Shown piece by piece: positions 1 to 64,000 of a stretch of DNA of 64,000 nt; within the stretch, counting starts at the first letter, position 1, and the number at the start of each line of letters is the position of its first letter. The notes below the pieces were generated by a model. The model was not told the origin of the DNA. It did no database searches and worked only from the letters and a program-made list of their open reading frames with translations. A program made the translations under genes and the position numbers. Source of the DNA: Pseudogemmobacter humi (GTDB taxonomy: Bacteria; Pseudomonadota; Alphaproteobacteria; Rhodobacterales; Rhodobacteraceae); NCBI RefSeq assembly GCF_900609055.1, contig NZ_UXAW01000048.1, positions 62,001-126,000 on the forward strand. Reading direction: 5' to 3'.

Positions 1-37
1 CGGGTTTGGCCCGATCCGGCTGGGCGCCGGGTTCTGA
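1..37 (+). other. possible 3' end of an upstream reading frame
   Basis: An open frame enters from the left edge and stops with TGA at 35-37, about 65 bases before lysA. It reads as Gly-Phe-Gly-Pro-Ile-Arg-Leu-Gly-Ala-Gly-Phe. Too little is present to identify it or to be sure that it is coding. Confidence 0.2.
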
Positions 38-43
38 GCGGAA

Positions 44-71
44 TTGCGCGCGGCCCCGCCTCTGCTATAGC
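44..71 (+). promoter_or_regulatory. predicted sigma-70-type promoter of lysA
   Basis: TTGCGC at 44-49 and TATAGC at 66-71 are separated by 16 bases, and the start codon of lysA lies 33 bases further on. The -10 box sits in a perfect 12-base palindrome, CTGCTATAGCAG (62-73). The same TATAGC -10 hexamer is found before rpmI. This is inferred from sequence alone. Confidence 0.45.
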
Positions 72-103
72 AGGCGTCGCAGGACCAGGGAAAGGCGCGG
101 GCA

Positions 104-1369
104 ATGGATCATTTCCTCTACCGGGGCGGCGTGCTTCATGCCGAGGACGTGGCCGTGCCCGAGATTGCCGCCGCGGTCGGCACGCCGTTCTACGTCTATT
201 CCACCGCCACCCTGACCCGGCATTTCCGGCTGTTCTCCGAGGCGCTGGCGCCTTTGCCGCATCTGGTGTGTTTCGCGATCAAATCGCTGTCGAATGTCGC
301 GGTGCTGAAGGTGCTGGGCGATCTGGGCGCCGGGATGGATGTGGTTTCCATCGGCGAATATCTGCGCGCCCGCGCCGCCGGGGTGCCGGGCGAGCGGATC
401 GTGTTTTCCGGCGTCGGCAAGACCCGCGACGAGATCCGCATGGCCCTGGAAGGCGGCATCCGCCAGTTCAACGTCGAATCCGAACCCGAGATGCGGGCGA
501 TTTCCGGGATCGCCAGTGCGCTCGGCAAGACCGCGCCGATCACCCTGCGCGTCAACCCTGACGTTGACGCCAGGACCCACGCCAAGATCGCCACCGGCAA
601 GAGCGAGAACAAATTCGGCATTCCGATTGCCCGCGCGCGCGAAGTCTATGCCGAGGCCGCCCGGCTGCCGGGGCTGAAGGTGGTGGGCATCGACGTGCAT
701 ATCGGCAGCCAGCTTACCGAACTCGCCCCGTTCGAGGCGGCTTTCGCCAAGGTGGCCGAGCTGACGCAGACCCTGCGCGCCGATGGCCACACGATTGAAC
801 GGCTCGATCTCGGCGGGGGTCTCGGCATCCCCTACACCCGCTCGAACGAGGCGCCGCCCTTGCCGGTGGAATATGGTGCGATGATCCAGCGCACGCTCGG
901 GCATTTGGGCTGCGAGATCGAGATCGAGCCGGGGCGGCTGATTTCCGGCAATTCCGGCATTCTCGTCAGCGAGGTGATTTACGTGAAGAACGGCGAGGGG
1001 CGGGATTTCCTGATCCTCGACGCCGCGATGAACGATCTGGTGCGCCCGGCGATGTATGAGGCGCATCATGACATCATCCCGGTGATCGAAGGCGCTCCGG
1101 GCGATCCGGTGCAGAACTTCGACGTGGTGGGTCCGGTCTGCGAAACCGGCGATACTTTCGCCAAGGGGCGCAGCCTGCCCTTGCTGGCCGAGGGCGATCT
1201 GGTCGCCTTCCGCTCGGCAGGCGCCTATGGCGCGGTGATGGCCAGCGAATACAACACCAGGCCGCTGGTGCCGGAGGTGCTGGTGAACGGGCATCAATTC
1301 GCCGTCATTCGGGAACGCCCGACCTTTGACGAAATCCTCGCGCGCGATAAACTGCCCGAATGGCTGTGA
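104..1369 (+). CDS. lysA: diaminopimelate decarboxylase
   Basis: This cytoplasmic PLP enzyme converts meso-diaminopimelate to L-lysine, the last step of lysine synthesis. The 421-residue length is normal. An alanine-racemase-type barrel carries the PLP lysine in CFAIK (K60) and a Gly-rich phosphate-binding stretch (LDLGGGLG). It also has the EPGR substrate motif and the CETGDTFA motif near the C-terminus, where the active-site Cys is donated across the dimer. The start is an ATG behind GGGAAAGG. The TIGR02302 gene follows after 39 bases on the same strand, an order common in Rhodobacteraceae. Confidence 0.95.
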   Translation: MDHFLYRGGVLHAEDVAVPEIAAAVGTPFYVYSTATLTRHFRLFSEALAPLPHLVCFAIKSLSNVAVLKVLGDLGAGMDVVSIGEYLRARAAGVPGERIVFSGVGKTRDEIRMALEGGIRQFNVESEPEMRAISGIASALGKTAPITLRVNPDVDARTHAKIATGKSENKFGIPIARAREVYAEAARLPGLKVVGIDVHIGSQLTELAPFEAAFAKVAELTQTLRADGHTIERLDLGGGLGIPYTRSNEAPPLPVEYGAMIQRTLGHLGCEIEIEPGRLISGNSGILVSEVIYVKNGEGRDFLILDAAMNDLVRPAMYEAHHDIIPVIEGAPGDPVQNFDVVGPVCETGDTFAKGRSLPLLAEGDLVAFRSAGAYGAVMASEYNTRPLVPEVLVNGHQFAVIRERPTFDEILARDKLPEWL

Positions 1370-1408
1370 GGACGCCGCCCGCCGGGGGCGTGCGGGAACG
1401 GAGGCCGG

Positions 1409-3877
1409 ATGAACCTCGACAGGATCGGCGCTGACACGCTGAAATCGCTGGTCTGGCCGCGCCGTCTGACGCTTCTGGGGCTGTGGGCCGAGCGGATCAG
1501 CCGCGCTTTCTGGCCGTTCTGGACGATTCTGCTGCTGGCTTTCTCGGCCGCGGCCTTCGGGCTGCATGAGGTCGGCAGCCTGACGCAGTTGCGGATCGGG
1601 CTGACGGTGGTCGGCGTTGCCGCGCTGGCGGCGCTGGCCTCTGGGCTGTGGCGGTTCCGCAGGCCGGGGGCCGATGAGGCGCTGGCGCGGCTGGACGCCA
1701 GCCTGCCGGGGCGCCCGATTTCGGCCCTGCGCGATGCCCAGGTGATCGGGGCGGAGGATCCGGCCTCGGTCGCGGTCTGGCGGGTGCATCTGGCGCGGAT
1801 GGCGGGGCTGGCGCGCGGCGCGAAGCCGGTGGCGCCCGATCTGCGGCTGTCCTCACGCGATCCCTATGCGCTTCGCTACGTTGCGCTGACCGCCGCCGTC
1901 ATGGCGGCTTTGTTCGGCAGTTTCTGGCGCGCGACCGAGGTGGCGGGGCTGACCCCCGGCCCGGCGGTGGCGATGCCCGGCGGCCCGGTCTGGGAGGGCT
2001 GGGCCCGGCCCCCCGCCTATACCGGCAAGCCGACGCTCTACCTCAACGACATCGCGGCGGGCGAGGTCGAGGTGCCGGTCGGCACCCGCATCCAGATCCG
2101 CATCTATGGCGACCAGGGCGCGATGGAGGTCGAACAGACCGTCGCCCAGGTCGCGCCCACGCCCGGGGACGCGACCATTCCCGCGGGGCTTGCCGGGCTC
2201 AGCGATCTGGTGGTCAGCCAGTCGGGACGGCTTGCCATCGAGGGCAGCGGCGGGCGCGAATGGCAGGTGATCGCCACGCCCGACAATCCCCCGGCGGTCG
2301 AGGTCTCGGGCGAGATGGGCCGCGAGGCCGACGGGCGTTTCAAACAGGGCTTCACGGCCAGCGACGATTACGGCGTGACGGCGGGGCGGGTGACGATCAG
2401 CCTCGATCTGGCGCAGGTGCCGCGCCGCTACGGGCTGGAACCCGCGCCCGAGCCGCAGGAGCCGGTCACGCTTGATCTGCCGATGCCGATGAAGGGCGAC
2501 CGCGCGAAGATCGGGCAGACCCTGATCGACGACCTGTCGGAGCATCTCTTCGCCAACATGCCGGTGAGCATGGTGTTCTCGGTCTCGGATGCGGGCGGGA
2601 ACCAGGGCGAGGCCGCGCCTTATGCCGTCACCCTGCCGGGCAAGCGCTTCTTCGATCCGATGGCGGCGGCGGTGATCGAGATGCGCCGCGACATTCTGTG
2701 GAACCGCGAGAATGTCTCGCGCGCGATGCAGATCCTGCGCGCGGTGATGCACCGGCCGGACGAGCTCAGCCGCTCGCAGAACGCGGCGAAACGCCTGCGG
2801 GTGCTGGTGCGCGCGGTCGAGGCGATGGACCAGCCGCTGACCGACACGCAGCGCGACGAGGTGGTCAAGGAGCTGTGGGATATCGCCTTCATCTTCGAGG
2901 AAGGCGATCTGGCCAGCGCTTACGAGCGGCTGCAACGCGCCCAGGACCGGCTGGAAGAGGCGATCCGGAACGGCGCCTCGCCCGAGGAAATCGACCAGCT
3001 GATGAAGGAAATGCAGCAGGCGATGCGCGATTATACCCGCGAGTTGGGCGAGCAGGCGCAGCGCAATCCGCAGGACCAGGGGAGCCAGGGCGAGGGCCGC
3101 GAGATCACCGGCGACCAGCTTCAGCAGATGCTCGATGAGATCGAGCGGCTGATGAAGGAAGGCAAGACCGCCGAGGCGATGGAGCTGATGGAGCAGCTGC
3201 GCCAGCTGATGGAGAACCTTCAGGTCCAGCAGGGCCAGGGCGGCGAGGGGCAGCAGGGCCAGGGCAATGGCGCGATGCGGGAACTGGGCGACACGCTCAA
3301 GGATCAGCAGGGCCTGTCGGACGATGCCTATCGCGACATGCAGCGCGGCCGCAACGGCGAGGGCGGCGATCCGGGTGCGCTGGCCGACCGTCAGCGCGAG
3401 TTGCGCGAGCGGTTGCGCGACCTCCAGGACGGGCAGTTGCCCGGCGACGGATCGGAAAAGGGCGAGTCGGGCCGCGACCGGCTCGACAGCGCCGAACGCG
3501 CGATGCGCGAGGCCGAAGAGGCGCTGAAGAACGGCGATCTGGCGGGTGCGCTCGACAAGCAGGCCGAGGCGATGCAGGCCATGCGCGAGGGGATGAAGGA
3601 TCTGGGCGAGGCGCAGGCCGAAGCCGGACGCGAGCCTGGCGCCGAGGGCGGCGACCGCCCGCCGCGCGATGCGGCCCGGGTCGATCCGAATGCGGTCGAT
3701 CCGCTTGGCCGCGAGCCGGGCGATGCGGCGCGGATCGGGTCGGACAAGAACATGGTGCAGAACGATCCCGACCAGCGCGCCCGGGACCTGCTGGACGAGA
3801 TCCGCCGCCGCTCGGGCGAGGCCGGGCGGCCGGATGCCGAACTCGACTATCTGAAACGGTTGCTGGATCTGTTCTGA
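1409..3877 (+). CDS. TIGR02302 family membrane protein (DUF4175)
   Basis: This 822-residue protein resembles the TIGR02302 / DUF4175 family of alphaproteobacterial membrane proteins, whose function is unknown. The N-terminus has two close hydrophobic helices (about residues 34-75) and a third near 155-172. A beta-rich region follows (about 190-410). The long, highly charged C-terminal half (about 420-810) is rich in Gln, Glu, Arg and Met and is probably coiled coil, with Gln/Gly-rich stretches near 610. The start follows a GGAACGGAGG ribosome-binding site. Placement directly after lysA is typical of the family. No enzymatic motif was seen. Confidence 0.85.
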   Translation: MNLDRIGADTLKSLVWPRRLTLLGLWAERISRAFWPFWTILLLAFSAAAFGLHEVGSLTQLRIGLTVVGVAALAALASGLWRFRRPGADEALARLDASLPGRPISALRDAQVIGAEDPASVAVWRVHLARMAGLARGAKPVAPDLRLSSRDPYALRYVALTAAVMAALFGSFWRATEVAGLTPGPAVAMPGGPVWEGWARPPAYTGKPTLYLNDIAAGEVEVPVGTRIQIRIYGDQGAMEVEQTVAQVAPTPGDATIPAGLAGLSDLVVSQSGRLAIEGSGGREWQVIATPDNPPAVEVSGEMGREADGRFKQGFTASDDYGVTAGRVTISLDLAQVPRRYGLEPAPEPQEPVTLDLPMPMKGDRAKIGQTLIDDLSEHLFANMPVSMVFSVSDAGGNQGEAAPYAVTLPGKRFFDPMAAAVIEMRRDILWNRENVSRAMQILRAVMHRPDELSRSQNAAKRLRVLVRAVEAMDQPLTDTQRDEVVKELWDIAFIFEEGDLASAYERLQRAQDRLEEAIRNGASPEEIDQLMKEMQQAMRDYTRELGEQAQRNPQDQGSQGEGREITGDQLQQMLDEIERLMKEGKTAEAMELMEQLRQLMENLQVQQGQGGEGQQGQGNGAMRELGDTLKDQQGLSDDAYRDMQRGRNGEGGDPGALADRQRELRERLRDLQDGQLPGDGSEKGESGRDRLDSAERAMREAEEALKNGDLAGALDKQAEAMQAMREGMKDLGEAQAEAGREPGAEGGDRPPRDAARVDPNAVDPLGREPGDAARIGSDKNMVQNDPDQRARDLLDEIRRRSGEAGRPDAELDYLKRLLDLF

Positions 3878-3929
3878 ACGGATCCGGCACAGGGCGCCGC
3901 CCGGCCGAAGCCGGGCTGCCGAAGCGGAG

Positions 3930-4832
3930 TTACACTTCGCTGGTCAGGGCGCGGGTGGCGGAATCCATCAGCCCGTTCAGCCAGAGCCGCAGATTGTCGA
4001 CGAAGAGGACATAGCTGTCGAGCGGGCCTTTCAGCGCGGGCACCAGCGCCGAGATGCTGCCGGCCGCCAGATAGACCACGGTGGCCACCAGCAGCAGGAA
4101 CAGCGCCATGAGGAAGCCGGTCCTGAACCCGCCGCGGCGGGTCAGATCGGGCAAAGCGTCGATTTCCGAATCGGGGTCCTGGCCGCTGTCGCCGGGTTGC
4201 AGCGTGGAATTGATCTCTTCGACATCGGGCAGCAGGTCGCGCCGCGCCACCAGACGGGCCGGGGCGGGCTCCGGCTCTTCGTCCTCGCCGCGCAGCATGG
4301 CGAGCCGCTTCTGCGCCGGGGTCAGCGCGGCGGGCGGCGGAATATCCACCCCCAGTTCGGGCTGGGTCTGCATTTCGGTTTCCGCCTCGGCGCGGCGGCT
4401 GGCGCTGCGCTGCGCCTCGGCCCGGCGGGCCTCGGCCTCATGCTCGGCCTCTTCGCGCAGGATCGACAGCACCGCATCGTCCAGCTCTCGCTTCGGCGGC
4501 GGGGCGGGCTCGGCGGGGTCTTCGGCGGCGGCGGTCTCGGGTTCCGGGACGGGCTCCGGCGGTTCGGAAGGCGCGGCAGCGGTCCCGGCGGGGGGCGGCG
4601 CGTCGTCGCTCGCCGCAGGCAGGGCAGGCGCCGCAGCGGCGGGTTCGGCGGGGGGCGGCGCCAGATCATCGCCGTAAAGCGCGGCCTCGGCCTCGGCGGC
4701 CTCCACGGTTTCCGGGGGCAGCTGGAACCAGGCATGGCCGCAGTTCGAGCATTGCACATCACGCCCGGTTTCGGGGATCGCGTCTTCCGGCACTTCATAC
4801 CTGGCGTCACAATTTGGACATGCCAGCTGCAT
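3930..4832 (-). CDS. MJ0042-type zinc-ribbon membrane protein
   Basis: The N-terminus carries a zinc ribbon of the MJ0042 type with two CxxC pairs (CPNC and CSNC, within the first 35 residues). A long Ala/Pro/Glu-rich, low-complexity acidic linker follows, then one transmembrane helix (about 60-80 residues from the end) and a short C-terminal tail. Such proteins occur in alphaproteobacteria beside ftsEX, and their role is unknown. The ATG at 4832 was chosen; a GTG one codon upstream (4835) is an alternative. It converges on the TIGR02302 gene and is divergent from ftsE. Confidence 0.8.
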   Translation of the reverse strand: MQLACPNCDARYEVPEDAIPETGRDVQCSNCGHAWFQLPPETVEAAEAEAALYGDDLAPPPAEPAAAAPALPAASDDAPPPAGTAAAPSEPPEPVPEPETAAAEDPAEPAPPPKRELDDAVLSILREEAEHEAEARRAEAQRSASRRAEAETEMQTQPELGVDIPPPAALTPAQKRLAMLRGEDEEPEPAPARLVARRDLLPDVEEINSTLQPGDSGQDPDSEIDALPDLTRRGGFRTGFLMALFLLLVATVVYLAAGSISALVPALKGPLDSYVLFVDNLRLWLNGLMDSATRALTSEV

Positions 4833-5000
4833 CACATTACCCCGCCCGATACAAAGCCCTGTTATCGTTCTAGCAATTATCGCTCACCCGGCCAAGACTA
4901 TGTGACCCGCTCTTGTGCAATCGACGGCGGTCGTGCGATTTATGACGCCATTCGCAGCCCCGGCCGCCCGGCGGGCGGCGCGGTGCATGGGGGTGAGCGG

Positions 5001-5672
5001 GTGATTGCCTTTGAGAATGCGGCCTATAACTACGGTGGAGGCGAGCTTCTGTCCGAGGTTTCGCTGCGTCTGGCCCCGGGGTCGTTCCATTTCCTGACCG
5101 GCCCGTCGGGTTCGGGCAAGACCACCTTTCTGAAGCTGGCCTATGCCGAACTGCTGCCGACCGCGGGCCATGTGACGATCTTCGACCGCGAGGTCCGGGG
5201 CCTGTCGCGCGACGAGGTGGCCCGGCTGCGCCGGCGGGTGGGCGTGGTGCATCAGGATGTGCAGTTCCTCGACCATCTGCCTCTGGCCGCGAATGTGCAG
5301 CTGCCGCTGACGGTCTCCGGCCGCAAGAGCGACGCGCGGGACCTGGGCGATCTGTTGCAATGGGTGGGGCTGGCGCATCTCTCGGATGCGCTGCCGCCCT
5401 CGCTCTCGGGGGGCGAGCGGCAGCGCGCGGCGCTGGCGCGCGCGGTGATCATGGGGCCGGACGTGATCCTTGCCGACGAGCCGACCGGCAATGTCGACTG
5501 GGAGATGTCGCTGCGCCTTCTGACGCTGCTGGTCGAGCTGAACCGGATGGGCAAGACCATCCTCGTCGCCACCCACGATCTGAACCTGATCCGCCAGGCC
5601 AAGAACCAGGTGCCTGCCCGGGTGCTGCGGATCTCGCGCCGCCGGATCCAGCTTGCGGGGGCCGATCTGTGA
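5001..5672 (+). CDS. ftsE: cell division ATP-binding protein FtsE
   Basis: This is the cytoplasmic ATPase of the FtsEX complex, which couples divisome assembly to periplasmic peptidoglycan hydrolase activation. The 223 residues include Walker A GPSGSGKTT, the Q-loop region VVHQDVQFLDHLP, the signature LSGGERQRAALARA, Walker B VILADEPTGN and the switch His in ATHD. The open frame extends much further upstream, but similarity to FtsE begins at VIAFENAAYNYGGG, so the GTG at 5001 was taken as the start. Its stop overlaps the GTG start of ftsX (GTGA). Confidence 0.92.
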   Translation: MIAFENAAYNYGGGELLSEVSLRLAPGSFHFLTGPSGSGKTTFLKLAYAELLPTAGHVTIFDREVRGLSRDEVARLRRRVGVVHQDVQFLDHLPLAANVQLPLTVSGRKSDARDLGDLLQWVGLAHLSDALPPSLSGGERQRAALARAVIMGPDVILADEPTGNVDWEMSLRLLTLLVELNRMGKTILVATHDLNLIRQAKNQVPARVLRISRRRIQLAGADL

Positions 5673-6580
5673 AACTGCCGAAACCGCTGGCCCGCGCCGC
5701 CGCTTTGCTCAGTTCCGACGCCCGCGCCGACCGGGTGGTGCCGCCCTCGGGCCATACCGCCTGGCTGACCTCGTTCACCGCCGGAGCGATGACCTTCCTT
5801 TGCGTCTTCGCGCTGGCCTTGTCGCTGGCCTCGGGGCGTCTGGCCAGCCGCTGGTCGGATGCGCTGGCGCGCACCGCGACGATCCGGCTCTCGGCGCCGC
5901 CTGAACAGATGCAGGCCCAGACCGAGGCGATTCTCGCGCTGCTGGCCACCACCCCGGGGGTGGAAAGCGCCCGCGCCCTGACCGATGAGGAAAACCGCGC
6001 GCTGCTGGCGCCGTGGTTCGGGGCGGACCTGCCGGTCGAGGAACTGCCGCTGCCGCGCCTGATCGAAGTGACCGAGGCCGACCCCGGCTATGACGGCGAG
6101 GGGCTGCGCCAGCGCCTGGCGGCCGAGGCGCCAGGCGCGGTGCTGGACGACCATACCCGCTGGCGCCGCCCGCTGGCCGAGGCGGCGGGGCGGCTGCGGC
6201 TTCTGGGCTGGCTGTCGATCGTGCTGATCGGCACGGCGATGGCGGCGATGGTGACGCTGGCCGCCAATGCCTCGCTGGCCGCCAATGCCCAGGTGGTGCG
6301 GGTCTTGCGGCTGGTCGGCGCCGACGATCATTACATCGCCCGGGCCTTCGTGCGCCGCTTTACGCTGCGCGCCTTTGCGGGGGCGGGGGCGGGGGCGCTG
6401 GCCGGTCTGATCGGTATCATGATCCTGCCGCGCACCGATGCCGCGGGCGGCTTCCTGACCGGGCTGGGATTCTCCGGCGCGGGCTGGCTGCTGCCGTTCC
6501 TCTTGCCGCCCCTTGCCGGTGCGGTCGCCTTCTTCGCCACCCGCCACGCCGCCCTGAGCAAGCTGAGGGAATTCAGATGA
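5669..6580 (+). CDS. ftsX: cell division protein FtsX
   Basis: This is the membrane partner of FtsE, 303 residues, with the FtsX/MacB permease layout. One membrane helix lies near residues 30-55, followed by a periplasmic domain (about 60-170) and three C-terminal helices (about 177-205, 225-250 and 265-295). The GTG start at 5669 overlaps the ftsE stop. Its own stop overlaps the ATG of the acyltransferase gene, so ftsE-ftsX-plsC form a translationally coupled operon. Confidence 0.9.
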   Translation: MKLPKPLARAAALLSSDARADRVVPPSGHTAWLTSFTAGAMTFLCVFALALSLASGRLASRWSDALARTATIRLSAPPEQMQAQTEAILALLATTPGVESARALTDEENRALLAPWFGADLPVEELPLPRLIEVTEADPGYDGEGLRQRLAAEAPGAVLDDHTRWRRPLAEAAGRLRLLGWLSIVLIGTAMAAMVTLAANASLAANAQVVRVLRLVGADDHYIARAFVRRFTLRAFAGAGAGALAGLIGIMILPRTDAAGGFLTGLGFSGAGWLLPFLLPPLAGAVAFFATRHAALSKLREFR

Positions 6581-7305
6581 TCGCCATCCGCTGGCTTCTT
6601 TCGCTGATCTTCGTCGTCCAGATGTATCTGATGATGGCGGTGATCGCGATCGTGTTCTTCCCGCTGGCGCTGGCCTCGCGCGAGGGGGCGCTGGCGGCCT
6701 GCCACGCCTATGCCCGCTGGGTGATCTTCACCGCCCGCATCCTGTGCGGTCTGCGCACCGAGGTGCGCGGCGAGGTGCCGCAGGACGAGGTGCTGATCGC
6801 CGCCAAACATCAGAGCTTTTTCGACATCATCGTGATCTTCGGCGCGCTCCCGCGGCCGAAATTCATCATGAAGCGAGAGCTGATCTGGACGCCCTTCCTC
6901 GGCCAGTATGCTTTGCGCATCGGCTGCGTCCCGGTTGATCGCGGCAAGCGCGGCGCGGCGGTCGCGAAGATGAGGGCCGATGTCGAGAAGGGCCGCGCGC
7001 AGCCGGGGCAACTGGTGATCTATCCGCAGGGCACCCGCGTGGCGCCCGGTGCGTCGAAACCCTACAAGCCCGGGATCGGCCTGTTGTATCAGCAGCTTGG
7101 CCAGCCCTGCGTGCCGGTCGCCACCAATATCGGCGTGTTCTGGCCCAAACGCAGCCTCTTGCGCAAACCCGGCCTCGCGGTGGTCGAGTTCCTGCCGCGG
7201 ATCGGGCCCGGCCTCGCCATGGGCGAATTCATGGCCCGGCTGGAGCGCGAGGTGGAGACCCGCTCGAACGAGCTGATGGCCGAGGCGGGGTTCGTAGCGC
7301 AGTAA
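6577..7305 (+). CDS. 1-acyl-sn-glycerol-3-phosphate acyltransferase (PlsC family)
   Basis: This membrane-bound lysophosphatidic acid acyltransferase has 242 residues. An N-terminal hydrophobic helix (about residues 5-30) precedes the HxxxxD catalytic motif (KHQSFFD) and the acceptor-site motif YPQGTR. It most likely makes phosphatidic acid for phospholipid synthesis. The ATG overlaps the ftsX stop (ATGA), so it is probably translated together with ftsEX. Substrate specificity cannot be read from the sequence. Confidence 0.88.
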   Translation: MIAIRWLLSLIFVVQMYLMMAVIAIVFFPLALASREGALAACHAYARWVIFTARILCGLRTEVRGEVPQDEVLIAAKHQSFFDIIVIFGALPRPKFIMKRELIWTPFLGQYALRIGCVPVDRGKRGAAVAKMRADVEKGRAQPGQLVIYPQGTRVAPGASKPYKPGIGLLYQQLGQPCVPVATNIGVFWPKRSLLRKPGLAVVEFLPRIGPGLAMGEFMARLEREVETRSNELMAEAGFVAQ

Positions 7306-7317
7306 AGGTGTAAGGGT

Positions 7318-7896
7318 ATGGCGGTGTTTCGTTTTCTGTTCGCGGTGTTGCTGGGGGGGCTGGCTCCGGCGCTGGCCGACCCCGCCGGGCAGACCGATGA
7401 GCCCCTGGTGATGCGGCTGATCTTCGAGGATTGCCTCGGCTATGTGACCGCAAAGAAACCGCCGTTCGAGGGGCTGGCGCTCGCCCCGATCCCGCCCGAG
7501 GCCGAGGCGTCGCTGCCCGCCGCTTCGGCCGGGATCGCCAACCGTCATCAGCTGCTCAGCCCGCGCTACTTTGCGATCTGGGGCGAAGACGAGGATGTCC
7601 GTCTGTGTATGATCCAGACCATGATCTCTTCGGACGAGCCGATGCTGCTGGTCGAGACCGAGGGTTTTCTGGACCGGATCACCGCCCGCGCCGCCGCCCA
7701 TGGCATGACCGAGGCCGATGTCGGCGAGGAGTTCAGCCCGTTCTACACCAATGACTGGAGCGAGCCGGGCGACGACGGCTCCACCGGGCTGCGCATGGTG
7801 GTGATGCCCACGGGCGGCACCGAAGACGGCGCGCTGGCGGATGCCGGGCTGATCATCGTCGCCGCGGGCCTCGGCTGGCGGCCGCCGTCTAACTGA
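7318..7896 (+). CDS. hypothetical exported protein
   Basis: This 192-residue protein has a clear signal peptide (hydrophobic to about residue 20, cleavage after ALA-DP). The mature part is acidic and contains two or three cysteines (DCLGYV, RLCMIQ). I do not recognise the family. It lies 12 bases after plsC on the same strand. Its stop overlaps by eight bases with the stop of the convergent exported-protein gene 7889-8392. Confidence 0.65.
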   Translation: MAVFRFLFAVLLGGLAPALADPAGQTDEPLVMRLIFEDCLGYVTAKKPPFEGLALAPIPPEAEASLPAASAGIANRHQLLSPRYFAIWGEDEDVRLCMIQTMISSDEPMLLVETEGFLDRITARAAAHGMTEADVGEEFSPFYTNDWSEPGDDGSTGLRMVVMPTGGTEDGALADAGLIIVAAGLGWRPPSN

Positions 7897-8391
7897 TCGG
7901 GCAGTCGCCTACGTCGATGTCGAGACCGAGTCGCACCTCGGGGCCGTATTCCCGGCCCGAAGTGTTGATGTAAAGCGCGCCGGCCTCGGTGAAGATATCC
8001 TCGTCCTGGATCTGCATGGTGGTGAATTCCGGGTCGATCCGCACAGCGCGGAACAGCGCGCATTCGGTCTCGAACCGCAGGACGTAGCCGTTGAACTGCG
8101 CCTCGTAGAACCGGCCCCCGCCGCGCGGATAGCTCAGCTCGATCCGCTGCGGGGCGATTTCGACCGTGACCGGCACCACATCGAGCCCGCTGAGGAAGCC
8201 TTCGGGCTCCAGCCCGAATTCGACGCCGTCACCCACCGTCACCGTGCGGCCCCTGGCTTGCAGATAGGGCTGCGCCGGATCGTCCCAGGTCATCACCGTG
8301 AAGGTGACGGTGCGCCCTTCCAGCGTTCCGGCTGCAGCCGGCGCAACCATGACCAGCGCCGCGAGAAAGCCCCGAAGCGCCGGCCCGCCCA

Positions 8392-8392
<1 letters not shown>
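7889..8392 (-). CDS. hypothetical exported protein downstream of accA
   Basis: This 167-residue protein has a signal peptide ending near APAAAG. The mature domain is beta-rich with a CALF cysteine near the middle and a GDCPIS C-terminus. No family is recognised. The open frame continues upstream inside accA, but the signal peptide places the start at the ATG at 8392. That ATG overlaps the accA stop by one base (TGATG), so the two are probably translationally coupled. Confidence 0.65.
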
Positions 8393-9351
<959 letters not shown>

Positions 9352-9378
9352 GCGCAGGACCCTCGTTCTGATCGCCCC

Positions 9379-9407
9379 TATATGGCGGCAGAGGGGGCGA
9401 AGTGCAA
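9379..9407 (-). promoter_or_regulatory. predicted promoter of accA
   Basis: On the minus strand, TTGCAC and CATATA are separated by 17 bases, ending 28 bases before the accA start codon. Inferred by spacing and resemblance to sigma-70 boxes only. Confidence 0.35.
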
Positions 9408-9465
9408 CTCGGCTGGCAACCTGCGGCGCAAGCAAGGGGCTTCGCGCCCCGGCGGGTGCCGCGCC

Positions 9466-9540
9466 TCCCCCCGAGGGATGGGATCAGGATGAAAACCGCA
9501 GCGGATTTCATCCTGATCCAAATACCCCCGCCGGAGGCAT
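9466..9540. repeat. dispersed intergenic module, copies A and B in inverted orientation
   Basis: Copy A (plus strand) has GGATCAGGATGAAAACCGC at 9481-9499. Copy B (minus strand) has its inverse at 9501-9519 with one mismatch, followed by AAATACCCCCGCCGG. Together they form a 19-base inverted repeat with a one-base centre. Copy B has the full GGGTATTT plus ATCAGGATGAAA pattern; copy A lacks the TATTT part. Confidence 0.7.
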
Positions 9541-9588
9541 CCGCCGAAAGCCGCGCGCGACCGGCCTCCCGGGATGCGGCGCGCAGGT

Positions 9589-9621
9589 CATTTTCTGTCC
9601 TGAAATATCCCCGCCGGAGGC
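9589..9621 (-). repeat. dispersed intergenic module, copy C
   Basis: Read on the minus strand it has CCGGCGGGGATATTTCAGG followed by ACAGAAAATG, a diverged copy of the GGGTATTT-nn-ATCAGGATGAAA module. Like copy B, it is preceded in sense by CCTCCGGCGGGG. Confidence 0.5.
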
Positions 9622-9661
9622 TTCCCCGGCCGGGCCGGGGCGCAGGGGCCGCAAAAGGCAA

Positions 9662-9687
9662 CACCCCGCGGCTTTCGCCACGGGGTG
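9662..9687 (-). terminator. candidate terminator of mcl1
   Basis: CACCCCG (9662-9668) pairs with CGGGGTG (9681-9687), and GGC pairs with GCC inside around a TTTC loop, with one C-A mismatch. On the minus strand it is followed by TTGCCTTTTG. It lies 136 bases past the mcl1 stop. Confidence 0.35.
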
Positions 9688-9823
9688 CGCATCCTCCCGT
9701 TTGCCGCGCGGGGCCTCCTCTCCCCGTTGGTCGCGGCGCGGGTTTTCTTTCCGCCCTGATCCTGTGCGGTGTTCCCGCGAGTCTGCGCAAAGGACGGGCG
9801 GCGAGTCAACGGATTCCTTCCCG

Positions 9824-10783
9824 TCAGCCCCCGGCGATGATTTCCGCCTGGCGGACGATGACCTCGGCCTGGCGCATCGAGGCGATGTCGATCAGCCGGC
9901 CCTTGTAGGTCGCCGCGCCCTGGCCCGCGGCCTTGGCGGCTTCCATCGCGGCGAGGATCTCGCGCGCCTCGGTCACCGCGGCGTCGGAGGGCGTAAAGAC
10001 CTCGTTCGCCAGCGCCACCTGTTTCGGATGGATCGCCCATTTGCCGACCATGCCGAGCGTGGCCGAGCGCAGGGCCTGGGCGCGGAAGCCCTCGTCATCC
10101 GAGAAATCGCCGAACGGGCCATCGACCGGCAAGACGCCATGGGTGCGACAGGCGGCGACGATGGCGGCCTGGGCCCAGTGCCAAGGGTCGGACCAGTATT
10201 TCTGGCCCTCGCGGTGCATGTAGTAGTTTTCCTGGGTGCCGCCGATCCCGGTGGTCTGCATCCCCATCGAGGCCGCGAAATCGGCGGCACCGAGGCTCAT
10301 GGCCTGGAGGCGCGGCGAGGAAGCCGCGATTTCCTCAACATGGGCGATGCCGGCAGAGGTCTCGATGATGACCTCAAGGCTGATCGGCTTCCGGCGCGCT
10401 TTCGCGCGCTCGACGCCGGTGACCAGCGCGTCCACCGCATAGACATCCGCTGCGCAGCCGACCTTGGGGATCATGATCTGATCGAGCCGGTCGCCGGCGT
10501 TTTCCAGCAGGTCCACCACGTCGCGATACCAGTAAGGCGTGTCGAGCCCGTTGATCCGAACCGAGAGGGTCTTTTTGCCCCAGTCGATCTCGTTGATCGC
10601 CTGGATGATGTTCCGGCGCGCGGATTCTTTGTCGCCCGGCGCGACCGAGTCTTCGAGATCGAGGTTCACCACATCGGCGGCGCTGGCGGCCATCTTCTCG
10701 AACAGGGCGGGGCGCGAGCCGGGGCCGAAGAGCTGGCAACGGTGGGGGGGGGCGGGGGCGGGCGGTTGCAGGCGGAAGCTCAT
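9824..10783 (-). CDS. mcl1: L-malyl-CoA / beta-methylmalyl-CoA lyase
   Basis: This Mg-dependent HpcH/HpaI (CitE-like) enzyme interconverts malyl-CoA with glyoxylate plus acetyl-CoA, and beta-methylmalyl-CoA with glyoxylate plus propionyl-CoA. It is a key step of the ethylmalonyl-CoA pathway for acetate assimilation. The 319 residues closely match Rhodobacter Mcl1 as I remember it: CQLFGPGSRPALFEKMA, LDLEDSVAPGDK, SVRINGLDTPYWYRD, MIPKVGCAADVYAVDAL, EVIIETSAGI and GKWAIHPKQ. Upstream on its promoter side lies a TTGCAATTGCAA palindrome. Confidence 0.93.
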   Translation of the reverse strand: MSFRLQPPAPAPPHRCQLFGPGSRPALFEKMAASAADVVNLDLEDSVAPGDKESARRNIIQAINEIDWGKKTLSVRINGLDTPYWYRDVVDLLENAGDRLDQIMIPKVGCAADVYAVDALVTGVERAKARRKPISLEVIIETSAGIAHVEEIAASSPRLQAMSLGAADFAASMGMQTTGIGGTQENYYMHREGQKYWSDPWHWAQAAIVAACRTHGVLPVDGPFGDFSDDEGFRAQALRSATLGMVGKWAIHPKQVALANEVFTPSDAAVTEAREILAAMEAAKAAGQGAATYKGRLIDIASMRQAEVIVRQAEIIAGG

Positions 10784-10843
10784 GTCGCGTTCACCGTGAA
10801 ATCATGTTTCGTGATGGGTCTGTGTTTCGGTATAATATTGCTT

Positions 10844-10855
10844 TTGCAATTGCAA
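10844..10855. promoter_or_regulatory. TTGCAATTGCAA palindrome before mcl1
   Basis: A perfect 12-base palindrome of two TTGCAA units lies 61 bases upstream of the mcl1 start, and a third TTGC (10838-10841) follows toward the gene. The AT-rich stretch TATAATATTG (10831-10840) beside it could hold the -10 region. Regulators of acetate and propionate metabolism of the RamB/ScfR type bind TTTGCAA-like repeats, so this is a candidate operator. The link to mcl1 is inference. Confidence 0.4.
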
Positions 10856-10911
10856 TGCCGCTGTGCAGCGTGTGCAGGTGGACGGGGCGGCGCAAATCTG
10901 ATCTGTCGGAA

Positions 10912-10967
10912 CCGGGGGCGCTTCGCCCCCCGGACCCCCCGAGAGTATTTAAGTCAAGGTGAATATG
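10912..10967 (+). repeat. dispersed intergenic module, copy D, directly before a start codon
   Basis: A hairpin (CCGGGGGC, loop GCTTC, GCCCCCCGG, 10912-10933) is followed by ACCCCCC, GAGAGTATTT and AAGTCAAGGTGAAT, which runs into the ATG at 10965. AAGG at 10956-10959 serves as the ribosome-binding site of the epimerase gene. Confidence 0.65.
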
Positions 10968-11927
10968 ATCACGGTCAGTTCCGATGTCTTCCGTCTCGCC
11001 CAGGTCTTTACCATCTCGCGCGGCAGCCGGAGCGAGGCGAAGGTGCTGACGGTGCGGGTGACGCGCGGCGGCGTGAGCGGATGGGGCGAATGCGTGCCCT
11101 ATGCGCGGTACGGCGAGAGCCCGGAGAGCGTGGCGGCGCAGATCCGTGCTTTGCCCGAGGGGATCGGGCGGGCGGATTTGCAGCAGGCGCTGTCGCCGGG
11201 GGCGGCGCGCAATGCGGTGGATTGCGCTTTGTGGGATCTTGAGGCGAAGGCCGCCGGGCGGCGGGTCTGGGATCTGGCCGGGCGCCCGGCGCCGGGGGCG
11301 GTGACGACTGCCTTCACACTCTCGCTGGCCGAGCCTGAGGCGATGGAGGCGGCGGCGCAGGCGGCGGCGGCGCGGCCGGTCCTGAAGATCAAGCTCGGCA
11401 CCCCGGACGACATGCCCCGGCTGGAGGCGGTGCGGCGCGGGGCGCCGAAGGCACGGCTGATCGTCGATGCCAATGAGGGCTGGACGCCGGAGATCTACCG
11501 CGAACTGGCGCCCAGGCTGGTGCGGATGGGCGTGGCGCTGGTCGAGCAGCCCTTGCCCGCGGGCGAAGACGGTGCGCTGGCGGAGATCGGGCGGGTGCTG
11601 CCGGTCTGCGCCGACGAGAGCTGCCACGACCGCGACAGCCTCGCCCGGCTGCGCGGGCTTTACGATGTGGTGAATATCAAGCTCGACAAGACCGGGGGGC
11701 TGACCGAGGCTTTGGCCACCGCAGATGCGGCGCGCGGGATGGGGTTCGTGCTGATGGTCGGCTGCATGGTCGGATCAAGCCTGGCCATGGCGCCCGCCGT
11801 CTTGCTGGCGCAGGGCGCGGAGCATGTTGATCTTGACGGGCCGCTCTTGCTGGCGGAAGACCGGCCGCACCCGCTGCGTTACGATCTGTCGCAGCTTTAC
11901 CCGCCTGAGCGCGAACTCTGGGGATGA
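10965..11927 (+). CDS. dipeptide epimerase (L-Ala-D/L-Glu epimerase type, enolase superfamily)
   Basis: This mandelate racemase / muconate lactonizing-type protein has 320 residues and probably epimerises Ala-Glu-type dipeptides from peptidoglycan turnover. The catalytic lysines are in LKIKLG (about K141/K143) and NIKLDK (about K239). The metal ligands are in VDAN (D168), VEQP (E194) and ADES (D217). The ATG at 10965 was chosen because AAGG lies six bases before it; an in-frame GTG at 10959 is possible. The next gene, a D-amino-acid transaminase, starts four bases after its stop, which supports a role in D-Glu/D-Ala metabolism. Confidence 0.85.
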   Translation: MITVSSDVFRLAQVFTISRGSRSEAKVLTVRVTRGGVSGWGECVPYARYGESPESVAAQIRALPEGIGRADLQQALSPGAARNAVDCALWDLEAKAAGRRVWDLAGRPAPGAVTTAFTLSLAEPEAMEAAAQAAAARPVLKIKLGTPDDMPRLEAVRRGAPKARLIVDANEGWTPEIYRELAPRLVRMGVALVEQPLPAGEDGALAEIGRVLPVCADESCHDRDSLARLRGLYDVVNIKLDKTGGLTEALATADAARGMGFVLMVGCMVGSSLAMAPAVLLAQGAEHVDLDGPLLLAEDRPHPLRYDLSQLYPPERELWG

Positions 11928-11931
11928 GAGC

Positions 11932-12789
11932 ATGACCCGCACCGTTTATGTCAATGGCCAGTATCTGCCGGAAACCGAGGCCACGGTTTCGATCTTCGAC
12001 CGGGGTTTCCTGATGGCCGACGGGGTCTATGAGGTGACCTCGGTGCTGGACGGAAAACTCATCGATTTCGCGGGCCATCTGCGCCGGCTGCAACGCTCGC
12101 TGGACGAGCTGGAGATGAAGAACCCGCTGTCGGAAGACGAATGGCTGGCGGTGCATCGCGAGTTGGTGGCGCGGAACGGGGTGGAAGAGGGGATGGTCTA
12201 TCTCCAGGTCACCCGCGGCAATCCGGGCGACCGCGATTTCGCCTGGGCGGCGGACGTGGCGCCGACCGTTGTGCTGTTCACGCAAACCAAGCCCGGCCTT
12301 GCCGACAATCCGCAGGCCAGGACCGGGATCAGGGTGATTTCGGTGCCCGATATCCGCTGGGGCCGGCGCGACATCAAGACGGTGCAGCTTCTGTATCCGT
12401 CGATGGGCAAGATGATGGCGAAGAAGGCCGGGGTGGATGATGCCTGGTTCACCGAGGACGGTTTCGTGACCGAGGGCACCTCGAACAACGTCTATATCAT
12501 CAGGGGGAACAGGATCGTCACCCGGCCCCTGTCGTCCGAGATCCTGCACGGGATCACCCGCTCGGCCGTGCTGCGGTTCGCCGCCGAGGCGCAATATGAG
12601 GTCGAGGAGCGGGCCTTCACCGTCGAAGAGGCGCAGGGCGCGGATGAGGCGTTCCTGACCTCGGCCTCGGCCTTCGTGATGCCGGTGGTGGAGCTGGACG
12701 GCGCGGCGATCGGCACCGGCAAGCCCGGCCCGGTGGCGACCCGGCTGCGCGAGATCTACCTCGACGAGATGCGCAAGGCGGCGGTCTGA
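11932..12789 (+). CDS. dat: D-amino-acid transaminase (class IV PLP aminotransferase)
   Basis: This cytoplasmic fold-type IV aminotransferase has 285 residues. The PLP lysine lies in WGRRDIKTVQLL (K149), matching the RCDIK-type motif of Bacillus D-amino-acid transaminase. The TEGTSNNVY and SSEILHGITR phosphate-binding segments are also present. The open frame runs further upstream into the epimerase gene, but the family start is the ATG at 11932, with GAGAGC before it. It is paired with a dipeptide epimerase and ends at a strong terminator. A branched-chain or aminodeoxychorismate role is less likely but not excluded. Confidence 0.88.
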   Translation: MTRTVYVNGQYLPETEATVSIFDRGFLMADGVYEVTSVLDGKLIDFAGHLRRLQRSLDELEMKNPLSEDEWLAVHRELVARNGVEEGMVYLQVTRGNPGDRDFAWAADVAPTVVLFTQTKPGLADNPQARTGIRVISVPDIRWGRRDIKTVQLLYPSMGKMMAKKAGVDDAWFTEDGFVTEGTSNNVYIIRGNRIVTRPLSSEILHGITRSAVLRFAAEAQYEVEERAFTVEEAQGADEAFLTSASAFVMPVVELDGAAIGTGKPGPVATRLREIYLDEMRKAAV

Positions 12790-12806
12790 GCGCAGCGTCG
12801 CAAAGA

Positions 12807-12834
12807 AAAGGCCGCCTCACCGGGGCGGCCTTTC
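12807..12834 (+). terminator. intrinsic terminator after the D-amino-acid transaminase gene
   Basis: AAAGGCCGCC pairs with GGGCGGCCTTT around a TCACCG loop, with A-rich sequence before and T-rich after. It can work in both directions between the transaminase gene and the convergent RTX gene. Confidence 0.8.
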
Positions 12835-12855
12835 GCATTTCGGGGGCTGGAGGGA

Positions 12856-13866
12856 TCAGGCGGCCACGGGTGCGGGCGACAGATGCCGCGTCACCACGAA
12901 CTGATCGCTGTCCACCGCGTCGGGCAGGATGTCCTGCAACAGTACCTCGTCCTGGCCGTTCACGGTAACGATGGTATGGGCGCCCTCGGCGCGCAGTTCC
13001 ACCACCGGCAGTTCCGGCCCCTCCACCACATGGATATGCAGCGAATCCTCGGCCGGGTTGAAATCGGTGACGGTCATCAGCCCGATTCCGAGACCGCGGT
13101 GGTCCAGCTCGAACGTGTCGTGACCGGCGCCGCCCGTCAGCGTGTCGCCGCCATCGGCGGTCAGCCAGTCGTTGCCGTTGCCACCGAAGAGCTGGTCGTT
13201 GCCGACATGGCCCGGGATGCTGTCCACGGCGCGGATATAGTCGTTGCCGGAGCCGCCGTAGAACACGTCCGAGCCGCCGGACGAGCGCAGCGCATCGTTG
13301 CCGGTGTCGCCGTAGAGCGTGTCGTCGCCGATGCCGGTGTGCATGATGTCGCGGCCCGCGCCGCCGCGGGCGAACAGATCGCCATCGGCGCCCGAGGCGT
13401 CCAGAATGTCGTTGCCGTCGCCGAGGAAGATCCGGTCGTCGCCGTCGCCCGCGCCGACATCTACGCTGTCGTTGCCTGCGCCGGCCCAGATGTTGTCGTT
13501 CCCGGCGCCGCCAACGATGGAATCATCGCCGTCGCCGCCCTGGATCCGGTCGGCTCCGTCGCCGCCGTAGAGCGAGTCGTTGCCGGCGCCGCCGATCAGA
13601 TCGTCATCGCCCGCATCTCCCGAGAGCATGTCGTCGCCCTCGCCGCCGTCGATTCTGTCGTTGCCGCCGAGGCCGAACACTTCATCGTCACCGCCAAGCG
13701 CCATGATGTCATCGTCGCCCTGGGTTCCGGTCAGCAGATCCTCGCCCTCGGTGCCGCGGATGATGTTGTCGCTGCCGCCGTCGCCGCTGTTGTCGTCATC
13801 ATCGTCGTTCACGGCGATAACGACTCCGGCCACCAGCAACAGTGGCAGTAAGAACAACAGTTCCAT
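12856..13866 (-). CDS. RTX-repeat calcium-binding protein with N-terminal membrane segment
   Basis: This 336-residue protein starts with a hydrophobic segment (about residues 2-19, LLFLLPLLLVAGVVIAV). An Asp-rich patch and many GGxGxDxhx nonapeptide repeats (about 35-250) follow; these bind calcium and fold as a beta-roll. The C-terminal 85 residues are a non-repeat domain. It lacks toxin enzymatic motifs and probably is a cell-surface or matrix protein. Whether the N-terminus is a signal peptide or an anchor is unclear. A perfect CtrA-type site lies 17 bases upstream of the ATG. Confidence 0.85.
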   Translation of the reverse strand: MELLFLLPLLLVAGVVIAVNDDDDDNSGDGGSDNIIRGTEGEDLLTGTQGDDDIMALGGDDEVFGLGGNDRIDGGEGDDMLSGDAGDDDLIGGAGNDSLYGGDGADRIQGGDGDDSIVGGAGNDNIWAGAGNDSVDVGAGDGDDRIFLGDGNDILDASGADGDLFARGGAGRDIMHTGIGDDTLYGDTGNDALRSSGGSDVFYGGSGNDYIRAVDSIPGHVGNDQLFGGNGNDWLTADGGDTLTGGAGHDTFELDHRGLGIGLMTVTDFNPAEDSLHIHVVEGPELPVVELRAEGAHTIVTVNGQDEVLLQDILPDAVDSDQFVVTRHLSPAPVAA

Positions 13867-13882
13867 AATAAAGCCCCCGATC

Positions 13883-13898
13883 GTTAATCAGACGTTAA
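13883..13898 (-). promoter_or_regulatory. CtrA-type binding site (TTAA-N7-TTAAC)
   Basis: On the minus strand the sequence is TTAA, CGTCTGA, TTAAC, an exact match to the full CtrA consensus of alphaproteobacteria. It lies 17 bases before the RTX gene start, so it may act on that gene as activator or roadblock. No second copy was seen in the window. Confidence 0.55.
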
Positions 13899-14105
13899 TA
13901 TCTTCAAGCGATGGAGGGTGGTCGGGGATCTGTCAACCGGACTCGCCCGCGGGCGGCGGATTGGTGACGATCTGGCCCGGGTGCGGGGCCTGCGCGGGCT
14001 TTGTTGCCAGTGTGGAAACCGGGCGGAAGGGTGGCAAAAGCCGGGCGAAATCCGGCCCGGCCGGCCGGCGAATCGGCGGATAAACCGGGGGTTGAGCCCG
14101 GGAGG

Positions 14106-14420
14106 TTATTCCGGTTGCGGCACGTTCCTCGCGAAAGCCTCGCGGAAGGCGGCCTGCTTCTCCGGCCCGGCTTCGGTCTGGTTCCGCGCCACCCAGTCGG
14201 CATAGGGCATGCCATAGACGATGGCGCGCGCTTCTTCCTTCGAGAGGGGGATGCCGTGCCCGGCGGCGGCCTCCTGATACCAGCGGCTCAGACAGTTGCG
14301 GCAGAAACCGGCGAGGTTCATCAGGTCGATGTTCTGCACATCGGGTCGGGCGTCCAGCAGGTGGCGCATCAGCGCGCGAAAGGTCGCGGCCTCGATCTCG
14401 GTGCGGGTCTGGTCATCCAT
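14106..14420 (-). CDS. DUF1244 family protein
   Basis: This small cytoplasmic protein of 104 residues matches DUF1244, a family widespread in proteobacteria with no proven function. Visible features are AATFRALMRHLLDARPDVQNIDLMNLAG, shown here only in part as ALMRHLLDARPDVQNID, a CRNCLSRWY motif with two cysteines, and GMPYADW. Its start overlaps the end of the N-formylglutamate amidohydrolase gene by eight bases, so the two are coupled. Confidence 0.85.
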   Translation of the reverse strand: MDDQTRTEIEAATFRALMRHLLDARPDVQNIDLMNLAGFCRNCLSRWYQEAAAGHGIPLSKEEARAIVYGMPYADWVARNQTEAGPEKQAAFREAFARNVPQPE

Positions 14421-15159
14421 GGCTTGCCTCCTTGAGCGCGGCGGTCAGGATCGGCGCGAGGCGCGCGGCCCAGGCCTGTTGCGCGGCCTCGTCTGCGATC
14501 AGATCGTTTCTCAGCTCGATCAGGGTATTGTGGCGCCCGGTTGCAAGGGCGTGGCGGTCGATGGCATCGCCGGGGAGATGGCCGGAATAGGGTTCGTTGT
14601 CGCCGGTGCAAAGATCCGGCTCCGCCCGCAGCAGCGCGATCAGCGGCAGCGAGAGCCGGCTGTCCAGATGCGAATGCAGCACGCCGATATGCCAGGGCCG
14701 CGGCGGGCGGCCGTTCAGCTGCCGCGTGAAACTGTGGACCGCAAGGATCACCGTATCCTCCCGCCGCGCGGCCAGCCTTGCGCAGGCGGCGTGATAGGGG
14801 CGGTAGAGCCGGTCCAGCCGCTCGGCGATTCCGGCGGCATCTGTCCGGCGATTCGCCGGGATCACGCTGCCGTCGTAAAGCCGCATCACCAGCGTCGGGT
14901 CGTCCTCGCCGCGGTTCGGGTCGATCACCAGCCGCGAGAAGCGCGAACAGATCACCGGGCTGTCGAGCAGCCGCCCGAGCGCGCGCGCCACCCCTTCGGC
15001 CCCGGGGTCGAAGGCGATATGGCGGTTCATATCCGCCGCGGGCAGGCCGAGGTCGCCGCCGCCCACCCAGTCGGGCACCCGGTTGGTGGCGTGATCGCAG
15101 GTGATCAGCCAGCGGCCGGGGCGGTCCTCTCCCTCGATCCTGAATGCGTCCGCGGACAT
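14413..15159 (-). CDS. N-formylglutamate amidohydrolase family protein
   Basis: This zinc-dependent hydrolase-family protein has 248 residues and is predicted to cleave N-formyl-glutamate or a related N-formyl amino acid. It has the conserved CDHATNRVP, SRLVIDPNR, VHSFTR and NDLIAD segments. The ATG at 15159 starts the conserved domain; the frame runs on upstream without similarity. No hut genes are nearby, so a histidine-degradation role is not supported by context. It is followed by the overlapping DUF1244 gene. Confidence 0.82.
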   Translation of the reverse strand: MSADAFRIEGEDRPGRWLITCDHATNRVPDWVGGGDLGLPAADMNRHIAFDPGAEGVARALGRLLDSPVICSRFSRLVIDPNRGEDDPTLVMRLYDGSVIPANRRTDAAGIAERLDRLYRPYHAACARLAARREDTVILAVHSFTRQLNGRPPRPWHIGVLHSHLDSRLSLPLIALLRAEPDLCTGDNEPYSGHLPGDAIDRHALATGRHNTLIELRNDLIADEAAQQAWAARLAPILTAALKEASHG

Positions 15160-15257
15160 TTCCCTGCCCTTATCCCTTGTCGGGCCGGATCTTTCCCATC
15201 CCGCGCGGGGCGTCAAGAGCGGGCGGGAAAAGCCGGGCTTTGTCACAAATCGTTCTG

Positions 15258-15286
15258 TTGCGGGCGCTAACAGTTTGCGCCATAAG
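15258..15286 (+). promoter_or_regulatory. predicted promoter of pyk
   Basis: TTGCGG (15258-15263) and CATAAG (15281-15286) are 17 bases apart, about 45 bases before the pyk start codon. Inferred from spacing and sequence only. Confidence 0.35.
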
Positions 15287-15331
15287 GCGGGTGGCCCACA
15301 TCGCAACACGAATAATTCCAGGGAGGATGGC

Positions 15332-16777
15332 ATGCGCCGCCACCGTAACGTGAAGATTGTGGCCACGCTCGGGCCTGCGTCCAGCAGCTATGAGATGATC
15401 CGCGCGCTGTTCGAGGCCGGGGCCGATGTGTTCCGCCTGAACATGAGCCACGGCATCCACGACGACATCAGCGAGCGTCACAGGATCATCCGCCAGGTGG
15501 AAAAGGATCTGGGCCGCCCGATCGGCATTCTCGCCGATCTTCAGGGGCCGAAGCTGCGGCTGGGTGTGTTCGGCGCGGGCGCGCATGACCTGGAGGACGG
15601 CGACCGCTTCCGCCTCGATCTGAGCGACGCTCCGGGCGACGGGACGCGGGTGCAATTGCCGCATCCCGAGATTTTCGCGGCGCTTGAGCCGGGCGCGATG
15701 CTGCTGGTCAACGACGGCAAGATCCGGCTGAAGGTGGAAAGCTGCGGTCTGGATTTCGCCGATTGCGTGGTCGAGGTCGGCGGCACGATCTCGAACCGCA
15801 AGGGGGTGAACGTGCCCGATGTGGTGCTGCCGCTGGCGGCCCTGTCGGAAAAGGACCGGCGCGATCTGGAATTCGTCTGCGAGCTGGGGGTGGACTGGCT
15901 GGCGCTCTCGTTCGTGCAGCGCCCCGAGGATGTGCTGGAAGCGCGCGATCTGGCGAAGGGCCGTGCCGCGATCCTGTCGAAGATCGAGAAACCGGCGGCG
16001 GTGAAAGCCTATGAGGAGATCCTGAAGGTTTCCGACGGGATCATGGTGGCGCGGGGCGATCTGGGGGTGGAACTGCCGGTCCATTCGGTGCCGCCGATCC
16101 AGAAGCGGCTGGTCCGCAAGGCCCGTGCGGCCGCCAAGCCGGTGATCGTCGCCACCCAGATGCTGGAAAGCATGATCGAGAACCCGATGCCCACCCGGGC
16201 CGAGGTTTCGGACGTGGCCACCGCGATCTACGAGGGCGCCGATGCGGTGATGCTCTCGGCGGAATCGGCGGCGGGAAGGTTCCCGGTTGAGGCTGTCTCG
16301 ACGATGGACAACGTGGCGCGCTCGGTCGAGGCCGATCCGACCTATCTGGCGATCATCGATGCCAGCCGCGTGGTCCGGCGCGAGACGGTGGCCGATGGCA
16401 TCGTCGCCGCCGCGCGCGAGATCGCCGAGGCGACCGACATCAAGGCGATCGCCTGTTTCAGCCAGTCGGGCACCACCGTGGGCCTGGTCGCGCGCGAGCG
16501 GCCGCATGTGCCGATCATCGCGCTGACGCCGCTGTTCTCCACCGCGCGGCGCCATGCGCTGACCTGGGGCGCGCATTGCGTGATCGTGCCCGAGCAGGAG
16601 CGGTTCAAGGGCGCGGTCCTCTATGCGGTGCGCGCCGCGCGGGCGGCGGGATTCGCACAGGAAAGCGACCAGATCGTGGTCACCGCCGGGGTGCCGTTCA
16701 ATGTGCCGGGCAGCACCAATATCCTGCGCGTGGCCCCCTGCGATGAACGATTGATTTCAAAGGTCGAGCCCGGCTAA
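15332..16777 (+). CDS. pyk: pyruvate kinase
   Basis: This glycolytic enzyme transfers phosphate from phosphoenolpyruvate to ADP, giving pyruvate and ATP. The 481 residues start with RNVKIVATLGPAS and contain FRLNMSHG, the active-site KIEKPAA and the MVARGDLGVEL substrate-binding loop. The C-terminal regulatory domain runs from about residue 350. The ATG at 15332 follows GGGAGGA; the frame extends upstream but has no similarity there. A small membrane-protein gene lies 35 bases downstream. Confidence 0.95.
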   Translation: MRRHRNVKIVATLGPASSSYEMIRALFEAGADVFRLNMSHGIHDDISERHRIIRQVEKDLGRPIGILADLQGPKLRLGVFGAGAHDLEDGDRFRLDLSDAPGDGTRVQLPHPEIFAALEPGAMLLVNDGKIRLKVESCGLDFADCVVEVGGTISNRKGVNVPDVVLPLAALSEKDRRDLEFVCELGVDWLALSFVQRPEDVLEARDLAKGRAAILSKIEKPAAVKAYEEILKVSDGIMVARGDLGVELPVHSVPPIQKRLVRKARAAAKPVIVATQMLESMIENPMPTRAEVSDVATAIYEGADAVMLSAESAAGRFPVEAVSTMDNVARSVEADPTYLAIIDASRVVRRETVADGIVAAAREIAEATDIKAIACFSQSGTTVGLVARERPHVPIIALTPLFSTARRHALTWGAHCVIVPEQERFKGAVLYAVRAARAAGFAQESDQIVVTAGVPFNVPGSTNILRVAPCDERLISKVEPG

Positions 16778-16812
16778 TCTTCGCCCGTCAGGGTGTTGCC
16801 GCAGGTGAAACC

Positions 16813-17037
16813 ATGGATACCGATCTGCTTCTGACGATTGGCATTTTGCTCGCGGTTCTCACGCTGCCCTCGCTGTTGTCGGCCTGGGTCGACGGGCGGG
16901 TGCCGCGGGTGGGCGCGATCCTCCTGATCGCGGCGGCGGGCCTTGTGGTGGTGGCCGTCATGCAGCGGCCCGGGGGCTATGCGTTCAAGGACATCCCCCG
17001 GGTGATGGTCTCGGTCGCCGGGCGCTATATCAACTAG
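16813..17037 (+). CDS. small membrane protein of unknown function
   Basis: This 74-residue protein has two predicted transmembrane helices (about residues 5-26 and 33-51), separated by a short charged turn (DGRVPR). It ends in a short hydrophilic tail. It sits between pyk and rpmI on the same strand with AGGTG before the ATG. I do not recognise the family, but the position and hydrophobic pattern make a real gene likely. Confidence 0.65.
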
Positions 17038-17048
17038 CGCTTTTGCCC

Positions 17049-17077
17049 TTGCCCCGGGGCGCGCCCCGTCCTATAGC
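17049..17077 (+). promoter_or_regulatory. predicted promoter of rpmI-rplT
   Basis: TTGCCC (17049-17054) and TATAGC (17072-17077) are 17 bases apart. A leader of roughly 65 bases would precede rpmI; ribosomal L20 represses this operon in other bacteria, but no L20-binding mimic is obvious here. Confidence 0.5.
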
Positions 17078-17149
17078 AGCGGCTCTTACGAACCGCGTGG
17101 CCGGCGAATGTGGCATGCCGAGTCGCGCGCGAAAACACTGGAGTGTGAA

Positions 17150-17350
17150 ATGCCCAAGATGAAGACGAAATCCGCTGCGAAAAAGCGGTTCTCCTTCACG
17201 GCCAATGGCCATGTGAAGGCCGGTGTGGCCGGCAAGCGCCACGGCATGATCAAGCGTTCGACGACCTTTATCCGTCAGGCGACCGGGACCATGATCCTGA
17301 GCGAGCCCGACGCGAAGATCGTCAAGAAATACATGCCGTATAACCGCTAA
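17150..17350 (+). CDS. rpmI: 50S ribosomal protein L35
   Basis: This 66-residue basic protein of the large ribosomal subunit starts [14 protein letters not shown] and ends KKYMPYNR, as in the family. The ATG at 17150 is preceded by GGAGTG; an earlier ATG in the same frame at 17108 would add 14 unrelated residues. It is followed 12 bases later by rplT. Confidence 0.95.
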
Positions 17351-17362
17351 GGAGAGCCAGAG

Positions 17363-17728
17363 ATGTCCCGCGTCAAATCCGGCAAGGTCACTCACGCCCG
17401 CCACCGCAAGGTGATCAAGCAGGCGAAAGGCTATTACGCCGCCCGCTCGACGAATTTCCGCACCGCCACCCAGGCGGTGGACAAGGCCAATCAATACGCG
17501 ACCCGCGACCGCAAGGCGAAGAAGCGCAGCTTCCGTTCGCTGTGGATCCAGCGCATCAACGCCGCGGTGCGGCTGTTCGATCCGGCCTTCACCTATTCGC
17601 GCCTGATCGACGGTCTGGCCAAGGCCGGGATCGAGGTCGACCGCAAGGTTCTGGCCGATCTGGCGGTGCACGAGCCCGATGCGTTCAACGCCATCGCCGG
17701 CAAGGCCCGCGAGGCGCTGGCCGCCTGA
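17363..17728 (+). CDS. rplT: 50S ribosomal protein L20
   Basis: This 121-residue protein binds 23S rRNA early in 50S assembly. It has the long basic N-terminal helix ([20 protein letters not shown] and on) and the C-terminal globular domain ([23 protein letters not shown]). It follows rpmI after 12 bases with GGAGAG before the ATG, and a strong terminator follows. Confidence 0.96.
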
Positions 17729-17751
17729 GATCCGCGTCTCAGCTTTCAGGA

Positions 17752-17779
17752 AAAGCCCCGGCAACGCCGGGGCTTTTTC
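17752..17779 (+). terminator. intrinsic terminator after rplT
   Basis: AAAAGCCCCGGC pairs with GCCGGGGCTTTTT around an AAC loop. It ends the rpmI-rplT unit and may also serve the convergent DUF4260 gene, whose stop codon it touches. Confidence 0.85.
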
Positions 17780-18191
17780 ATTTCCGCCCGATCCGGCCCA
17801 GATGGGTATCGGCAAAGCCGCTGGCGTATTTAAGCCCGTAGCCGAGCGCCCGGTCGAAACCGGCATGGGCCAGCAGCAAGAGCCCGGCCAGCAGCACCAT
17901 GCGCGGCGCCTCGCTTCCCGCCAGCCGCAGCGCCAGATCCGTGCCGATCAGCGCCAGCGGCAGGAGCAGCGAATGCAGGGCGTTATAGACCACCGCCCCA
18001 ATCCGCGCGCCCGCCCGATACGCCGGCAGGCCCAGATCGGGGGCGAAGAACAGCAGCAGATAGGGCCAGAGCCCGCCCCCCGCCAGCGCCCAGGCCGCGG
18101 TCGCCGTCAGAAAGAGGCCAAGCTCCTCCAGCCGGATCAGCATCCGGACCCCGCCCCGCACCTGCCCGTTTTGCGCAATTCGTTCCGGCAT
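17778..18191 (-). CDS. DUF4260 family membrane protein
   Basis: This 137-residue inner-membrane protein has about four hydrophobic helices and the DUF4260 hallmarks (LIRLEELGLFL, FAPDLGLPAYRAG, YNALHSLLLP, AHAGFDRALGYGLKY). Function is unknown. It lies alone, convergent with rplT and divergent from pheS. Confidence 0.8.
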   Translation of the reverse strand: MPERIAQNGQVRGGVRMLIRLEELGLFLTATAAWALAGGGLWPYLLLFFAPDLGLPAYRAGARIGAVVYNALHSLLLPLALIGTDLALRLAGSEAPRMVLLAGLLLLAHAGFDRALGYGLKYASGFADTHLGRIGRK

Positions 18192-18323
18192 TCGTCTCTC
18201 CTTTGTGCGGTGCTTTCCTCTGCCCTGGCGGGCCGGCCTCGTCCAGCGCCCGCCCTTGCAATCGCGGCCCCGCCCGGCTAACCCCTGAGCCGCACTTCAG
18301 CCGTTACTCCCTGCGAGGCTCCG

Positions 18324-19403
18324 ATGGATCTGACCGAACTCCGTGGCAAATATATCGGGGCCGTGGCCGGCGCCGCCGACGAGGCCGCGCTGGAAGAGGT
18401 GCGGGTGGCGGCCCTCGGCAAGAAGGGCGAGATTTCCGCGCTGATGGCGACGCTCGGCAAGATGGACCCCGAGGCGCGCAAGGCCGTCGGCGCCCATCTG
18501 AACGAGCTGAAAACCGAGATCGACACCGCTTTGCGCGCCCGCAAGGCCTCGCTGGCGGATGCCGCGCTGGACGAGCGGCTGAAATCCGAATGGCTCGACG
18601 TGACGCTGCCGGGCCGCCCGCGCCCGCAGGGCACGATCCACCCCGTCAGCCAGGTGATGGACGAGCTGACCGCGATCTTCGCCGATATGGGTTTTTCCGT
18701 TGCCGAAGGGCCGCAGGTCGAAAGCGACTGGTATAATTTCGACGCGCTGAACATCCCGCCGGAACATCCCGCGCGGCAGGAGCATGACACGTTCTTCATG
18801 CACCGCGCCGAGGGCGACAACCGCCCCCCGCATGTGCTGCGCACCCATACCTCGCCGGTGCAGATCCGTGCCGCGCTTGAACACGGCGCGCCGATCCGGG
18901 TGATCGCTCCGGGCCGGGTCTACCGGATGGACATGGACCAGACCCATACCCCGATGTTCCACCAGGTCGAGGGCATGGCGATCGACCGCGACATTTCGAT
19001 GGCCAATCTGAAATGGGTACTGGAGGAATTCTGCCGCGCCTTCTTCGAGGTCGACAAGGTGGAGCTGCGCTTCCGCGCCAGCCATTTCCCCTTCACCGAA
19101 CCCTCGGCCGAGGTGGATATCCGTTACTCCAACGTCGGCGGCCAGCTTCGCATCGGCGAGGGCGACAAATGGATGGAGATCCTCGGCTCGGGGATGATGC
19201 ACCCGAAGGTGCTGGCCGCGGGCGGGATCGACCCGAACGAATGGCAGGGCTTCGCTTTCGGCCTCGGCATCGACCGGATCGCCATGCTGAAATACGGCAT
19301 CCCCGACCTGCGCGCCTTCTTCGAGAGCGATCTGCGCTGGCTGCGCCACTACGGTTTCAGTGCGCTGAACCTGCCGGACCTGCCGGGCGGCCTTTCGCGC
19401 TGA
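18324..19403 (+). CDS. pheS: phenylalanine-tRNA ligase alpha subunit
   Basis: This is the catalytic alpha subunit of the alpha2beta2 enzyme that charges tRNA-Phe. Its 359 residues include the N-terminal coiled coil (about 1-90), [30 protein letters not shown] (motif 2 region), the FHQVEG motif and [18 protein letters not shown] (motif 3). No pheT (beta subunit) gene follows; the next genes are on the other strand. It ends beside a repeat copy with a hairpin. Confidence 0.95.
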
Positions 19404-19406
19404 TCC

Positions 19407-19458
19407 TTTCATCCTGATGAAAATATCCTGCGGGGGTCCGGGGGCGCAAAGCCCCCGG
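19407..19458 (-). repeat. dispersed intergenic module, copy E, with hairpin
   Basis: Read on the minus strand, a perfect hairpin (CCGGGGGC, TTTGC, GCCCCCGG, 19438-19458) is followed by ACCCCCGCAGGATATTTTC and ATCAGGATGAAAGG. It lies in the gap between the convergent pheS and flavoprotein genes, so here it follows stop codons and the hairpin may act as terminator. Confidence 0.65.
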
Positions 19459-19460
19459 CG

Positions 19461-20612
19461 CTACGCCACAAGCGCCGCCGCCTGCCCGGCCCAGAGCCCG
19501 GTCGCCAGACAGCCGGTCAGCAAGTAGCCGCCGGTGGGCGCCTCCCAGTCCAGCATCTCGCCGCAGGCGAACACGCCGGGCAGCGCGCGCAGCTCCAGCC
19601 CTTCGGTCAGGCTTGCACGGGTGATGCCGCCCGCGACCGAGATCGCCTCGTCCAGCGGGCGCGGGCCGTCGTGGCGCACCGTCAGGTGTTTCAGCGAGGC
19701 AAACGGCGCCTCGCGCGCCCATTCCATCGCCAGACCGGCGGCGGCGGGCGAGAGCCCCAGCTTGCGCAGCCGGTTGACGAGGCTTTCGCCCGGCCGCATC
19801 CGGGCGAGGCGGGCGGCGATTTCCTCCCCGGTCAGATCGGGCAGCAGGTCGAGCACAAGCCCGGCCCCGTCGCGCACCGCGGCAGAGACGGCATAGATCC
19901 CGCCGCCTTCCAGCCCGCGGGCCGAGATCACGAATTCGCCCCGCTCGCGCCTGCCGCCGGCGATCAGCGCCGCGCCCTTCACCGGCTGGCCGAAATGCCG
20001 CGCCATATGCGGCGACCAGGTGACGCTGAGCCCCATGTTGGCGGGTTTCCAGGGCGCGATCCCCACGCCGCGCGCCGCGACCCAGGGCACCCAGGCCCCG
20101 TCCGATCCAAGCCGCGACCAGCTTGCGCCGCCCATGGCCAGCACCGTGACAATGGGCGAAACCAGCCGCGGGCCGCCCGACATGTCGAAAGCAAATGCCT
20201 CGCCCTGCCAACCGGTCCAGCGCCAGCGCGGACGCAACTCTACCCCTTTGCCCGCCAGCCGCGCCAGCCAGGCGCGCAACAGCGGCGAGCCCTTCATCGC
20301 CACCGGAAACACCCGCCCCGAAGAGCCGGTGAACACTTCCTGGCCGAGGGCGCGGCTCCATTCCATCACATCGGCGGGGCCGAAACCGCGCAGGATCGGC
20401 GCCAGCCAGCCGGCGCTGTAATGGCGGGCGAAATCCGCCGGAGCCTCGTCTTTCGTCAGGTTCAGCCCGGATTTCCCCGCCATCAGGAACTTGCGCGCCG
20501 GGCTTGGCTTCGCCTCGGCCAGCACCACCCGCCGCCCGGCATCGGCCAGAGCCTCGGCCGCCATCAGCCCCGCAGGGCCCGCGCCGATCACCAGGGCGTC
20601 GATCCGTTCCAT
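19461..20612 (-). CDS. TIGR03862 family FAD-dependent flavoprotein
   Basis: This 383-residue flavoprotein of the HI0933/YhiN-like group starts with a Rossmann dinucleotide motif (VIGAGPAGLMAAEAL) and an acidic ribose-binding residue in VLAEA. It also has KFLMAGKSGLNLTK and a C-terminal GVFACGEMLDWEAPTGGYLL motif. The reaction is unknown; it is expected to be a soluble oxidoreductase. It ends next to pheS (convergent), and the short enoyl-CoA hydratase gene lies just upstream. Confidence 0.85.
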   Translation of the reverse strand: MERIDALVIGAGPAGLMAAEALADAGRRVVLAEAKPSPARKFLMAGKSGLNLTKDEAPADFARHYSAGWLAPILRGFGPADVMEWSRALGQEVFTGSSGRVFPVAMKGSPLLRAWLARLAGKGVELRPRWRWTGWQGEAFAFDMSGGPRLVSPIVTVLAMGGASWSRLGSDGAWVPWVAARGVGIAPWKPANMGLSVTWSPHMARHFGQPVKGAALIAGGRRERGEFVISARGLEGGGIYAVSAAVRDGAGLVLDLLPDLTGEEIAARLARMRPGESLVNRLRKLGLSPAAAGLAMEWAREAPFASLKHLTVRHDGPRPLDEAISVAGGITRASLTEGLELRALPGVFACGEMLDWEAPTGGYLLTGCLATGLWAGQAAALVA

Positions 20613-20618
20613 CCGGCG

Positions 20619-21236
20619 TCAGGCCAGCGTCATCCGCCGGATCGCCGCGACATGATCCGGCCGCGCGGCCAGCGCGTCATGGGCCAGGGCGCGGGCGGCG
20701 TCGGTCACCTCACCCGATTCCACGATGCGGTCGATCAGGCCAAAGGCCAAAGCCTCCTGTGCGCCGATCCTCGCCCCGGCCATCAGGATCAGCCGGGCGC
20801 GGGCCGGGCCGATCAGCGCCACCAGCCGGGCCGGGTCCGAGGGCTGCGGCAGATAGCCCAGCTTCATCACCGGATAGAAGAAATTCGCCCCCGGCACCGC
20901 GATGCGCAGATCGCAGGCCAGGGCCACGCCGAAGGCCCCGCCCGCCAGGGTTCCGTTCAGCGCGGCGATCGACAGGCCCGGAAAAGCCGCGATCGCGGAT
21001 GAGGCGCGCTCCCAGACCGGATCTGTCGCAAGCCCCGCCTTCGCCGCATCCAGATCGGCCCCGGCCGAGAACACCTTGCCCGCGCCGGTCAGGATCAGCG
21101 CCCGCGCGCCCGCGTCCCAGGCGCCCCGGGCGGCCAGGGCGATCTCTTCCAGCATCCCGGCGGTCAGCGCATTGGCTTTTTCCGGCCGCTCCAGCCGGAT
21201 GATCCGCAGCCCGCCCTCGTCTTCCACCCCGATCAT
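20619..21236 (-). CDS. enoyl-CoA hydratase/isomerase family protein, short form
   Basis: This crotonase-fold protein would act on a CoA thioester. It has the oxyanion-hole segments AGADLDA and LNGTLAGGAFGVALACD. At 205 residues it is about 50 shorter than usual and lacks most of the C-terminal trimerisation helices. The ATG at 21236 was chosen because GGGGGAG lies before it; an ATG ten codons upstream is less likely. It ends six bases before the flavoprotein start, so both may be one transcript. Substrate unknown. Confidence 0.75.
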   Translation of the reverse strand: MIGVEDEGGLRIIRLERPEKANALTAGMLEEIALAARGAWDAGARALILTGAGKVFSAGADLDAAKAGLATDPVWERASSAIAAFPGLSIAALNGTLAGGAFGVALACDLRIAVPGANFFYPVMKLGYLPQPSDPARLVALIGPARARLILMAGARIGAQEALAFGLIDRIVESGEVTDAARALAHDALAARPDHVAAIRRMTLA

Positions 21237-21361
21237 CGCAACTCCCCCGCATGACGGGATTGTCATTCCGCGCCGGGGCGGGTCATGTCAACCGCCCCTT
21301 GACGCGGCCCGGCCGGGGCATGACCATGCGCGCAACGAATTTTCAGCGATGAGGCCTGGTT

Positions 21362-22870
21362 ATGAAACACTGGACGCTTTCGGCATCCACCGCGATTGCC
21401 CTGATCCTTTCCGCGGCCCCTTCTCTGGCCATCACCCCCGAAGAGGTGTGGGAGAACTGGAAGACGCTGGCCACCGGCACCGGCGGCACGCTGACCACCA
21501 CTTCCGAGACCCGCAACGGCAATGTGCTTGAGGTGAAGGGCCTGACCACGACAGCCACCGACGGGCTGTCGGGCGACACTTTCACCACCACCATCGACAG
21601 CGTGACGCTGACCGACCGCGGCGACGGCACGGTCGAGGTGAAGATGTCCGACAGCTATCCGCTGACCTTCACCGAGGCGGGCGGCCAGCCGGGCAAGCCC
21701 ACCATGCTGTTGCAGGTGGGCCAGCCGGGCGCGGTGGTGATCGCCTCGGGTACGGCGGATGCCGCCAGCTACGACTTCACCCTTCCGGCGCTGACGGTGG
21801 ATCTGGTCGAGGGCCATAACCGCCGTGGCGACAAGGTGGACGTGACATTCACCGTGACCGCCGCCGATCTGGCCGGGAAATATCTGGTTTCGCCGCGCGA
21901 GGGTGGCGGCTTCGGGCTGGAATCCTCGATGACCTCGGGCGCGGTGAAGATCGCCGCTTCGGGGAACGAGAACGGCAACAGCTTTACCGGCGCGTTCGAT
22001 CTGGCGGGGCTCAGCGTCACCTCTGCGGGCACCTTCATCGACCAGGCGCTGATGGCGGATATGATCCAGGCTCTGCAATCGGGCTTCGCCATCGACAGCA
22101 AGGCCGAGATCGGCGCCATCACCACCTCGTTCCAGCTGGTTGAGAACGGGGTGACGTCCAGCTTCTCGGGCCAGCTTGGCGGGGCCGGGTTCCATGCCGT
22201 GCTGGACAAGACGAAAGTGGATTACGGCTTCTCGCTGAAGGACGGCAAATTCGCCGCCGACATGCCAGCGGCCGGGGTTCCGGCAGGGGATACCGCATTC
22301 ACCGAGGTGAGTTTCGCCCTCGCGATGCCGGTTGGCGTCTCGGATGTGGCGGGGGATTTCAGCTTCCTGACCCGGCTGACCGATCTGACCATGTCCGAAT
22401 CGGTCTGGGGCCTGTTCGATCCCGGCGCGCAGCTCGCGCGTGATCCGGCCTCGCTGGTGGTCGATCTGAAGGGCAAGGGCGCCTGGCTGACCGACATCTT
22501 CGCCCAGGGCGGCATGGTCGGGACTTCCGACATGCCGGTCCGGCTCGATTCACTCGATCTGGCTCAGGTGCTGCTGAAACTCGCCGCCGCCGAGGTGAAT
22601 GCGAATGGCGCGCTGACCTTCGACAACAGCGATCTGCAAACCTTCCAGGGCTTCCCCGCGCCCGAGGGCAAGGTGACGGTCAACCTGTCGGGCGTCTCGG
22701 CGCTGCTCGACAAGCTGGTCGCCATGGGCTTCATCAGCGCCGACGATCTGACCGGCGTGCGGATGGGGCTGGCGATGTTTGCGCGCCCCGGCCCCGGCCC
22801 CGATCAGCTGATCAGCGAGATCGAGTTCCGGGAAAAGGGCCTGTTCGTGAACGGCCAGCAGATCATGTGA
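21362..22870 (+). CDS. DUF2125 family exported protein, copy 1
   Basis: This 502-residue protein has a signal peptide (to about residue 22, ending SLA-IT) and then repeated beta-rich segments of the DUF2125 type. Function is unknown; a periplasmic or envelope location is expected. The last 90 residues (from about LTFDNSDLQTFQGFPAPEG) are strongly shared with the next gene. A possible weak -35 box TTGACG (21299-21304) lies upstream. The second paralogue starts 82 bases downstream on the same strand. Confidence 0.78.
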   Translation: MKHWTLSASTAIALILSAAPSLAITPEEVWENWKTLATGTGGTLTTTSETRNGNVLEVKGLTTTATDGLSGDTFTTTIDSVTLTDRGDGTVEVKMSDSYPLTFTEAGGQPGKPTMLLQVGQPGAVVIASGTADAASYDFTLPALTVDLVEGHNRRGDKVDVTFTVTAADLAGKYLVSPREGGGFGLESSMTSGAVKIAASGNENGNSFTGAFDLAGLSVTSAGTFIDQALMADMIQALQSGFAIDSKAEIGAITTSFQLVENGVTSSFSGQLGGAGFHAVLDKTKVDYGFSLKDGKFAADMPAAGVPAGDTAFTEVSFALAMPVGVSDVAGDFSFLTRLTDLTMSESVWGLFDPGAQLARDPASLVVDLKGKGAWLTDIFAQGGMVGTSDMPVRLDSLDLAQVLLKLAAAEVNANGALTFDNSDLQTFQGFPAPEGKVTVNLSGVSALLDKLVAMGFISADDLTGVRMGLAMFARPGPGPDQLISEIEFREKGLFVNGQQIM

Positions 22871-22952
22871 TCCGGAACGGCTGCGGCGGGGGCCAGGCCG
22901 GTCCCGCCGCCTGTCTTTCGTCCCGGCCGATGTTTGCAGAGTTTTCCGCCTT

Positions 22953-24521
22953 ATGACGCTTCTTTCCCGCCGTTTCTCCCCGCTGGCCGGGGCCGCCCTG
23001 CTTGCCACGCTTTCGCCCCCGCCGCTCCTGGCCCAGGGGGTGGTCGCCAACGAGCTCTGGGCCGCCTGGCAGGAGGGGGCGAAAAGCGCGGGCGCGGTGC
23101 TGAGCGCGGTCGAGCTGCGCGAGGGCAACCGGCTGGTGTTGCAGGATCTGCGGCTGGACACCGGCGGCGACGGCGGGGTGATCCAGCTTGAAACGGTGAC
23201 GCTGACCAATCAGGCCGACGGCTCGGTGGGCGTGATCCTGCCCGAGCGGTTTCCCTTGGTGATCGAACTGCCGCCCGTGCCGCAATCCGGCGAAACGACC
23301 GCCTATCGCCCCGAGAAGGTGGTGCTCGGCGTCGAGGCGCCGCAGTTGCAGGTCATCGTGCGCGGCATCGGCGAGCGCGCCGATTTCCAGGCCAATGCGC
23401 CGCAGATCACCGTCTCGCTCGACCGTTTCATCCCGCCGCTGCCCGCCGGCCAGGGCGAGGTCACGCTCAGCATGGCGCTGGAGGGGGCGGATCTGCGCTA
23501 TCTTCAGGATCTGGCGGTGGCGGTGCCGCTCGTCGATGGCGCGCTGGCCTTCGAGAGCCTGACCGCCAGCCTGATCGTCAACGGCAGCGAGGACGGCAAC
23601 GGCGTGATGGCGCTGAGCGCGGGCAAATCCTCGGCCACCTTCTCGGGCGCGGTTCCGGCCGGGGCGGCGGAATCGACGGCGGAGGCAGAGGTGGGCGAGG
23701 CGCTGAAGCTGCTGGAGAACGGGCTGCGGGTCAGTGCGAAGATCGACCTCGGCCCGCTGGCCTTCACCGGCGACATCCGGCCCGCGGGCGAGGAGATTCC
23801 CACCGCCTTCGACCTTTCCGCCATGGCCACGGTGCTTTCAGTGGGGCTGGATGCCGCCGCCATCGGCTATGAGGCGGCGGTCAGTGGCTTCGGTGTCCGG
23901 GTGACGGCCGACATGCCCGACGTGCCGGGCAACGAGATTTCCCTCAGCCTTGAGGAATACCGCACCTCGGCGAAGGCCGGTCTGAACGGGCTGCGCGGGC
24001 CGCAGGACTGGAGCCTGGCTTACGTGGTCCGCGGTTTCGGGATGTCCGAACAGATGTGGGATCAGCTTGACCCCGCCCGGATCATGCCGCGCGAACCGAT
24101 GACCGTCGCGCTGGATCTGGCGGGGCGCTACGGGATCCTCCCCGAGGCGCTGGCGCCCGGCTGGACCCCTGCGGCGGGCCAGACCCCGCTCAGCGAATTC
24201 GGCTTCCGCGTGAACGAGTTCAATCTGGATCTGGTCGGCCTGACCATGACCGGCGAGGGCGGGCTGGATCTGGACATGACGGACCTGACCAGTTTTGACG
24301 GTTTCCCGGCGCCCTCGGGGCGGCTCAGCTTCCTGACCAGCGGGGCCTACGGTCTGATCGACCGGCTGGTGCAACTGGGCCGGATGACCGAAGAGGATGT
24401 GATCGGCGCGCGGGCGGCGCTTCTGATGATCGGCCGGGCGGGCGAAGCATCCGACACCCTGCACACCGATCTCGATTTTCACGACAAGGGCTTTTTCCTG
24501 AACGGGATCAGAATACGCTGA
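22953..24521 (+). CDS. DUF2125 family exported protein, copy 2
   Basis: This 522-residue paralogue of the preceding gene has a signal peptide ending near LLA-QG and the same layout. Both mature N-termini begin with a V-x-ELW / EEVWENW-type helix, and both C-termini contain DLTSFDGFPAPSGRLS-like and DKGFFLNGIRI-like segments. Function is unknown. Tandem placement suggests an old duplication and joint expression. Confidence 0.75.
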   Translation: MTLLSRRFSPLAGAALLATLSPPPLLAQGVVANELWAAWQEGAKSAGAVLSAVELREGNRLVLQDLRLDTGGDGGVIQLETVTLTNQADGSVGVILPERFPLVIELPPVPQSGETTAYRPEKVVLGVEAPQLQVIVRGIGERADFQANAPQITVSLDRFIPPLPAGQGEVTLSMALEGADLRYLQDLAVAVPLVDGALAFESLTASLIVNGSEDGNGVMALSAGKSSATFSGAVPAGAAESTAEAEVGEALKLLENGLRVSAKIDLGPLAFTGDIRPAGEEIPTAFDLSAMATVLSVGLDAAAIGYEAAVSGFGVRVTADMPDVPGNEISLSLEEYRTSAKAGLNGLRGPQDWSLAYVVRGFGMSEQMWDQLDPARIMPREPMTVALDLAGRYGILPEALAPGWTPAAGQTPLSEFGFRVNEFNLDLVGLTMTGEGGLDLDMTDLTSFDGFPAPSGRLSFLTSGAYGLIDRLVQLGRMTEEDVIGARAALLMIGRAGEASDTLHTDLDFHDKGFFLNGIRIR

Positions 24522-24594
24522 GCCGGGGGCGGGGCACGGGTTGCGCCCACGCGCCCGGACGACTACCTCTGAGCCGTTCCAGCGGAGGATTTCC

Positions 24595-25941
24595 ATGTCA
24601 GAGACCAGGCTTTCCGATCTGGCCGAGGCCCTGATGCGGGCCGCGCTGAAGGCGGGTGCCGATGCGGCGGACACGCTGGCGGTCGGCGGCACGGCGATTT
24701 CGGTCGATATCCGTCAGGGCAAGCTGGAACAGGCCGAACGCGCCGAGGGCACCGAGATCGGTCTGCGGGTGCTGGTCGGGCGGCGCCAGGCCTGCGTCTC
24801 GGCCTCGGATACCGCGCCCGCGACGCTCGCCGCGCTGGCCGAGCGCGCGGTCGCCATGGCGCGCGAGGCGCCCGAGGATGCCTCGGTCGGGCTGGCCGAT
24901 GCGGGCGATCTGTCCGCGCTGCGCGACGCCGGGGCGCTGGAACTGGAAGACACCGCAGCCGATCCGGGAGCCGCCGATCTGGAGCGCGCCGCCCGCGCGC
25001 TGGAAGCCGCGGCACTGTCGGCGGAAGGCATCACCCAGGCCGAGGCTTCGGCCACTTTCTCGCGGCGCGCGATCCATATCGTGCAGTCGAACGGTTTTTC
25101 GGGCGGCTACGGCCGCACCGGCCACAGCCGCGTGGTCACCGCCTTCTGCGGCCAGGGCACGGCAATGGAGCGCGATTACGCGGGCGAGGCGCGCAGCCAT
25201 GCCGCGGATCTGCCCGATCTGGAAGGCATCGGCACGCTGGCGGCAACGCGGGCGCTGGCGCGGCTTGGCGCGGTGAAGCCACCGACCGGCACCTTCCCGG
25301 TGCTCTATGACGAAAGGGTGGCGTCCTCGCTGATCGGCCATCTGCTCGGTGCGATCAACGGCGAGGCGATTGCCCGCGGCGCGTCCTGGGCGAGGGATCT
25401 GATGGGGCAGGAGGTGCTGCCCCGCGGGATTTCGCTGCATGAGGATCCGCACCGGCTGCGCGGCCCGTCCTCGCGCCCGTTCGATGCCGAGGGGCTGGCG
25501 GCGCGGGCCAAGGATTTCGTGGCCGATGGCGTCTTGCAAAGCTGGGTGCTGGATCTGAGCACCGCGCGACGGCTGGGCCTGACATCCACCGCCAATGCGA
25601 TGCGCGGGCCTTCGGCGCCCCCTTCGCCCGGCACGACGAACCTGGACCTGACCCCGGGCCAGGCCAGCCGCGAGGATCTGATCGCGGAAATGGGCACCGG
25701 GCTTCTGGTCACCTCGCTGATCGGGTCCACGATCAACCCGACCACCGGGGATTATTCGCGCGGCGCCTCGGGCTGGTGGGTTCAGGATGGCAGGCTCTCG
25801 CATCCGGTGCATGAATGCACCATCGCGGGTAATCTGCGCGACATGCTGCGCCGGATCGTGCCCGCGAACGACGCCCGGCCGCAGCTTTCGATCCGGGTGC
25901 CCTCGCTGCTGGTCGGGGGGATGACCCTTGCCGGTGTCTGA
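24595..25941 (+). CDS. pmbA: TldE/PmbA family protein
   Basis: This 448-residue protein matches PmbA (TldE), the non-catalytic partner of the TldD/TldE metalloprotease. In other bacteria that protease degrades unfolded peptides and matures microcins. Visible features are VDIRQGKLEQAE near the N-terminus, NGFSGGYGRTGHS in the middle, and the GASGWWVQDG and HECTIAGNLRDML C-terminal motifs. The ATG at 24595 follows GGAGG. No tldD is in the window. The next gene overlaps its end by 14 bases. Confidence 0.88.
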   Translation: MSETRLSDLAEALMRAALKAGADAADTLAVGGTAISVDIRQGKLEQAERAEGTEIGLRVLVGRRQACVSASDTAPATLAALAERAVAMAREAPEDASVGLADAGDLSALRDAGALELEDTAADPGAADLERAARALEAAALSAEGITQAEASATFSRRAIHIVQSNGFSGGYGRTGHSRVVTAFCGQGTAMERDYAGEARSHAADLPDLEGIGTLAATRALARLGAVKPPTGTFPVLYDERVASSLIGHLLGAINGEAIARGASWARDLMGQEVLPRGISLHEDPHRLRGPSSRPFDAEGLAARAKDFVADGVLQSWVLDLSTARRLGLTSTANAMRGPSAPPSPGTTNLDLTPGQASREDLIAEMGTGLLVTSLIGSTINPTTGDYSRGASGWWVQDGRLSHPVHECTIAGNLRDMLRRIVPANDARPQLSIRVPSLLVGGMTLAGV

Positions 25942-26719
25942 GCCAGCGGCTGATACCGCGCTGCTGGTTGACGCGGCCGAAGCGGCGGGGAAGATCGCGC
26001 TCGGCTACTGGCGTCGCTCGCCCGAGGCCTGGGACAAGCCCGGCGATGCGGGTCCGGTCTCCGAGGCCGATCTGGCGGTGGATCGCGCCTTGCACGAGGA
26101 ACTGACGGCGGCCCGGCCCGGCTATGGCTGGCTGTCCGAGGAAACCCCGGACGATGCCGCGCGGCTGTCGCAGGAGCGGGTGTTCATCGTCGATCCCATC
26201 GACGGCACCCGCGCCTTCCTTGCGGGCGACGAGGCCTGGGCCGTGTCGCTTGCGGTGGCGGTCGGCGGCAGGATCACGGCGGCGGCGGTGCATCTGCCTG
26301 CGCGAGGGCTGACCTATGCGGCCAGTCTCGATACGCTGGCCACCTGCAACGGCTTGCCGATCGCGGCCAGCCAGCGCCAGGACCTAGAAGGCGCCGATCT
26401 GATGACCAACAAGGCCAATCTGGCGCCAGCCTTCTGGCCCGGCGGCCTGCCCGAGGTGAAGCGCAGCTTCCGCTCGTCGCTGGCCTGGCGGCTGTGTCTG
26501 GCGGCCGAGGCGCGGGCCGATGCGATGCTGACGCTCCGGCCGACCTGGGAATGGGACGCCGCCGCCGGCAGCCTGATCGCCGAGCGCGCCGGCTGCCGGA
26601 TCAGCGACCGCCGGGGCCGGGCGCTGGCCTTCAACCGGCCCGAGCCGCAAACGGATGGCGTGATCGCCGCGCCCCCGGCGCTGCACCGGGCGCTGATGAC
26701 CGCGCTTGGCGCGGACTAG
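25928..26719 (+). CDS. inositol monophosphatase family protein (CysQ-like)
   Basis: This 263-residue Mg-dependent phosphatase has the family metal-site motifs GPVSEADLAVD, SEET, DPIDGTRAF and WEWDAAAG. It is probably a 3'(2'),5'-bisphosphate nucleotidase (CysQ) or inositol-phosphate phosphatase; these cannot be told apart here. The start is uncertain between TTG at 25928 and GTG at 25934, both inside the end of pmbA, which implies coupled translation. It converges on the Nudix gene. Confidence 0.82.
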   Translation: MPVSEPAADTALLVDAAEAAGKIALGYWRRSPEAWDKPGDAGPVSEADLAVDRALHEELTAARPGYGWLSEETPDDAARLSQERVFIVDPIDGTRAFLAGDEAWAVSLAVAVGGRITAAAVHLPARGLTYAASLDTLATCNGLPIAASQRQDLEGADLMTNKANLAPAFWPGGLPEVKRSFRSSLAWRLCLAAEARADAMLTLRPTWEWDAAAGSLIAERAGCRISDRRGRALAFNRPEPQTDGVIAAPPALHRALMTALGAD

Positions 26720-27129
26720 CCAAAGTCTGCGACGGCGCGCACCCTTTCACGCAGGGCGGGCACCGAATCGGGGCGGGTCAGGAAGCTGGCGACCTCCATC
26801 ATCTGCCAGCCCTGGCCTTCGCTGCCAAAGCGGATGCGGGCGATTTCTTCGGCAGTGATCCGGCCCGCGAAGAACACGCCGGGGCGCGGATCGCCGGTCA
26901 TCGACGGGAATACCAGCCGCCGCTCCAGCCGCGCGGGCGGCAGGGTGAGGCCGAACTCCTCGTTCAGCTCGCGCAAGAGGCAGGCTTCGGGCGTCTCGTC
27001 CCCCTCGCGCCCGCCGCCGGGCAGATCCCAGTGGCCTGGCCAGGGCAGGCCGGGGAAATCGTCGCGCAGGTAGGTCAGCAGACGCGCGCCGTGAAAGAGC
27101 GCGGCCTTGGCGCCGCAGAAATCCGTCAC
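26716..27129 (-). CDS. Nudix hydrolase
   Basis: This 137-residue protein contains a Nudix box, GGGREGDETPEACLLRELNEEFG (shown here as GGGREGDE...RELNEEFG), which hydrolyses nucleoside diphosphate-linked substrates with Mg2+. The GTG start at 27129 overlaps the stop of the NfeD gene (GTGA); the frame runs on upstream inside that gene, but the overlap start fits the domain best. It is the last gene of the SPFH-NfeD-Nudix operon. Confidence 0.82.
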   Translation of the reverse strand: MTDFCGAKAALFHGARLLTYLRDDFPGLPWPGHWDLPGGGREGDETPEACLLRELNEEFGLTLPPARLERRLVFPSMTGDPRPGVFFAGRITAEEIARIRFGSEGQGWQMMEVASFLTRPDSVPALRERVRAVADFG

Positions 27130-27413
27130 GGATTGTCGTTGATGTCGCGTTCCCAGATCTTCACCTGGCCCTCGCGCTGCCCCATGATCCGCCGCATCGC
27201 CAGCCAGGCCAGCAGCGAGAGGATGGCGAAGATCAGCATCAGCAGCGGCAGCCCCGCGCTGATGCCAAGGCCCACCAGCACCCCGGTCAGCGCCGCGCCG
27301 ATCGCGAAGCCGACGAAGATATAGCCCGGGACGATGATCTCGATCACGCCGAGCACCACGCCAAGCACGATCCATGCCCACCAGACGGTCCAGATCTGAT
27401 CCATCTCAGCCAC
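27126..27413 (-). CDS. NfeD-like membrane protein
   Basis: This 95-residue short NfeD-type protein has two or three transmembrane helices (about residues 8-30 and 34-70) and a C-terminal hydrophilic tail. Short NfeD proteins pair with SPFH proteins in membrane quality control. Its start overlaps the end of the SPFH gene by eight bases, and its stop overlaps the Nudix gene start. Confidence 0.82.
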   Translation of the reverse strand: MAEMDQIWTVWWAWIVLGVVLGVIEIIVPGYIFVGFAIGAALTGVLVGLGISAGLPLLMLIFAILSLLAWLAMRRIMGQREGQVKIWERDINDNP

Positions 27414-28287
27414 GCCCTTTCAGCATCTTGAACGCATCGCCGAAGGCTTCCAGCGCATTGGCCGGGATCAGGATGGTCTGCTTGCCGTTGCCCCTGGCCA
27501 CGGCCTCCAGCGCCTCGACCTGTTTCAGCGCGACCTGGAACTGCGCCGCCTCCAGCCCGTTCTTGGCGATGGCCCCGGCGATGACCTCGGTCGCATAGGC
27601 CTCGGCATCGGCGGTGACGCGGCGGGCCTTGGCCTGCTGCTCGGCGGCGTAAAGCTCGGCATCGGCCTGCAACTCGACGGACCGCTTCTTGCCCTCGGCC
27701 TCGGTCACCTGGGCGCGGCGGGCGCGCTCGGCATTGAGCTGTTGCAGCATGGCGGCGCGGGTGGCGTCGTCGAGATTGACATCGAGGATCTCGGCCCGCG
27801 TCACCTCGACCCCCCAGTCGTCCACCATGGCGGCGACCTGTTCGCGCACCCGCTCGATCAGCTGGCTGCGGTTGGACTGCACCTGGTCCAGTTCCAGCTT
27901 GCCGATTTCCGAGCGCACGATCCCCGCCACGGTGGTGGCGATGGCGCCGTCGATGTCGCGGATCCGGTAGACGGTCTTTTCGGGTTCCGTCACCCGGTAG
28001 AACACCGAGGTTTCGACCTTCACCAGCACGTTGTCGGCGGTGATCGCGTCCTGGCTGGCGTTCGGCAACTGCCGCTCCAGCACCGAGACCTTATGCGCGA
28101 TGCGGTCAAGGAACGGCACCACGAAATTGATCCCCGGCCCCAGCACCGATTTCAGCCGCCCGAAGCGTTCGACCACATGCTTTTCTGACTGCGGCACGAT
28201 GCGCACGCCAAGGAAGATGCAGAGAATGACGAAGAGGGCGACCGCCAGATAGACGGCGTTCCAGCCCGCGAAACTGCTCAGATCCAT
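27406..28287 (-). CDS. SPFH/Band 7 domain protein (paraslipin/QmcA-like)
   Basis: This 293-residue membrane-anchored protein has an N-terminal transmembrane helix (about residues 13-30). The SPFH domain follows (IVPQSEKHVVERFGRLKSVLGPG to about residue 170), then an Ala/Glu-rich coiled coil (about 185-250). Such proteins form large rings that organise membrane microdomains and pair with NfeD. It is the first gene of a three-gene overlapping operon. Confidence 0.87.
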   Translation of the reverse strand: MDLSSFAGWNAVYLAVALFVILCIFLGVRIVPQSEKHVVERFGRLKSVLGPGINFVVPFLDRIAHKVSVLERQLPNASQDAITADNVLVKVETSVFYRVTEPEKTVYRIRDIDGAIATTVAGIVRSEIGKLELDQVQSNRSQLIERVREQVAAMVDDWGVEVTRAEILDVNLDDATRAAMLQQLNAERARRAQVTEAEGKKRSVELQADAELYAAEQQAKARRVTADAEAYATEVIAGAIAKNGLEAAQFQVALKQVEALEAVARGNGKQTILIPANALEAFGDAFKMLKGRG

Positions 28288-28442
28288 CGCTCATTACTCC
28301 CAACAGCGCCACATTCCGAAGGCATGATCACTGTGCCGCCTGGGCGGATGCGCCGCAAGGGCGGAGTTTCCGCCCGCCTTCCCTCCGGGCCCGCGCCGCT
28401 ATAGGTTGGCGCGGTATTCTCACCCTCGCGGCAAGGACGGCC

Positions 28443-28685
28443 ATGACCCAGAGGCTTCATCTCGTTTTCGGCGGCGAACTGACGTCGCCCGACAAGACCC
28501 AGTTCAGGGATGTGGACAAGATCCATATCGTCGGCATGTTCCCCGATTACGATTCCGCCTTTAAGGCCTGGAAGGCCGAGGCGCAGCGCACGGTGGACGA
28601 CGCCCATACCCGCTATTTCATCGCCCATATCCACCGGCTGCGGGATGAGGAAAAGCCCGCCTCGGCCACCGAGGAACTGGGCTGA
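28443..28685 (+). CDS. DUF4170 family protein
   Basis: This 80-residue cytoplasmic protein matches DUF4170, a small family nearly confined to alphaproteobacteria and found just before waaA. Visible hallmarks are HLVFGGEL, VGMFPDYDSAFKAWK and YFIAHIHRL. Function is unknown. It ends three bases before waaA. A TATAGG box (28400-28405) lies 37 bases upstream. Confidence 0.82.
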   Translation: MTQRLHLVFGGELTSPDKTQFRDVDKIHIVGMFPDYDSAFKAWKAEAQRTVDDAHTRYFIAHIHRLRDEEKPASATEELG

Positions 28686-28688
28686 TCC

Positions 28689-29891
28689 ATGGTGGTATCG
28701 CCCGGGCGCAGCTGGTGGACGCTGGGCGGACGGCGGATGCCGGAGGGGGCCGCGCGCCGGCCCGCCCGGCCGTCCGGGCCGCTGGTCTGGCTGCATGTCG
28801 GGGGGCCGGCCTCGGTTTCCGGGATGCGCGAACTGGCGGTGCGGCTGACCGAGGAAGAGGATGTCGCGGTGCTGATGACCGGCGCGCCTTCCGGGGCCGG
28901 GGGCGTGTTGCACGACGATATCCCCGCCGAGACCGCCGCCGAGGTGCGGGCCTTCCTGGACCACTGGCACCCCGGGGCGGCGGTGTTCTCTGAGGGTGAG
29001 ATCCGTCCGGCGCTGCTGCACGAGGCGGCCGAGCGGCGGTTGCCCATCCTCTTGGCCGATGCGCGCGATCCGCATCTGCCGCGCGGGCGCGAAAGCTGGA
29101 TCCCCGGCGCGATGCGGCGGGCACTGGCGGCGTTCACGAAGATCTACGCCATCGATGCCGCTGCGGCGCGGGCCTTCCGCAAGGCGGGCGCGGCGCAGGG
29201 CAAGGTGACGATCGCCGGGCGGCTGGAGGAAAGCTCTTCGGCGCTGCCCTGCCTGGAGGCCGAGCGCGAATATCTGGCGAAGCTGATGGTGGCGCGGCCG
29301 GTCTGGTTCGGCGCCGGGGTGCCCGAGGGCGAAGAGGGCGTGGTGATCGAGGCGCAGCGCCAGGCGATGCAGATGGCGCATCGCATCCTGCTGATCCTGA
29401 TGCCGCAGGATCCGGCGCGGGCGGGGCCGCTGGCGCGGTCGCTGGAAGAGGCGGGCTGGCGGGTGGCCTCGCGCAATGACGAGAGCGAGCCCGAGCACGA
29501 CACCGAGATCTATATCGTCAGCGACCAGGCTGAACTGGGCCTGTGGTATCGGCTGGCGCCGATCACCTATCTGGGCGGCGGGCTTTCCGGCACCGGGCTG
29601 CATCTGAGCCCGCTGGAGCCGGCGGCGCTCGGCTCGGCCATCGTGCACGGGCCGCGGCCGGGGGCGTTCGGGGCGCCGCTCGGCCGGCTGGGCGCGGCGC
29701 GGGCGGCGCGGGCGGTGGCCTCGGGGCGCGATCTGAACGAGGCGCTCGGCGATCTGCTGTCGCCCGACCGCGCGGCCCGGCTGGCCCAGGCGGCCTGGGG
29801 GGTGGTGTCGGAAGGCGCCGAGGTGACCGAGAACGTGCTCGTAACCCTGCGCGGGCTGACCGGCGCCCGCACCGCAAGCGGGGGCGGCTGA
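28689..29891 (+). CDS. waaA: 3-deoxy-D-manno-octulosonic acid transferase
   Basis: This GT30 glycosyltransferase adds Kdo from CMP-Kdo to lipid A precursor at the inner membrane. The 400 residues have the two-domain GT-B pattern, with a Kdo-transferase-like SAGR-type loop ([10 protein letters not shown]) and a C-terminal nucleotide-binding part ([28 protein letters not shown]). The N-terminal membrane helix is weak, as in related Rhodobacteraceae. Its stop shares one base with the lpxK start (TGATG). Confidence 0.85.
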
Positions 29892-30886
29892 TGCGCGCCC
29901 CGGGGTTCTGGAACCATCCGCCGGAACGGCCGGGGCTGGCGGCGCGGCTGCTCGCTCCGCTGGGCGCGTTATATGCGGGTGCGACGGCGCGGCGGCTGGC
30001 GCGCGGGGCAGGCTATCGCGCCGGTGTGCCGGTGATCTGCATCGGCAATCTGAACGCGGGCGGGGTGGGAAAGACGCCCACGGTCATCGCCCTGACCGAA
30101 CGGCTGAAAGCGCGCGGGCATCAGGTCCATGTGGTCACCCGTGGCTACGGCGGGCGCGAGGAAGGCCCGCTGCGTGTCGATGATATGCGCCACACCTCCG
30201 ACCGGGTGGGGGACGAGCCCCTGCTGATCGCGCCCTTCGCGCCGGTCTGGGTGGCGAAGGACCGCGCCGCCGGGGTGCGCGCCGCCGAGGCGGCGGGCGC
30301 GGGGGTGATCCTGCTCGATGACGGGCATCAGAACCCCTCGGTGGTCAAGGATCTGTCGCTGGTGGTGGTCGATGCGGAACAGGGTTTCGGCAACGGGCGC
30401 TGTATCCCGGCGGGGCCTTTGCGCGAGCCGGTGAGCGCGGGCCTCTCCCGCGCCGATGCGGTGCTGTCGATCGGGATTGACGCCGCGCAGGCGGCGTTCC
30501 GCGCCCGCTGGGGCGCACAGATCGCCGGGCTGCCGCATCTGACCGGGCGGCTCATGCCGTTGCAGATGGGGATGGACTGGCAGGGCACGCGGGTGCTGGC
30601 TTTCGCGGGCATCGGCAATCCGGCGAAATTCTTCGCCACTTTGCGCGCCGAGGGGGCCGAGGTGGTGCGGGCCGAGCCGCTCGACGATCACCAGAAGCTC
30701 TCGCCCGCTTTGCTGGCGCGGCTGGAGGCCGAGGCGAAACTCCTGGGCGCGCAACTGGTGACGACCGAGAAGGACGCGGCCCGGTTGCCGCTTTCCTTCC
30801 GCATGAAGGTGCTGACCCTGGTGGTGCGGCTGAAGATCGACGATCCGGCGGTGCTTGACGATCTGCTGACCAGGATGGGGCTGTGA
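29891..30886 (+). CDS. lpxK: tetraacyldisaccharide 4'-kinase
   Basis: This membrane-associated kinase phosphorylates the 4' position of the lipid A disaccharide. The 331 residues include a P-loop (NAGGVGKTP), the TRGYGG segment and DDGHQN with the catalytic Asp. The C-terminus contains [10 protein letters not shown]. The ATG at 29891 fits the family start (MRAPGFW). It is the last gene of DUF4170-waaA-lpxK and is followed by three palindromes before the convergent dxs gene. Confidence 0.9.
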
Positions 30887-30888
30887 CT

Positions 30889-30957
30889 CCGAAATCTTCG
30901 AAGATTTCGGGCTAATTCCTTCGAAGGAATTAGCCCGTTTCCTTTAAAGGAAACGGG
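30889..30957. repeat. three abutting perfect palindromes between lpxK and dxs
   Basis: Palindrome 1 is 30889-30910 (22 bases, arms CCGAAATCTTC). Palindrome 2 is 30908-30937 (30 bases, arms CGGGCTAATTCCTTC). Palindrome 3 is 30934-30957 (24 bases, arms CCCGTTTCCTTT). Neighbours share a few bases and all are perfect. They fill the gap between two convergent genes and are AT-richer than the surroundings. As RNA each would form a stem with a loop of about four bases, so bidirectional termination or transcript-end protection is the simplest role. Confidence 0.85.
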
Positions 30958-30958
30958 G

Positions 30959-32878
30959 TCAGGCGCGGCGGCTGGCCGTGGCGATCCCCAGAACCTCCAG
31001 CACTTTTGCGGCGATCTGCGCGGCATCCATCCCGGCGATGCGATACATCGCCTCGGGGCTGGCCTGGTCGATGAAGATATCCGGCAGCACCATGGACCGG
31101 AACTTCAGCCCGCGGTCGAACACGCCCTCATCGGCCAGAAGCTGCGCCACATGGCTGCCGAAGCCGCCCACGGCGCCCTCTTCGACGGTGATCAGCGCCT
31201 CATGCTCACGCGCAAGCCGCAGGATCAGATCGCGGTCGAGAGGTTTGGCGAAACGCGCATCCACCACGGTCGGCGCCAGCCCGCGCGCGGCCAGAGCCTC
31301 GGCGGCTTTCAGCACCTCAGACAGCCGCGTCCCGAACGAGAGCAGCGCCACCCGCCCGCCTTCGCGCATCACCCGGCCGCGGCCGATCTCCAGCACCGCG
31401 CCCCGGTCGGGCATCTCCACCCCCGCGCCTTCGCCGCGGGGATAGCGTAAGGCGATGGGGCCCTCGTCCCAGGCCACGGCGGTCGCCACCATATGACGCA
31501 ATTCGGCCTCGTCGGCGGCGGCCATCACCACCATGCCGGGCAGATTGCTAAGGAAAGCCACGTCGAACGACCCGGCATGGGTGGCGCCATCCGCCCCCAC
31601 GAGGCCAGCCCGGTCGATGGCAAAGCGCACCGGCAGTCGCTGGATCGCCACGTCATGCACCACCTGGTCGTAGCCGCGTTGCAGGAAAGTGGAATAGATC
31701 GCGCAGAACGGCTTCATCCCGCCCGCCGCCAGCCCGGCGCTGAACGTCACCGCATGCTGCTCGGCGATGCCCACGTCGAACAGCCGCCGCGGAAACCGCG
31801 CACCAAACAGGTCGAGCCCGGTGCCGTCCGGCATCGCCGCCGTCACCGCAACGATCTTGTCGTCGCGCGCGGCCTCGTCGATCAGGCTCTCGGCAAAGAC
31901 GCGGGTGTAAGACGGCGCGTTGGAGGGCGTCTTCTTCTGCTCGCCGGTCACCACGTCGAACTTCGCCCGCGCATGGCCGCGGTCGGGGGAGTTCTCGGCC
32001 GGGGCGTAGCCCTTGCCCTTTTTCGTCAGCACATGGATCAGCACCGGCCCGGTGGCCCGCGCCTTCAGCATCCGCAGGATCGGCAGAAGCTGGTCCAGAT
32101 CATGCCCGTCGATCGGCCCGACATAGGTGAAGCCGAGCGCCTCGAACAAGGTTCCGCCGACCGCCATGCCCTTGAGCATATCGCGCGCGCGTTTCGCCCC
32201 CTCTTGCAGCGGCGCGGGCAAGAGCGAGACCAGCCCCTTCGCCACCTCTTTCAGGTCCTGGACCGGGGCCTCGGCGTAAAGGCGGCTCAGATAGGCCGAA
32301 AGCGCCCCCACCGGCGGCGCGATGGACATCTCGTTGTCGTTCAGCACCACGAAGAGCCGCTTCTTCAGCGCGCCCGCGTTGTTCATCGCCTCGAACGCCA
32401 TCCCCGCCGACATCGAGCCGTCGCCGATCACCGCGATGGCGTCGCCCGCATCGCCGCCCAGTCCCGCCGCGCAGGCGAAGCCGAGCGCCGCCGAGATCGA
32501 GGTGGAACTATGCGCCGCGCCGAAAGGATCATAGGGGCTTTCCGAGCGTTTGGTGAAGCCCGAGAGCCCGCCTTCGGTGCGCAGAGTGCGGATCCGGTCG
32601 CGCCGCCCGGTCAGGATCTTGTGCGGATAGCACTGGTGGCCCACGTCCCAGATCAGCTTGTCGCGCGGGGTGTCGAACACCGCGTGCAGTGCCACGGTCA
32701 GCTCGACCACGCCAAGGCCCGCGCCCAGATGCCCGCCGGTGACCGAGACCGCCGAGATCGTCTCGGCCCGCAACTCATCGGCAAGCTGGCGCAACTCGCG
32801 GTCGCTCAGCCCTTTCAGGTCCGAGGGGAAATGCACCCGGTCAAGCAAGGGCGTGGCGGGGCGTTGCGGATCAGCCAT
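30959..32878 (-). CDS. dxs: 1-deoxy-D-xylulose-5-phosphate synthase
   Basis: This thiamine diphosphate enzyme condenses pyruvate and glyceraldehyde 3-phosphate, the first step of the MEP isoprenoid pathway. The 639 residues include [13 protein letters not shown], the ThDP motif [18 protein letters not shown], the [12 protein letters not shown] segment with the catalytic Glu, and the C-terminal transketolase domain. The start lies 12 bases after the ispA stop, so xseB-ispA-dxs is probably one operon feeding isoprenoid synthesis. Confidence 0.96.
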
Positions 32879-32890
32879 GCGTGGTCCCTC

Positions 32891-33760
32891 TCAGGCCTGG
32901 CGGGTGATGGTGAAACGGGCGGCTTCGATCAGCGGCAGCGCGCGCTCGCCCCAGGGGGCCAGCGCCGCCTCGGCCTCGCGGATCAGCGCCTGCGCGCGGG
33001 CGCGGGCGCCGTCGAGCCCCAGAAGCGACACGAAAGTCGCCTTGCCGCGCCCGGCATCCTTGCCGGTGCGCTTGCCGGTGGCATCCGGGTCGCCCTCGAC
33101 ATCCAGAAGATCGTCGTGGATCTGGAACGCGAGGCCAAGCGCGCGGGCGTATTCGCCCAAAGGCGCCGGATCGGCGCCGGCCAGCACCGCCCCGGCCTCG
33201 GCGGCGTAGCGGATCAGCGCGCCGGTCTTGCCGGCCTGAAGCGCGGTGATCTCATCAAGCGTCAGCGCCCGCCCGGCGCTCTCAGCCGCGATGTCCAGCG
33301 CCTGGCCCAGCACCATCCCCTCGGCGCCGGAAGCCTTGGCCAGCCGCGCCACCAGTGCGATCCGCACCTCGGCGGGCCCGAGCGCCGGATCGGTCAGAAG
33401 TTCAAACGCCAGCGTCTGAAGCGCGTCCCCCGCGAGGATCGCGGTCGCCTCGTCCCATTTCACATGAACCGTGGGCTGGCCGCGGCGCAGATCGTCGTCG
33501 TCCATCGCCGGCAGATCGTCATGCACCAGGCTATAGGCATGCAACGCCTCGACCGAGGCCGCCGCCGCCAGCGCCCGTTCCGGGGCGACATTGTGCAGCC
33601 GGGCGCTTTCCAGCACCAGAAAGCCGCGCAGCCCCTTGCCGCCGCGCAAAGCGTAGCGCATCGCATGGATCACCGGCTGCTCGGCGCGCGGCGCCAGCTC
33701 CGCCTCCAGCCGCGCCGCGACCAGCGCGGCATCCCGGGCCAGCCGTTCGGGAAAGCTCAC
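32891..33760 (-). CDS. ispA: polyprenyl synthetase (farnesyl / geranylgeranyl diphosphate synthase)
   Basis: This 289-residue prenyltransferase elongates allylic diphosphates with isopentenyl diphosphate. It has the first Asp-rich motif (HDDLPAMDDDD), GKTGALI and the second Asp-rich motif (HDDLLDVEGD). The GTG at 33760 was chosen; it overlaps the xseB stop (GTGA), whereas the frame further upstream lies inside xseB. Chain length (C15 or C20) is not certain from sequence alone; the position between xseB and dxs favours IspA. Confidence 0.92.
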   Translation of the reverse strand: MSFPERLARDAALVAARLEAELAPRAEQPVIHAMRYALRGGKGLRGFLVLESARLHNVAPERALAAAASVEALHAYSLVHDDLPAMDDDDLRRGQPTVHVKWDEATAILAGDALQTLAFELLTDPALGPAEVRIALVARLAKASGAEGMVLGQALDIAAESAGRALTLDEITALQAGKTGALIRYAAEAGAVLAGADPAPLGEYARALGLAFQIHDDLLDVEGDPDATGKRTGKDAGRGKATFVSLLGLDGARARAQALIREAEAALAPWGERALPLIEAARFTITRQA

Positions 33761-33996
33761 AGCCCCTCCGCCGGTGCGGTCCCCACGGCCTTGCCCTCCT
33801 GGGCGCGGATCATCTCGACGCGCGACTCGGCCTCGGCCAGCTTGCGCGCGCAATGCTCTTTCAGCGCGGCGCCGCGTTCGTAAAGCGCGATGGATTGTTC
33901 CAGCGCGACCTCGCCGCGTTCCAGTTGGCCGACCACGCCTTCCAGCGCCGCCATCGCTTCCTCAAAGCTCATTTCGGTAACGGGTTTTTCGGTCAT
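33757..33996 (-). CDS. xseB: exodeoxyribonuclease VII small subunit
   Basis: This 79-residue helical subunit binds XseA to form exonuclease VII. It shows the typical SFEEAMAALEGVVGQLERGEVALEQSIALYERG pattern, given here only as SFEEAMAALEGVVGQLERG. The C-terminal tail is basic and variable. The stop overlaps the ispA start. xseA is not in the window. Confidence 0.92.
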   Translation of the reverse strand: MTEKPVTEMSFEEAMAALEGVVGQLERGEVALEQSIALYERGAALKEHCARKLAEAESRVEMIRAQEGKAVGTAPAEGL

Positions 33997-34007
33997 GAGC
34001 CGGGGCC

Positions 34008-34916
34008 TCAGCGTGAAAGATCGGTCATTGTGCCAACATAAGCCGCGACGGATGCCGCAAGCGCGGGAAGATCATAACCGCCTTCCAGAGTCGAGACCAG
34101 CTTTCCGCCGGACACGTCCCACAGCCGCGCGGCGAGCCAGGCGAAATCCCCCGCTTCCCAGTCCAGCGCGGCCAGCGGATCGTCGCCATGCGCGTCGAAC
34201 CCGGCCGAGACGATCAGCAGTTCGGGCTTGTAATCGGCAAGCGCGGGCAGGATCGCGCGCTCATACTGCCGCCGCATATGGGCGCCATCGGTGCCCGCAG
34301 CCAGCGGCAGGTTGAGGATCTGGCCATGCGCGCCGCGCTCGGCCGCTGACCCTGAGCCGGGGAACAAGGGCATCTGATGCGAGCCCGCGAACAGGCAGCG
34401 CGCCTCGTCCCACAGAAGGTCCTGAGTGCCGTTGCCGTGATGCACGTCGAAATCTACCACCGCCACGCGGCTCAGCCCATGATGGTCCAGCGCCCGCTTC
34501 ACCCCGATCGCGGCGGTGCCGTAAAGGCAGAACCCCATGGCGCGCTCACGCTCGGCATGGTGGCCCGGCGGGCGCGCGGCGACGAAGGCGGCGCTGTCCT
34601 CACCCGCCAGCACCGCATCCACCGCCGCCGCCATGCCGCCCACGGCACGCAAAGCCGCCCGGTGCGAGCCGGGTGAAAGCCAGGTGTCGCCGTCGAGCGC
34701 CGCCAGCCCCTCGCGCGGCACGGCGGCCTTCACCTTCGCCAGATAAGACGCCGGATGGCAGCGCAACACCTCGGCCTCATCGGCCAGCGGACAATCGCGG
34801 CGCTCAACGGCCAGCCCCTCCAGCCCGCGCGCCACAGCCTCCAGCCGCGCAGATCGCTCCGGGTGCCCCTCGGGCGTCAGATGCTTCCGGCAATCCTTAT
34901 GCGAATAGACCAGCAT
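34008..34916 (-). CDS. histone deacetylase family protein
   Basis: This 302-residue Zn-dependent amidohydrolase of the class II HDAC / acetylpolyamine amidohydrolase / AcuC type has RPPGHHAERERAMGF (active-site His pair), VDFDVHHGNGTQD (Zn ligands) and SAGFDAHGDDPL. The substrate is unknown; acetylated polyamines or small amides are likely. It is 11 bases upstream of xseB on the same strand and starts directly behind a copy of the dispersed module, which supplies its AGGATG Shine-Dalgarno-like sequence. Confidence 0.88.
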   Translation of the reverse strand: MLVYSHKDCRKHLTPEGHPERSARLEAVARGLEGLAVERRDCPLADEAEVLRCHPASYLAKVKAAVPREGLAALDGDTWLSPGSHRAALRAVGGMAAAVDAVLAGEDSAAFVAARPPGHHAERERAMGFCLYGTAAIGVKRALDHHGLSRVAVVDFDVHHGNGTQDLLWDEARCLFAGSHQMPLFPGSGSAAERGAHGQILNLPLAAGTDGAHMRRQYERAILPALADYKPELLIVSAGFDAHGDDPLAALDWEAGDFAWLAARLWDVSGGKLVSTLEGGYDLPALAASVAAYVGTMTDLSR

Positions 34917-34918
34917 TG

Positions 34919-34972
34919 TCTTTCATCCTGACCTAAATACCCCGGGGGTGCGGGGGCAGGGCCCCCCCGCGC
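34919..34972 (-). repeat. dispersed intergenic module, copy F, directly before a start codon
   Basis: On the minus strand, a G/C hairpin (GGGGGGCCC...GCCCCC region, 34950-34970) is followed by GCACCCCCGGGGTATTT and AGGTCAGGATGAAAGAC, ending at the ATG of the HDAC gene at 34916. The layout equals copies D and E. Confidence 0.65.
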
Positions 34973-34983
34973 CAGCGACCGCG

Positions 34984-35679
34984 TCAGTCCGGCGCCAGCA
35001 TATAGCCTTCGCCGCGCACCGTCTGCAGATAGCGCGGCGCTTTCGGGTCGTCTTCGATCTTGCGGCGCAGCCGGGTGATCTGCACATCCACCGCGCGCTC
35101 CTGCGCCTCTTCCTCGCGGCCCATGTCGAGGACCAGCCGCTCGCGGGTGATCGCCTCGCCGGGGCTGGCGGCGAACAGCCGCATCAGCGCGGCCTCGGTC
35201 GCGGTCAGCCGCACGATCTCGTCGCCGCGCCACAATTCGCCGCGGTCCATATCGTAGCGCACCGCGCCCAGGTGCAGCATCTTCGGGGCCGCCGCGCCCG
35301 CCACCGCCTGCGGCACCCGGCGCAGGATCGCCCCCACCCGCAGCAAAAGCTCCTTCGGCTCGAACGGTTTGGCGAGATAGTCGTCCGCCCCGGCCTCCAG
35401 CCCCTCGATCCGGTTCTGGGTCTCGCCGCGCGCGGTCAGCAGAAGGATCGGCGTCTGCATGCTTTTGCGCAGATCGCGGGTCAAAGCGATGCCGTCCTCA
35501 TCCGGCATCATCACGTCGAGCACGATCATGTCGAATTCCAGCCCGGCAAGCAGCCGCCGCGCCTGCGAGGCATCCTTCGCGACCGTGACCATATAGCCGT
35601 TGCGCACCAGGAACTTCTGCAACAGCACCCGGATCCGCTCGTCGTCATCGACCACCAGAAGATGTGCGTCACCCGTCAT
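34984..35679 (-). CDS. petR: OmpR-family response regulator PetR
   Basis: This 231-residue response regulator has a receiver domain with phospho-acceptor Asp in VLDVMMPDEDG (D55) and a C-terminal winged helix (about residues 135-228, ending ITRLRRKIEDDPKAPRYLQT and on). It matches PetR of Rhodobacter, which is linked to expression of the cytochrome bc1 genes. The start overlaps the petP stop by one base, so the two are coupled. No sensor kinase gene is nearby. Confidence 0.88.
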   Translation of the reverse strand: MTGDAHLLVVDDDERIRVLLQKFLVRNGYMVTVAKDASQARRLLAGLEFDMIVLDVMMPDEDGIALTRDLRKSMQTPILLLTARGETQNRIEGLEAGADDYLAKPFEPKELLLRVGAILRRVPQAVAGAAAPKMLHLGAVRYDMDRGELWRGDEIVRLTATEAALMRLFAASPGEAITRERLVLDMGREEEAQERAVDVQITRLRRKIEDDPKAPRYLQTVRGEGYMLAPD

Positions 35680-36173
35680 CAGGAGCCCTCCCGCAGGCGG
35701 TTGTAATAATCGCGCAGATCGGGGTCCATCATCGCCTCAAGCACTTGGCGGAAGCCCTGGACCGCGGCGGGGCCGGCAGCGCGATAGGCCGCGCGCATCC
35801 GGGCGCGCTGCGCATCGGAGAGCTGCTTCTCCATCGCCTCGCCCTTTTCGGTAAGGTAGAGATGCCGCTCGCGCCCGTCCTTGCGGCCTTTTTCGCTGCG
35901 TACATGGCCGTCGTCGATCAGCGTGCGCAAGACCCGGTTCAGGCTTTGTTTCGTCACGCCGAGGATCCCCAGCAGGTTCGACACCGTGGTTCCGGGCGAG
36001 CGGTGGATGAAATGCAGCGCCCGGTGATGGGCGCGGCCGTAATCCATGGTGGCGAGGATGCGGTCCGGGTCGGCGGTGAAGCCGCGATAGGCGAAGAACA
36101 TCGCCTCGATTCCTTTGCGCAGCTGCTCGTCGGTCAGGAACAGCAGGCTTTCGCCGCCCGGGGTCTGCACCAT
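35679..36173 (-). CDS. petP: MarR-family regulator PetP
   Basis: This 164-residue winged-helix regulator of the MarR type forms the petP-petR pair known from Rhodobacter capsulatus. It has an N-terminal dimer helix, the HTH segment TTVSNLLGILGVTKQSLNRVL and a DDGHVRSEKGRKDGRERHLY wing (first 18 residues shown as DDGHVRSEKGRKDGRERH). It is divergent from ilvE; the 144-base gap holds an imperfect dyad CTTG-N9-CAAG (36208-36224) that could be its operator. Confidence 0.85.
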   Translation of the reverse strand: MVQTPGGESLLFLTDEQLRKGIEAMFFAYRGFTADPDRILATMDYGRAHHRALHFIHRSPGTTVSNLLGILGVTKQSLNRVLRTLIDDGHVRSEKGRKDGRERHLYLTEKGEAMEKQLSDAQRARMRAAYRAAGPAAVQGFRQVLEAMMDPDLRDYYNRLREGS

Positions 36174-36211
36174 TTTCCGCCTCCTTTTCGGCGGAATTTA
36201 CGTCAGCCTTG

Positions 36212-36240
36212 TTGACTTTCCAAGTTCTAAAGCGTAGCGA
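36212..36240 (+). promoter_or_regulatory. possible promoter of ilvE overlapping a dyad
   Basis: TTGACT (36212-36217) and TAGCGA (36235-36240) are 17 bases apart. The -35 box lies inside CTTG-N9-CAAG (36208-36224), which a MarR-type protein such as PetP could bind. Weak, based on sequence only. Confidence 0.3.
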
Positions 36241-36317
36241 GTCCGTGCTTTGGCGCAAGATAATGGCCGCAACGGACGCAATCTGCGCAACTTTTGTAAA
36301 AACGGAGGGGCCGGGAT

Positions 36318-37184
36318 ATGGCGGCATATGACGATCGCGACGGAAAGATCTGGATGGACGGCAAGCTGGTCGAATGGCGCGGCGCCAATGTCCATATTCT
36401 GACCCATGCGCTGCACTATGCCTCGGCCGTGTTCGAGGGCGAACGCTGCTACAACGGCAAGATCTTCAAATCGACCGAACATTCCGAGCGGCTGATCCAT
36501 TCGGGCAAACTGCTCGACATGGACATCCCCTGGACGGTGGAGCAGATCAACGCCGCCAAGGACGAGGTGCTGAAGGCGAATGGCTATACCGACGCCTATG
36601 TCCGCGCCATCGCCTTCCGCGGCGCCGGTGACGAGATGGGCGTCGCCGCGCTGGCCAATCCGGTGCGTCTGGCGATCGCGGCTTGGGAATGGGGCGCCTA
36701 TTACGGCGACGCCAAGTTCAAGGGCGCCAGGCTCGACATCTCGAAATGGAAGCGCCCCTCGCCCGAGACCATCCCCTCCGAGGCCAAGGCGGCCGGGCTT
36801 TACATGATCTGCACCATGTCGAAACACGCCGCCCAGGCCCGCGGCTGTTCGGATGCGATGATGTTCGATTATCGCGGCTATGTCGCCGAGGCGACCGGGG
36901 CGAACATCTTCTTCGTCAAGAACGGCGAGGTGCATACGCCGAAAGCCGATTGCTTCCTGAACGGCATCACCCGCCAGACCGTGCTGCAAATGCTGCGCGA
37001 CATGCAGATCACCGTGCATGAGCGCCACATCATGCCCGAGGAACTGGAAGGTTTCGAGCAATGCTGGCTGACCGGCACCGCGGCCGAAGTGACCCCGGTG
37101 GGGCAGATCGGCACCTATAATTTCGAGGTGGGCGAGCTGACGAAGCGCGTCGCCACCGAATACGAAAAGCTGGTGAGGTCGTAA
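36318..37184 (+). CDS. ilvE: branched-chain amino acid aminotransferase
   Basis: This fold-type IV PLP enzyme makes leucine, isoleucine and valine from their 2-oxo acids. The 288 residues have HALHYASAVFEGER near the N-terminus, the PLP lysine in TIPSEAKAAGLYM (K157), the YVAEATGANIF phosphate-binding segment and the TGTAAEVTPV tail motif. The start follows GGAGGGG. A strong terminator follows. Confidence 0.93.
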   Translation: MAAYDDRDGKIWMDGKLVEWRGANVHILTHALHYASAVFEGERCYNGKIFKSTEHSERLIHSGKLLDMDIPWTVEQINAAKDEVLKANGYTDAYVRAIAFRGAGDEMGVAALANPVRLAIAAWEWGAYYGDAKFKGARLDISKWKRPSPETIPSEAKAAGLYMICTMSKHAAQARGCSDAMMFDYRGYVAEATGANIFFVKNGEVHTPKADCFLNGITRQTVLQMLRDMQITVHERHIMPEELEGFEQCWLTGTAAEVTPVGQIGTYNFEVGELTKRVATEYEKLVRS

Positions 37185-37201
37185 GGCGCCGCCGGTGTGA
37201 G

Positions 37202-37226
37202 AAAGCCCCGCTTTGGCGGGGCTTTT
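37202..37226 (+). terminator. intrinsic terminator after ilvE
   Basis: AAAGCCCCGC pairs with GCGGGGCTTTT around a TTTG loop, followed by CTTTTC. It lies 17 bases after the ilvE stop. Confidence 0.85.
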
Positions 37227-37258
37227 CTTTTCGGGCCGGCTTCCTGTCGGGCCGGGAA

Positions 37259-37323
37259 AGGGGCGTTGCCCCTCGCGGCTGCGCCGCTCACCCCAGGGTA
37301 TTCAGGTCAGGGTGAAAGCCATG
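37259..37323 (+). repeat. dispersed intergenic module, copy G, before an orphan ATG
   Basis: A hairpin (AGGGGC, GTT, GCCCCT, 37259-37273) is followed by ACCCCAGGGTATTC, AGGTCAGGGTGAAAGCC and an ATG at 37321. That ATG opens only a short basic frame of about 30 codons that runs into the end of ohr, so the module here has no clear gene behind it. Confidence 0.6.
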
Positions 37324-37351
37324 AGTGCCGCGCGGAAGCGGGCCGGCGCGC

Positions 37352-37780
37352 TCAGGCCAGTTCGGTCCCGACCTCGATATTGCCTTTGGTCGCGTTCGAG
37401 TAGGGGCAGATGAAATGCCCGCGTTCGATGATCTTTTCCGCCTGGGCGCGGTCGAGTCCGGGCAGCGAGACGGTCAGCTTCACCTTGAGGCCGAAGCCGC
37501 CGTCGGAGCGCGGGCCGATCCCGACCTCGGCCCGCACCGAGGCGTCGTCGGGCACCTTGCCCAGATCCTCGCTCTGCGCTGCGAAGCGCATCGCGCCGAG
37601 GTAGCAGGCGGCATAGCCGAGCGCGAAGAGCTCTTCGGGGTTGTGGCCCTGGCCAGAGCCGCCGAGCTCCTTCGGGCTGGCCATGGTCATGGTCAGCTGG
37701 CCGTTCTCAAGCGTGGCCAGCCCATTGCGCCCGCCGCCGGTCGCTTTCGCCGCCGTGCGGTATTTGACATCGACGGACAT
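37352..37780 (-). CDS. ohr: organic hydroperoxide resistance protein (Ohr)
   Basis: This 142-residue OsmC/Ohr-family thiol peroxidase reduces organic hydroperoxides. The two redox cysteines are in GYAACYLGA (C59) and GHFICPYSNATKGN (C125), which is the Ohr pattern rather than OsmC. It starts three bases after the stop of a small basic protein gene; the two are probably co-transcribed. No ohrR regulator is visible nearby. Confidence 0.92.
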   Translation of the reverse strand: MSVDVKYRTAAKATGGGRNGLATLENGQLTMTMASPKELGGSGQGHNPEELFALGYAACYLGAMRFAAQSEDLGKVPDDASVRAEVGIGPRSDGGFGLKVKLTVSLPGLDRAQAEKIIERGHFICPYSNATKGNIEVGTELA

Positions 37781-37783
37781 GGC

Positions 37784-37951
37784 TCAGACCGTCCGTCCGC
37801 GCTCGATGCGCAGGAACTGCCGGATGCGGCTGGTGCCGGCGACGCCGCGCGGCTTGTGGAAGGTCTCGCGCCCGCTGCGGGCGATGCGCAGGAAGGCCTG
37901 CACCCGGGACCCGGTGCTGGATTTGCGTTTGTCGGCCAGATGTTTGCTCAT
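37784..37951 (-). CDS. small basic protein of unknown function with an internal repeat
   Basis: This 55-residue, very basic protein contains two similar segments, RVQAFLRIARSGRET (about residues 17-31) and RIRQFLRIERGRTV (42-55). I know no family for it. The ATG at 37951 is preceded by an almost perfect AAGGAGG Shine-Dalgarno sequence eight bases away, and it lies three bases before ohr, both of which argue for a real gene. The frame continues upstream without further support. Confidence 0.6.
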   Translation of the reverse strand: MSKHLADKRKSSTGSRVQAFLRIARSGRETFHKPRGVAGTSRIRQFLRIERGRTV

Positions 37952-38064
37952 AACGTCCTCCTTGGGCGCCAATCGGTCGGAGGCAGAGCCTAACACAGGT
38001 GGGCCGGTTTCCACAGAGCGTCATCCTGCGAATGCGAAATAACCCGCCGCGTCTGCCGCCCGGA

Positions 38065-39111
38065 TCAGGCGGAAACCAGCCGTGCCAGCGCCCATTCGGC
38101 CGCCTCGGCCACCACGGGATCGGGATCGTCCAGCAGAGCGCGGGCCGAGGGCGCGAGCGCCGGCATTCCGGAATTTCCGATGGCGTAGAGCACATTCCGC
38201 ACGAAGCGGTCGCGGCCGATGCGCTTGACCGGGCTGCCGGCAAAGCGCGCGCGGAATCCGGCATCGTCCAGCGCCGCCAGTTCCGCCAGTTCCGGCGCGC
38301 CGACCCGCGGCTGATAGCCGACCTCTCTCGCCGCGACCGCGAATTTGTTCCAGGGACAGGCGGCCAGGCAATCGTCGCAGCCGTAGATCCGGTTGCCCAT
38401 CCGCGCGCGCAGATCCGGCGCCACCGGCCCCTTGTGCTCGATGGTCAGGTAGGAGATGCAGCGCCGCGCATCCAGCCGGTAGGGCGCGGGAAAGGCATCG
38501 GTCGGGCAGGCGGTCAGACAGGCCCGGCACGATCCGCAATGCGAGACCTCGGGCGGATCCTTCGGCAGGTCCAGCGTGGTGAAGATCGAGCCGAGGAAGA
38601 ACCAGTTCCCCAGGTCGCGGCTCAGCAGATTGGTGTGCTTGCCCTGCCAGCCAAGGCCCGCCGCCTGCGCCAGAGGCTTCTCCATCACCGGGGCGGTGTC
38701 GACGAAGACCTTGATCTCCTCGTCCCGGGCCTGATCCAGCAGCCAGCGCCCCAGCCGTTTCAGCCGCCGCTTGACCAGATCGTGGTAATCCTTGCCCTGG
38801 GCATAGACGCTGACCGCCGCGCGGTCAGGCTGCGACAGCACCGCGCGCGGATCGGATTCGGGCGTGTAGACCTCGGCCAGCATGATCACCGATTTCGCCT
38901 CGGGCCAGAGCGCGCTGGGGTCGCCCCGCCAATGCGCCCGCTCCTCCATCCAGCCCATCGAGCCGTGATGCCCCGCCGCCAGAAATTCCCGTAGCCGCTC
39001 TGCCGTTCCGGGCACAGCATCGGGCGCGCAGATGCCGACCCTGGAGAAGCCTTCCTCCAGGGCCCGCGCGCTCAGCCGCGCTTTCAGATCTGATGGATCT
39101 GTGGCTTTCAC
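38065..39111 (-). CDS. queG: epoxyqueuosine reductase
   Basis: This cobalamin- and iron-sulfur-dependent enzyme makes queuosine in tRNA from epoxyqueuosine. The 348 residues show the typical N-terminal domain ([38 protein letters not shown]). Two [4Fe-4S] cysteine sets follow ([16 protein letters not shown] and [13 protein letters not shown]), then a short HEAT-like C-terminal end ([18 protein letters not shown]). The GTG at 39111 was taken as start because similarity begins there; it lies at the end of a repeat copy. Upstream ATGs in the same frame would lie in or before the repeat. Confidence 0.9.
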
Positions 39112-39135
39112 CCTGATGCAAATACCCTCTGGGCC
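39103..39135 (-). repeat. dispersed intergenic module, copy H, at the queG start
   Basis: On the minus strand GAGGGTATTTGCATCAGGG runs into TGAAAGCC; the GTG of queG is part of the module's CAGGGTGAAA. The upstream hairpin part is degenerate in this copy. Confidence 0.55.
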
Positions 39136-39207
39136 GTCCATTGGTTTCGCCATTGGTTCGGGGAACCATCGGACTGCGGAAGGCAAAGCGCCCCCGGCGC
39201 CCGGCCA

Positions 39208-39873
39208 TCAGAAATCCAGATCGGCATAGTGCTGCGGCGGCGGGAAGCCCGGCACCTGATCCGAGAGCAACGTGCGGAACGAGGGGCGCGATTTGATCGT
39301 GGCATACCAGGTCTTCACCACCGCATGGCGGTTCCAGTCCACGTCCGAGATATAATCGAGGCTGGACAGATGCGCCGCGGCGGCGAAATCGGCCAGCGTC
39401 ATCACATCGCCCGCCAGCCAGCGCCGCTGATCGAGCAGCCAGGCCAGATAGTCGAGGTGATATTTGATCCGCGCCGCCCCGGATTTGACGTTCTTCGAAT
39501 CCGGATAGCCTTCCTTGGTCAGCTTCTTGTTCACCCGCTCGTAAAGCAGTTTCGAGGTCACTTCGTTGTGGAACTTGTCGTCGAACCAGATGCAGAGGCG
39601 GCGCACCTCATAGCGCATTTCGGGATCGCGCGGCAGAAGCTGCGGATGGGGGTGGGTCTCGTCGAGATATTCGCAGATCGCCTGGCTCTCGCTGAGAAGC
39701 CGCCCGTCGAGCCGCAGCACCGGCACCTTGCCCGCCGGATTGCGGCGCAGGAAGTCGGGGCTCTGCTCCCAATAGCGTTCCTCGACCAGTTCGACCTCGA
39801 TCTTCTTCTCGGCCAGCGTCAGGCGCACCTTGCGGCAAAAGGGGGAAAGCGGAACGTGATACAGGCGGTTCAT
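39208..39873 (-). CDS. glutathione S-transferase family protein
   Basis: This 221-residue protein has an N-terminal thioredoxin-fold domain (LYHVPLSPFCRKVRLTLAEK, with Ser/Cys as possible catalytic residues), the cis-Pro region KVPVLRLDG and SESQAICEYLDE. An all-helical C-terminal domain runs from about residue 85. The substrate is unknown. It lies between queG and mtgA on the same strand. Confidence 0.85.
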   Translation of the reverse strand: MNRLYHVPLSPFCRKVRLTLAEKKIEVELVEERYWEQSPDFLRRNPAGKVPVLRLDGRLLSESQAICEYLDETHPHPQLLPRDPEMRYEVRRLCIWFDDKFHNEVTSKLLYERVNKKLTKEGYPDSKNVKSGAARIKYHLDYLAWLLDQRRWLAGDVMTLADFAAAAHLSSLDYISDVDWNRHAVVKTWYATIKSRPSFRTLLSDQVPGFPPPQHYADLDF

Positions 39874-39960
39874 GGTGCGGATCCGGGGAATGCTTTCCCT
39901 GTCCTAGCCGCTGGCCAGCGCCCGATCAATCCCGGCGGGCGCGGGCGGGCGTCTCCCGGC

Positions 39961-40728
39961 TCAGTCGAAACAGCCCGCGCGGCCGTCGGCTTTGATCGTC
40001 TCAGCGCCCGAAAGGATGGCGCGGGTGCGCCGTTTCACGAAATCCGAGGGTTTCGAGGCCGAGCGCCCCTTCGGGTCGGGCAGCACCGCCGCCAGCCGCG
40101 CGGCCTGAAGCGCGGACAGCTCGCGCGCATCCACCCCGAAGTAATGCTGCGCCGCGGCCTGGACGCCGAACACGCCCTCGTCGAATTCGGCCACGTTCAG
40201 ATAGACCTCCAGAATGCGCTGCTTGGACCAGAACAGCTCGACCACCGGGGTCAGCGTGGCCTCCATCGCCTTGCGGGCGTAAGAGCGCCCGTGCCAGAGA
40301 AAGACGTTCTTCACCACCTGCTGGCTGATGGTCGAGGCGCCGCGGTTCGAGCCGGAATTGATCGCATCGCGGATCGCCGCCATGTCGAAACCCCAATGGG
40401 TGCAGAAATTCGCATCCTCGGCCGCGACCGCCGCGCGGCCCATGACCGGGGCGATCTCGTCCCAGGACACCCAGTCCCGCTGCACCCCGCCGAGCCGCCA
40501 GCTTTCCTGAAGCTGGTAGATGTTGAAGGGCGGCGGCACGAAGCTGAACAACAGGATCAGCAGCAGGAAGAACCCGGCGACCCCCGCCGTCACCCGCAGC
40601 GCCCAGACCCTGAGGCGCTTCAGCAGCCCCGGGCGCGGCGGCGGCGCCTTTTTCGCGGGCGCGCGGGCGCGCGGCTTGCGGGGCGCAGGCCGGGGGTCTT
40701 CGGGCTGGTCTGGGGTGTCCTCGGCCAT
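39961..40728 (-). CDS. mtgA: monofunctional biosynthetic peptidoglycan transglycosylase
   Basis: This GT51 enzyme polymerises lipid II into glycan strands at the inner membrane. The 255 residues have a basic, Pro/Ala-rich cytoplasmic tail (about 1-33), one transmembrane helix (about 42-63) and the GT51 motifs VAAEDANFCTHWGFD (catalytic Glu), GASTISQQVVKNVFLW and EVYLNVAEFDEGVFG. It has no transpeptidase domain. The ATG at 40728 was chosen; one nine codons upstream is possible. Confidence 0.92.
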   Translation of the reverse strand: MAEDTPDQPEDPRPAPRKPRARAPAKKAPPPRPGLLKRLRVWALRVTAGVAGFFLLLILLFSFVPPPFNIYQLQESWRLGGVQRDWVSWDEIAPVMGRAAVAAEDANFCTHWGFDMAAIRDAINSGSNRGASTISQQVVKNVFLWHGRSYARKAMEATLTPVVELFWSKQRILEVYLNVAEFDEGVFGVQAAAQHYFGVDARELSALQAARLAAVLPDPKGRSASKPSDFVKRRTRAILSGAETIKADGRAGCFD

Positions 40729-41017
40729 GCTCTCTGCATTGGCCCGATCCGGCACGGGCCGTCAAGCGGGGCGTGCCGTGACGGGGGCGTCGCGGGGTTC
40801 TGCCCTGGCGGTTCACAATTCCGGCATCGCGCCGGCGCCTTCTGCGCGGGGGCCGGGCGCCGGCTGGGGCGCTGAAAGCCGGAATTTCCGCAGGAAAGTC
40901 GCCTGGCCTCGCGCAATCCGGCCCGGACAAGGTGCCCGCCGGGCCGCGCAGGCAAGGCGACGGAATCCGCTCCGGGCCGCGTGTGACCCCGCAGAGACCC
41001 ATGAAAGGAGACCTCCC

Positions 41018-41434
41018 ATGGCGAAACCGCTGATCCTTCCCGCCGCGATCGCCGCGGCGCTTGCGTTCACCGCGCTGCCCGCGCTGGCGCAGGACACCGC
41101 CCCGGCTGCCGAGACCACCGCGCAGGCGCCGCGCGCCCGGGCCGCCGCGATCCGGCTGGACTTCGGCGCGGGCCGTTCGGTTCATGTGATGTGCGGCCAG
41201 ACCGACCTCGCCGCCTGTGCCGAGGCCGTGGCGCCGCTGGTCGAGAAAGTCGCCTCCACCCCGGCAGCCGGGCCCGCGAAGGACGGGGCCAAAGGCAAGG
41301 GGAAACATCACAAGAAGGGCATGGACTGGAAACGGCCCGGCGGCGGTGCGGGCGGGCCCGGCAAGGGTCATGATCACGCCCCGGCAGGCGCGCCTCCCGC
41401 TCCGCCGCCCGCGGACGGGCCTGCGCCGCAGTAA
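41018..41434 (+). CDS. small exported protein with a Gly/Lys/His-rich tail
   Basis: This 138-residue protein has a signal peptide (cleavage near ALA-QD, residue 25). A short domain with two cysteines (MCGQTDLAAC, about 56-65) follows, then a low-complexity tail rich in Gly, Lys, His and Pro (about 88-138). No family is recognised. The ATG is supported by AAGGAG (41004-41009). The tail could bind metal or polyanions, which is only a guess from composition. It lies alone between mtgA and the LacI gene. Confidence 0.6.
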   Translation: MAKPLILPAAIAAALAFTALPALAQDTAPAAETTAQAPRARAAAIRLDFGAGRSVHVMCGQTDLAACAEAVAPLVEKVASTPAAGPAKDGAKGKGKHHKKGMDWKRPGGGAGGPGKGHDHAPAGAPPAPPPADGPAPQ

Positions 41435-41494
41435 GCCGGATGAAATCGGGGCCGCCGCGCGAGGTCGCGGCGGCTTCTCGGGGCGCCCCTCGTC

Positions 41495-42517
41495 TCAGAC
41501 CGGGGCGAATCGGGTGGGGATCTCGCTGACGCCGGGCCGGGTTTCCTCGCTGTCGACCAGATCGAACAGCCGCGCCAGCATGGCCGGCACGTCCTGTTGC
41601 AGCATGACGATGTTCTCGGTCAGCACCGCGGCCAGCGGGTCCCAGTCGAAACAGCCGATATGCGGCGCGTGGTTGCCGTAATGGCGGCTCGCGCGGCTCC
41701 ATTGCAGCACGCCTTCCAGCGAGATGGTGGAGTTGACGAACAGCCCCGCAGGCAGGCGGGGCCGCCGCGCCGCCAGATCTTCCAGCGCACGGCGGGATTT
41801 TTCCGGCGCGTAACCGGCGGCGAGGATCAGCTCCTCGTCCACCGCGATCCCGGCCTCGGCATGGGCGTCGCGAAAGCCGCCGATCCGCTCGGCGGTGTTG
41901 TGATCGCCGGGGCGGCCGCCGACGAACAGCAGCGGCTCGCCCGCCCCCCGCGCGGGTTCCGAGGCCGCAAGGATCCGCCGGGTCAGCGCCTTTGCGCCGC
42001 CGCGGTTGTCCGAGATCACCGAGGGCGCCAGCCGCCCCGGCAGGTCGAGGTTCAGCGAGCGCACCCCCGCCGCCCGCGCCAGTTCGGTGATGCGGTCGGG
42101 ATCGGTGGCGCCGGTCGCCACCAGGCAATCCACCTGATGCGAGATCATCGCCCGCGCCGCCTGAATCTCCAGATCCGGGTCGCGCTGCGTGCAGGTGATG
42201 ATCGGGAACAGCCCGCGCGCCCGCGCCATCACCTCGAACCCCTCGGCGATCGAGCCGAAATAGCGGTTGTCGTATTTCGGCACGATCATGCCGATCAGAT
42301 GCGAGCGTTCGCGCCGCAGCCCGCTGGCCTGCATGTTCAGCGCATAGCCCTGCTCGTCGGCGATCCTCAGGATGCGGGCGGCGGTGGATTCGCTGATCCG
42401 GCGTTTCTTCCAGGTGCCGTTCAGCACCGCGCTGACCGCGGTGGGCGAGGCCCCCGCCAGCCCGGCCAGATCGTAGATCGTGGTGCGTCTGCCTGGGCTG
42501 GTGCGGGCGGGTTTCAC
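41495..42517 (-). CDS. LacI-family transcriptional regulator of the ribitol cluster
   Basis: This 340-residue repressor-type protein has an N-terminal HTH (TTIYDLAGLAGASPTAVSAVLNGT), the hinge region (YALNMQASGLRRERS) and a periplasmic-binding-protein-like effector domain (HLIGMIVPKYDNRYF onward). The GTG at 42517 follows GGAAGGAA, and the HTH begins about 13 residues later; the frame extends upstream without similarity. It is divergent from the ribitol ABC operon and most likely controls it, with a pentitol or pentulose as effector (inference). Confidence 0.88.
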   Translation of the reverse strand: MKPARTSPGRRTTIYDLAGLAGASPTAVSAVLNGTWKKRRISESTAARILRIADEQGYALNMQASGLRRERSHLIGMIVPKYDNRYFGSIAEGFEVMARARGLFPIITCTQRDPDLEIQAARAMISHQVDCLVATGATDPDRITELARAAGVRSLNLDLPGRLAPSVISDNRGGAKALTRRILAASEPARGAGEPLLFVGGRPGDHNTAERIGGFRDAHAEAGIAVDEELILAAGYAPEKSRRALEDLAARRPRLPAGLFVNSTISLEGVLQWSRASRHYGNHAPHIGCFDWDPLAAVLTENIVMLQQDVPAMLARLFDLVDSEETRPGVSEIPTRFAPV

Positions 42518-42591
42518 GGCGGTTTCCTTCCCGGGAAGCTGGCTCCGGTAACAGGCAACTTGACAGCTATCCCGCCATGGCGCAAGTTTGC

Positions 42592-42625
42592 TCCATCGGT
42601 TGAGCATCGTTGCGCAACCGATGGA
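42592..42625. promoter_or_regulatory. candidate LacI-family operator
   Basis: TCCATCGGTTG (42592-42602) and CAACCGATGGA (42615-42625) are perfect inverted arms. Overlapping them is the palindrome GTTGCGCAAC (42609-42618) with a central CG, as is usual for LacI-type operators. The site lies 75 bases from the regulator start on the divergent side. Confidence 0.55.
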
Positions 42626-42640
42626 ACACGGCCGATTCGA

Positions 42641-42682
42641 CTGAATGTTCATCTGAATGTTCATCTGAATGTTCGTCTGAAT
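42641..42682 (+). repeat. 12-base tandem repeat upstream of the ribitol operon
   Basis: CTGAATGTTCAT occurs at 42641-42652 and 42653-42664, CTGAATGTTCGT at 42665-42676, and a half copy CTGAAT at 42677-42682. It starts 15 bases after the LacI-type dyad. It could be an array of protein-binding sites or a slippage product. Confidence 0.85.
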
Positions 42683-42839
42683 ACGGCCCGGGGGAGGAAT
42701 GCGCGGAACCGGATGCGGCGGCCTGTGCCGCCCCTTGTCCGGCTGCGCCGGTGCGTTGCGTCCGGGGAGGCGCGGGGCCCCGGTTCGACTTCCCGGGACG
42801 GGCGGCCGGTCTGTCGCATGAACGGGAGGAGAAACCCTG

Positions 42840-43895
42840 ATGAAACTGAACGCCCTGACCGCCCGCACCCTGTCGGCGGCCGCCCTGAGCGCCGTGATGG
42901 GAACCGCCGCGCTGGCCGAACCCTCGGGCCTCGTCGGCTTTTTGATGCCCGACCAGGCCTCGACCCGCTACGAAGAGCACGACTTCCCCGGCTTCAGGGC
43001 CGGGATGGAAAAGCTCTGCCCCTCCTGCGAGGTGATCTATCAGAACGCCAATGCCGATGTTGCGCTGCAACAGCAGCAGTTCAACGCGCTGCTGACCCAG
43101 GGCGCCAAGGTGATCGTGCTGGATCCGGTCGATTCGGCCGCCGCCGCCGGGCTGGTGACGCTGGCGCAGTCGCAGGGCGTGAAGGTCATCGCCTATGACC
43201 GGCCGATCCCCGGCGCGCCCGCCGATTACTACGTTTCCTTCGACAACGAGGGCATCGGCTATGCCATCGCGAAATCGCTGGTCGATCACATGAAGGCCGA
43301 AGGGATTCCGGACGGCTCGGGCGTGTTGCAGATCAACGGCTCGCCCACCGATGCGGCCGCCGGGCTGATCCGCGACGGCGTGCATCGCGCGCTGGCCGAA
43401 TCGCCCTACGAGACTTTGGCCGAGTTCGACACGCCCGACTGGGCGCCGCCGCGCGCGCAGGAATGGGCGGCGGGCCAGATCACCCGCTTCGGCGATCAGA
43501 TCAAGGGCGTGGTGGCCGCGAACGACGGCACCGGCGGTGGCGCGGTCGCGGCCTTCAAGGCGGCGGGCGTCGATCCGGTTCCGCCGGTGACCGGCAACGA
43601 CGCGACCATCGCGGCGCTGCAACTGATCATCTCGGGCGATCAGTACAACACCATCTCGAAACCTTCCGAGATCGTGGCGGCGGCGGCGGCGAATATCGTG
43701 GTGCAGTTCCTGAACGGCGAGACGCCCGAGGCGAAGACCACGCTCTACGAGACCCCCTCGGAGCTGTTCGTGCCCGCCGTGGTGACGCGCGAGAACATCA
43801 AGGCCGAGATTTTTGATGCCGGCATCCAGACCGCCGATCAGATCTGCACCGGCGAATATGCCGCCGGCTGCCAGGAGTTGGGGATCACCCAGTAA
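42840..43895 (+). CDS. sugar (ribitol) ABC transporter substrate-binding protein
   Basis: This 351-residue periplasmic binding protein of the ribose/xylose type has a signal peptide (cleavage near ALA-EP, residue 24). Two lobes carry typical motifs (FLMPDQASTRYEEHDFPGF, VIVLDPVDSAAAAGLV, AANDGTGGGAVAAF). It is close in pattern to xylose-binding XylF-like proteins. Context with a ribitol dehydrogenase and D-ribulokinase suggests ribitol as ligand. The ATG follows GGGAGGA. A hairpin follows the gene, as is common after abundant binding proteins. Confidence 0.88.
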   Translation: MKLNALTARTLSAAALSAVMGTAALAEPSGLVGFLMPDQASTRYEEHDFPGFRAGMEKLCPSCEVIYQNANADVALQQQQFNALLTQGAKVIVLDPVDSAAAAGLVTLAQSQGVKVIAYDRPIPGAPADYYVSFDNEGIGYAIAKSLVDHMKAEGIPDGSGVLQINGSPTDAAAGLIRDGVHRALAESPYETLAEFDTPDWAPPRAQEWAAGQITRFGDQIKGVVAANDGTGGGAVAAFKAAGVDPVPPVTGNDATIAALQLIISGDQYNTISKPSEIVAAAAANIVVQFLNGETPEAKTTLYETPSELFVPAVVTRENIKAEIFDAGIQTADQICTGEYAAGCQELGITQ

Positions 43896-43925
43896 CCCTT
43901 CGGGGTGGCGCTGCCACTTGTCCTG

Positions 43926-43950
43926 TCCGGCCGGGCTCAGTCCGGCCGGA
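43926..43950 (+). promoter_or_regulatory. intergenic hairpin after the binding-protein gene
   Basis: TCCGGCC (43926-43932) pairs with GGCCGGA (43944-43950). A smaller CCC-TTCG-GGG tetraloop hairpin (43896-43905) lies just past the stop codon. Such structures often protect the binding-protein mRNA or reduce readthrough to the ATPase gene. Confidence 0.5.
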
Positions 43951-43975
43951 TGCCCCATCCGAAAAAGGCGCGGTC

Positions 43976-44773
43976 ATGAGCGGGAATGAAACAGGGCGGG
44001 CGGGTGAGCGGCTGCTCAGCCTGCGCGGCATATCGAAGAAATTCGGCGCGGTCTCGGCGCTGACCGACATCGAGCTGGATGTCCATGCCGGCGAGGTGGT
44101 GGCGCTGGTCGGCGACAACGGCGCCGGGAAATCGACGCTGGTGAAGGTGCTGGCCGGGGTGCACCAGCCCACGGCGGGCACGGTCGAATTCATGGGCCGC
44201 GAGGTCACGCTCGACAGCCCGGCGGCGGCGCTGAACCTCGGGATCGCCACGGTGTTCCAGGATCTCGCGCTCTGCGAGAATCTCGACGTGGTGGCGAACC
44301 TGTTCCTTGGCCATGAGATGAACCCCTGGCAGCTCGACGAGGTGCAGATGGAGGTCCGGGCCTGGACGCTGCTGCGCGAACTCGCCGCCCGCATCCCCTC
44401 GGTGCGCGAGCCGGTCGCCTCGCTTTCCGGCGGGCAGCGCCAGACCGTGGCCATCGCGCGCTCGCTGCTCTTGTCGCCCAAGGTCATCATGCTGGACGAG
44501 CCGACCGCGGCTCTGGGCGTGGCGCAGACCGCCGAGGTGCTGAACCTGATCGAGCGGGTGCGCGACCGCGGCCTCGGCGTGATCATCATCAGCCATAATA
44601 TGGAGGATGTGCGCGCCGTCGCCGACCGCATCGTCGTGTTGCGGCTCGGGCGGAACAACGGCGTGTTCACCCCCGACGCCAGCAATCACGAACTGGTCGC
44701 CGCCATCACCGGGGCGACGGAGAACGCGGTCTCGCGCCGCGAAAGCCGCAAGGCCGCCGAGGTGACGGAATGA
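43976..44773 (+). CDS. sugar (ribitol) ABC transporter ATP-binding protein
   Basis: This 265-residue ATPase has a single ABC domain, with Walker A GDNGAGKST, a signature of LSGGQRQTVAIARS and Walker B VIMLDEPTAALG. Many sugar ABC ATPases of the ribose type carry two domains (about 500 residues); this is the single-domain form that pairs with XylH-like permeases. Its stop overlaps the permease start (ATGA). Confidence 0.9.
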   Translation: MSGNETGRAGERLLSLRGISKKFGAVSALTDIELDVHAGEVVALVGDNGAGKSTLVKVLAGVHQPTAGTVEFMGREVTLDSPAAALNLGIATVFQDLALCENLDVVANLFLGHEMNPWQLDEVQMEVRAWTLLRELAARIPSVREPVASLSGGQRQTVAIARSLLLSPKVIMLDEPTAALGVAQTAEVLNLIERVRDRGLGVIIISHNMEDVRAVADRIVVLRLGRNNGVFTPDASNHELVAAITGATENAVSRRESRKAAEVTE

Positions 44774-46026
44774 GCAACCAGCCGCAAAAACCTCTCGCCC
44801 CCAAAGCCCTGGACCGCGCCGACGAGCGGGTCAGGAACGACGACAGCATCGCGGGCGCGCTGCGCGGTTTCCTCGACCGGGTGCGCTCGGGCGATCTGGG
44901 GATCCTGCCGGTCGCCGTGGGGCTGGTGGTGATCTCGGTGGTGTTTTCGATGCTGAACCCGGTGTTCCTGGCGCCGAACAACCTGGTGAACCTGCTCTTT
45001 GACTGCGCCACGGTGGGGGTGATCTCGCTGGGCATCGTCTGTGTGCTGATGCTGGGCGAGATCGACCTGTCGGTGGGCTCGATGAGCGGGCTCGCCTCGG
45101 CCATGGTCGGCGTGCTCTGGGTGAACATGGGCTGGCCGATCCCGGTCGCCATCGGCGCGGCGCTGATCGCCGGGGCGGTGATCGGCTTCATCTACGCCAC
45201 GCTTTACACGAGGCTGGGGATGCCCAGCTTCATCGCGACGCTGGCGGGGCTGCTCGCGATCCTGGGGATGCAACTCTACATCCTCGGGCCGACCGGCTCG
45301 ATCAACCTGCCCTATGCCTCGCCGCTGGTGCGGTTCGGCCAGCTTATGGTGATGCCGGCCTGGTTCTCGCATGCGGTGGCGCTGCTGCCGGGGATCGTGC
45401 TGTTGCTGACCGGGCTTGGCACCGCTGCCCGGCGCCGCGCGGCGGGGCTGACCGCGCAGCCGATGAGCCTTCTCCTGATCAAGGCCGGGGTGCTGACGGC
45501 GGCGCTGGAATTCGCGGTCTGGTATCTGAACCTCGGGCGCGGTGTGCCGTGGATGTTCGGCCTGTTCGCGCTGCTGGTCGTCGTGCTGCAATATGCGCTG
45601 ACGCGGACGAAATGGGGCCGCTCGCTTTTCGCCGTCGGCGGCAACCGCGAGGCGGCGCGGCGCTCGGGCATCAACGTGCGGCGGATCTATTATTCCGCCT
45701 TCATGCTATGCTCGACGCTTGCGGCGCTTGGCGGTGTGCTGGCGGCGGCGCGGCTTGCGTCTTCCAGCCAGCAGGCGGGCACCGGCGATGTGAACCTGAA
45801 CGCCATCGCGGCGGCGGTGATCGGTGGCACCAGCCTGTTCGGCGGCCGCGGCTCGGCCTGGGCGGCGCTTTTGGGCATCATCGTGATCCAGGCGATCTCG
45901 AACGGGCTGACGCTTCTGAACCTGTCGTCGAGCCTGCGTTACATGATCACCGGCGGCGTGCTGGCCATTGCGGTGATCGTCGATTCTCTGGCCCGCCAAT
46001 CGCGTGTGACGCATGGCCGGGGCTGA
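44770..46026 (+). CDS. sugar (ribitol) ABC transporter permease
   Basis: This 418-residue inner-membrane permease of the RbsC/XylH type has about ten to twelve hydrophobic helices, with the EIDLSVGSMSGLASAMVGV and NAIAAAVIGGTSLFGGRGS motifs of the family. The hydrophilic N-terminus (about 45 residues) is longer than in RbsC but usual in XylH. The ATG overlaps the ATPase stop, so the two are coupled. Confidence 0.9.
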   Translation: MSNQPQKPLAPKALDRADERVRNDDSIAGALRGFLDRVRSGDLGILPVAVGLVVISVVFSMLNPVFLAPNNLVNLLFDCATVGVISLGIVCVLMLGEIDLSVGSMSGLASAMVGVLWVNMGWPIPVAIGAALIAGAVIGFIYATLYTRLGMPSFIATLAGLLAILGMQLYILGPTGSINLPYASPLVRFGQLMVMPAWFSHAVALLPGIVLLLTGLGTAARRRAAGLTAQPMSLLLIKAGVLTAALEFAVWYLNLGRGVPWMFGLFALLVVVLQYALTRTKWGRSLFAVGGNREAARRSGINVRRIYYSAFMLCSTLAALGGVLAAARLASSSQQAGTGDVNLNAIAAAVIGGTSLFGGRGSAWAALLGIIVIQAISNGLTLLNLSSSLRYMITGGVLAIAVIVDSLARQSRVTHGRG

Positions 46027-46041
46027 CCGAAGGAGCAAGAC

Positions 46042-46770
46042 ATGGCGGAACGGATGAAGGGCAAGGTCGCGGCGATCACCGGCGCGGCCTCGGGGATCGG
46101 CCTCGAATGCGCGCGGCTGCTGGCGGCGGAAGGCGCGAAGGTCGTGATGATCGACCGCGCCGAGGACCGTCTGCGCGCGCTTTGCGCCGGGATCGGGCCG
46201 AACGCGCTGCCGCTGGTGGTGGATCTGCTGGATGGGCCGCAGGTCTCGGGGATGCTGCCGCGGATTCTGGACCTCGCGGGCGGCCTTGACGTGTTCCACG
46301 CCAATGCCGGGGCCTATATCGGCGGGCCGGTGGCCGAGGGCGACCCCGATGCCTGGGACCGGATGCTGAACCTCAACATCAACGCGGCGTTCCGCTCGGT
46401 CCATGCTGTGCTGCCGCATCTGATCGCGCAAAAGTCCGGCGACATCCTGTTCACTTCGTCCATTGCGGGCGTGGTGCCGGTGGTGTGGGAGCCGATCTAC
46501 ACCGCCTCGAAATTCGCGGTGCAGGCGTTCGTCCACTCCACCCGCCGCCAGGTCGCGCCGCATGGGGTGCGGGTCGGCGCGGTGCTGCCGGGGCCGGTGG
46601 TCACGGCGCTGCTCGATGACTGGCCGAAGGCGAAGATGGAGGAGGCGCTGGCCAACGGCAGCCTGATGCAGCCCATTGAGGTGGCCGAGGCGGTTCTGTT
46701 CATGCTGACCCGGCCCAAAGGGGTGACGATCCGCGATCTGGTGATCCTGCCGAACAGCGTCGATCTGTAG
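46042..46770 (+). CDS. rbtD: ribitol 2-dehydrogenase (SDR family)
   Basis: This cytoplasmic NAD-dependent enzyme oxidises ribitol to D-ribulose. The 242 residues have the cofactor motif [11 protein letters not shown] in [12 protein letters not shown], and the catalytic Ser140, Tyr153 and Lys157 (YTASK). Long stretches, such as [18 protein letters not shown] and PNSVDL at the C-terminus, equal the Klebsiella ribitol dehydrogenase as I remember it, well beyond general SDR similarity. AAGGAG precedes the ATG. The kinase gene follows 13 bases later. Confidence 0.88.
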
Positions 46771-46783
46771 GGGAGGGGTGAGG

Positions 46784-48382
46784 ATGGACCGCTATCTGAT
46801 CGGCGTCGATGTCGGCACCGGCAGCGCCCGCGCCGGGCTGTTCGACGGCAAGGGCGCGATGCTGGCCGCGGCGAAGCGCGAGATCACGCTCTGGCGCGGC
46901 CCGGGCGCCATGGTCGAGCAATCCAGCGCCCAGATCTGGGATGCGGTCTGCGCCGCGGTGCGCGAGGCGGTCTCTGTGGCCGGGATCGACCCCGCGCAGG
47001 TCGCCGGGATCGGATTCGATGCCACCTGTTCGCTGGTGGTTCTGGGCGAGGGCGGCGCGTCGCTGGCCGTGGGGCCGTCGGAAGACCCGGCGCGCGACGT
47101 GATCGTCTGGATGGATCACCGCGCGGTGGATCAGGCCGAGCGGATCAACGACATGGGCCATCCGGTGCTGGCCTGGGTCGGCGGCCGGATCTCGCCCGAG
47201 ATGGAGACGCCGAAGCTCCTGTGGCTCAAGGAGCACCGGCCGATGGTCTTTGCCGCCGCGCGGCACTTCTTCGATCTGGCGGATTTCCTGACCTGGAAGG
47301 CGACCGGCGATCTGGCGCGCTCCACCTGCACGGTGACCTGCAAATGGACCTATCTCGCGCATGAGAACCGCTGGGATCCGTCCTATTTCCGCCAGATCGG
47401 GCTGGAGGAACTGGCCGAAGAGCAATTCGCCCGGATCGGGCAGAAGGTGGTCGAGCCCGGAACGCCGCTCGGCCGGGGGCTGAACGCGCGCGCGGCCCAG
47501 GAACTGGGCCTGGCCGAGGGCACCCCGGTCGGCGCCGGGATGATCGACGCGCATGCGGGCGGCATCGGCACGGTGGGGATCGGCGGCGATCCGGCCAGCC
47601 ATATGGCCTATGTGTTCGGGACGTCCTCCTGCACCATGACCTCGACCGAGGCGCCGGTTTTCGTGCCCGGGGTCTGGGGGCCGTATTATTCCGCCATGGT
47701 GCCGGGGATGTGGCTGAATGAGGGCGGCCAGTCGGCGGCGGGGGCGGCGATCGACCAGTTGCTGGCGCTGCATCCGGCCGAGGCCGAGGCGACGATCCTG
47801 GCGGCGAAAGAGGGGATGTCACTGGCGGCCTGGCTGACCGAACGGCTGCGCGACGGCGGGCCGGATCTCTCGGCCACGGTGCGGCTTGCGGACCGGCTGC
47901 ATGTGGTGCCCGAATTCCTCGGCAACCGCGCGCCCCATGCCGACCCGCATGCGCGGGCGGTGATCTCGGGCCTGGGGATGGAGCGCGATCTCGATTCGCT
48001 GCTGGCGCTTTACGTCGCCGGGTTGTGCGGCATCGGCTATGGGCTGCGCCAGATCCTGGAGGCGCAGGATGAAGCGGGCGCGAAGGTGGAGAAGATCGTG
48101 ATCTCCGGCGGCGCCGGGCAGTCGGCGCTGGTGCGCCAGATCCTTGCCGACGCGACCGGCCGGCCGGTGCTGGCACCCGAGGCGGAAGAGCCGGTTCTCC
48201 TGGGCGCGGCCGTGCTGGGTGCGGTGGCGGGCGGGCTGTTTCCCAATATGCGCGCCGCCATGTCCGGGCTGAGCCGGGCAGGGGCCGGGACGCTGCCCGC
48301 GGGCGGCGACATCGGCGCATTGCACGACCGGCGCTATCACGCCTTCTGCCGCTTGCAGGCGCTGGCGCGCGAGCTGCACTGA
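46784..48382 (+). CDS. rbtK: D-ribulokinase (FGGY family pentulose kinase)
   Basis: This kinase phosphorylates D-ribulose to D-ribulose 5-phosphate, which enters the pentose phosphate pathway. The 532-residue protein has the FGGY N-terminal phosphate loop GVDVGTGSARAGLFD, GFDATCSLVVL, VWMDHRAVDQAE and the C-terminal SGGAGQS motif. The pattern matches the pentulose kinase subfamily of Klebsiella RbtK and human FGGY. ATG at 46784 was chosen since GGGGAGGGG lies before it; a GTG at 46778 overlaps that site. Confidence 0.87.
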   Translation: MDRYLIGVDVGTGSARAGLFDGKGAMLAAAKREITLWRGPGAMVEQSSAQIWDAVCAAVREAVSVAGIDPAQVAGIGFDATCSLVVLGEGGASLAVGPSEDPARDVIVWMDHRAVDQAERINDMGHPVLAWVGGRISPEMETPKLLWLKEHRPMVFAAARHFFDLADFLTWKATGDLARSTCTVTCKWTYLAHENRWDPSYFRQIGLEELAEEQFARIGQKVVEPGTPLGRGLNARAAQELGLAEGTPVGAGMIDAHAGGIGTVGIGGDPASHMAYVFGTSSCTMTSTEAPVFVPGVWGPYYSAMVPGMWLNEGGQSAAGAAIDQLLALHPAEAEATILAAKEGMSLAAWLTERLRDGGPDLSATVRLADRLHVVPEFLGNRAPHADPHARAVISGLGMERDLDSLLALYVAGLCGIGYGLRQILEAQDEAGAKVEKIVISGGAGQSALVRQILADATGRPVLAPEAEEPVLLGAAVLGAVAGGLFPNMRAAMSGLSRAGAGTLPAGGDIGALHDRRYHAFCRLQALARELH

Positions 48383-48407
48383 CGCGGGCGCCACGGGCCG
48401 CTCTTCC

Positions 48408-48450
48408 GCCCTGACGGGCGTCATCGCTGAGCGAAGAGGCCCGTCAGGGC
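48408..48450. terminator. inverted repeat between ribitol kinase and deoR genes
   Basis: GCCCTGACGGGC (48408-48419) and GCCCGTCAGGGC (48439-48450) are perfect 12-base arms with a 19-base spacer, in the gap between the two convergent genes and overlapping the deoR-type stop codon. It may end transcription in both directions; there is no T-run. Confidence 0.45.
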
Positions 48451-49235
48451 CGATGAGCGGACCCCGGGATCGACAGCGCCGCGCCGCCCTTGCGGATCGC
48501 GGCCAGCAGCACGCCCCCGGGCTCCTGGTCGGTGACCAGTGTCATCGCCCCGTGCCAGGGCGTCAGCAGCACCAGCGCGCGTTTGTCGAATTTGCCGTGA
48601 TCGGCCAGGATGAAGGACCGCTCGGCGCTGCGCAGCATCGCGGCATAGACCTCGCCCGCGCCCAGCATCGCCTCGCTTACCCCCTCGCCGTTCAGCCCCG
48701 AGGCGCCGATCAGCACCACCGGCGCGCGGTAGCGCTCCACCGCGCGGATCGTCTCGGGGCCGCAGACCATGCGTTCCTGCGCCTCGAACGTGCCGGGCAG
48801 GAGCACGATCTCGATCAGCGGATTGGCGGCGAGTTCCAGCGCCACCGGATAGGTGGGGGTGATCACCGTCAGCCGCCGGTCGATGCCGCGCAGCGCGCGG
48901 GCGAATTGCAGCATGGTGGCGCCGCCGCCCAGAAGCAGCGCCTCTTCCCCCGCCACCAGTTCCATCACATGCCCGGCGATGGCGCGGCGCTCGGCCACCT
49001 TCAGAAGCAGACGGTCGTTCAGCGCCGGCTCGAATCGGTTCGCGGCGCTGACCGCGCCGCCATAGGTGCGGCTGAGCCGGCCCAGGTGATCCAGTTCCGC
49101 CAGATCGCGGCGGATGGTTTCGGTCGAGACCGACAGGTCCTCGGCCAGCTGGTTCACCCGCAGCGCCGGGTTGCCTTCCAGCGCGGCGAGGATGCTGCTC
49201 TGCCGCAACTCTTTGCGCGACTTCACTGATTTCAC
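48444..49235 (-). CDS. DeoR/GlpR-family transcriptional regulator
   Basis: This 263-residue regulator has the N-terminal DeoR HTH (LRVNQLAEDLSVSTETIRRDL) and the C-terminal sugar-phosphate-isomerase-like effector domain (LLLGGGATMLQFARAL, SGLNGEGVSEAMLGAGEVY, ADHGKFDKRA). The ligand is usually a sugar phosphate. It is convergent with the ribitol operon and divergent from the BMC operon, so it could control either; the two dyads in its upstream region make the BMC operon the more likely target. Confidence 0.87.
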   Translation of the reverse strand: MKSVKSRKELRQSSILAALEGNPALRVNQLAEDLSVSTETIRRDLAELDHLGRLSRTYGGAVSAANRFEPALNDRLLLKVAERRAIAGHVMELVAGEEALLLGGGATMLQFARALRGIDRRLTVITPTYPVALELAANPLIEIVLLPGTFEAQERMVCGPETIRAVERYRAPVVLIGASGLNGEGVSEAMLGAGEVYAAMLRSAERSFILADHGKFDKRALVLLTPWHGAMTLVTDQEPGGVLLAAIRKGGAALSIPGSAHRP

Positions 49236-49257
49236 GGGGCTGGGTCTCTGATCTTGC

Positions 49258-49334
49258 GGTTCGCCACAGGATCGCAGCGCCGCTGCGAACCTTCAAACAT
49301 ATTTTATGCCCGACTAGCAACAAATATATGTTGC
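49258..49334. promoter_or_regulatory. two dyads in the deoR-BMC intergenic region
   Basis: The first dyad is GGTTCGC (49258-49264) with GCGAACC (49285-49291), enclosing GCAGCG-C-CGCTGC (49274-49286). The second is GCAACA-AATATA-TGTTGC (49317-49334). The stretch 49292-49334 is unusually AT-rich and probably holds the promoter. Either dyad could be the operator of the adjacent DeoR-type regulator. Confidence 0.5.
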
Positions 49335-49381
49335 CAGATGAAGGATGTGGTGACAATCTCCGGTCAAACGGAGGTGCGCTC

Positions 49382-50662
49382 GTGTTCAACTACGGATACT
49401 TCAATTTCGATTCGAAGGCCGAAGTGCTCGACAAAGCCGTGGAATACTGGAACCCCGGCAAGACGAAGTTCTGGCAGGACGCGGGCATCGACCTGGTGAT
49501 CGACCGGCGCGAAGGATACTTCCTTTACGACATGTCCGGCCGGCGGCTGATCGACCTGCATCTCAATGGCGGGACTTACAATTTCGGCCATCGCCACCCC
49601 GAACTGATCGCGGTGCTGAAGTCGGCGCTGGACTATTTCGACATGGGCAACCACTGGTTCCCCTCGGTCGCCCGTTCCGCCTTTGCCGAGAAGCTGGTCA
49701 AGACCGCCGACGGCATGCGCTACGCCATCTTCGGCGCGGGCGGGGCCGAGGCTGTGGAAATCGCACTTAAAACTGCCCGATATACCACAAAGCGCAAGAA
49801 GATCGTCTCGATCATCAAAGGCTACCACGGCCATTCCGGCCTGTCGGTCGCCACCGGGGACGAGCGTTTCTCGAAGATCTTCCTCGCCGACAAGCCCGAC
49901 GAATTCCTCCAGGTGCCGTTCAACGACATCGACGCGCTGGACCGGGCTCTGCGCGGCCGCGACGTGGCCGCCTTCATCATCGAGACCATTCCGGCGACCT
50001 ACGGCTTCCCGCTGCCCGACGAGGGCTATCTGAAAGCCTGCCAGGATCTCTGCCGCCGCTACGGCACGCTCTACATCGCCGACGAGGTGCAGACCGGGCT
50101 GATGCGCACCGGCACGATGTGGGGCTGGCAGAGCTACGGGCTGGAGCCCGACATGTTCGTCACCGGCAAGGGGCTGGGCGGCGGGATCTATCCGATCTCG
50201 GCCTGCGTCGTCACCGAGAAATGCGGCGGCTGGCTGCATGAGGACGGCGCGGCGCATATCTCGACCTCGGGCGGCTCGGAACTGGGCTGCATCGTCGGCC
50301 ATCAGGTGATCGACATGCTTCAGCGCCCCGAGGTGATCTCGAACGTGCAATTCGTGGCAGAGTTCTTCCGCCGCAGCCTTTCCGAGATGATGGCGGTGCA
50401 TTCCGACATCTTCGTCGGCATCCGCCAGCGCGGCGTGATCCTGGGGCTGGAATTCGACCACCCTGAGGGCGCGGTGGCGGTGTCGCGGGCGCTTTATGAA
50501 CACGGGGTCTGGGCGATCTTCTCCTCGCTCGACAAGCGCGTGTTGCAGTTCAAGCCTGGGGTACTGCTGGATGCGGCCACCTGCCAGGAAATCATCGACC
50601 GGATGGAAGCGGCCATGCCGCGGGCGCGCGCGCTTCTGCGCAACATGCGCCGGGCGGCCTGA
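49382..50662 (+). CDS. class III PLP enzyme, predicted amino-alcohol-phosphate phospho-lyase of the BMC
   Basis: This fold-type I PLP enzyme of the class III aminotransferase family has 426 residues. The PLP lysine is in VTGKGLGGG (K263), with the ring-stacking ADEVQTG (D234) before it and the GAGGAEAVEIALK phosphate-binding segment. Some family members are phospho-lyases, acting on ethanolamine phosphate for example. With an amino-alcohol kinase and an aldehyde dehydrogenase in the same operon, conversion of 1-amino-2-propanol phosphate to propionaldehyde, ammonia and phosphate is the best inference. A transaminase role cannot be excluded. The GTG at 49382 follows GGAGG by seven bases. Confidence 0.82.
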   Translation: MFNYGYFNFDSKAEVLDKAVEYWNPGKTKFWQDAGIDLVIDRREGYFLYDMSGRRLIDLHLNGGTYNFGHRHPELIAVLKSALDYFDMGNHWFPSVARSAFAEKLVKTADGMRYAIFGAGGAEAVEIALKTARYTTKRKKIVSIIKGYHGHSGLSVATGDERFSKIFLADKPDEFLQVPFNDIDALDRALRGRDVAAFIIETIPATYGFPLPDEGYLKACQDLCRRYGTLYIADEVQTGLMRTGTMWGWQSYGLEPDMFVTGKGLGGGIYPISACVVTEKCGGWLHEDGAAHISTSGGSELGCIVGHQVIDMLQRPEVISNVQFVAEFFRRSLSEMMAVHSDIFVGIRQRGVILGLEFDHPEGAVAVSRALYEHGVWAIFSSLDKRVLQFKPGVLLDAATCQEIIDRMEAAMPRARALLRNMRRAA

Positions 50663-50676
50663 GGCGGGGGTAAGTC

Positions 50677-52239
50677 ATGCCGATTCAGCTTCACGACGAC
50701 AGCCCGCGCCTTGCGATCCCCGACCGGGCCGAATCCATCGCGCGGATGAAGATCGACCGCGCCACCTGGGCGGTGCGGGCCTTCTCGCGCTATGACCGGG
50801 CGGCGGTGATGAAGATCGCCCGCGCCGTGGCCGAGGCCGCGCATCAGGCGGCGCAGACCTATGCCGAATGGGCGGTGCGCGAGACCGGCATGGGCGTGGT
50901 GGAACACAAGAAGCTGAAGAACGAGCTTTCCGCCCATCCGCTGGTGGATTTCTACGAGGGGATGGATCTGGTGAACCCGCGCGTCGATCCGGCGCGCAAG
51001 ATGGTCGAGATCCCGAAGCCCGCGGGCGTGGTGCTGGCGCTGACACCGGCGACCAATCCGGTCTCGACGCTGTATTACAAGACCCTGCTCGCGGTGCTGT
51101 CGCGCAGCGCGGTGATCTTCAGCCCGCATCCGATGGCGAAAGCCTGCTGCAATGACGCGGCGGTGCGGCTTGAGGCGGCGGCGGTGGCGGCCGGCGCTCC
51201 CGCCGGGCTGATCCAGTGCATCGAAGAGCCCTCGGTCCCGCTGGTGCAGGCGCTGATGGCGTCCCCGAAGGTGCAGGTGATCCTGGCCACCGGCGGCAGC
51301 CCGATGGTGCGCGCGGCCTATGCCTCGGGCAATCCGGCGATCGGGGTGGGGCCGGGCAATGCGCCGGTCTATGTGGATCCCGACACCGACCAGAACGCGG
51401 CGGCGAAGCGGATCGTCGATTCGAAAAGTTTCGACAATTCGGTGCTTTGCACCAATGAGAGCGTGCTGATCTCGCTCGACCAGGACCGCAGCCGGCTGGA
51501 GCGCGCGCTTCGCGCCAACGGCGCGCATATCTGCAACGAGGCCGAGGTGGCGAAGCTGCGCTCCTGGCTGTTCCCCGAGGGGCATCTGAACACCGCCGCC
51601 GTGGGTAAATCGGCGGTCTGGATCGCGGCGCAGGCCGGGTTCCGGGTGGTGCCCTCGACCCGCATCCTGATCGCGCCGGTCGAGGTGGTGGGGCTGGACG
51701 AGCCCCTGTCGAAGGAAAAGCTGGCCCCGGTGCTGGCCTGGGCCACCGTGGGCACGTTCGAGCGCGCCACCGGCATGGCGCAGATGATCCTGCGGATGAG
51801 CGGCGCGGGCCATTCCGCCGCCTTCCACGGCGAGGATCCGCAGAAGGCGATGGATTTCGCCTCGGCGCTGCCGGTCTATCGCGTTGTGGTCAACGCGCCG
51901 TGCTCGCAAGGCGCGGCCGGGTTCGCGACGCATCTGGCGCCCTCGTTCATGATCGGCACCGGCTATGCCGGGCGGTCCTCGGTGGGCGAGAACATCGGGC
52001 CGCAGCATCTGGTGCACTGGACGCGGCTGGCCTGGAATTCGGACGCCGCGGTGCCGATGGGCGATTTCACCGATGTGCGCGCGCCGTTCGACGGGCCTTC
52101 CGCGCCGCCGCCCGCCGCGCCGCGGCCGGTGACGCTGGCCCCCGCGCCTGCACCCGCCAATGATGCCGGGATGGACCGCGACATGCTGCGCCAGCTCATC
52201 CTTCAGGAACTCCGTGAACTGACCAGGGGCCAGTCGTGA
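50677..52239 (+). CDS. CoA-acylating aldehyde dehydrogenase of the microcompartment
   Basis: This 520-residue enzyme resembles the acylating aldehyde dehydrogenases of microcompartments (PduP/EutE type), making acyl-CoA and NADH from an aldehyde such as propionaldehyde. The catalytic Cys258 is in DNSVLCTNE, and ATGGSPMVRAAYASG is the NAD-binding Gly-rich segment. The core ends near residue 470. A Pro/Ala linker (about 474-494) follows, then an amphipathic helix MDRDMLRQLILQELRELTRG (499-518), a classic encapsulation peptide. GGCGGGGG precedes the ATG. Its stop overlaps the first BMC-T gene (GTGA). Confidence 0.9.
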   Translation: MPIQLHDDSPRLAIPDRAESIARMKIDRATWAVRAFSRYDRAAVMKIARAVAEAAHQAAQTYAEWAVRETGMGVVEHKKLKNELSAHPLVDFYEGMDLVNPRVDPARKMVEIPKPAGVVLALTPATNPVSTLYYKTLLAVLSRSAVIFSPHPMAKACCNDAAVRLEAAAVAAGAPAGLIQCIEEPSVPLVQALMASPKVQVILATGGSPMVRAAYASGNPAIGVGPGNAPVYVDPDTDQNAAAKRIVDSKSFDNSVLCTNESVLISLDQDRSRLERALRANGAHICNEAEVAKLRSWLFPEGHLNTAAVGKSAVWIAAQAGFRVVPSTRILIAPVEVVGLDEPLSKEKLAPVLAWATVGTFERATGMAQMILRMSGAGHSAAFHGEDPQKAMDFASALPVYRVVVNAPCSQGAAGFATHLAPSFMIGTGYAGRSSVGENIGPQHLVHWTRLAWNSDAAVPMGDFTDVRAPFDGPSAPPPAAPRPVTLAPAPAPANDAGMDRDMLRQLILQELRELTRGQS

Positions 52240-52850
52240 CCGATCTTCGCGCCTTCATCTTCATCGACCAGCTCCAGCCGCAGACGCTTGCCTATACGTC
52301 GACCTGGATGCGCGGCACGCTGCCGCGCGCGCGGATGGCCGCGCAGATCATCGAGATCGCCCCGGGGCTGGATGTCGAGGCGCTGACCGACACCGTGCTG
52401 AAAAGCGCCGAGGTGCGGGCGGGCTTCCTGGTGGTCGAACGCCAGTTCGGCACGCTGCAATTCCACGCCTATTCCACCGCCGAGGTGCAGGCCGGGGCCG
52501 AGGCGGCGCTTGCCGCCATGGGCAAGAAACGCGACGAGGCCGAGCGGCCGAAGATTATGGCGTCGAAAATCGTCACCCGGGTCGACGACCAGCACGCTTT
52601 CCTGATGAACCGCAACAAGACCGGCTCGATGGTTTTGGGCGGCGAGAGCGTCTATCTCCTGGAATGCCAGCCCGCGGCTTATGCGATCCTTGCCTGCAAC
52701 GAGGCCGAGAAAGAGGCCGATATCAAGGTCATCGACATGCGGATGATCGGGGCGAACGGGCGGCTCTATCTGGCCGGGACCGAGGCCGACGTGCGCAATG
52801 CCCGCGACGCGGCAGAGCGCGCCCTGCGCGAGGCGGGGGCGACAGGATGA
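52236..52850 (+). CDS. BMC-T shell protein 1 (tandem BMC domain trimer)
   Basis: This 204-residue shell protein has two consecutive BMC-like domains (about residues 1-100 and 108-204). Three copies would form a pseudohexameric tile of the microcompartment facet. Segments like DQHAFLMNRNKTGSMVLGG and MIGANGRLYLAGTEADV are shared with the second BMC-T in this operon. The layout (LQPQTLAY start, IIEIAPGLDVEALTDTVLK strand-helix) looks permuted, as in EutL-like trimers (inference). The GTG start overlaps the aldehyde dehydrogenase stop; its stop overlaps the next gene (ATGA). Confidence 0.88.
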   Translation: MTDLRAFIFIDQLQPQTLAYTSTWMRGTLPRARMAAQIIEIAPGLDVEALTDTVLKSAEVRAGFLVVERQFGTLQFHAYSTAEVQAGAEAALAAMGKKRDEAERPKIMASKIVTRVDDQHAFLMNRNKTGSMVLGGESVYLLECQPAAYAILACNEAEKEADIKVIDMRMIGANGRLYLAGTEADVRNARDAAERALREAGATG

Positions 52851-53305
52851 ACGATCTGCGCGCCCTGATCCGCGATCTGCTCTCGGAAGAGATCGCCGCT
52901 CTGCGCGCCGAGATTCTCGGCGGGACGCAGGCCGAGCGGGTCGCCGTGGGCAATGAGGCGGAACTGACGGCTTTCGCGCTGAACATCGCGCGCCGGGCGC
53001 AGGATCCGGGGTTCGTCTCCGCGCTGGAAGCGGGCCGGATCCGCTATGCTCCGGCGCACACCGCCGCATATGCCCCGGCTTTGGTTCCCGCCGCCGCGCC
53101 GCGCGCGGCACCGCCGGCGGCTCTGGTCGCGACCGTGCCGCCTTCGGTGCCGGAACTGCGCAAGGGGCTGATCACCGAACGCGATATCGCCGCCGTGCCC
53201 GAGGGCGAGCCGCGGCTGCGCATCACAAAAACCGCGCGGCTGACGCCCCTTGCGGGCGACGAGGCCCGCCGCCGCGGCATCAGGATCGAAAGGACACTGG
53301 CATGA
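52847..53305 (+). CDS. BMC-associated protein with amphipathic N-terminus and EutQ-like module
   Basis: This 152-residue protein starts with an amphipathic helix (MNDLRALIRDLLSEEIAALR), similar in character to encapsulation peptides. A short helical region (about 30-65) and an Ala/Pro linker (66-100) follow. The C-terminal module (103-148) reads LITERDIAAVPEGEPRL and LTPLAGDEARRRGIRIER, which resembles the N-terminal part of EutQ but without the cupin domain. Function unknown; an adaptor between cargo and shell is one possibility. It overlaps both neighbours by four bases, between BMC-T and BMC-P. Confidence 0.78.
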   Translation: MNDLRALIRDLLSEEIAALRAEILGGTQAERVAVGNEAELTAFALNIARRAQDPGFVSALEAGRIRYAPAHTAAYAPALVPAAAPRAAPPAALVATVPPSVPELRKGLITERDIAAVPEGEPRLRITKTARLTPLAGDEARRRGIRIERTLA

Positions 53306-53571
53306 TAAGGGCGCGCGTCAGCGGCAGGCTCTGGTCCACCCGCCATATCGGCACGCTGCCCACCGGGGCGTTGCTGGAAGTCGAAACCGAAACCGGGGCG
53401 AAGCTGATCGCCTTCGACCCTCTGGGCTGTGCCGAGGGCGAGGCGGTGCTGGTCACGCAGGGCTCGGTCGCGGCGGGATGGTTCACCGACCGTCAGGCCC
53501 CGATCGACGCGCTGATCATCGGCTCGATCGACGAAGAATCCGCCGGGAAACCGGCAGCGAAACGCAAGTAA
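53302..53571 (+). CDS. BMC-P shell vertex protein (EutN/CcmL family)
   Basis: This 89-residue protein is of the EutN/CcmL type, whose pentamers cap the vertices of the microcompartment shell. It shows the beta-barrel pattern RARVSGRLWSTRHIGTLP and AFDPLGCAEGEAVLVTQGS, ending with ALIIGSID. The C-terminal tail is basic. The ATG overlaps the stop of the previous gene. It is the only vertex protein in the locus, so one type of pentamer would serve all vertices. Confidence 0.92.
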   Translation: MIRARVSGRLWSTRHIGTLPTGALLEVETETGAKLIAFDPLGCAEGEAVLVTQGSVAAGWFTDRQAPIDALIIGSIDEESAGKPAAKRK

Positions 53572-53583
53572 GGGAGTTCTCAA

Positions 53584-53865
53584 ATGGCTAATCTTGCAAT
53601 CGGAATGATCGAAACCAAAGGCTATGTCCCCGCGCTCTCGGCTGCGGATGCCATGGTCAAGGCCGCCAATGTCGAGATCATCGCCCGCAACGAAGTGGGC
53701 GGCGGTCTGGTCTCGGTGGTGGTGCGCGGCGATGTGGGCGCGGTCAAGGCCGCGACCGAGGCCGGGGCAGAGGCCGCCGCTGCGGTGGGCGAAGTCACCG
53801 CCGTTCATGTGATCCCGCGCCCGCATGCCGACCTGGCCAAGCATTTCGACGCGGTGAAGGGCTGA
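53584..53865 (+). CDS. BMC-H shell protein (hexameric facet tile)
   Basis: This 93-residue single-domain BMC protein forms hexamers tiling the facets. It starts [27 protein letters not shown] (first residues shown as [17 protein letters not shown]) with the edge Lys in the usual place. The pore loop is VGGGLV, and it ends [14 protein letters not shown], the canonical tail. A strong AAGGGAG ribosome-binding site fits high expression. It is the only BMC-H gene in the window. Confidence 0.95.
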
Positions 53866-53895
53866 GGCCCGGACGCGCGCATGAGGAACTGAGGC

Positions 53896-54519
53896 ATGAC
53901 AGAGCTTCGCGTCTATCTTCCCATCGAGGATCTTCAGCCCCAGTTCGCGGCTTATCTTTCCTCGCCCACCAGGGCGAGGGGATACCCGCCCTTCGCGGGC
54001 CAGCATTCGCTGATCATCGAGGTCTCGCCGGCGCTGGCGATCCACCGGATAACCGATCTCGCGCTGAAATCCGCGCCCGAGATGGAGCCGGGCATCCTTT
54101 ACACCGAACGTCAGTTCGGCCTGCTGGAGCTGCATTCCGACCGGATGGAGGATCTGACCGCCGCGGGTGAGGCGATCCTGCAAGGCATCGGCGCGCAGCC
54201 CGGCGATCAGCTTAAGCCGCAGATCCTGTATCACGATATTATCGAAGACCTGTCGGATCAGCATGCTATCATCCTGAACCGCTCGCGCGATGCCTCGATT
54301 CTGGTGCCGGGCGTGGCGCTCCTGATCTACGAGATGGCCCCGGCGCTGTTCGCCTGCGTGGCCGCGAACGAGGCCGAGAAGGCCGCGCCCAATGCCGTGA
54401 TCAACGATGTGCAGATGATGGGTGCGACCGGCCGTCTGTTCATCTCGGGCACGCTGGAGGACATGAGGATCGCACGCGACACGATCACCGCGAAGCTGGA
54501 GGCCATCACGGGAAGATGA
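53896..54519 (+). CDS. BMC-T shell protein 2 (tandem BMC domain trimer)
   Basis: This 207-residue tandem-domain shell protein is a paralogue of the first BMC-T, with matching anchors at LQPQ (residues about 13-16), TERQFG, DQHAIILNRSRD, NEAEK and MMGATGRLFISGT. Identity looks about one third by eye. Having two different trimers may give the shell two pore types. It follows the BMC-H gene after 30 bases, and a GAGG precedes the ATG. Confidence 0.88.
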   Translation: MTELRVYLPIEDLQPQFAAYLSSPTRARGYPPFAGQHSLIIEVSPALAIHRITDLALKSAPEMEPGILYTERQFGLLELHSDRMEDLTAAGEAILQGIGAQPGDQLKPQILYHDIIEDLSDQHAIILNRSRDASILVPGVALLIYEMAPALFACVAANEAEKAAPNAVINDVQMMGATGRLFISGTLEDMRIARDTITAKLEAITGR

Positions 54520-54526
54520 CCTGAAA

Positions 54527-54550
54527 GCGGCCACCGGCAAAAGGGGCCGC
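54527..54550 (+). promoter_or_regulatory. hairpin between shell and transporter genes
   Basis: GCGGCC (54527-54532) pairs with GGCCGC (54545-54550) around a 12-base loop, just past the second BMC-T stop. It may reduce readthrough from shell genes into the transporter genes. Weak evidence. Confidence 0.3.
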
Positions 54551-54609
54551 AGCACGACGCGAGAGGCGGATCAACCGCCCGGATACGCCATCAACATGGG
54601 AGTAGACAG

Positions 54610-55740
54610 ATGATTACGAGAAGACAGTTCTCGCTGGGAGCCGCCGGTATGGCCGGTCTTTCGGCCCTTTCGCTGCCTGGCCGTGCCCTGGCTGACCGTA
54701 ACAATCAGCTCAATATCCTCTGCTGGGAAGGCTACAATTCCGACACGGTGCTGAACCCGTTCCGCGCCGCGCATCCCGGCGCCACTGTGCGCGCCGAAAG
54801 CGGCACTTCGGACCCCGAGATGATCAACCGCCTGCGCGCGGGCGAGATCGGCACCTGGGATCTGATCAACGTGAACCAGCCCTGGGCGCGGGGGGAACTC
54901 CTGCGCGACAACCTGATCAAACCGCTGAGCAAAGAGCGGTTCATGCCCTGGTTCGACAAGATGACCCCGGAATTCGCGAAACCCTATGCGCTGGCCTTCG
55001 CGGACAACGGCGATCTTCTGGGTATGCCGCAGCGCTACGGGCCGTTCTCTTTCGTGGTCAATACCGACAAGATCAGCCAGGACTCGGCCGAGGAACAGGG
55101 CTGGAACCTGTTCTTCGACCCGGCGATGAAGGGCCGCTACGGGCTTCTCACCTACGACAACTGGAACGTGATCCACCTTTGTCTTGCCGCCGGGCTGAAC
55201 CCGTTCCAGCCGGTCGAAGGCGCGGATGCCGAAAAATTCGCCGAGACCTGCAAGCAGATCGTCGGCGGCGCCAAGCTGATGACCGACGATCTGGTGGCGA
55301 TGAACACCGCGCTGATCAACGGCGAGATCGACGCCTATTTCACCGGCGGCACCTATACCGCCTCGCCCGCGCGCTATGACGGGGCCACCTTCGTGCGCGC
55401 GATCACGCCGCGCTCGGGGCCGGTCGATGGCAAGGGCGGCGTGGTCTGGGTCGAGCTGACCTCGGCGGTGAACAACCCCGATCCGTCGTCTCTGGCCGAG
55501 GATTTCCTCGAATTCGTGCAGCAGCCCGAGATATGCAAGGCGGTGGCCTTCTCGGAGGGCACCTACAATCCGATCGCCCAGATGGGCGACCCGGAGGTCA
55601 TGGCGCTGTTCGACGAAGAGATGCTGGAGGCGATCCAGTTCGACACGCTGGAAGCCGAACTCGCGCGCTGCCTCGAATTCGATGTGGTGCCTTCGTATGA
55701 CGCCCTGCTGGCGACTTATGTCGCTGCCCGCCGCGGCTGA
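54610..55740 (+). CDS. polyamine-type ABC transporter substrate-binding protein (PotD-like) of the BMC locus
   Basis: This 376-residue periplasmic binding protein of the spermidine/putrescine (PotD) family has a Tat-type signal (TRRQFSLGAAGMAGLSALSL, cleavage near ALA-DR). The family core follows (LNILCWEGYNSD, DLINVNQPWARGELL, GPFSFVVNTDKIS). In this operon its ligand is probably a small amine such as aminoacetone or 1-amino-2-propanol (inference). The ATG follows GGGAGT. A strong hairpin follows the gene. Confidence 0.87.
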   Translation: MITRRQFSLGAAGMAGLSALSLPGRALADRNNQLNILCWEGYNSDTVLNPFRAAHPGATVRAESGTSDPEMINRLRAGEIGTWDLINVNQPWARGELLRDNLIKPLSKERFMPWFDKMTPEFAKPYALAFADNGDLLGMPQRYGPFSFVVNTDKISQDSAEEQGWNLFFDPAMKGRYGLLTYDNWNVIHLCLAAGLNPFQPVEGADAEKFAETCKQIVGGAKLMTDDLVAMNTALINGEIDAYFTGGTYTASPARYDGATFVRAITPRSGPVDGKGGVVWVELTSAVNNPDPSSLAEDFLEFVQQPEICKAVAFSEGTYNPIAQMGDPEVMALFDEEMLEAIQFDTLEAELARCLEFDVVPSYDALLATYVAARRG

Positions 55741-55762
55741 GCCCCGGCGCCTCGCGTAACAT

Positions 55763-55789
55763 CCTGCCGGGCTCTTCGCGCCCGGCAGG
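55763..55789 (+). terminator. strong hairpin after the PotD-like gene
   Basis: CCTGCCGGGC (55763-55772) pairs perfectly with GCCCGGCAGG (55780-55789) around TCTTCGC, followed by CGGTTTTCC. Between a binding-protein gene and its ATPase gene this probably works as a partial terminator or mRNA stabiliser. Confidence 0.6.
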
Positions 55790-55819
55790 CGGTTTTCCCG
55801 CCCCAATTGAGAGAGACCG

Positions 55820-56920
55820 ATGCTCGTCCAGCCTTTCGTGCGGATCGATAATGTCACCAAGCGTTTCGGACGCTTCACCGCGCTGGACCGGATCAGCCTC
55901 GACATCGCCGAGGGCGAGTTTCTGACCATCGTCGGCCCCTCGGGCAGCGGTAAATCCACGCTGATCCGGCTGCTCGTCGGCATCGACGACGTGACCGAGG
56001 GCACGATCAGCCTGAACGGCAGCCGGATCGACACCGTGCCCGCGAACAAGCGGCCGACCTGCATGGTGTTCCAGTCGCTGGCGCTGTTCCCGCATATGAG
56101 CGTGGGGAAGAACATCGAATTTCCGCTGAAGCTGAAAAAGGTTACGCCCGCAGACCGCCGCGCCCGCGCGCTGGAGCTGCTGCGGCTCCTGCGGTTGCCG
56201 GAAGATTACTACGGCAAGATGATCGGCCAGCTTTCCGGCGGCGAGCGGCAGCGGGTGGCTCTGGCCCGCGCGCTGGCTTTCGATCCCGAGATCATCGTCT
56301 TCGACGAGCCCCTGTCGGCGCTGGATTACCGGCTGAGGAAGACGCTGGAGAAAGAGCTGAAGGATCTGCACGGCCGCACCGGCAAGACCTTCGTCTACAT
56401 CACCCATTCGCTGGAGGAGGCGATGGTGATGTCCGACCGCATCGCCATCATGCGCCGCGGCCGGTTCGAGCAGATCGCCAGCGCCGAAGAGATCTACTCC
56501 CGCCCGGTCAGCCGTTTTGTGGCCAGCTTCATGGGCGAGGTGAATCTGTTCGACCTGGCGGTGGACGGCGCCGGCCAGCCGGTCTGGCAGGGCGCGGGTG
56601 TCACCGCCGCCCCCGGCGCGCTGACGCTGGCCCCGGGATGGCAGGGCGCGCTGATGGTGCGCCCGGAACTGGTGCGTTTCCTGGCCCCTGGGCAAAGCGC
56701 CGATTTCACCGTGCAGGGCCAGATGGCGGCGGAATACGCGCTCGGCTCGCGCATCCAGTATTCGGTGCAGACCGAAGGCGGCATGGTGATCACCGTCGAG
56801 CGCCCGTTCGAGGCCCGGCACCACGGCGCCCCGGGCGCGCCGGTGGCTTTGGGCTGGGACCGCGATGCGGTGCATCCGATCGCCGGAACCGGGGAAGGGG
56901 GCGGCGATGGAAAGGCTTGA
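55820..56920 (+). CDS. polyamine-type ABC transporter ATP-binding protein (PotA-like)
   Basis: This 366-residue ATPase has Walker A GPSGSGKST, signature LSGGERQRVALARAL, Walker B IIVFDEPLSALD and the switch His in ITHS. The C-terminal TOBE-like domain runs from about residue 240. It energises the adjacent permease pair. Its end overlaps the first permease gene by 14 bases. Confidence 0.9.
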   Translation: MLVQPFVRIDNVTKRFGRFTALDRISLDIAEGEFLTIVGPSGSGKSTLIRLLVGIDDVTEGTISLNGSRIDTVPANKRPTCMVFQSLALFPHMSVGKNIEFPLKLKKVTPADRRARALELLRLLRLPEDYYGKMIGQLSGGERQRVALARALAFDPEIIVFDEPLSALDYRLRKTLEKELKDLHGRTGKTFVYITHSLEEAMVMSDRIAIMRRGRFEQIASAEEIYSRPVSRFVASFMGEVNLFDLAVDGAGQPVWQGAGVTAAPGALTLAPGWQGALMVRPELVRFLAPGQSADFTVQGQMAAEYALGSRIQYSVQTEGGMVITVERPFEARHHGAPGAPVALGWDRDAVHPIAGTGEGGGDGKA

Positions 56921-57761
56921 ACACCGGCTCGGCTTTCTGACCGGCCTGCCGATCATCGTCCTCTTGCTGATCAGCTTCATCATGCCTTTGTTCGTGGTGG
57001 CGGGCTTCGCCATCATGCCGCAGCGCGTGTTCGAGCTGGCGCATCTGCCGGATTTCTCGTCCTTCGCGGTGATCTGGGAGCAGGGCTATTACAAATCGCT
57101 GCTGCGCTCTCTGGGGCTGGCGTTCCTGACCACGGCGATCCTGTTCGTGGTCTGCTGGCCGCTGGCTTACGGCATGGCCAAGGTCTTCGGCCGCTTCACC
57201 CTGGTGATCACGCTGGCCGTGGTGCTGATCCTGTTCGTCTCGGAAAACATCCGCCTGTTCGGCTGGACGCTTTCGCTGATGAAGGGCGGGCTGATCGAGG
57301 GCCATCTGCGCGCCTGGACCGGGCTGAGCTTCGAGAGCCCGCTCTATGACTGGCCGGTGATCGTCTTCGGCATGGCTTACGTCTATTTCCCCTTCATGCT
57401 GTTCCCGCTGGCCCAGGGGATTTCGCTGGTGCCCGACGACGCGCGGCTTGCGGCCTCGGACCTTGGCGCCAGCCCGGCGCGGATCCTGTTCGAGATCGAA
57501 ATGCCGCTCGCCGCGCCCGGGATCATGGTCGGCAGCCTCCTGACCTTCGTGCTGTCCGCCGGCGCGGTGGCCGAGGCGAAACTCCTCGGCGGGCGCTCGG
57601 TCGTGGTGCTGACCGACGATGTGGAAAGCGCCTTCACCTTCGGGCAGAACTGGCCGCTCGGCTCGGCGCTCTCGCTGATGCTGATCGTGATCGTCGCGGT
57701 CCTGGCCATGGTGCCGATCAGCCGGATCAATCTGGATGCGATCATGGGGAGGAAGCGATGA
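56907..57761 (+). CDS. polyamine-type ABC transporter permease (PotB-like)
   Basis: This 284-residue inner-membrane protein has about six transmembrane helices and the EAA loop (DDARLAASDLGASPARILFEI, shown as AASDLGASPARILFEI). The ATG at 56907 follows GGGGAAGGGGG and lies inside the end of the ATPase gene. Its stop overlaps the next permease gene (ATGA). Confidence 0.88.
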   Translation: MERLEHRLGFLTGLPIIVLLLISFIMPLFVVAGFAIMPQRVFELAHLPDFSSFAVIWEQGYYKSLLRSLGLAFLTTAILFVVCWPLAYGMAKVFGRFTLVITLAVVLILFVSENIRLFGWTLSLMKGGLIEGHLRAWTGLSFESPLYDWPVIVFGMAYVYFPFMLFPLAQGISLVPDDARLAASDLGASPARILFEIEMPLAAPGIMVGSLLTFVLSAGAVAEAKLLGGRSVVVLTDDVESAFTFGQNWPLGSALSLMLIVIVAVLAMVPISRINLDAIMGRKR

Positions 57762-58552
57762 AACCCGTTTCCAACACCACAAGGATCGCGCTTTACCTCT
57801 ACGGTTTCCTGATCATCGCGGTGCTTTATCTGCCGCTGGTCTCGGTCGGCTTCGCCTCGGTCTCGAAAGCGCGCTATCTGACCTTTCCGATCAACCGCTA
57901 CACCAGCGAATGGATGGTCCAGGCCGTCACCAGCCCCAATGTCCACGACCTGGTGCTGACATCGCTGAAGATCGCCGTCTCGGTCACGGTGCTGTCGATG
58001 GTGATCGGCTTCTTCGGCGCGCTGGCCTTCGCGCGGTTCCAGTGGAAATACCGCAACCTGTTCCAGAAGCTGATCCTTCTGCCGATCTTCTTCCCGCAGA
58101 CGGTCCTGGGGCTGGCGCTTTTGATCTGGTTCTCGGCGCTTGGCATCCAGCCGAGCTGGAAAACGGCCGTGGTCGCGCATCTGGTGTGGATCGCGCCGAT
58201 CACCACGCTGATCATCGCCATCCGCGCCTATGGGTTCGACCCCGCGCTGGAAGAGGCCGCGCGCGACATGGGGGCCTCGACGCTGACCATCCTGCGCGAG
58301 GTGACGCTGCCTTTGCTGATGCCCGGGGTGATCTCGGCGGGGCTGTTCGCCTTCCTGCTGTCCTGGGGCAATTTCCCGCTTTCGCTGTTCACCACCGGCG
58401 TCGATTCGACGCTGCCGAAATGGCTCTATGCGCGGATGGTCTCGGGCTACACGCCGCAGATCCCGGCGCTTGGGGTGCTGTCGGTGGTGGGATCGGCGCT
58501 TCTGATGACCATCGGGTTCCTCGTCTTCCGCTGGACCCGCCGCCGCGCCTGA
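57758..58552 (+). CDS. polyamine-type ABC transporter permease (PotC-like)
   Basis: This 264-residue second permease subunit has about six transmembrane helices and an EAA loop (EEAARDMGASTLTILREV). It overlaps the PotB-like gene by four bases. The dehydrogenase gene starts 35 bases downstream, so transporter and enzymes are in one operon. Confidence 0.88.
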   Translation: MKPVSNTTRIALYLYGFLIIAVLYLPLVSVGFASVSKARYLTFPINRYTSEWMVQAVTSPNVHDLVLTSLKIAVSVTVLSMVIGFFGALAFARFQWKYRNLFQKLILLPIFFPQTVLGLALLIWFSALGIQPSWKTAVVAHLVWIAPITTLIIAIRAYGFDPALEEAARDMGASTLTILREVTLPLLMPGVISAGLFAFLLSWGNFPLSLFTTGVDSTLPKWLYARMVSGYTPQIPALGVLSVVGSALLMTIGFLVFRWTRRRA

Positions 58553-58587
58553 GCACGCGCGGACCAACCATAACAGGGAGAAAGACC

Positions 58588-59367
58588 ATGCTGACATCAC
58601 TGAAAGGCCGCAGCGTCATCGTCACCGGCGGCTCGAAAGGGATCGGGCGCGGCATCGCGCGGGTGTTCTCGCGCGCGGGCGTCAAACTGACCATCGTCGG
58701 CCGCGACCGCGCCGCTCTGGATGCGGCGGTGGAGGAGATGAACGCCGCCGGTGCCACCGCCCGCGCCGCCACCTGCGACGTGAGCGATTACGACCAGGTG
58801 CAGCGCATGGTCGATGAGGCGGCCGAGGCCCAGGGCGGGCTGCATGTGGTCTGCGCCAATGCCGGATCCTTCCCGCAGGTGAAGATGGTCGACATGACCT
58901 CCGCCGACTGGGATGCGATGATGGCGAACAACCTGCGCTCGACCTTCCTCTGCGTCAAAGCCGCGATCCCGCATTTCGAAAAGGCGGGCCGCGGGCGGGT
59001 GGTCGTCACCTCGTCGATCACCGGGCCGGTGACGGGCTATCCGGGCTGGGCGCATTACGGGGCCTCGAAGGCCGGGCAGCTTGGCTTCATCAAGACCGCC
59101 GCGATGGAACTGTCGCGCTACAACACCACGATCAACGCGGTGATGCCGGGCAATATCGTGACCGAGGGTCTGCAAGGGCTGGGCGAGGATTACCTGAAGA
59201 CCATGGCCGCCTCGATCCCGCTGAAACGGCTGGGCGATGTCGAGGATATCGGCAATGCGGCTTTGTTCTTTGCCTCGGACGAGGCCGCCTATATCACCGG
59301 CCAGCAGATCATCGTCGACGGCGGCCAGATCCTGCCGGAATCGCTGGAAGCTCTGGAATCGATCTGA
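58588..59367 (+). CDS. SDR dehydrogenase, predicted 1-amino-2-propanol dehydrogenase
   Basis: This 259-residue short-chain dehydrogenase has the cofactor motif TGGSKGIG (residues 13-20), NAG at 91-93, and the catalytic Ser143, Tyr157 and Lys161 (YGASK). The C-terminus ends VDGGQILPESLEALESI. In the Mycobacterium RMM/AAUM operon the SDR interconverts aminoacetone and (S)-1-amino-2-propanol. The same role is inferred here from operon content, not from substrate residues. GGGAG precedes the ATG at 58588; the frame extends upstream into potC without similarity. Confidence 0.82.
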   Translation: MLTSLKGRSVIVTGGSKGIGRGIARVFSRAGVKLTIVGRDRAALDAAVEEMNAAGATARAATCDVSDYDQVQRMVDEAAEAQGGLHVVCANAGSFPQVKMVDMTSADWDAMMANNLRSTFLCVKAAIPHFEKAGRGRVVVTSSITGPVTGYPGWAHYGASKAGQLGFIKTAAMELSRYNTTINAVMPGNIVTEGLQGLGEDYLKTMAASIPLKRLGDVEDIGNAALFFASDEAAYITGQQIIVDGGQILPESLEALESI

Positions 59368-59379
59368 GGGGGGAAAGTC

Positions 59380-60387
59380 ATGGCTCATGACACCATGCCG
59401 CTTCAGGAGATCCTGAAGCATCTGGAGCGGCTGGCCAACGACTCGCTGCCGCTCTGGCCGGTGCCTGAGGGGGCGACGGCGCGGCTGATCAACGTCTCGG
59501 AGAACGCGACTTATCTGGTCGAGGCCGGGGAGTTCCGCTCGGTCCTGCGCATTCACCGCCCGGCCTATCACAGCCGCCGCGGGATCGGGCAGGAACTGGC
59601 CTGGGCGCGGGCCTTGTCCGACAGCGGCATGGTGCTGACGCCGCCCCCCATTGCCGGGCGGAACGGCGATCTGGTGCAGGAGGGGCGCACCCCCGGCCTG
59701 CCGGAACCGCGCTTCATGGTGATGTTTCAGTTCGCCGAAGGCCGCCAGCCCGACGAGAACGAGGATCTGGTGGCGCCGTTCGAGGGCCTCGGCGCCATCG
59801 CGGCGCGCACCCATATCCATTCGCAGACCTGGCAAAAGCCGGAACCGCTGGAGCGGCTGGTCTGGGACACCGATGCCGTTTTCGGCCCGCGCGCGAACTG
59901 GGGCAACTGGCGCGATGCGCCGAACGTCACCCCCGCGGTGCGCGAGGTGCTGGAACAGGTCGAGACGACGATCTGCGCCCGGCTCGCCGCCTTCGGCAAG
60001 GGGGCGGATCGTTACGGGCTGATCCATGCCGATATGCGGCTGGCCAATCTCTTGATCGACGGCGAGACCACGCGGCTGATCGACTTCGACGATTGCGGGC
60101 TGGGCTGGTTCCTTTACGATTTCGCCGCCGGGATCAGCTTCATGGAAGACCACCCCCAGGTGCCCGCCCTGCGCGCGGCCTGGGTGAAGGGCTACCGCTC
60201 GGTCCGGGCGCTGTCGGATGACGAGGAACGCGAGATCGACACCTTCATCATGCTGCGCCGCATGGCGCTGCTGGCCTGGATCGGCAGCCATATCGAGGCG
60301 CCCGAACCCCAGGCGATGGCGCCGCATTTCGCCCGCGTCTCGGCGGAACTGGGCCGCGCCTATCTGGCGAAATTCGCACCGGCCTGA
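59380..60387 (+). CDS. APH-fold kinase, predicted (S)-1-amino-2-propanol kinase
   Basis: This 335-residue kinase belongs to the aminoglycoside phosphotransferase / choline kinase fold. It has the Brenner motif HADMRLANLL (catalytic D218, N223) and the metal-binding DFDD (D235). In RMM/AAUM loci a protein of this type phosphorylates (S)-1-amino-2-propanol, making the substrate of the phospho-lyase. It should not be read as an antibiotic-resistance gene. GGGGGGAAAG precedes the ATG. Its last 28 bases overlap the end of the convergent GT2 gene. Confidence 0.84.
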   Translation: MAHDTMPLQEILKHLERLANDSLPLWPVPEGATARLINVSENATYLVEAGEFRSVLRIHRPAYHSRRGIGQELAWARALSDSGMVLTPPPIAGRNGDLVQEGRTPGLPEPRFMVMFQFAEGRQPDENEDLVAPFEGLGAIAARTHIHSQTWQKPEPLERLVWDTDAVFGPRANWGNWRDAPNVTPAVREVLEQVETTICARLAAFGKGADRYGLIHADMRLANLLIDGETTRLIDFDDCGLGWFLYDFAAGISFMEDHPQVPALRAAWVKGYRSVRALSDDEEREIDTFIMLRRMALLAWIGSHIEAPEPQAMAPHFARVSAELGRAYLAKFAPA

Positions 60388-61412
60388 TCCGTCAGCGCGC
60401 GCGCGTCGCCGGTAATGCCGTAAAGATGCGCGGCGCGGTCCTCTGCCGGGCGCCGCGCCGCGCCCGCCCCGGACCAGCGCACCTGTTCGATCAGGAACAG
60501 CGGGCGGCGCTTGGTCTCGTTGAACACCCGGCCGAGATATTCGCCGAGCACCCCGAGCGCGATCAGTTGCGTGCCGCCAAGCAGCAGGATGGTCAGGAAC
60601 AGGGTCGGGAAGCCCTGGACATCCTCGCCATAGATCAGCGTGCGGATGAAATAGAACCCGCCCCCCGCGAAAGCCGCCAGCGCCAGCACGAAGCCGAGCC
60701 AGGTGGTCATCCGCAACGGCGCGGTGGTGTAAGAGGTGATCCCCTCGATCGAGAGGTTGATCAGCTTGACGTAGTTCCATTTCGTTTTGCCCGCGAAACG
60801 CGGCTCTCGCACGTAATCCACCGCGACCGAGGGGAAGCCGATCCAGGCGAAGAGGCCCTTCATGAAGCGGTGCGTCTCCGGCAGTTGCAAAAGCGCGTCG
60901 AGCGAGCGGCGGCTCATCAGCCGGAAATCCCCCACGTTTTCCGGCAGATCCACCGGGCCAAGGCGCCGCATCAGCCGGTAGAAGCCATGGGCGGTCGCGC
61001 GTTTCAGCCAGCTGTCGCCCTGGCGCAGGGTGCGGCGGCCATAGGCGATGTCCCAGCCCTCGCGGTAGCGGGCGATGAATTCGGGGATCAACTCGGGCGG
61101 GTCCTGGAGGTCGGCGTCGATCACCACCACCGCATCGCCGGTGGCGTGGCACAGCCCGGCGGTCAGCGCGATCTCCTTGCCGAAATTGCGCGACAGGTTG
61201 ACCACGGTGATATTGCCCTCGCGCGCGGCCAGCCCGTGCATCACCGCGAGCGTGCCGTCGCGGCTGCCGTCGTTGACGAAGACGATCTCATACTCCTGGC
61301 CCAGGGGGGTCAGCACCCTTCCGATCCGGGCGGTGAACTCGGCCAGCCCGTCCTCTTCGTTGAAACAGGGGCAGACGACCGAGATCAGTCCGGGGTTGGG
61401 TCGCTGTTCCAT
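60360..61412 (-). CDS. GT2 family glycosyltransferase with C-terminal membrane helices (DPM/ArnC-like)
   Basis: This 350-residue enzyme has an N-terminal GT-A domain (VVCPCFNEEDGLAEF, VFVNDGSRDGT and VIDADLQDPPELIP with the metal-binding DAD). Two C-terminal transmembrane helices follow (about residues 232-255 and 265-290). It is expected to transfer a sugar to undecaprenyl phosphate on the inner membrane. It is divergent from a GT39 gene that could use such a lipid-linked donor. Sugar and acceptor are unknown. Confidence 0.87.
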   Translation of the reverse strand: MEQRPNPGLISVVCPCFNEEDGLAEFTARIGRVLTPLGQEYEIVFVNDGSRDGTLAVMHGLAAREGNITVVNLSRNFGKEIALTAGLCHATGDAVVVIDADLQDPPELIPEFIARYREGWDIAYGRRTLRQGDSWLKRATAHGFYRLMRRLGPVDLPENVGDFRLMSRRSLDALLQLPETHRFMKGLFAWIGFPSVAVDYVREPRFAGKTKWNYVKLINLSIEGITSYTTAPLRMTTWLGFVLALAAFAGGGFYFIRTLIYGEDVQGFPTLFLTILLLGGTQLIALGVLGEYLGRVFNETKRRPLFLIEQVRWSGAGAARRPAEDRAAHLYGITGDARALTDQAGANFAR

Positions 61413-61534
61413 AAAGCCGTTCCGCCAGAATTTTTCCGCGCCCGGGCCATGACCCCGCCCCGCGGTTGAGAGATGCCGGGCCAGAGTGTTACATGCCGGG
61501 GGCCTTGTCCACCGGCGTAAAAGGGAAGCGTTCC

Positions 61535-62956
61535 ATGACCCAGGGCCTGAGAGCCGTTCTGATCCTTGCGATCTTCGCCGGGGTGATGCTGCGGTTCTGG
61601 AACGTGACGAGCGACCCGTCGCTGTGGCTGGACGAGGTGTTCTCGGCGCAAATGGCGCAAAGCCCGCTGCCGGATCTGCTGCTGGCGGTGCCGCGGTTCG
61701 ACACCCACCCGCCGCTTTACTATCTGCAACTGCACCTCTGGGCGCTGGCGGGCGGCTCGGACCTTTGGCTGCTGTTGAACAGCGTGCTGCTGGATCTTTG
61801 CGTGATCCTGTCGCTCTGGCATGTCGCCGGGCGGCTTTACGGGCGCGAGACCGGGCTCTGGGCGGCGGCGCTCTGGGCGGTGCTGCCGCTCGGCCTGTTC
61901 TTCGCGGAAAACCTGCGGATGTATGCGCTGTTCTTCCTTGAGATCATCTGGGCCTGGTATCTTCTGGAGAACCGTATCCGCCGGGGCGGCGGCGGGCGGG
62001 TGGCGGTGCTGCTTCTGGGGCTGGCGGCGACGCTGACCCACGGGCTTGGCTTTTTCGTGGTGTTCTTCCTGTATTTCCAGGCGCTGGTGCGGCTTTACCG
62101 CGCGCATGGGCGGCGGGCGGCGCTGATCCTTGTGCTGGACTATATCCCGGTGGCTTTGGCCTCGCTGTGGTCGCTGGGTATCGGCAGTTTCCGCCAGACC
62201 GAGGGGATCGAGAGCTTCGACCTGGCCACCCTCGGCATCCACCTGGCGATCACCTTCCTCGGGATGCACGCGCCCTCGCCGGAGCTGTTGGGCTATCTGG
62301 CGCTGGTCCTGGTGCTGGCGGCGCTGCTGGCGGGGCGGTCGCGGCCGATGGCCTTGTGGCTGGTGGTGCTGCCCTTCGCGGTGCTGCTGGCGCTGACGCT
62401 GACGGTCAAGACGGTGTTCATGTATCGCACCCTCGGGCTGTTTTTGCCCTTCGTCGTGCTTGGACTCGCCCGGGGCCGCTGGCCGGTGCTGGCGCTGGCC
62501 CTGTTCGCGGTGGCGGGGCTGAACTCTTCGCTGCGGTTCGAAAAAGAGGGCTACCGTGGCGCGGCGGAGCTGTGGGCGGAACGCGCCGCGCCCGATGCGG
62601 TGATGTTCACCCAAGGGGTGCCCGATCTGTGGGGCGTCAGCCGCTATCTGCCCGGGGTGCCGCGCTACTCCGCGCTGGACATCCAGCCGCCGGTGCGCGA
62701 CGGGATGCTGCGGCTGAAGGAACGGCTGACCGGCACCTGGTTCGACCGCGCCGGGCTGTTTGGCCAGACCGATCATCTGACCATCGGCAGCCGCGAGATC
62801 TGGCCCTGGCTGCCCGAAGAAAAGCTGGCCGGGCTGCAAAGCTACTGGCTGCTCTCACCCCCCGCCGGCACCTGCCTGCGCGACACCGACCGCATCGTGG
62901 AAAGCCACGCGCCGCTGGGCAAACTGCTTCTGCTTTGCGAGGCTCAGCCCGGCTGA
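61535..62956 (+). CDS. GT39 family glycosyltransferase (ArnT/PMT-like membrane protein)
   Basis: This 473-residue polytopic membrane protein has about ten to eleven helices and the GT39 periplasmic motif LWLDEVFSAQMA with the catalytic-type Asp-Glu (D33-E34). RFDTHPPLYY and FFAENLRMYALFF are also seen. It would move a sugar from a polyprenyl-phosphate donor onto an envelope component. The ATG at 61535 begins the hydrophobic domain; the frame extends upstream. It overlaps the end of a convergent permease gene by 13 bases. Confidence 0.82.
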   Translation: MTQGLRAVLILAIFAGVMLRFWNVTSDPSLWLDEVFSAQMAQSPLPDLLLAVPRFDTHPPLYYLQLHLWALAGGSDLWLLLNSVLLDLCVILSLWHVAGRLYGRETGLWAAALWAVLPLGLFFAENLRMYALFFLEIIWAWYLLENRIRRGGGGRVAVLLLGLAATLTHGLGFFVVFFLYFQALVRLYRAHGRRAALILVLDYIPVALASLWSLGIGSFRQTEGIESFDLATLGIHLAITFLGMHAPSPELLGYLALVLVLAALLAGRSRPMALWLVVLPFAVLLALTLTVKTVFMYRTLGLFLPFVVLGLARGRWPVLALALFAVAGLNSSLRFEKEGYRGAAELWAERAAPDAVMFTQGVPDLWGVSRYLPGVPRYSALDIQPPVRDGMLRLKERLTGTWFDRAGLFGQTDHLTIGSREIWPWLPEEKLAGLQSYWLLSPPAGTCLRDTDRIVESHAPLGKLLLLCEAQPG

Positions 62957-63768
62957 TGCCGCTCTTTCCGGCGGCGGCTGAGTTCAAGAACCACCGCCGT
63001 CACCAGGGTCAGCGCGATCAGGATCAGCGCCAGCGCGTTGACCGCGGGGGTCAGGCCGGTGCGGACCTTGGTCGCGATATAGACCGTCAGCGGCGTGTCG
63101 GTGCCGCGCACGAAAAGCGTGGTGTTGTAGTTCTCGAAACTTTGCAGGAAGGCGATGAACCCCGCCGCGATCAGCGCCGGTTTCAGGAAGGGAAGCAGCA
63201 CCCGGCGGAAGATCATCCAGCGCGAGGCGCCAAGGCCGAGCGCGGCCTCCTCTTGTGTGCGGTCGAACCGTTGCAGCCGCGCGACCACCATCAGCATGAC
63301 ATAGGCGGTGATGAAGGTGGATTGCGCCAGCACGATCAGCATGGTGCCGCCCGAGACGCCCGCCTGGCGCCACAGGATCAGCGTGGCGATGCCGATGGCC
63401 ACCCCGGGCGTCAGCAGGGGCGAGACCATCACCGCGTAGAAGAAGCTGCGCGCCCGCGCGTTCATGCTGGTCAGGAACAGCGCGGCGGCGGTGCCGACCG
63501 GAAGCGCGAAAGCCACCACCGCAAGGCCGATGCCGATCGACAGCCACAGCGCCTTCCACATCGCCTGATCGTTCCAGAGCGCCTGGAACCATTGCAAGGT
63601 CGTGCCGAGCCAGGGGGTGACGGTCGGAAAGCGCGAGGTGTTGAAGGTTGCCGCCGACATGATCGCCAGCGGCAGGAACAGATAGATCAGGAACGCCGCC
63701 ATATAGAGCGCGAACAGCACCCGGGGCAGCAGCGCGGCGAGGCGGTGGAGCGGGGCCTGCGCGCTCAT
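62944..63768 (-). CDS. ABC transporter permease (PotC-like), second system
   Basis: This 274-residue inner-membrane permease of the spermidine/putrescine type has about six helices and an EAA loop (EEAALGLGASRWMIFRRV). It pairs with the partial permease at the window edge, whose stop overlaps its ATG (63765-63768). The rest of this transporter lies outside the window. It is distinct from the BMC-linked transporter. Confidence 0.87.
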   Translation of the reverse strand: MSAQAPLHRLAALLPRVLFALYMAAFLIYLFLPLAIMSAATFNTSRFPTVTPWLGTTLQWFQALWNDQAMWKALWLSIGIGLAVVAFALPVGTAAALFLTSMNARARSFFYAVMVSPLLTPGVAIGIATLILWRQAGVSGGTMLIVLAQSTFITAYVMLMVVARLQRFDRTQEEAALGLGASRWMIFRRVLLPFLKPALIAAGFIAFLQSFENYNTTLFVRGTDTPLTVYIATKVRTGLTPAVNALALILIALTLVTAVVLELSRRRKERHQPG

Positions 63769-64000
63769 TTCGCCACATCCGCCAGGTTGACGCGGAACAG
63801 CCGCAGCGCCGCCAGCACCACCGCCATGCACAGAACCAGCAGGATCAGCGCATAGGCCGCGCCGCGGTTCCAGTTCCCGCCCTCGAAGAACCAGTTGTAG
63901 ATGATCTCGGTGAACCAGCGCGAGCCGGGCGAGCCGAGCAGCGCCGGCGCGACATAGCTGCCCGCCGCCAGCATGAAGGTGAAGACGCAGCCGGTGGCGA
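63765..64000 (-). CDS. ABC transporter permease (PotB-like), partial
   Basis: Only the C-terminal 77 residues are present, with GCVFTFMLAAGSYVAPALLG at the edge and the last transmembrane helix (LILLVLCMAVVLAAL). The gene continues past base 64000; the internal ATG at 63974 is not its start. The stop overlaps the start of the PotC-like gene. Confidence 0.85.
   Translation of the reverse strand, partial: ATGCVFTFMLAAGSYVAPALLGSPGSRWFTEIIYNWFFEGGNWNRGAAYALILLVLCMAVVLAALRLFRVNLADVAK

Follow-up and report, generated by a model that had tools for sequence, protein, structure and literature searches.

Which kind of bacterial microcompartment (BMC) is encoded by the 13-gene operon in the window, a 64,000-nucleotide stretch of the Pseudogemmobacter humi genome, and by what route would its enzymes produce an acyl-CoA? 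The operon belongs, as a Rhodobacteraceae-type member, to the known RMM (Rhodococcus and Mycobacterium microcompartment) family, and most likely to RMM2 as named in the 2021 BMC catalogue. It encodes a kind of compartment that had been catalogued before, not a novel one. It is a compact, complete, single-operon RMM locus with relatives in cultured genera, and passages of the literature propose competing routes for the RMM substrate and PLP step. New features are a Gln at an Arg position of the PLP enzyme together with natural swaps of that enzyme, a conserved 152-aa protein with an encapsulation peptide (EP)-like helix, a divergently oriented DeoR gene accompanied by a conserved palindrome, and variant loci without the SDR. 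The full reading, a DeoR-regulated RMM2-type operon taking aminoacetone or 1-amino-2-propanol to propionyl-CoA by a kinase and then a phospho-lyase, is considered probable.

Gene content, shell and regulation

In the ORF translations of the window, all 13 genes are open frames on the + strand, from 49382 to 60387. The same-strand operon and the domains described in the first-pass annotation were confirmed by intact frames and by Pfam, NCBIfam and PDB matches. The coupled starts and stops that it reported take the form of four 4-base overlaps (52236/52239, 52847/52850, 53302/53305 and 57758/57761). Its range covers the operon itself and leaves outside a divergent DeoR gene and the intervening palindrome.

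The first gene, with a GTG start, encodes a class III PLP enzyme (49382 to 50662; Pfam Aminotran_3, 6.3e-71). It is followed by an aldehyde dehydrogenase (AldDH; 50677 to 52239; Pfam Aldedh), which among NCBIfam models and PDB entries is closest to CoA-acylating enzymes; its NCBIfam matches to AdhE and acetylating acetaldehyde dehydrogenase are under the cut-off. The encapsulation peptide noted earlier for this enzyme is a C-terminal helix, which ranks first in a hydrophobic-moment scan and is present again in the 17 relatives listed; targeting by this peptide is predicted.

All four shell proteins named previously (two BMC-T, one BMC-H and one BMC-P) were recovered by Pfam or best PDB matches, and the two BMC-T pair one to one with two M. 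smegmatis RMM shell proteins. The BMC-T at 52236 to 52850 (Pfam BMC; CcmP/CsoS1D-like class) is of the MSM0275 type (5l39, 272 bits; next entry 158). The BMC-T at 53896 to 54519 is of the MSM0271 type (5suh, 285 bits; next 148). This second protein has no Pfam match at E 0.001 and matches NCBIfam CcmP at 4.5e-52, under that model's cut-off. It was missed by the PF00936 search of the P. humi genome, which is an incomplete census. Between them lie the BMC-P vertex protein (53302 to 53571; Pfam EutN_CcmL, 1e-18) and the BMC-H facet protein (53584 to 53865; Pfam BMC, 5.2e-26). The BMC-H translation carries KAAN and PRPH, given as motifs of basal BMC-H in a passage of PMC8217296. No PduL-type PTAC was found among the 13 genes by Pfam or in the P. 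humi genome, with positive E. coli and T. maritima controls.

The remaining shell-region gene (52847 to 53305) encodes a 152-aa protein, a candidate cargo or adaptor. Previously listed as one unknown protein, it still has no Pfam or NCBIfam match, but proves to be conserved and to begin with an EP-like segment. Its parts are an N-terminal EP-like helix, termed so from pattern and prediction, a small alpha/beta unit, a linker and a C-terminal unit with TPLA; the family comparison took in 61 of 88 sequences. A hydrophobic-moment scan places the C-terminal end on top, not the N-terminal helix. The AlphaFold2 model has a mean pLDDT of 85.5 and a pTM of 0.40, and a Foldseek search had no match at E <= 0.001, the best being 0.14. 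A profile of the tail ranks EutT and EutQ second and third of 1396 ORFs, a likeness based on rank, with weak E-values of 0.12 and 0.8. Comparison of residues 95-152 with Cas1, eIF5B, chaperonin and ligase domains gave Z <= 5.2, the level of common arrangements, and no function is read from these. The protein is probably a second encapsulated component and may act as an adaptor.

Downstream are the four genes of a polyamine-type ABC importer: a periplasmic binding protein (54610 to 55740; NCBIfam PotD, 2.4e-07, far under the cut-off; Pfam SBP_bac_6 just under the cut-off), a PotA-like ATPase (55820 to 56920; 5.8e-89, under the equivalog cut-off), and PotB-like (56907 to 57761; 3.6e-29) and PotC-like (57758 to 58552; 1.1e-35) permeases, both under the NCBIfam cut-off.

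The last two genes encode an SDR (58588 to 59367; Pfam adh_short), a probable aminoacetone/1-amino-2-propanol oxidoreductase, and an APH-fold kinase (59380 to 60387; Pfam APH, 1.4e-25), a probable 1-amino-2-propanol kinase. The best PDB match of the SDR is 6ci8 (308 bits); the kinase matches 6ef6 with 257 bits, and the next PDB sequence with 55. We take 6ci8, 6ci9 and 6ef6 to be M. smegmatis RMM enzymes, and 6ci8 to be the 1-amino-2-propanol dehydrogenase; their PDB names are only 3-oxoacyl-ACP reductase and aminoglycoside phosphotransferase, and the NCBIfam label of the SDR is FabG-like SDR, nothing narrower. In a tree, the 70 RMM-locus SDRs (69 locus sequences and that of the P. humi operon) join 6ci8 ahead of 3pk0/3rih, at a node (98/79) just under the starred level with the bootstrap not settled, and are separate from the 11 P. 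humi SDR paralogues included. Neither the SDR, by this tree, nor the kinase, by its score gap, groups with enzymes of other substrates, the outcome named beforehand as counting against an RMM/AAUM identity. That identity is supported gene by gene, through the best matches of the BMC-T, SDR and kinase and through the SDR tree.

The DeoR-family repressor gene (48444 to 49235, - strand; Pfam DeoRC, 7.6e-32, and HTH_DeoR, 9.2e-16) is divergent from the operon. Between it and the PLP gene lies a near-perfect palindrome, CTAGCAACA-AATATA-TGTTGCCAG (49314 to 49337), a probable DeoR operator. A DeoR relative (>= 40% identity) is found in 33 of the 80 related loci described below. Of 34 distinct DeoR-linked upstream regions, 22 have CAACAT or ATGTTG in the 130 bp before the PLP gene; the expectation is 2.2 from mononucleotide shuffles, which reflect base composition only; the loci are related, and the excess is not a probability. 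Exact palindromes differ from locus to locus, and the looser CAACA/TGTTG signal alone recurs. These patterns suggest that the operon would be regulated by DeoR.

Recurrence and variants among related loci

The related loci are the best 80 of 400 relatives. Presence of a gene means a tblastn match above a set identity (PLP 50, AldDH 40, BMC-T 50, 152-aa protein 20, BMC-P 40, BMC-H 60, SDR 55 and kinase 50%), a full-length gene not being required; the broken PLP gene of L112 is scored as present. In 74 of these 80 the seven core genes share one order and orientation, which excludes chance, and all thirteen genes are present in 55. A relative of the 152-aa protein (>= 20% identity) is found in all 80. 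The relatives listed include cultured genera such as Tabrizicola, Defluviimonas and Roseovarius. The Paracoccus haematequi locus has the same gene order and a BMC-Ta about 93-94% identical. BMC-Ta matches of 40% or less, in 7 of 15 matching family genomes, were taken as other BMC-T types.

The SDR and the kinase are each absent from 15 of the 80 loci, of which seven and eight respectively are short contigs or end at a contig edge. Seven loci (L039, L041, L043, L063, L097, L112 and L114) have longer flanks, yet lack both SDR and kinase, and L072 lacks the SDR. Among 50 long-flank loci, the SDR is present in 47, the kinase in 48, and the binding protein, SDR and kinase together in 45; this set excludes L043, L063, L097, L112 and L114, all without SDR and kinase matches. 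One further genome (G215) has relatives of BMC-T, BMC-H, BMC-P and AldDH; over 19.5 kb nothing there matched the PLP enzyme, the SDR or the kinase.

The PLP enzyme and the candidate routes

The PLP enzyme determines which chemistry is likely. The alignment comprised 75 of 87 loci and P. humi, with late-start, no-stop and short rows dropped; all 76 RMM rows (70 distinct) show Gln, Gln389 in the P. humi enzyme, in place of the PatA Arg. This Arg is the presumed keto-acid carboxylate binder, as in OAT-type enzymes, and the RMM PLP enzyme lacks the keto-acid-binding Arg of class III aminotransferases. Lys occupies the position in three aligned phospho-lyase-type sequences and in 5g4i, named phospholyase and presumably A1RDF1, and 6tor, named ethanolamine-phosphate phospho-lyase. 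The Arg is also absent from three of six other aligned P. humi class III paralogues (L122, L123 and L125), so the Gln is no proof of lyase activity. The tree, in which PatA is the sole named transaminase and which drew a long-branch warning from the program, groups the RMM PLP enzymes with PatA (95/87), apart from the phospho-lyases and outside the ETNPPL-type clade (5g4i, 6tor). Their best PDB matches are aminotransferases. A phospho-lyase-type PLP enzyme, clustering with 5g4i and 6tor, takes its place at R. jostii pRHL2 and at the Vibrio locus L114. The Gln and these natural swaps favour a kinase followed by a phospho-lyase over transamination and make it the first candidate route, with the PLP enzyme a probable amino-alcohol-phosphate phospho-lyase on sequence grounds.

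A transaminase route has been proposed in passages of PMC6620236 and, likewise for RMM, of PMC4207490. Here the PLP enzyme would turn 1-amino-2-propanol (or aminoacetone) into lactaldehyde (or methylglyoxal), which the AldDH would convert to an acyl-CoA. It agrees with the closest named relatives of the PLP enzyme being transaminases. PMC6620236 further describes the proteobacterial clusters that it treats as having no kinase, which speaks against a kinase route. However, the invariant Gln and the phospho-lyase-type enzymes standing in at two loci speak against it, and it offers no natural early place for the same-family kinase of the long-flank loci. This route is regarded as quite unlikely.

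It is also unlikely, if less so, that the kinase and phospho-lyase serve mainly another amino alcohol, such as ethanolamine (giving acetyl-CoA), or a related compound. Certain loci lack the SDR; the 28.5 kb R. jostii pRHL2 stretch has no match to the P. humi SDR, and an ethanolamine permease is annotated 2.8 kb past its last shell gene. The similarity of the AldDH to acetylating acetaldehyde dehydrogenases points the same way. In contrast, the P. humi operon has an SDR closest to 6ci8, presumably a 1-amino-2-propanol dehydrogenase, and the SDR is retained in nearly all long-flank loci. With 13 of 13 frames intact, the gene set recurring in many genera and nothing seen in its favour, a silent or decayed locus is highly improbable.

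In the preferred kinase and phospho-lyase route, the polyamine-type importer would take up a small amine and the SDR would interconvert aminoacetone and 1-amino-2-propanol. The kinase would form 1-amino-2-propanol O-phosphate, from which the PLP enzyme would eliminate phosphate and ammonia to give propionaldehyde. The AldDH, docked to the shell by its C-terminal peptide, would then produce propionyl-CoA, while the shell of two BMC-T, one BMC-H and one BMC-P would hold back the aldehyde. Mutase genes for propionyl-CoA use are present in the P. humi genome; no EutB was found there. No threonine dehydrogenase was found above the cut-off in this genome, and an internal source of aminoacetone thus lacks support. 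Conversion of aminoacetone to propionyl-CoA, likewise given in a passage of PMC8156839 citing Mallette and Kimber, is what the P. humi operon would be expected to perform.

A broader reading is put forward tentatively. RMM may be a general B12-independent amino-alcohol-phosphate metabolosome, with a constant, kinase-fed core of PLP phospho-lyase, AldDH, shell and a hitherto unnamed EP-bearing protein. Its front end would be exchangeable: a polyamine-type importer and SDR; an amino-acid permease and kinase; or a sugar-type ABC importer, amidase and choline-kinase-like proteins. Lyase activity would have arisen in the RMM PLP clade separately from the ETNPPL clade, whose members substitute for it at R. 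jostii pRHL2 and at one Vibrio locus.

Comparison with known systems

RMM2 has already been reported in Paracoccus yeei TT13, in a sentence of PMC8156839. Beyond that sentence, work on the RMM2 enzymes of Rhodobacteraceae was absent from the portions consulted of a literature including PMC8217296, PMC4207490, PMC8007038, PMC6620236 and PMC8156839. A passage of the 2021 catalogue (PMC8217296) describes two phylum outliers of RMM2 with adjacent phage integrases. Similar integrase-flanked loci are among the relatives of the P. humi operon: a Sulfurimonas locus (L096) with PF13356 and PF00589 beside it, and a Ca. Neomarinimicrobiota locus (L094) with PF00589 in an ORF whose start lies beyond the contig end. 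These are presumably the catalogue's own outlier records, and the operon would be expected to agree gene by gene with its RMM2 profile. The 2014 taxonomy, in a passage of PMC4207490, defines RMM2 by diol dehydratase genes, whereas Pfam finds no diol dehydratase among the 13 genes of the operon; a PF02286 search of the P. humi genome gave no match, and the control genomes were equally silent.

The ETNPPL/A1RDF1-type phospho-lyases share with the RMM PLP enzymes the class III PLP fold and the loss of the presumed keto-acid-site Arg, and their P. humi member (L118) adjoins an APH-type kinase gene. They differ in having Lys, not Gln, at that site and in forming a separate clade.

Similarity to RMM1 is seen in the M. 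smegmatis system (AAUM, Aut), whose PDB entries are matched by both BMC-T, and in R. jostii pRHL2, where BMC-H, BMC-P, AldDH, a relative of the 152-aa protein and the kinase are matched. Passages of PMC6620236 report an SDR and a class III PLP enzyme in the R. erythropolis cluster. RMM1 as described there has a GabP-type permease and a GntR regulator, in contrast to the polyamine-type ABC importer and DeoR of P. humi.

Operon layout and family assignment

The microcompartment operon occupies positions 49382-60387 of the + strand as 13 genes without interruption. Its seven core genes encode a class III PLP enzyme, an aldehyde dehydrogenase (AldDH), the shell protein BMC-Ta (a BMC-T, 52236-52850), a 152-aa protein, BMC-P, BMC-H and a second BMC-T (BMC-Tb, 53896-54519), followed by a polyamine-type ABC importer of four genes, an SDR and an APH-fold kinase. 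Four gene junctions have 4-base overlaps. The first-pass annotation read this gene content correctly. A DeoR-family gene (48444-49235) is divergent from the operon, and positions 49314-49337 form a near-perfect palindrome. Of 34 distinct upstream regions taken from DeoR-linked loci, 22 contain CAACAT or ATGTTG, where 2.2 would be expected. The operon is probably under DeoR control.

BMC-Ta scores 272 bits against 5l39, titled RMM microcompartment shell protein MSM0275 (next PDB match 158), and BMC-Tb scores 285 bits against 5suh, the MSM0271 protein (next 148). As these best matches are separate, each protein has its own partner. The kinase scores 257 bits against 6ef6 (next PDB sequence 55) and the SDR 308 against 6ci8/6ci9, 280 against 3pk0 and 261 against 3rih. 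Entries 6ci8, 6ci9 and 6ef6, listed in the PDB under generic names only, are presumably the M. smegmatis RMM enzymes of Mallette and Kimber. The possibility that the SDR and kinase belong with enzymes of other substrates was checked: the tree groups 70 RMM-locus SDRs with 6ci8 (support 98/79, from an unsettled bootstrap), 3pk0/3rih join afterwards and 11 own-genome paralogues lie apart; for the kinase the check is the score gap after 6ef6. With these matches and the two shell partners, the earlier assignment to the RMM (Rhodococcus and Mycobacterium microcompartment) family was right. Across the own genome, an assembly of 4.47 Mb in 143 contigs with completeness listed as 100%, PF00936 matches two places, both inside the locus; this search is no full census because it missed the second BMC-T there.

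Distribution and variant loci

BMC-Ta matches at E <= 0.001 occur in 15 of 295 sampled family genomes, own included, eight at identities of at least 56% and seven at no more than 40%. Six of seven loci from other family genomes have the complete core, and five of those six carry the importer genes after it in the window's order. A scan of genome contigs yielded 400 relatives, and the best 80 of these 400, mostly Alpha- and Gammaproteobacteria by title, were compared. All 80 have AldDH, BMC-Ta and the 152-aa protein, 74 have the seven-gene core (order and strand identical throughout) and 55 have all thirteen genes. Five of the six loci lacking the full core are on contigs below 8 kb; the sixth, Vibrio locus L114, has a PLP enzyme from another clade than the RMM enzymes. 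Among these 80, 50 loci with long flanks were scored for three genes: 45 have the binding protein, SDR and kinase, two the SDR and kinase, one the kinase only and two none. SDR and kinase matches are also absent from L043, L063, L097, L112 and L114, which have shorter flanks or no RMM PLP gene and fall outside the 50.

Several loci vary in content. The RMM-type locus of R. jostii RHA1 pRHL2 (L115, 11007-19490) has a phospho-lyase-type PLP enzyme with its own encapsulation peptide and carries the block BMC-T/hypothetical/BMC-P/BMC-H twice under the same protein accessions; the window SDR has no match in its 28.5 kb. The RMM core adjoins a sugar-type ABC importer and an amidase in L041 (12289-17337), L097 (253-6109), L114 (1-6701) and L039 (13411-14994), the L114 amidase and kinases and the rest of L039 being assigned by eye. 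L097 also encodes choline-kinase/APH-like proteins, and L041 an APH fragment. These four loci are possibly a subtype with another substrate. In the Olavius algarvensis Gamma 3 endosymbiont (L112, 5275-8426) the PLP gene is split in two, and transposase (rve) ORFs lie both between the halves and next to them; this copy therefore looks broken. A more distant RMM-like locus in a family genome (L034, 9696-13383; BMC-Ta 54%) has no PLP, SDR or kinase match within 19.5 kb.

Pathway, 152-aa protein and host context

Gln is found in 76/76 RMM PLP rows where the class III transaminase PatA has the Arg of IRIEPPL, which we take to be the keto-acid-binding Arg of such enzymes. Lys occupies this position in three aligned phospho-lyase-type sequences and in 5g4i and 6tor. 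The Gln argument is qualified by the Arg also missing from 3/6 other own-genome class III paralogues. The pRHL2 locus has the same shell set as the window, with AldDH at 47% and kinase at 40% identity, yet its PLP enzyme, with a C-terminal helix identical to that of its own AldDH, is of the phospho-lyase clade, as is that of L114; in the tree the two group with 5g4i (100/97) and 6tor (100/99). The kinase is retained in 48 of the 50 long-flank loci.

PMC8156839 cites a scheme from aminoacetone to propionyl-CoA, and PMC6620236 proposes transamination with lactaldehyde as product. Counting against a phospho-lyase, the tree places the RMM PLP clade with PatA (95/87, under a long-branch warning), and no match to a kinase of the window's family is found in seven loci that have some flank. 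On the Gln position, the phospho-lyase-type enzymes of pRHL2 and L114 and kinase retention, kinase followed by phospho-lyase is favoured, with fair confidence, as the likelier though unproven route.

The 152-aa protein has a relative in R. jostii (29%, E 1.6e-9). Its N-terminal helix is encapsulation-peptide-like (LRxxIRxxLxEE). A small alpha/beta unit follows and, beyond a variable linker, a C-terminal unit in which TPLA is invariant across 61 aligned sequences. The AlphaFold2 model (mean pLDDT 85.5, pTM 0.40) is therefore confident in its pieces and not in their arrangement. None of the PDB folds stands out; judged by rank, though with weak E-values, its tail is similar to the N-terminal ends of EutT and EutQ from E. 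coli. Our guess is an encapsulated adaptor.

The own genome has three acyl-CoA mutase matches above cut-off; neither PduL nor EutB was found there, while controls were detected. Threonine dehydrogenase had no match above cut-off, so uptake is a likelier substrate source than threonine breakdown. A second kinase and class III PLP pair (L118, G000:C109:6662-9013) lies away from the microcompartment contig, its PLP enzyme being of the phospho-lyase clade.

Relation to published RMM types

In the 2014 taxonomy (PMC4207490), the RMM2 label denotes loci with diol dehydratase genes. These are missing from the window operon, and the RMM labels of the papers are therefore not fully in agreement. PMC6620236 describes the same pathway family as Aut, with proteobacterial clusters that lack the kinase, whereas the window locus has it.

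The 2021 catalogue (PMC8217296) names two phylum outliers of RMM2, in Epsilonproteobacteria and Ca. Marinimicrobia, both adjoined by PF13356 and PF00589 integrase proteins. Their likeness is found in the Sulfurimonas relative L096, with both domains, and in the Ca. Neomarinimicrobiota relative L094, whose PF00589 ORF is truncated at the end of the contig; L095, titled Gammaproteobacteria, also has both. The loci of these three MAGs are very similar, with a phage integrase beside them, and may reflect either recent spread or misbinned contigs. A DDE transposase ORF lies between the ATPase and binding-protein genes of L094, and same-looking ORFs occur in L095. According to PMC8156839, Paracoccus yeei TT13 carries RMM2. 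The present locus is a member of a published BMC type, already reported from a Paracoccus, to which the additions made here are useful but modest.

Follow-up and report, generated by a model that had tools for sequence, protein, structure and literature searches.

A small protein of RMM-type loci is a probable shell-to-core adaptor and shares a C-terminal module with PduM and EutQ

How the shell of an RMM-type organelle finds its enzyme core is the question raised by this locus, and it applies equally to the actinobacterial organelles of the same type. The locus lies within the window, the 64-kb stretch of DNA that we analysed, and one of its genes, lying between two shell genes, encodes a protein of 152 amino acids. 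Here we examine the conservation of this gene, the anatomy of its product and the relatives of its C-terminal module. We conclude that the protein is probably a two-ended shell-to-core adaptor of the PduM/EutQ type, and we refer to it below as the adaptor.

The gene and its place in the operon

The genes from the aminotransferase to the second BMC-T are all on the forward strand. A class-III aminotransferase/phospholyase family enzyme (49328 to 50662) is followed by an acylating aldehyde dehydrogenase (AldDh; 50677 to 52239), which is the core cargo, and then by a BMC-T of the CcmP-like, double-stacked type (52236 to 52850), the adaptor gene ('UNK'; 52847 to 53305), BMC-P (EutN/CcmL; 53302 to 53571), BMC-H (53584 to 53865) and a second CcmP-like BMC-T (53896 to 54519). 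After the second BMC-T come a spermidine/putrescine-type ABC transporter, an SDR and an APH-type kinase (54610 to 60387). With AldDh, class-III aminotransferase, APH kinase, SDR, double-stacked BMC-T, BMC-P and BMC-H all present, the locus agrees with the RMM type as set out by Axen et al. (PMC4207490), and it is syntenic with RMM1 of Rhodococcus jostii; the RMM assignment made in the first-pass annotation is thereby borne out. A transporter of the same type, an SDR and an APH-type kinase lie 3' of the shell genes in most of the loci that we surveyed, and in the window the transporter stands where actinobacterial RMM loci have an amino-acid permease, which gives a hint that the substrate is an amino alcohol or derives from a polyamine.

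The adaptor reading frame runs from an ATG at 52847 to a TGA at 53303 to 53305 and overlaps both neighbouring shell genes, as had been described. In the DNA each overlap is the four-base sequence ATGA, with the BMC-T stop ending at 52850 and the BMC-P start at 53302, an arrangement typical of translationally coupled genes. The longest open reading frame in this frame begins upstream, at 52664, and the homologues begin at 52847. Compared with the relative in locus L052, the gene shows 32, 28 and 86 changes at codon positions 1, 2 and 3, respectively; this third-position excess, together with conservation in 28 loci, supports the gene as coding. Thus, 52847 to 53305 is a real, conserved gene.

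A genome scan recovered 30 loci, 28 of them with a member of the adaptor family (in one of the 28 the contig begins inside the adaptor gene). BMC-P, BMC-H and the second BMC-T lie directly downstream in all 28, and wherever the contig is long enough the aminotransferase, AldDh and first BMC-T are found on the upstream side. Since these loci had been recovered through the adaptor gene itself, the converse test started from the upstream BMC-T, which was present in 11 of 385 alphaproteobacterial genomes, every one of which also had the adaptor gene. The actinobacterium R. jostii RHA1 carries a full-length homologue in RMM1 between BMC-T and BMC-P (WP_011600239, annotated as 'hypothetical protein'; E 2.8e-23, about 28% identical), and a distant family member was found in another class of Pseudomonadota (genome G748). 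The survey of related loci that the first-pass annotation had called for therefore places the family well outside the window locus. A tblastn search of plasmids with the window protein gave no match. The R. jostii protein, which has the same gene position, occurs twice in a tandem repeat of shell genes: on pRHL2 (L097, 9001 to 14490) the block of BMC-T, adaptor, BMC-P and BMC-H is duplicated, with identical proteins. The adaptor evolves faster than its neighbours; for example, it is 45% identical to its counterpart in L037, where BMC-T and BMC-H reach 84% and 95%, respectively.

Anatomy of the protein

The 35-member family alignment (A3) defines four parts, an N-terminal helix, a small block, a linker and a C-terminal module, and the window protein has all four as well as the position between BMC-T and BMC-P. 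An AlphaFold2 model built with 34 relatives, the R. jostii row being left out, has a mean pLDDT of 82.8 and a pTM of 0.36. Residues 1 to 24 (52847 to 52918) carry the amphipathic, encapsulation-peptide-like motif LRxxIRxILxEEIAALR, and the model places a helix at residues 2 to 24 with a pLDDT of about 85 to 89. Residues 26 to 69 (52922 to 53053) form the conserved small block, with a beta-alpha-alpha-beta arrangement predicted for residues 28 to 69; the model leaves residues from about 70 to 102 disordered. The linker that had been called Ala/Pro-rich is just that, with 62% Ala plus Pro in residues 70 to 103 (53054 to 53155); it is disordered and fast-evolving and measures 20 to 46 residues across the family. 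Residues 104 to 152 (53156 to 53302) make up the module with the signature 'LITERDI...LTPLAxDEARRRGIxIER', modelled as an alpha/beta unit that finishes at residue 150. The mean frequency of the top residue is 0.60 in the helix, 0.54 in the block, 0.27 in the linker and 0.67 in the module. The cupin of EutQ (PF06249), which had been reported missing, gave no Pfam match in the adaptor.

We detected no known relative of the block at residues 26 to 69, and a sequence search of the PDB with the protein or its profile gave no credible match. Run on the model, Foldseek and VIA-align matched nothing beyond widespread alpha/beta motifs in the module (eIF5B, Cas1), with Foldseek E values of 0.15 or worse and Z scores of 5.4 or less, and they barely probed the N-terminal half.

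The N-terminal helix had been likened to an encapsulation peptide. Its amphipathicity by itself is modest evidence for this, because its hydrophobic moment ranks no higher than the top 4% among local 18-mers. A profile of the helix, however, was run over the 64-kb stretch, and among 71,871 windows its second-best non-overlapping match was the encapsulation peptide with which the adjacent AldDh ends. That peptide (MDRDMLRQLILQELRELTRGQS; 52171 to 52236) sits on an Ala/Pro linker of its own, and an Ala/Pro linker with a 'LRRLILEELRSL'-type helix closes all 28 AldDhs examined. Among the known BMC proteins compared, the best match to the helix profile besides the R. jostii homologue was the N-terminal helix of Clostridioides difficile EutQ. 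Encapsulation peptides self-associate through hydrophobic packing and salt bridges (PMC12339742), and the AldDh peptide is the probable partner of the adaptor helix.

Three relatives (L025, L026 and L027, from genomes G416, G244 and G338, three of the 11 identified through BMC-T) have a SnoaL/NTF2-like domain (PF12680; E 2.5e-19 in the L025 protein) within the linker region, with the N-terminal helix and the C-terminal module both kept. The insert is possibly an enzyme riding on the adaptor. That both ends stay in place around it we count in favour of a two-ended protein.

Relatives of the C-terminal module

Single adaptor sequences match profile models weakly but consistently, and the models are those of PduM and TIGR02536 only: TIGR02536 is matched by 32 of the 35 family members (best E 2.4e-5), TIGR04493/PduM by 27 (best E 1.8e-5) and PF15953/PduM by 21. 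PF15953 is the PduM family: a PduM sequence scores 2.4e-47 against it. A search of 299 Pseudomonadota genomes with PF15953 gave no matches, so the pduM genes were drawn from annotated records, plasmid records among them. In profile-profile comparison by hhalign, the module scored 42.9 against TIGR02536, 36.9 over 42 columns against the N-terminus of EutQ, 32.2 over about 41 columns against the N-terminus of EutT and 31.5 against PduM; the corresponding maxima of 100 column shuffles were 15.4, 16.0, 18.3 and 16.9. The resemblance to the EutQ N-terminus that the first-pass annotation had proposed thus stands up to profile comparison. By the same measure, the adaptor module is homologous to the C-termini of PduM and TIGR02536 and to the N-termini of EutQ and EutT, equally for all four.

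A blind HMM scan over 2,027 six-frame open reading frames from known BMC loci pointed the same way. The first ranks went to Listeria TIGR02536 (E 9e-10), both R. jostii copies, a BMC malate dehydrogenase of Methylibium and C. difficile TIGR02536, and the next to four PduM proteins, EutT, two divergent PduM proteins and EutQ. A combined module profile run over 398 Pseudomonadota genomes gave 13 matches, 12 of which adjoin shell genes, the loci being of RMM, eut or pdu type; the module is thus a BMC-specific domain. The thirteenth and weakest match was translation factor IF-2. A short beta-alpha-beta-alpha-beta motif such as that of IF-2/eIF5B domain III could be reached independently, and both the weak IF-2 matches and the Foldseek match to eIF5B (E 0.15) would fit convergence of this kind. 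We disfavour this explanation as extremely improbable, since the IF-2 matches are far weaker than those to BMC proteins and 12 of 13 matches falling in BMC loci is not expected by chance. We therefore dismissed the IF-2 matches as motif look-alikes, although the fold of the module may resemble the IF-2/eIF5B domain. Weak matches of this look-alike kind occurred in domain III of bacterial IF-2 in L028 to L036 and L119.

Several further module carriers came to light. In Methylibium petroleiphilum the plasmid-borne malate dehydrogenase of a BMC locus (L098, 7603 to 8901) carries the module N-terminally, with a long Ala/Pro linker after it. On a Gemmatimonadetes contig (L066, 2 to 316) and in a Planctomycetota BMC locus (L065, 9935 to 10817) we saw a PduL-like C-terminus finishing in the module and, beside shell genes, two more short module reading frames. 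The eut operon of Cetobacterium somerae (L102, 10633 to 10899) encodes an 88-aa protein that resembles EutQ residues 1 to 99 and has no cupin, and the EutQ next to it is without the module. The NCBIfam model NF007991 (EutA) matches residues 6 to 91 of Escherichia coli EutQ (L067; E 2.7e-10), so a EutQ-type N-terminus may be present in some EutA proteins.

Although the module is shared, the adaptor falls short of the cut-offs of the existing families. The best family member reaches 24.7 bits against the TIGR04493 cut-off of 50, and the window protein reaches 13.6 against the PF15953 cut-off of 27 and 14.4 against the TIGR02536 cut-off of 152.6 bits, in a match that covers the last 46 positions only. 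With these scores and no cupin, the adaptor is a distinct RMM family that shares the module and is not a member of PduM, EutQ or TIGR02536. Nor do we claim full-length homology to PduM or TIGR02536: the block at residues 26 to 69 looks alike by eye, but the hhalign comparison of residues 1 to 75 with either family did not rise above the shuffles, the PduM alignment holding only 7 sequences.

In layout, PduM (TIGR04493, PF15953 'PDU_like', PRK15428) is nonetheless very like the adaptor. It is freestanding, has about 160 residues and an N-terminal signal helix, runs from helix through linker to C-terminal module and is encoded directly upstream of a BMC-P gene, and a structural, non-enzymatic role is proposed for both. 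The middle region of PduM is longer, whereas the adaptor linker is Ala/Pro-rich and disordered, and PduM belongs to a B12-diol locus, the adaptor to one of amino-alcohol type. TIGR02536, a family of ethanolamine utilization proteins from Gram-positive and related eut operons, is the strongest module match to the adaptor family and likewise has an N-terminal encapsulation-peptide-like helix, a C-terminal module and a gene directly before EutN/BMC-P; unlike the adaptor, it has a middle domain of about 120 residues. The N-terminal region of enteric EutQ (residues 1 to 99) shares its H1/H2 module with the adaptor, and both proteins combine module, linker and an encapsulation-peptide-like or -binding helix within one chain, but in EutQ the order is reversed, with the module first and the helix after, and a cupin is fused on. 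EutQ had been put forward as the parallel to the adaptor; the homology of the module holds, but EutQ is not the closest parallel, since PduM and TIGR02536 share the layout and the gene position as well. EutT shares an N-terminal module, the remainder of the protein being a cobalamin adenosyltransferase. The carboxysome linkers CcmN and CsoS2 are described in the literature as flexible proteins with separate cargo and shell ends and are thus alike in idea, but they consist of other domains and we saw no sequence match to the adaptor.

Which end would meet the shell and which the core

To the layout, strict synteny, module homology, restriction to BMC loci and likeness of helix and AldDh peptide observed here, the publications on PduM and EutQ add the grounds from which we infer which adaptor end binds what, and that the ends bind at all. 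On this footing the adaptor would be made in step with the shell proteins through translational coupling. Its amphipathic helix would enter the encapsulation-peptide bundle of the enzyme core, where its main partner would be the C-terminal helix of AldDh, the flexible Ala/Pro linker would bridge the gap between core and shell, and the C-terminal module would dock at the inner shell face, letting shell and core close around one another.

The assignment of the helix to the core draws on PduM, whose residues 1 to 23 send GFP to the core; when PduM or this segment is lost, shell and core partly separate (PMC12108088, PMC9132943). The opposite polarity, in which the N-terminal helix lies on a shell protein and the C-terminal module holds the enzymes, has some precedent in older models that seat the encapsulation peptide of PduP on PduA (described in PMC4827028) and in EutT, an enzyme that bears the module at its N-terminus. 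We consider it quite unlikely: PduM residues 1 to 23 reach the core even in a pduB deletion, in which shell and core come apart (PMC12108088), the H1/H2 segment of EutQ, the homologue of the module, makes no peptide contact by NMR whereas H3/H4 binds cargo encapsulation peptides by isothermal titration calorimetry and NMR (PMC12487888), and the adaptor helix resembles the peptide of AldDh.

The assignment of the module to the shell draws on EutQ. Deletion work showed that EutQ requires H1/H2 (residues 9 to 41), the segment homologous to the module, to associate with the shell (PMC12487888), and this makes the adaptor reading the best supported. A protein with both ends in the lumen would account for the module on EutT, on the BMC malate dehydrogenase with its Ala/Pro linker and on the PduL-like protein, as the module would then be a lumen-targeting or enzyme-clustering tag and something else would attach the shell. 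The occurrence of the module on an enzyme such as EutT does mean that the module might tag proteins for the lumen in general and not dock on the shell. A core-only arrangement would also account for the finding that PduM is with the core and not the shell when PduB residues 1 to 37 are missing (PMC9132943), a result from which it follows that the adaptor module may get to the shell only with the help of a partner. Such a core-only hub is unlikely, however, because EutQ that lacked H3/H4 (62 to 99) but kept H1/H2 followed the shell (PMC12487888) and the pull-down of EutM by EutQ depends on the EutQ N-terminus (PMC4827028). In addition, on inspection we saw no PduB-like extension on the shell proteins of the window locus, in which the BMC domain begins directly, so that the adaptor is the only linker candidate in the operon.

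The position of the gene directly before that of BMC-P, in this locus as well as in pdu and Gram-positive eut operons, could also mean that the protein is an accessory factor, or one of assembly timing, that is linked to the pentamer and steers BMC-P insertion, closure or organelle size and not cargo, and some compartments of pduM mutants are indeed oversized (PMC12108088). We regard this as very unlikely, as both the encapsulation-peptide-like helix and the data on EutQ speak for a role with cargo, and the gene order may merely reflect operon history. A two-ended shell-to-core adaptor is thus our preferred reading.

A broader proposal, to which we give even chances, is that the module of about 45 residues ('LIT-DI / TPLA') is a general metabolosome docking domain reused across BMC proteins. 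It would then form the C-terminus of free adaptors (the RMM family, PduM and TIGR02536) and the N-terminus of EutQ, EutT and the malate dehydrogenase, and would also be carried by the PduL-like protein. According to a 2025 paper, no sequences outside Pdu are known to be homologous to PduM (PMC12108088). Among the papers that our literature search covered, none joins PduM and EutQ by homology and none names the RMM protein or an RMM shell-core linker; subscription papers or the supplements of the BMC catalogue may hold an earlier mention. The function of linking shell and cargo is already known as a type, and the adaptor family and the shared module appear to be new.

The module places PduM in a family setting with EutQ, EutT, TIGR02536 and a conserved RMM protein, and the adaptor probably supplies the cargo-to-shell connector that has been missing for an entire class of little-studied organelles, for which the model predicts which end of the 152-aa protein binds what. 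If the docking-domain proposal is true, a portable shell-docking domain would help to load engineered shells, and one domain family would explain how many types of BMC shell find their cores.
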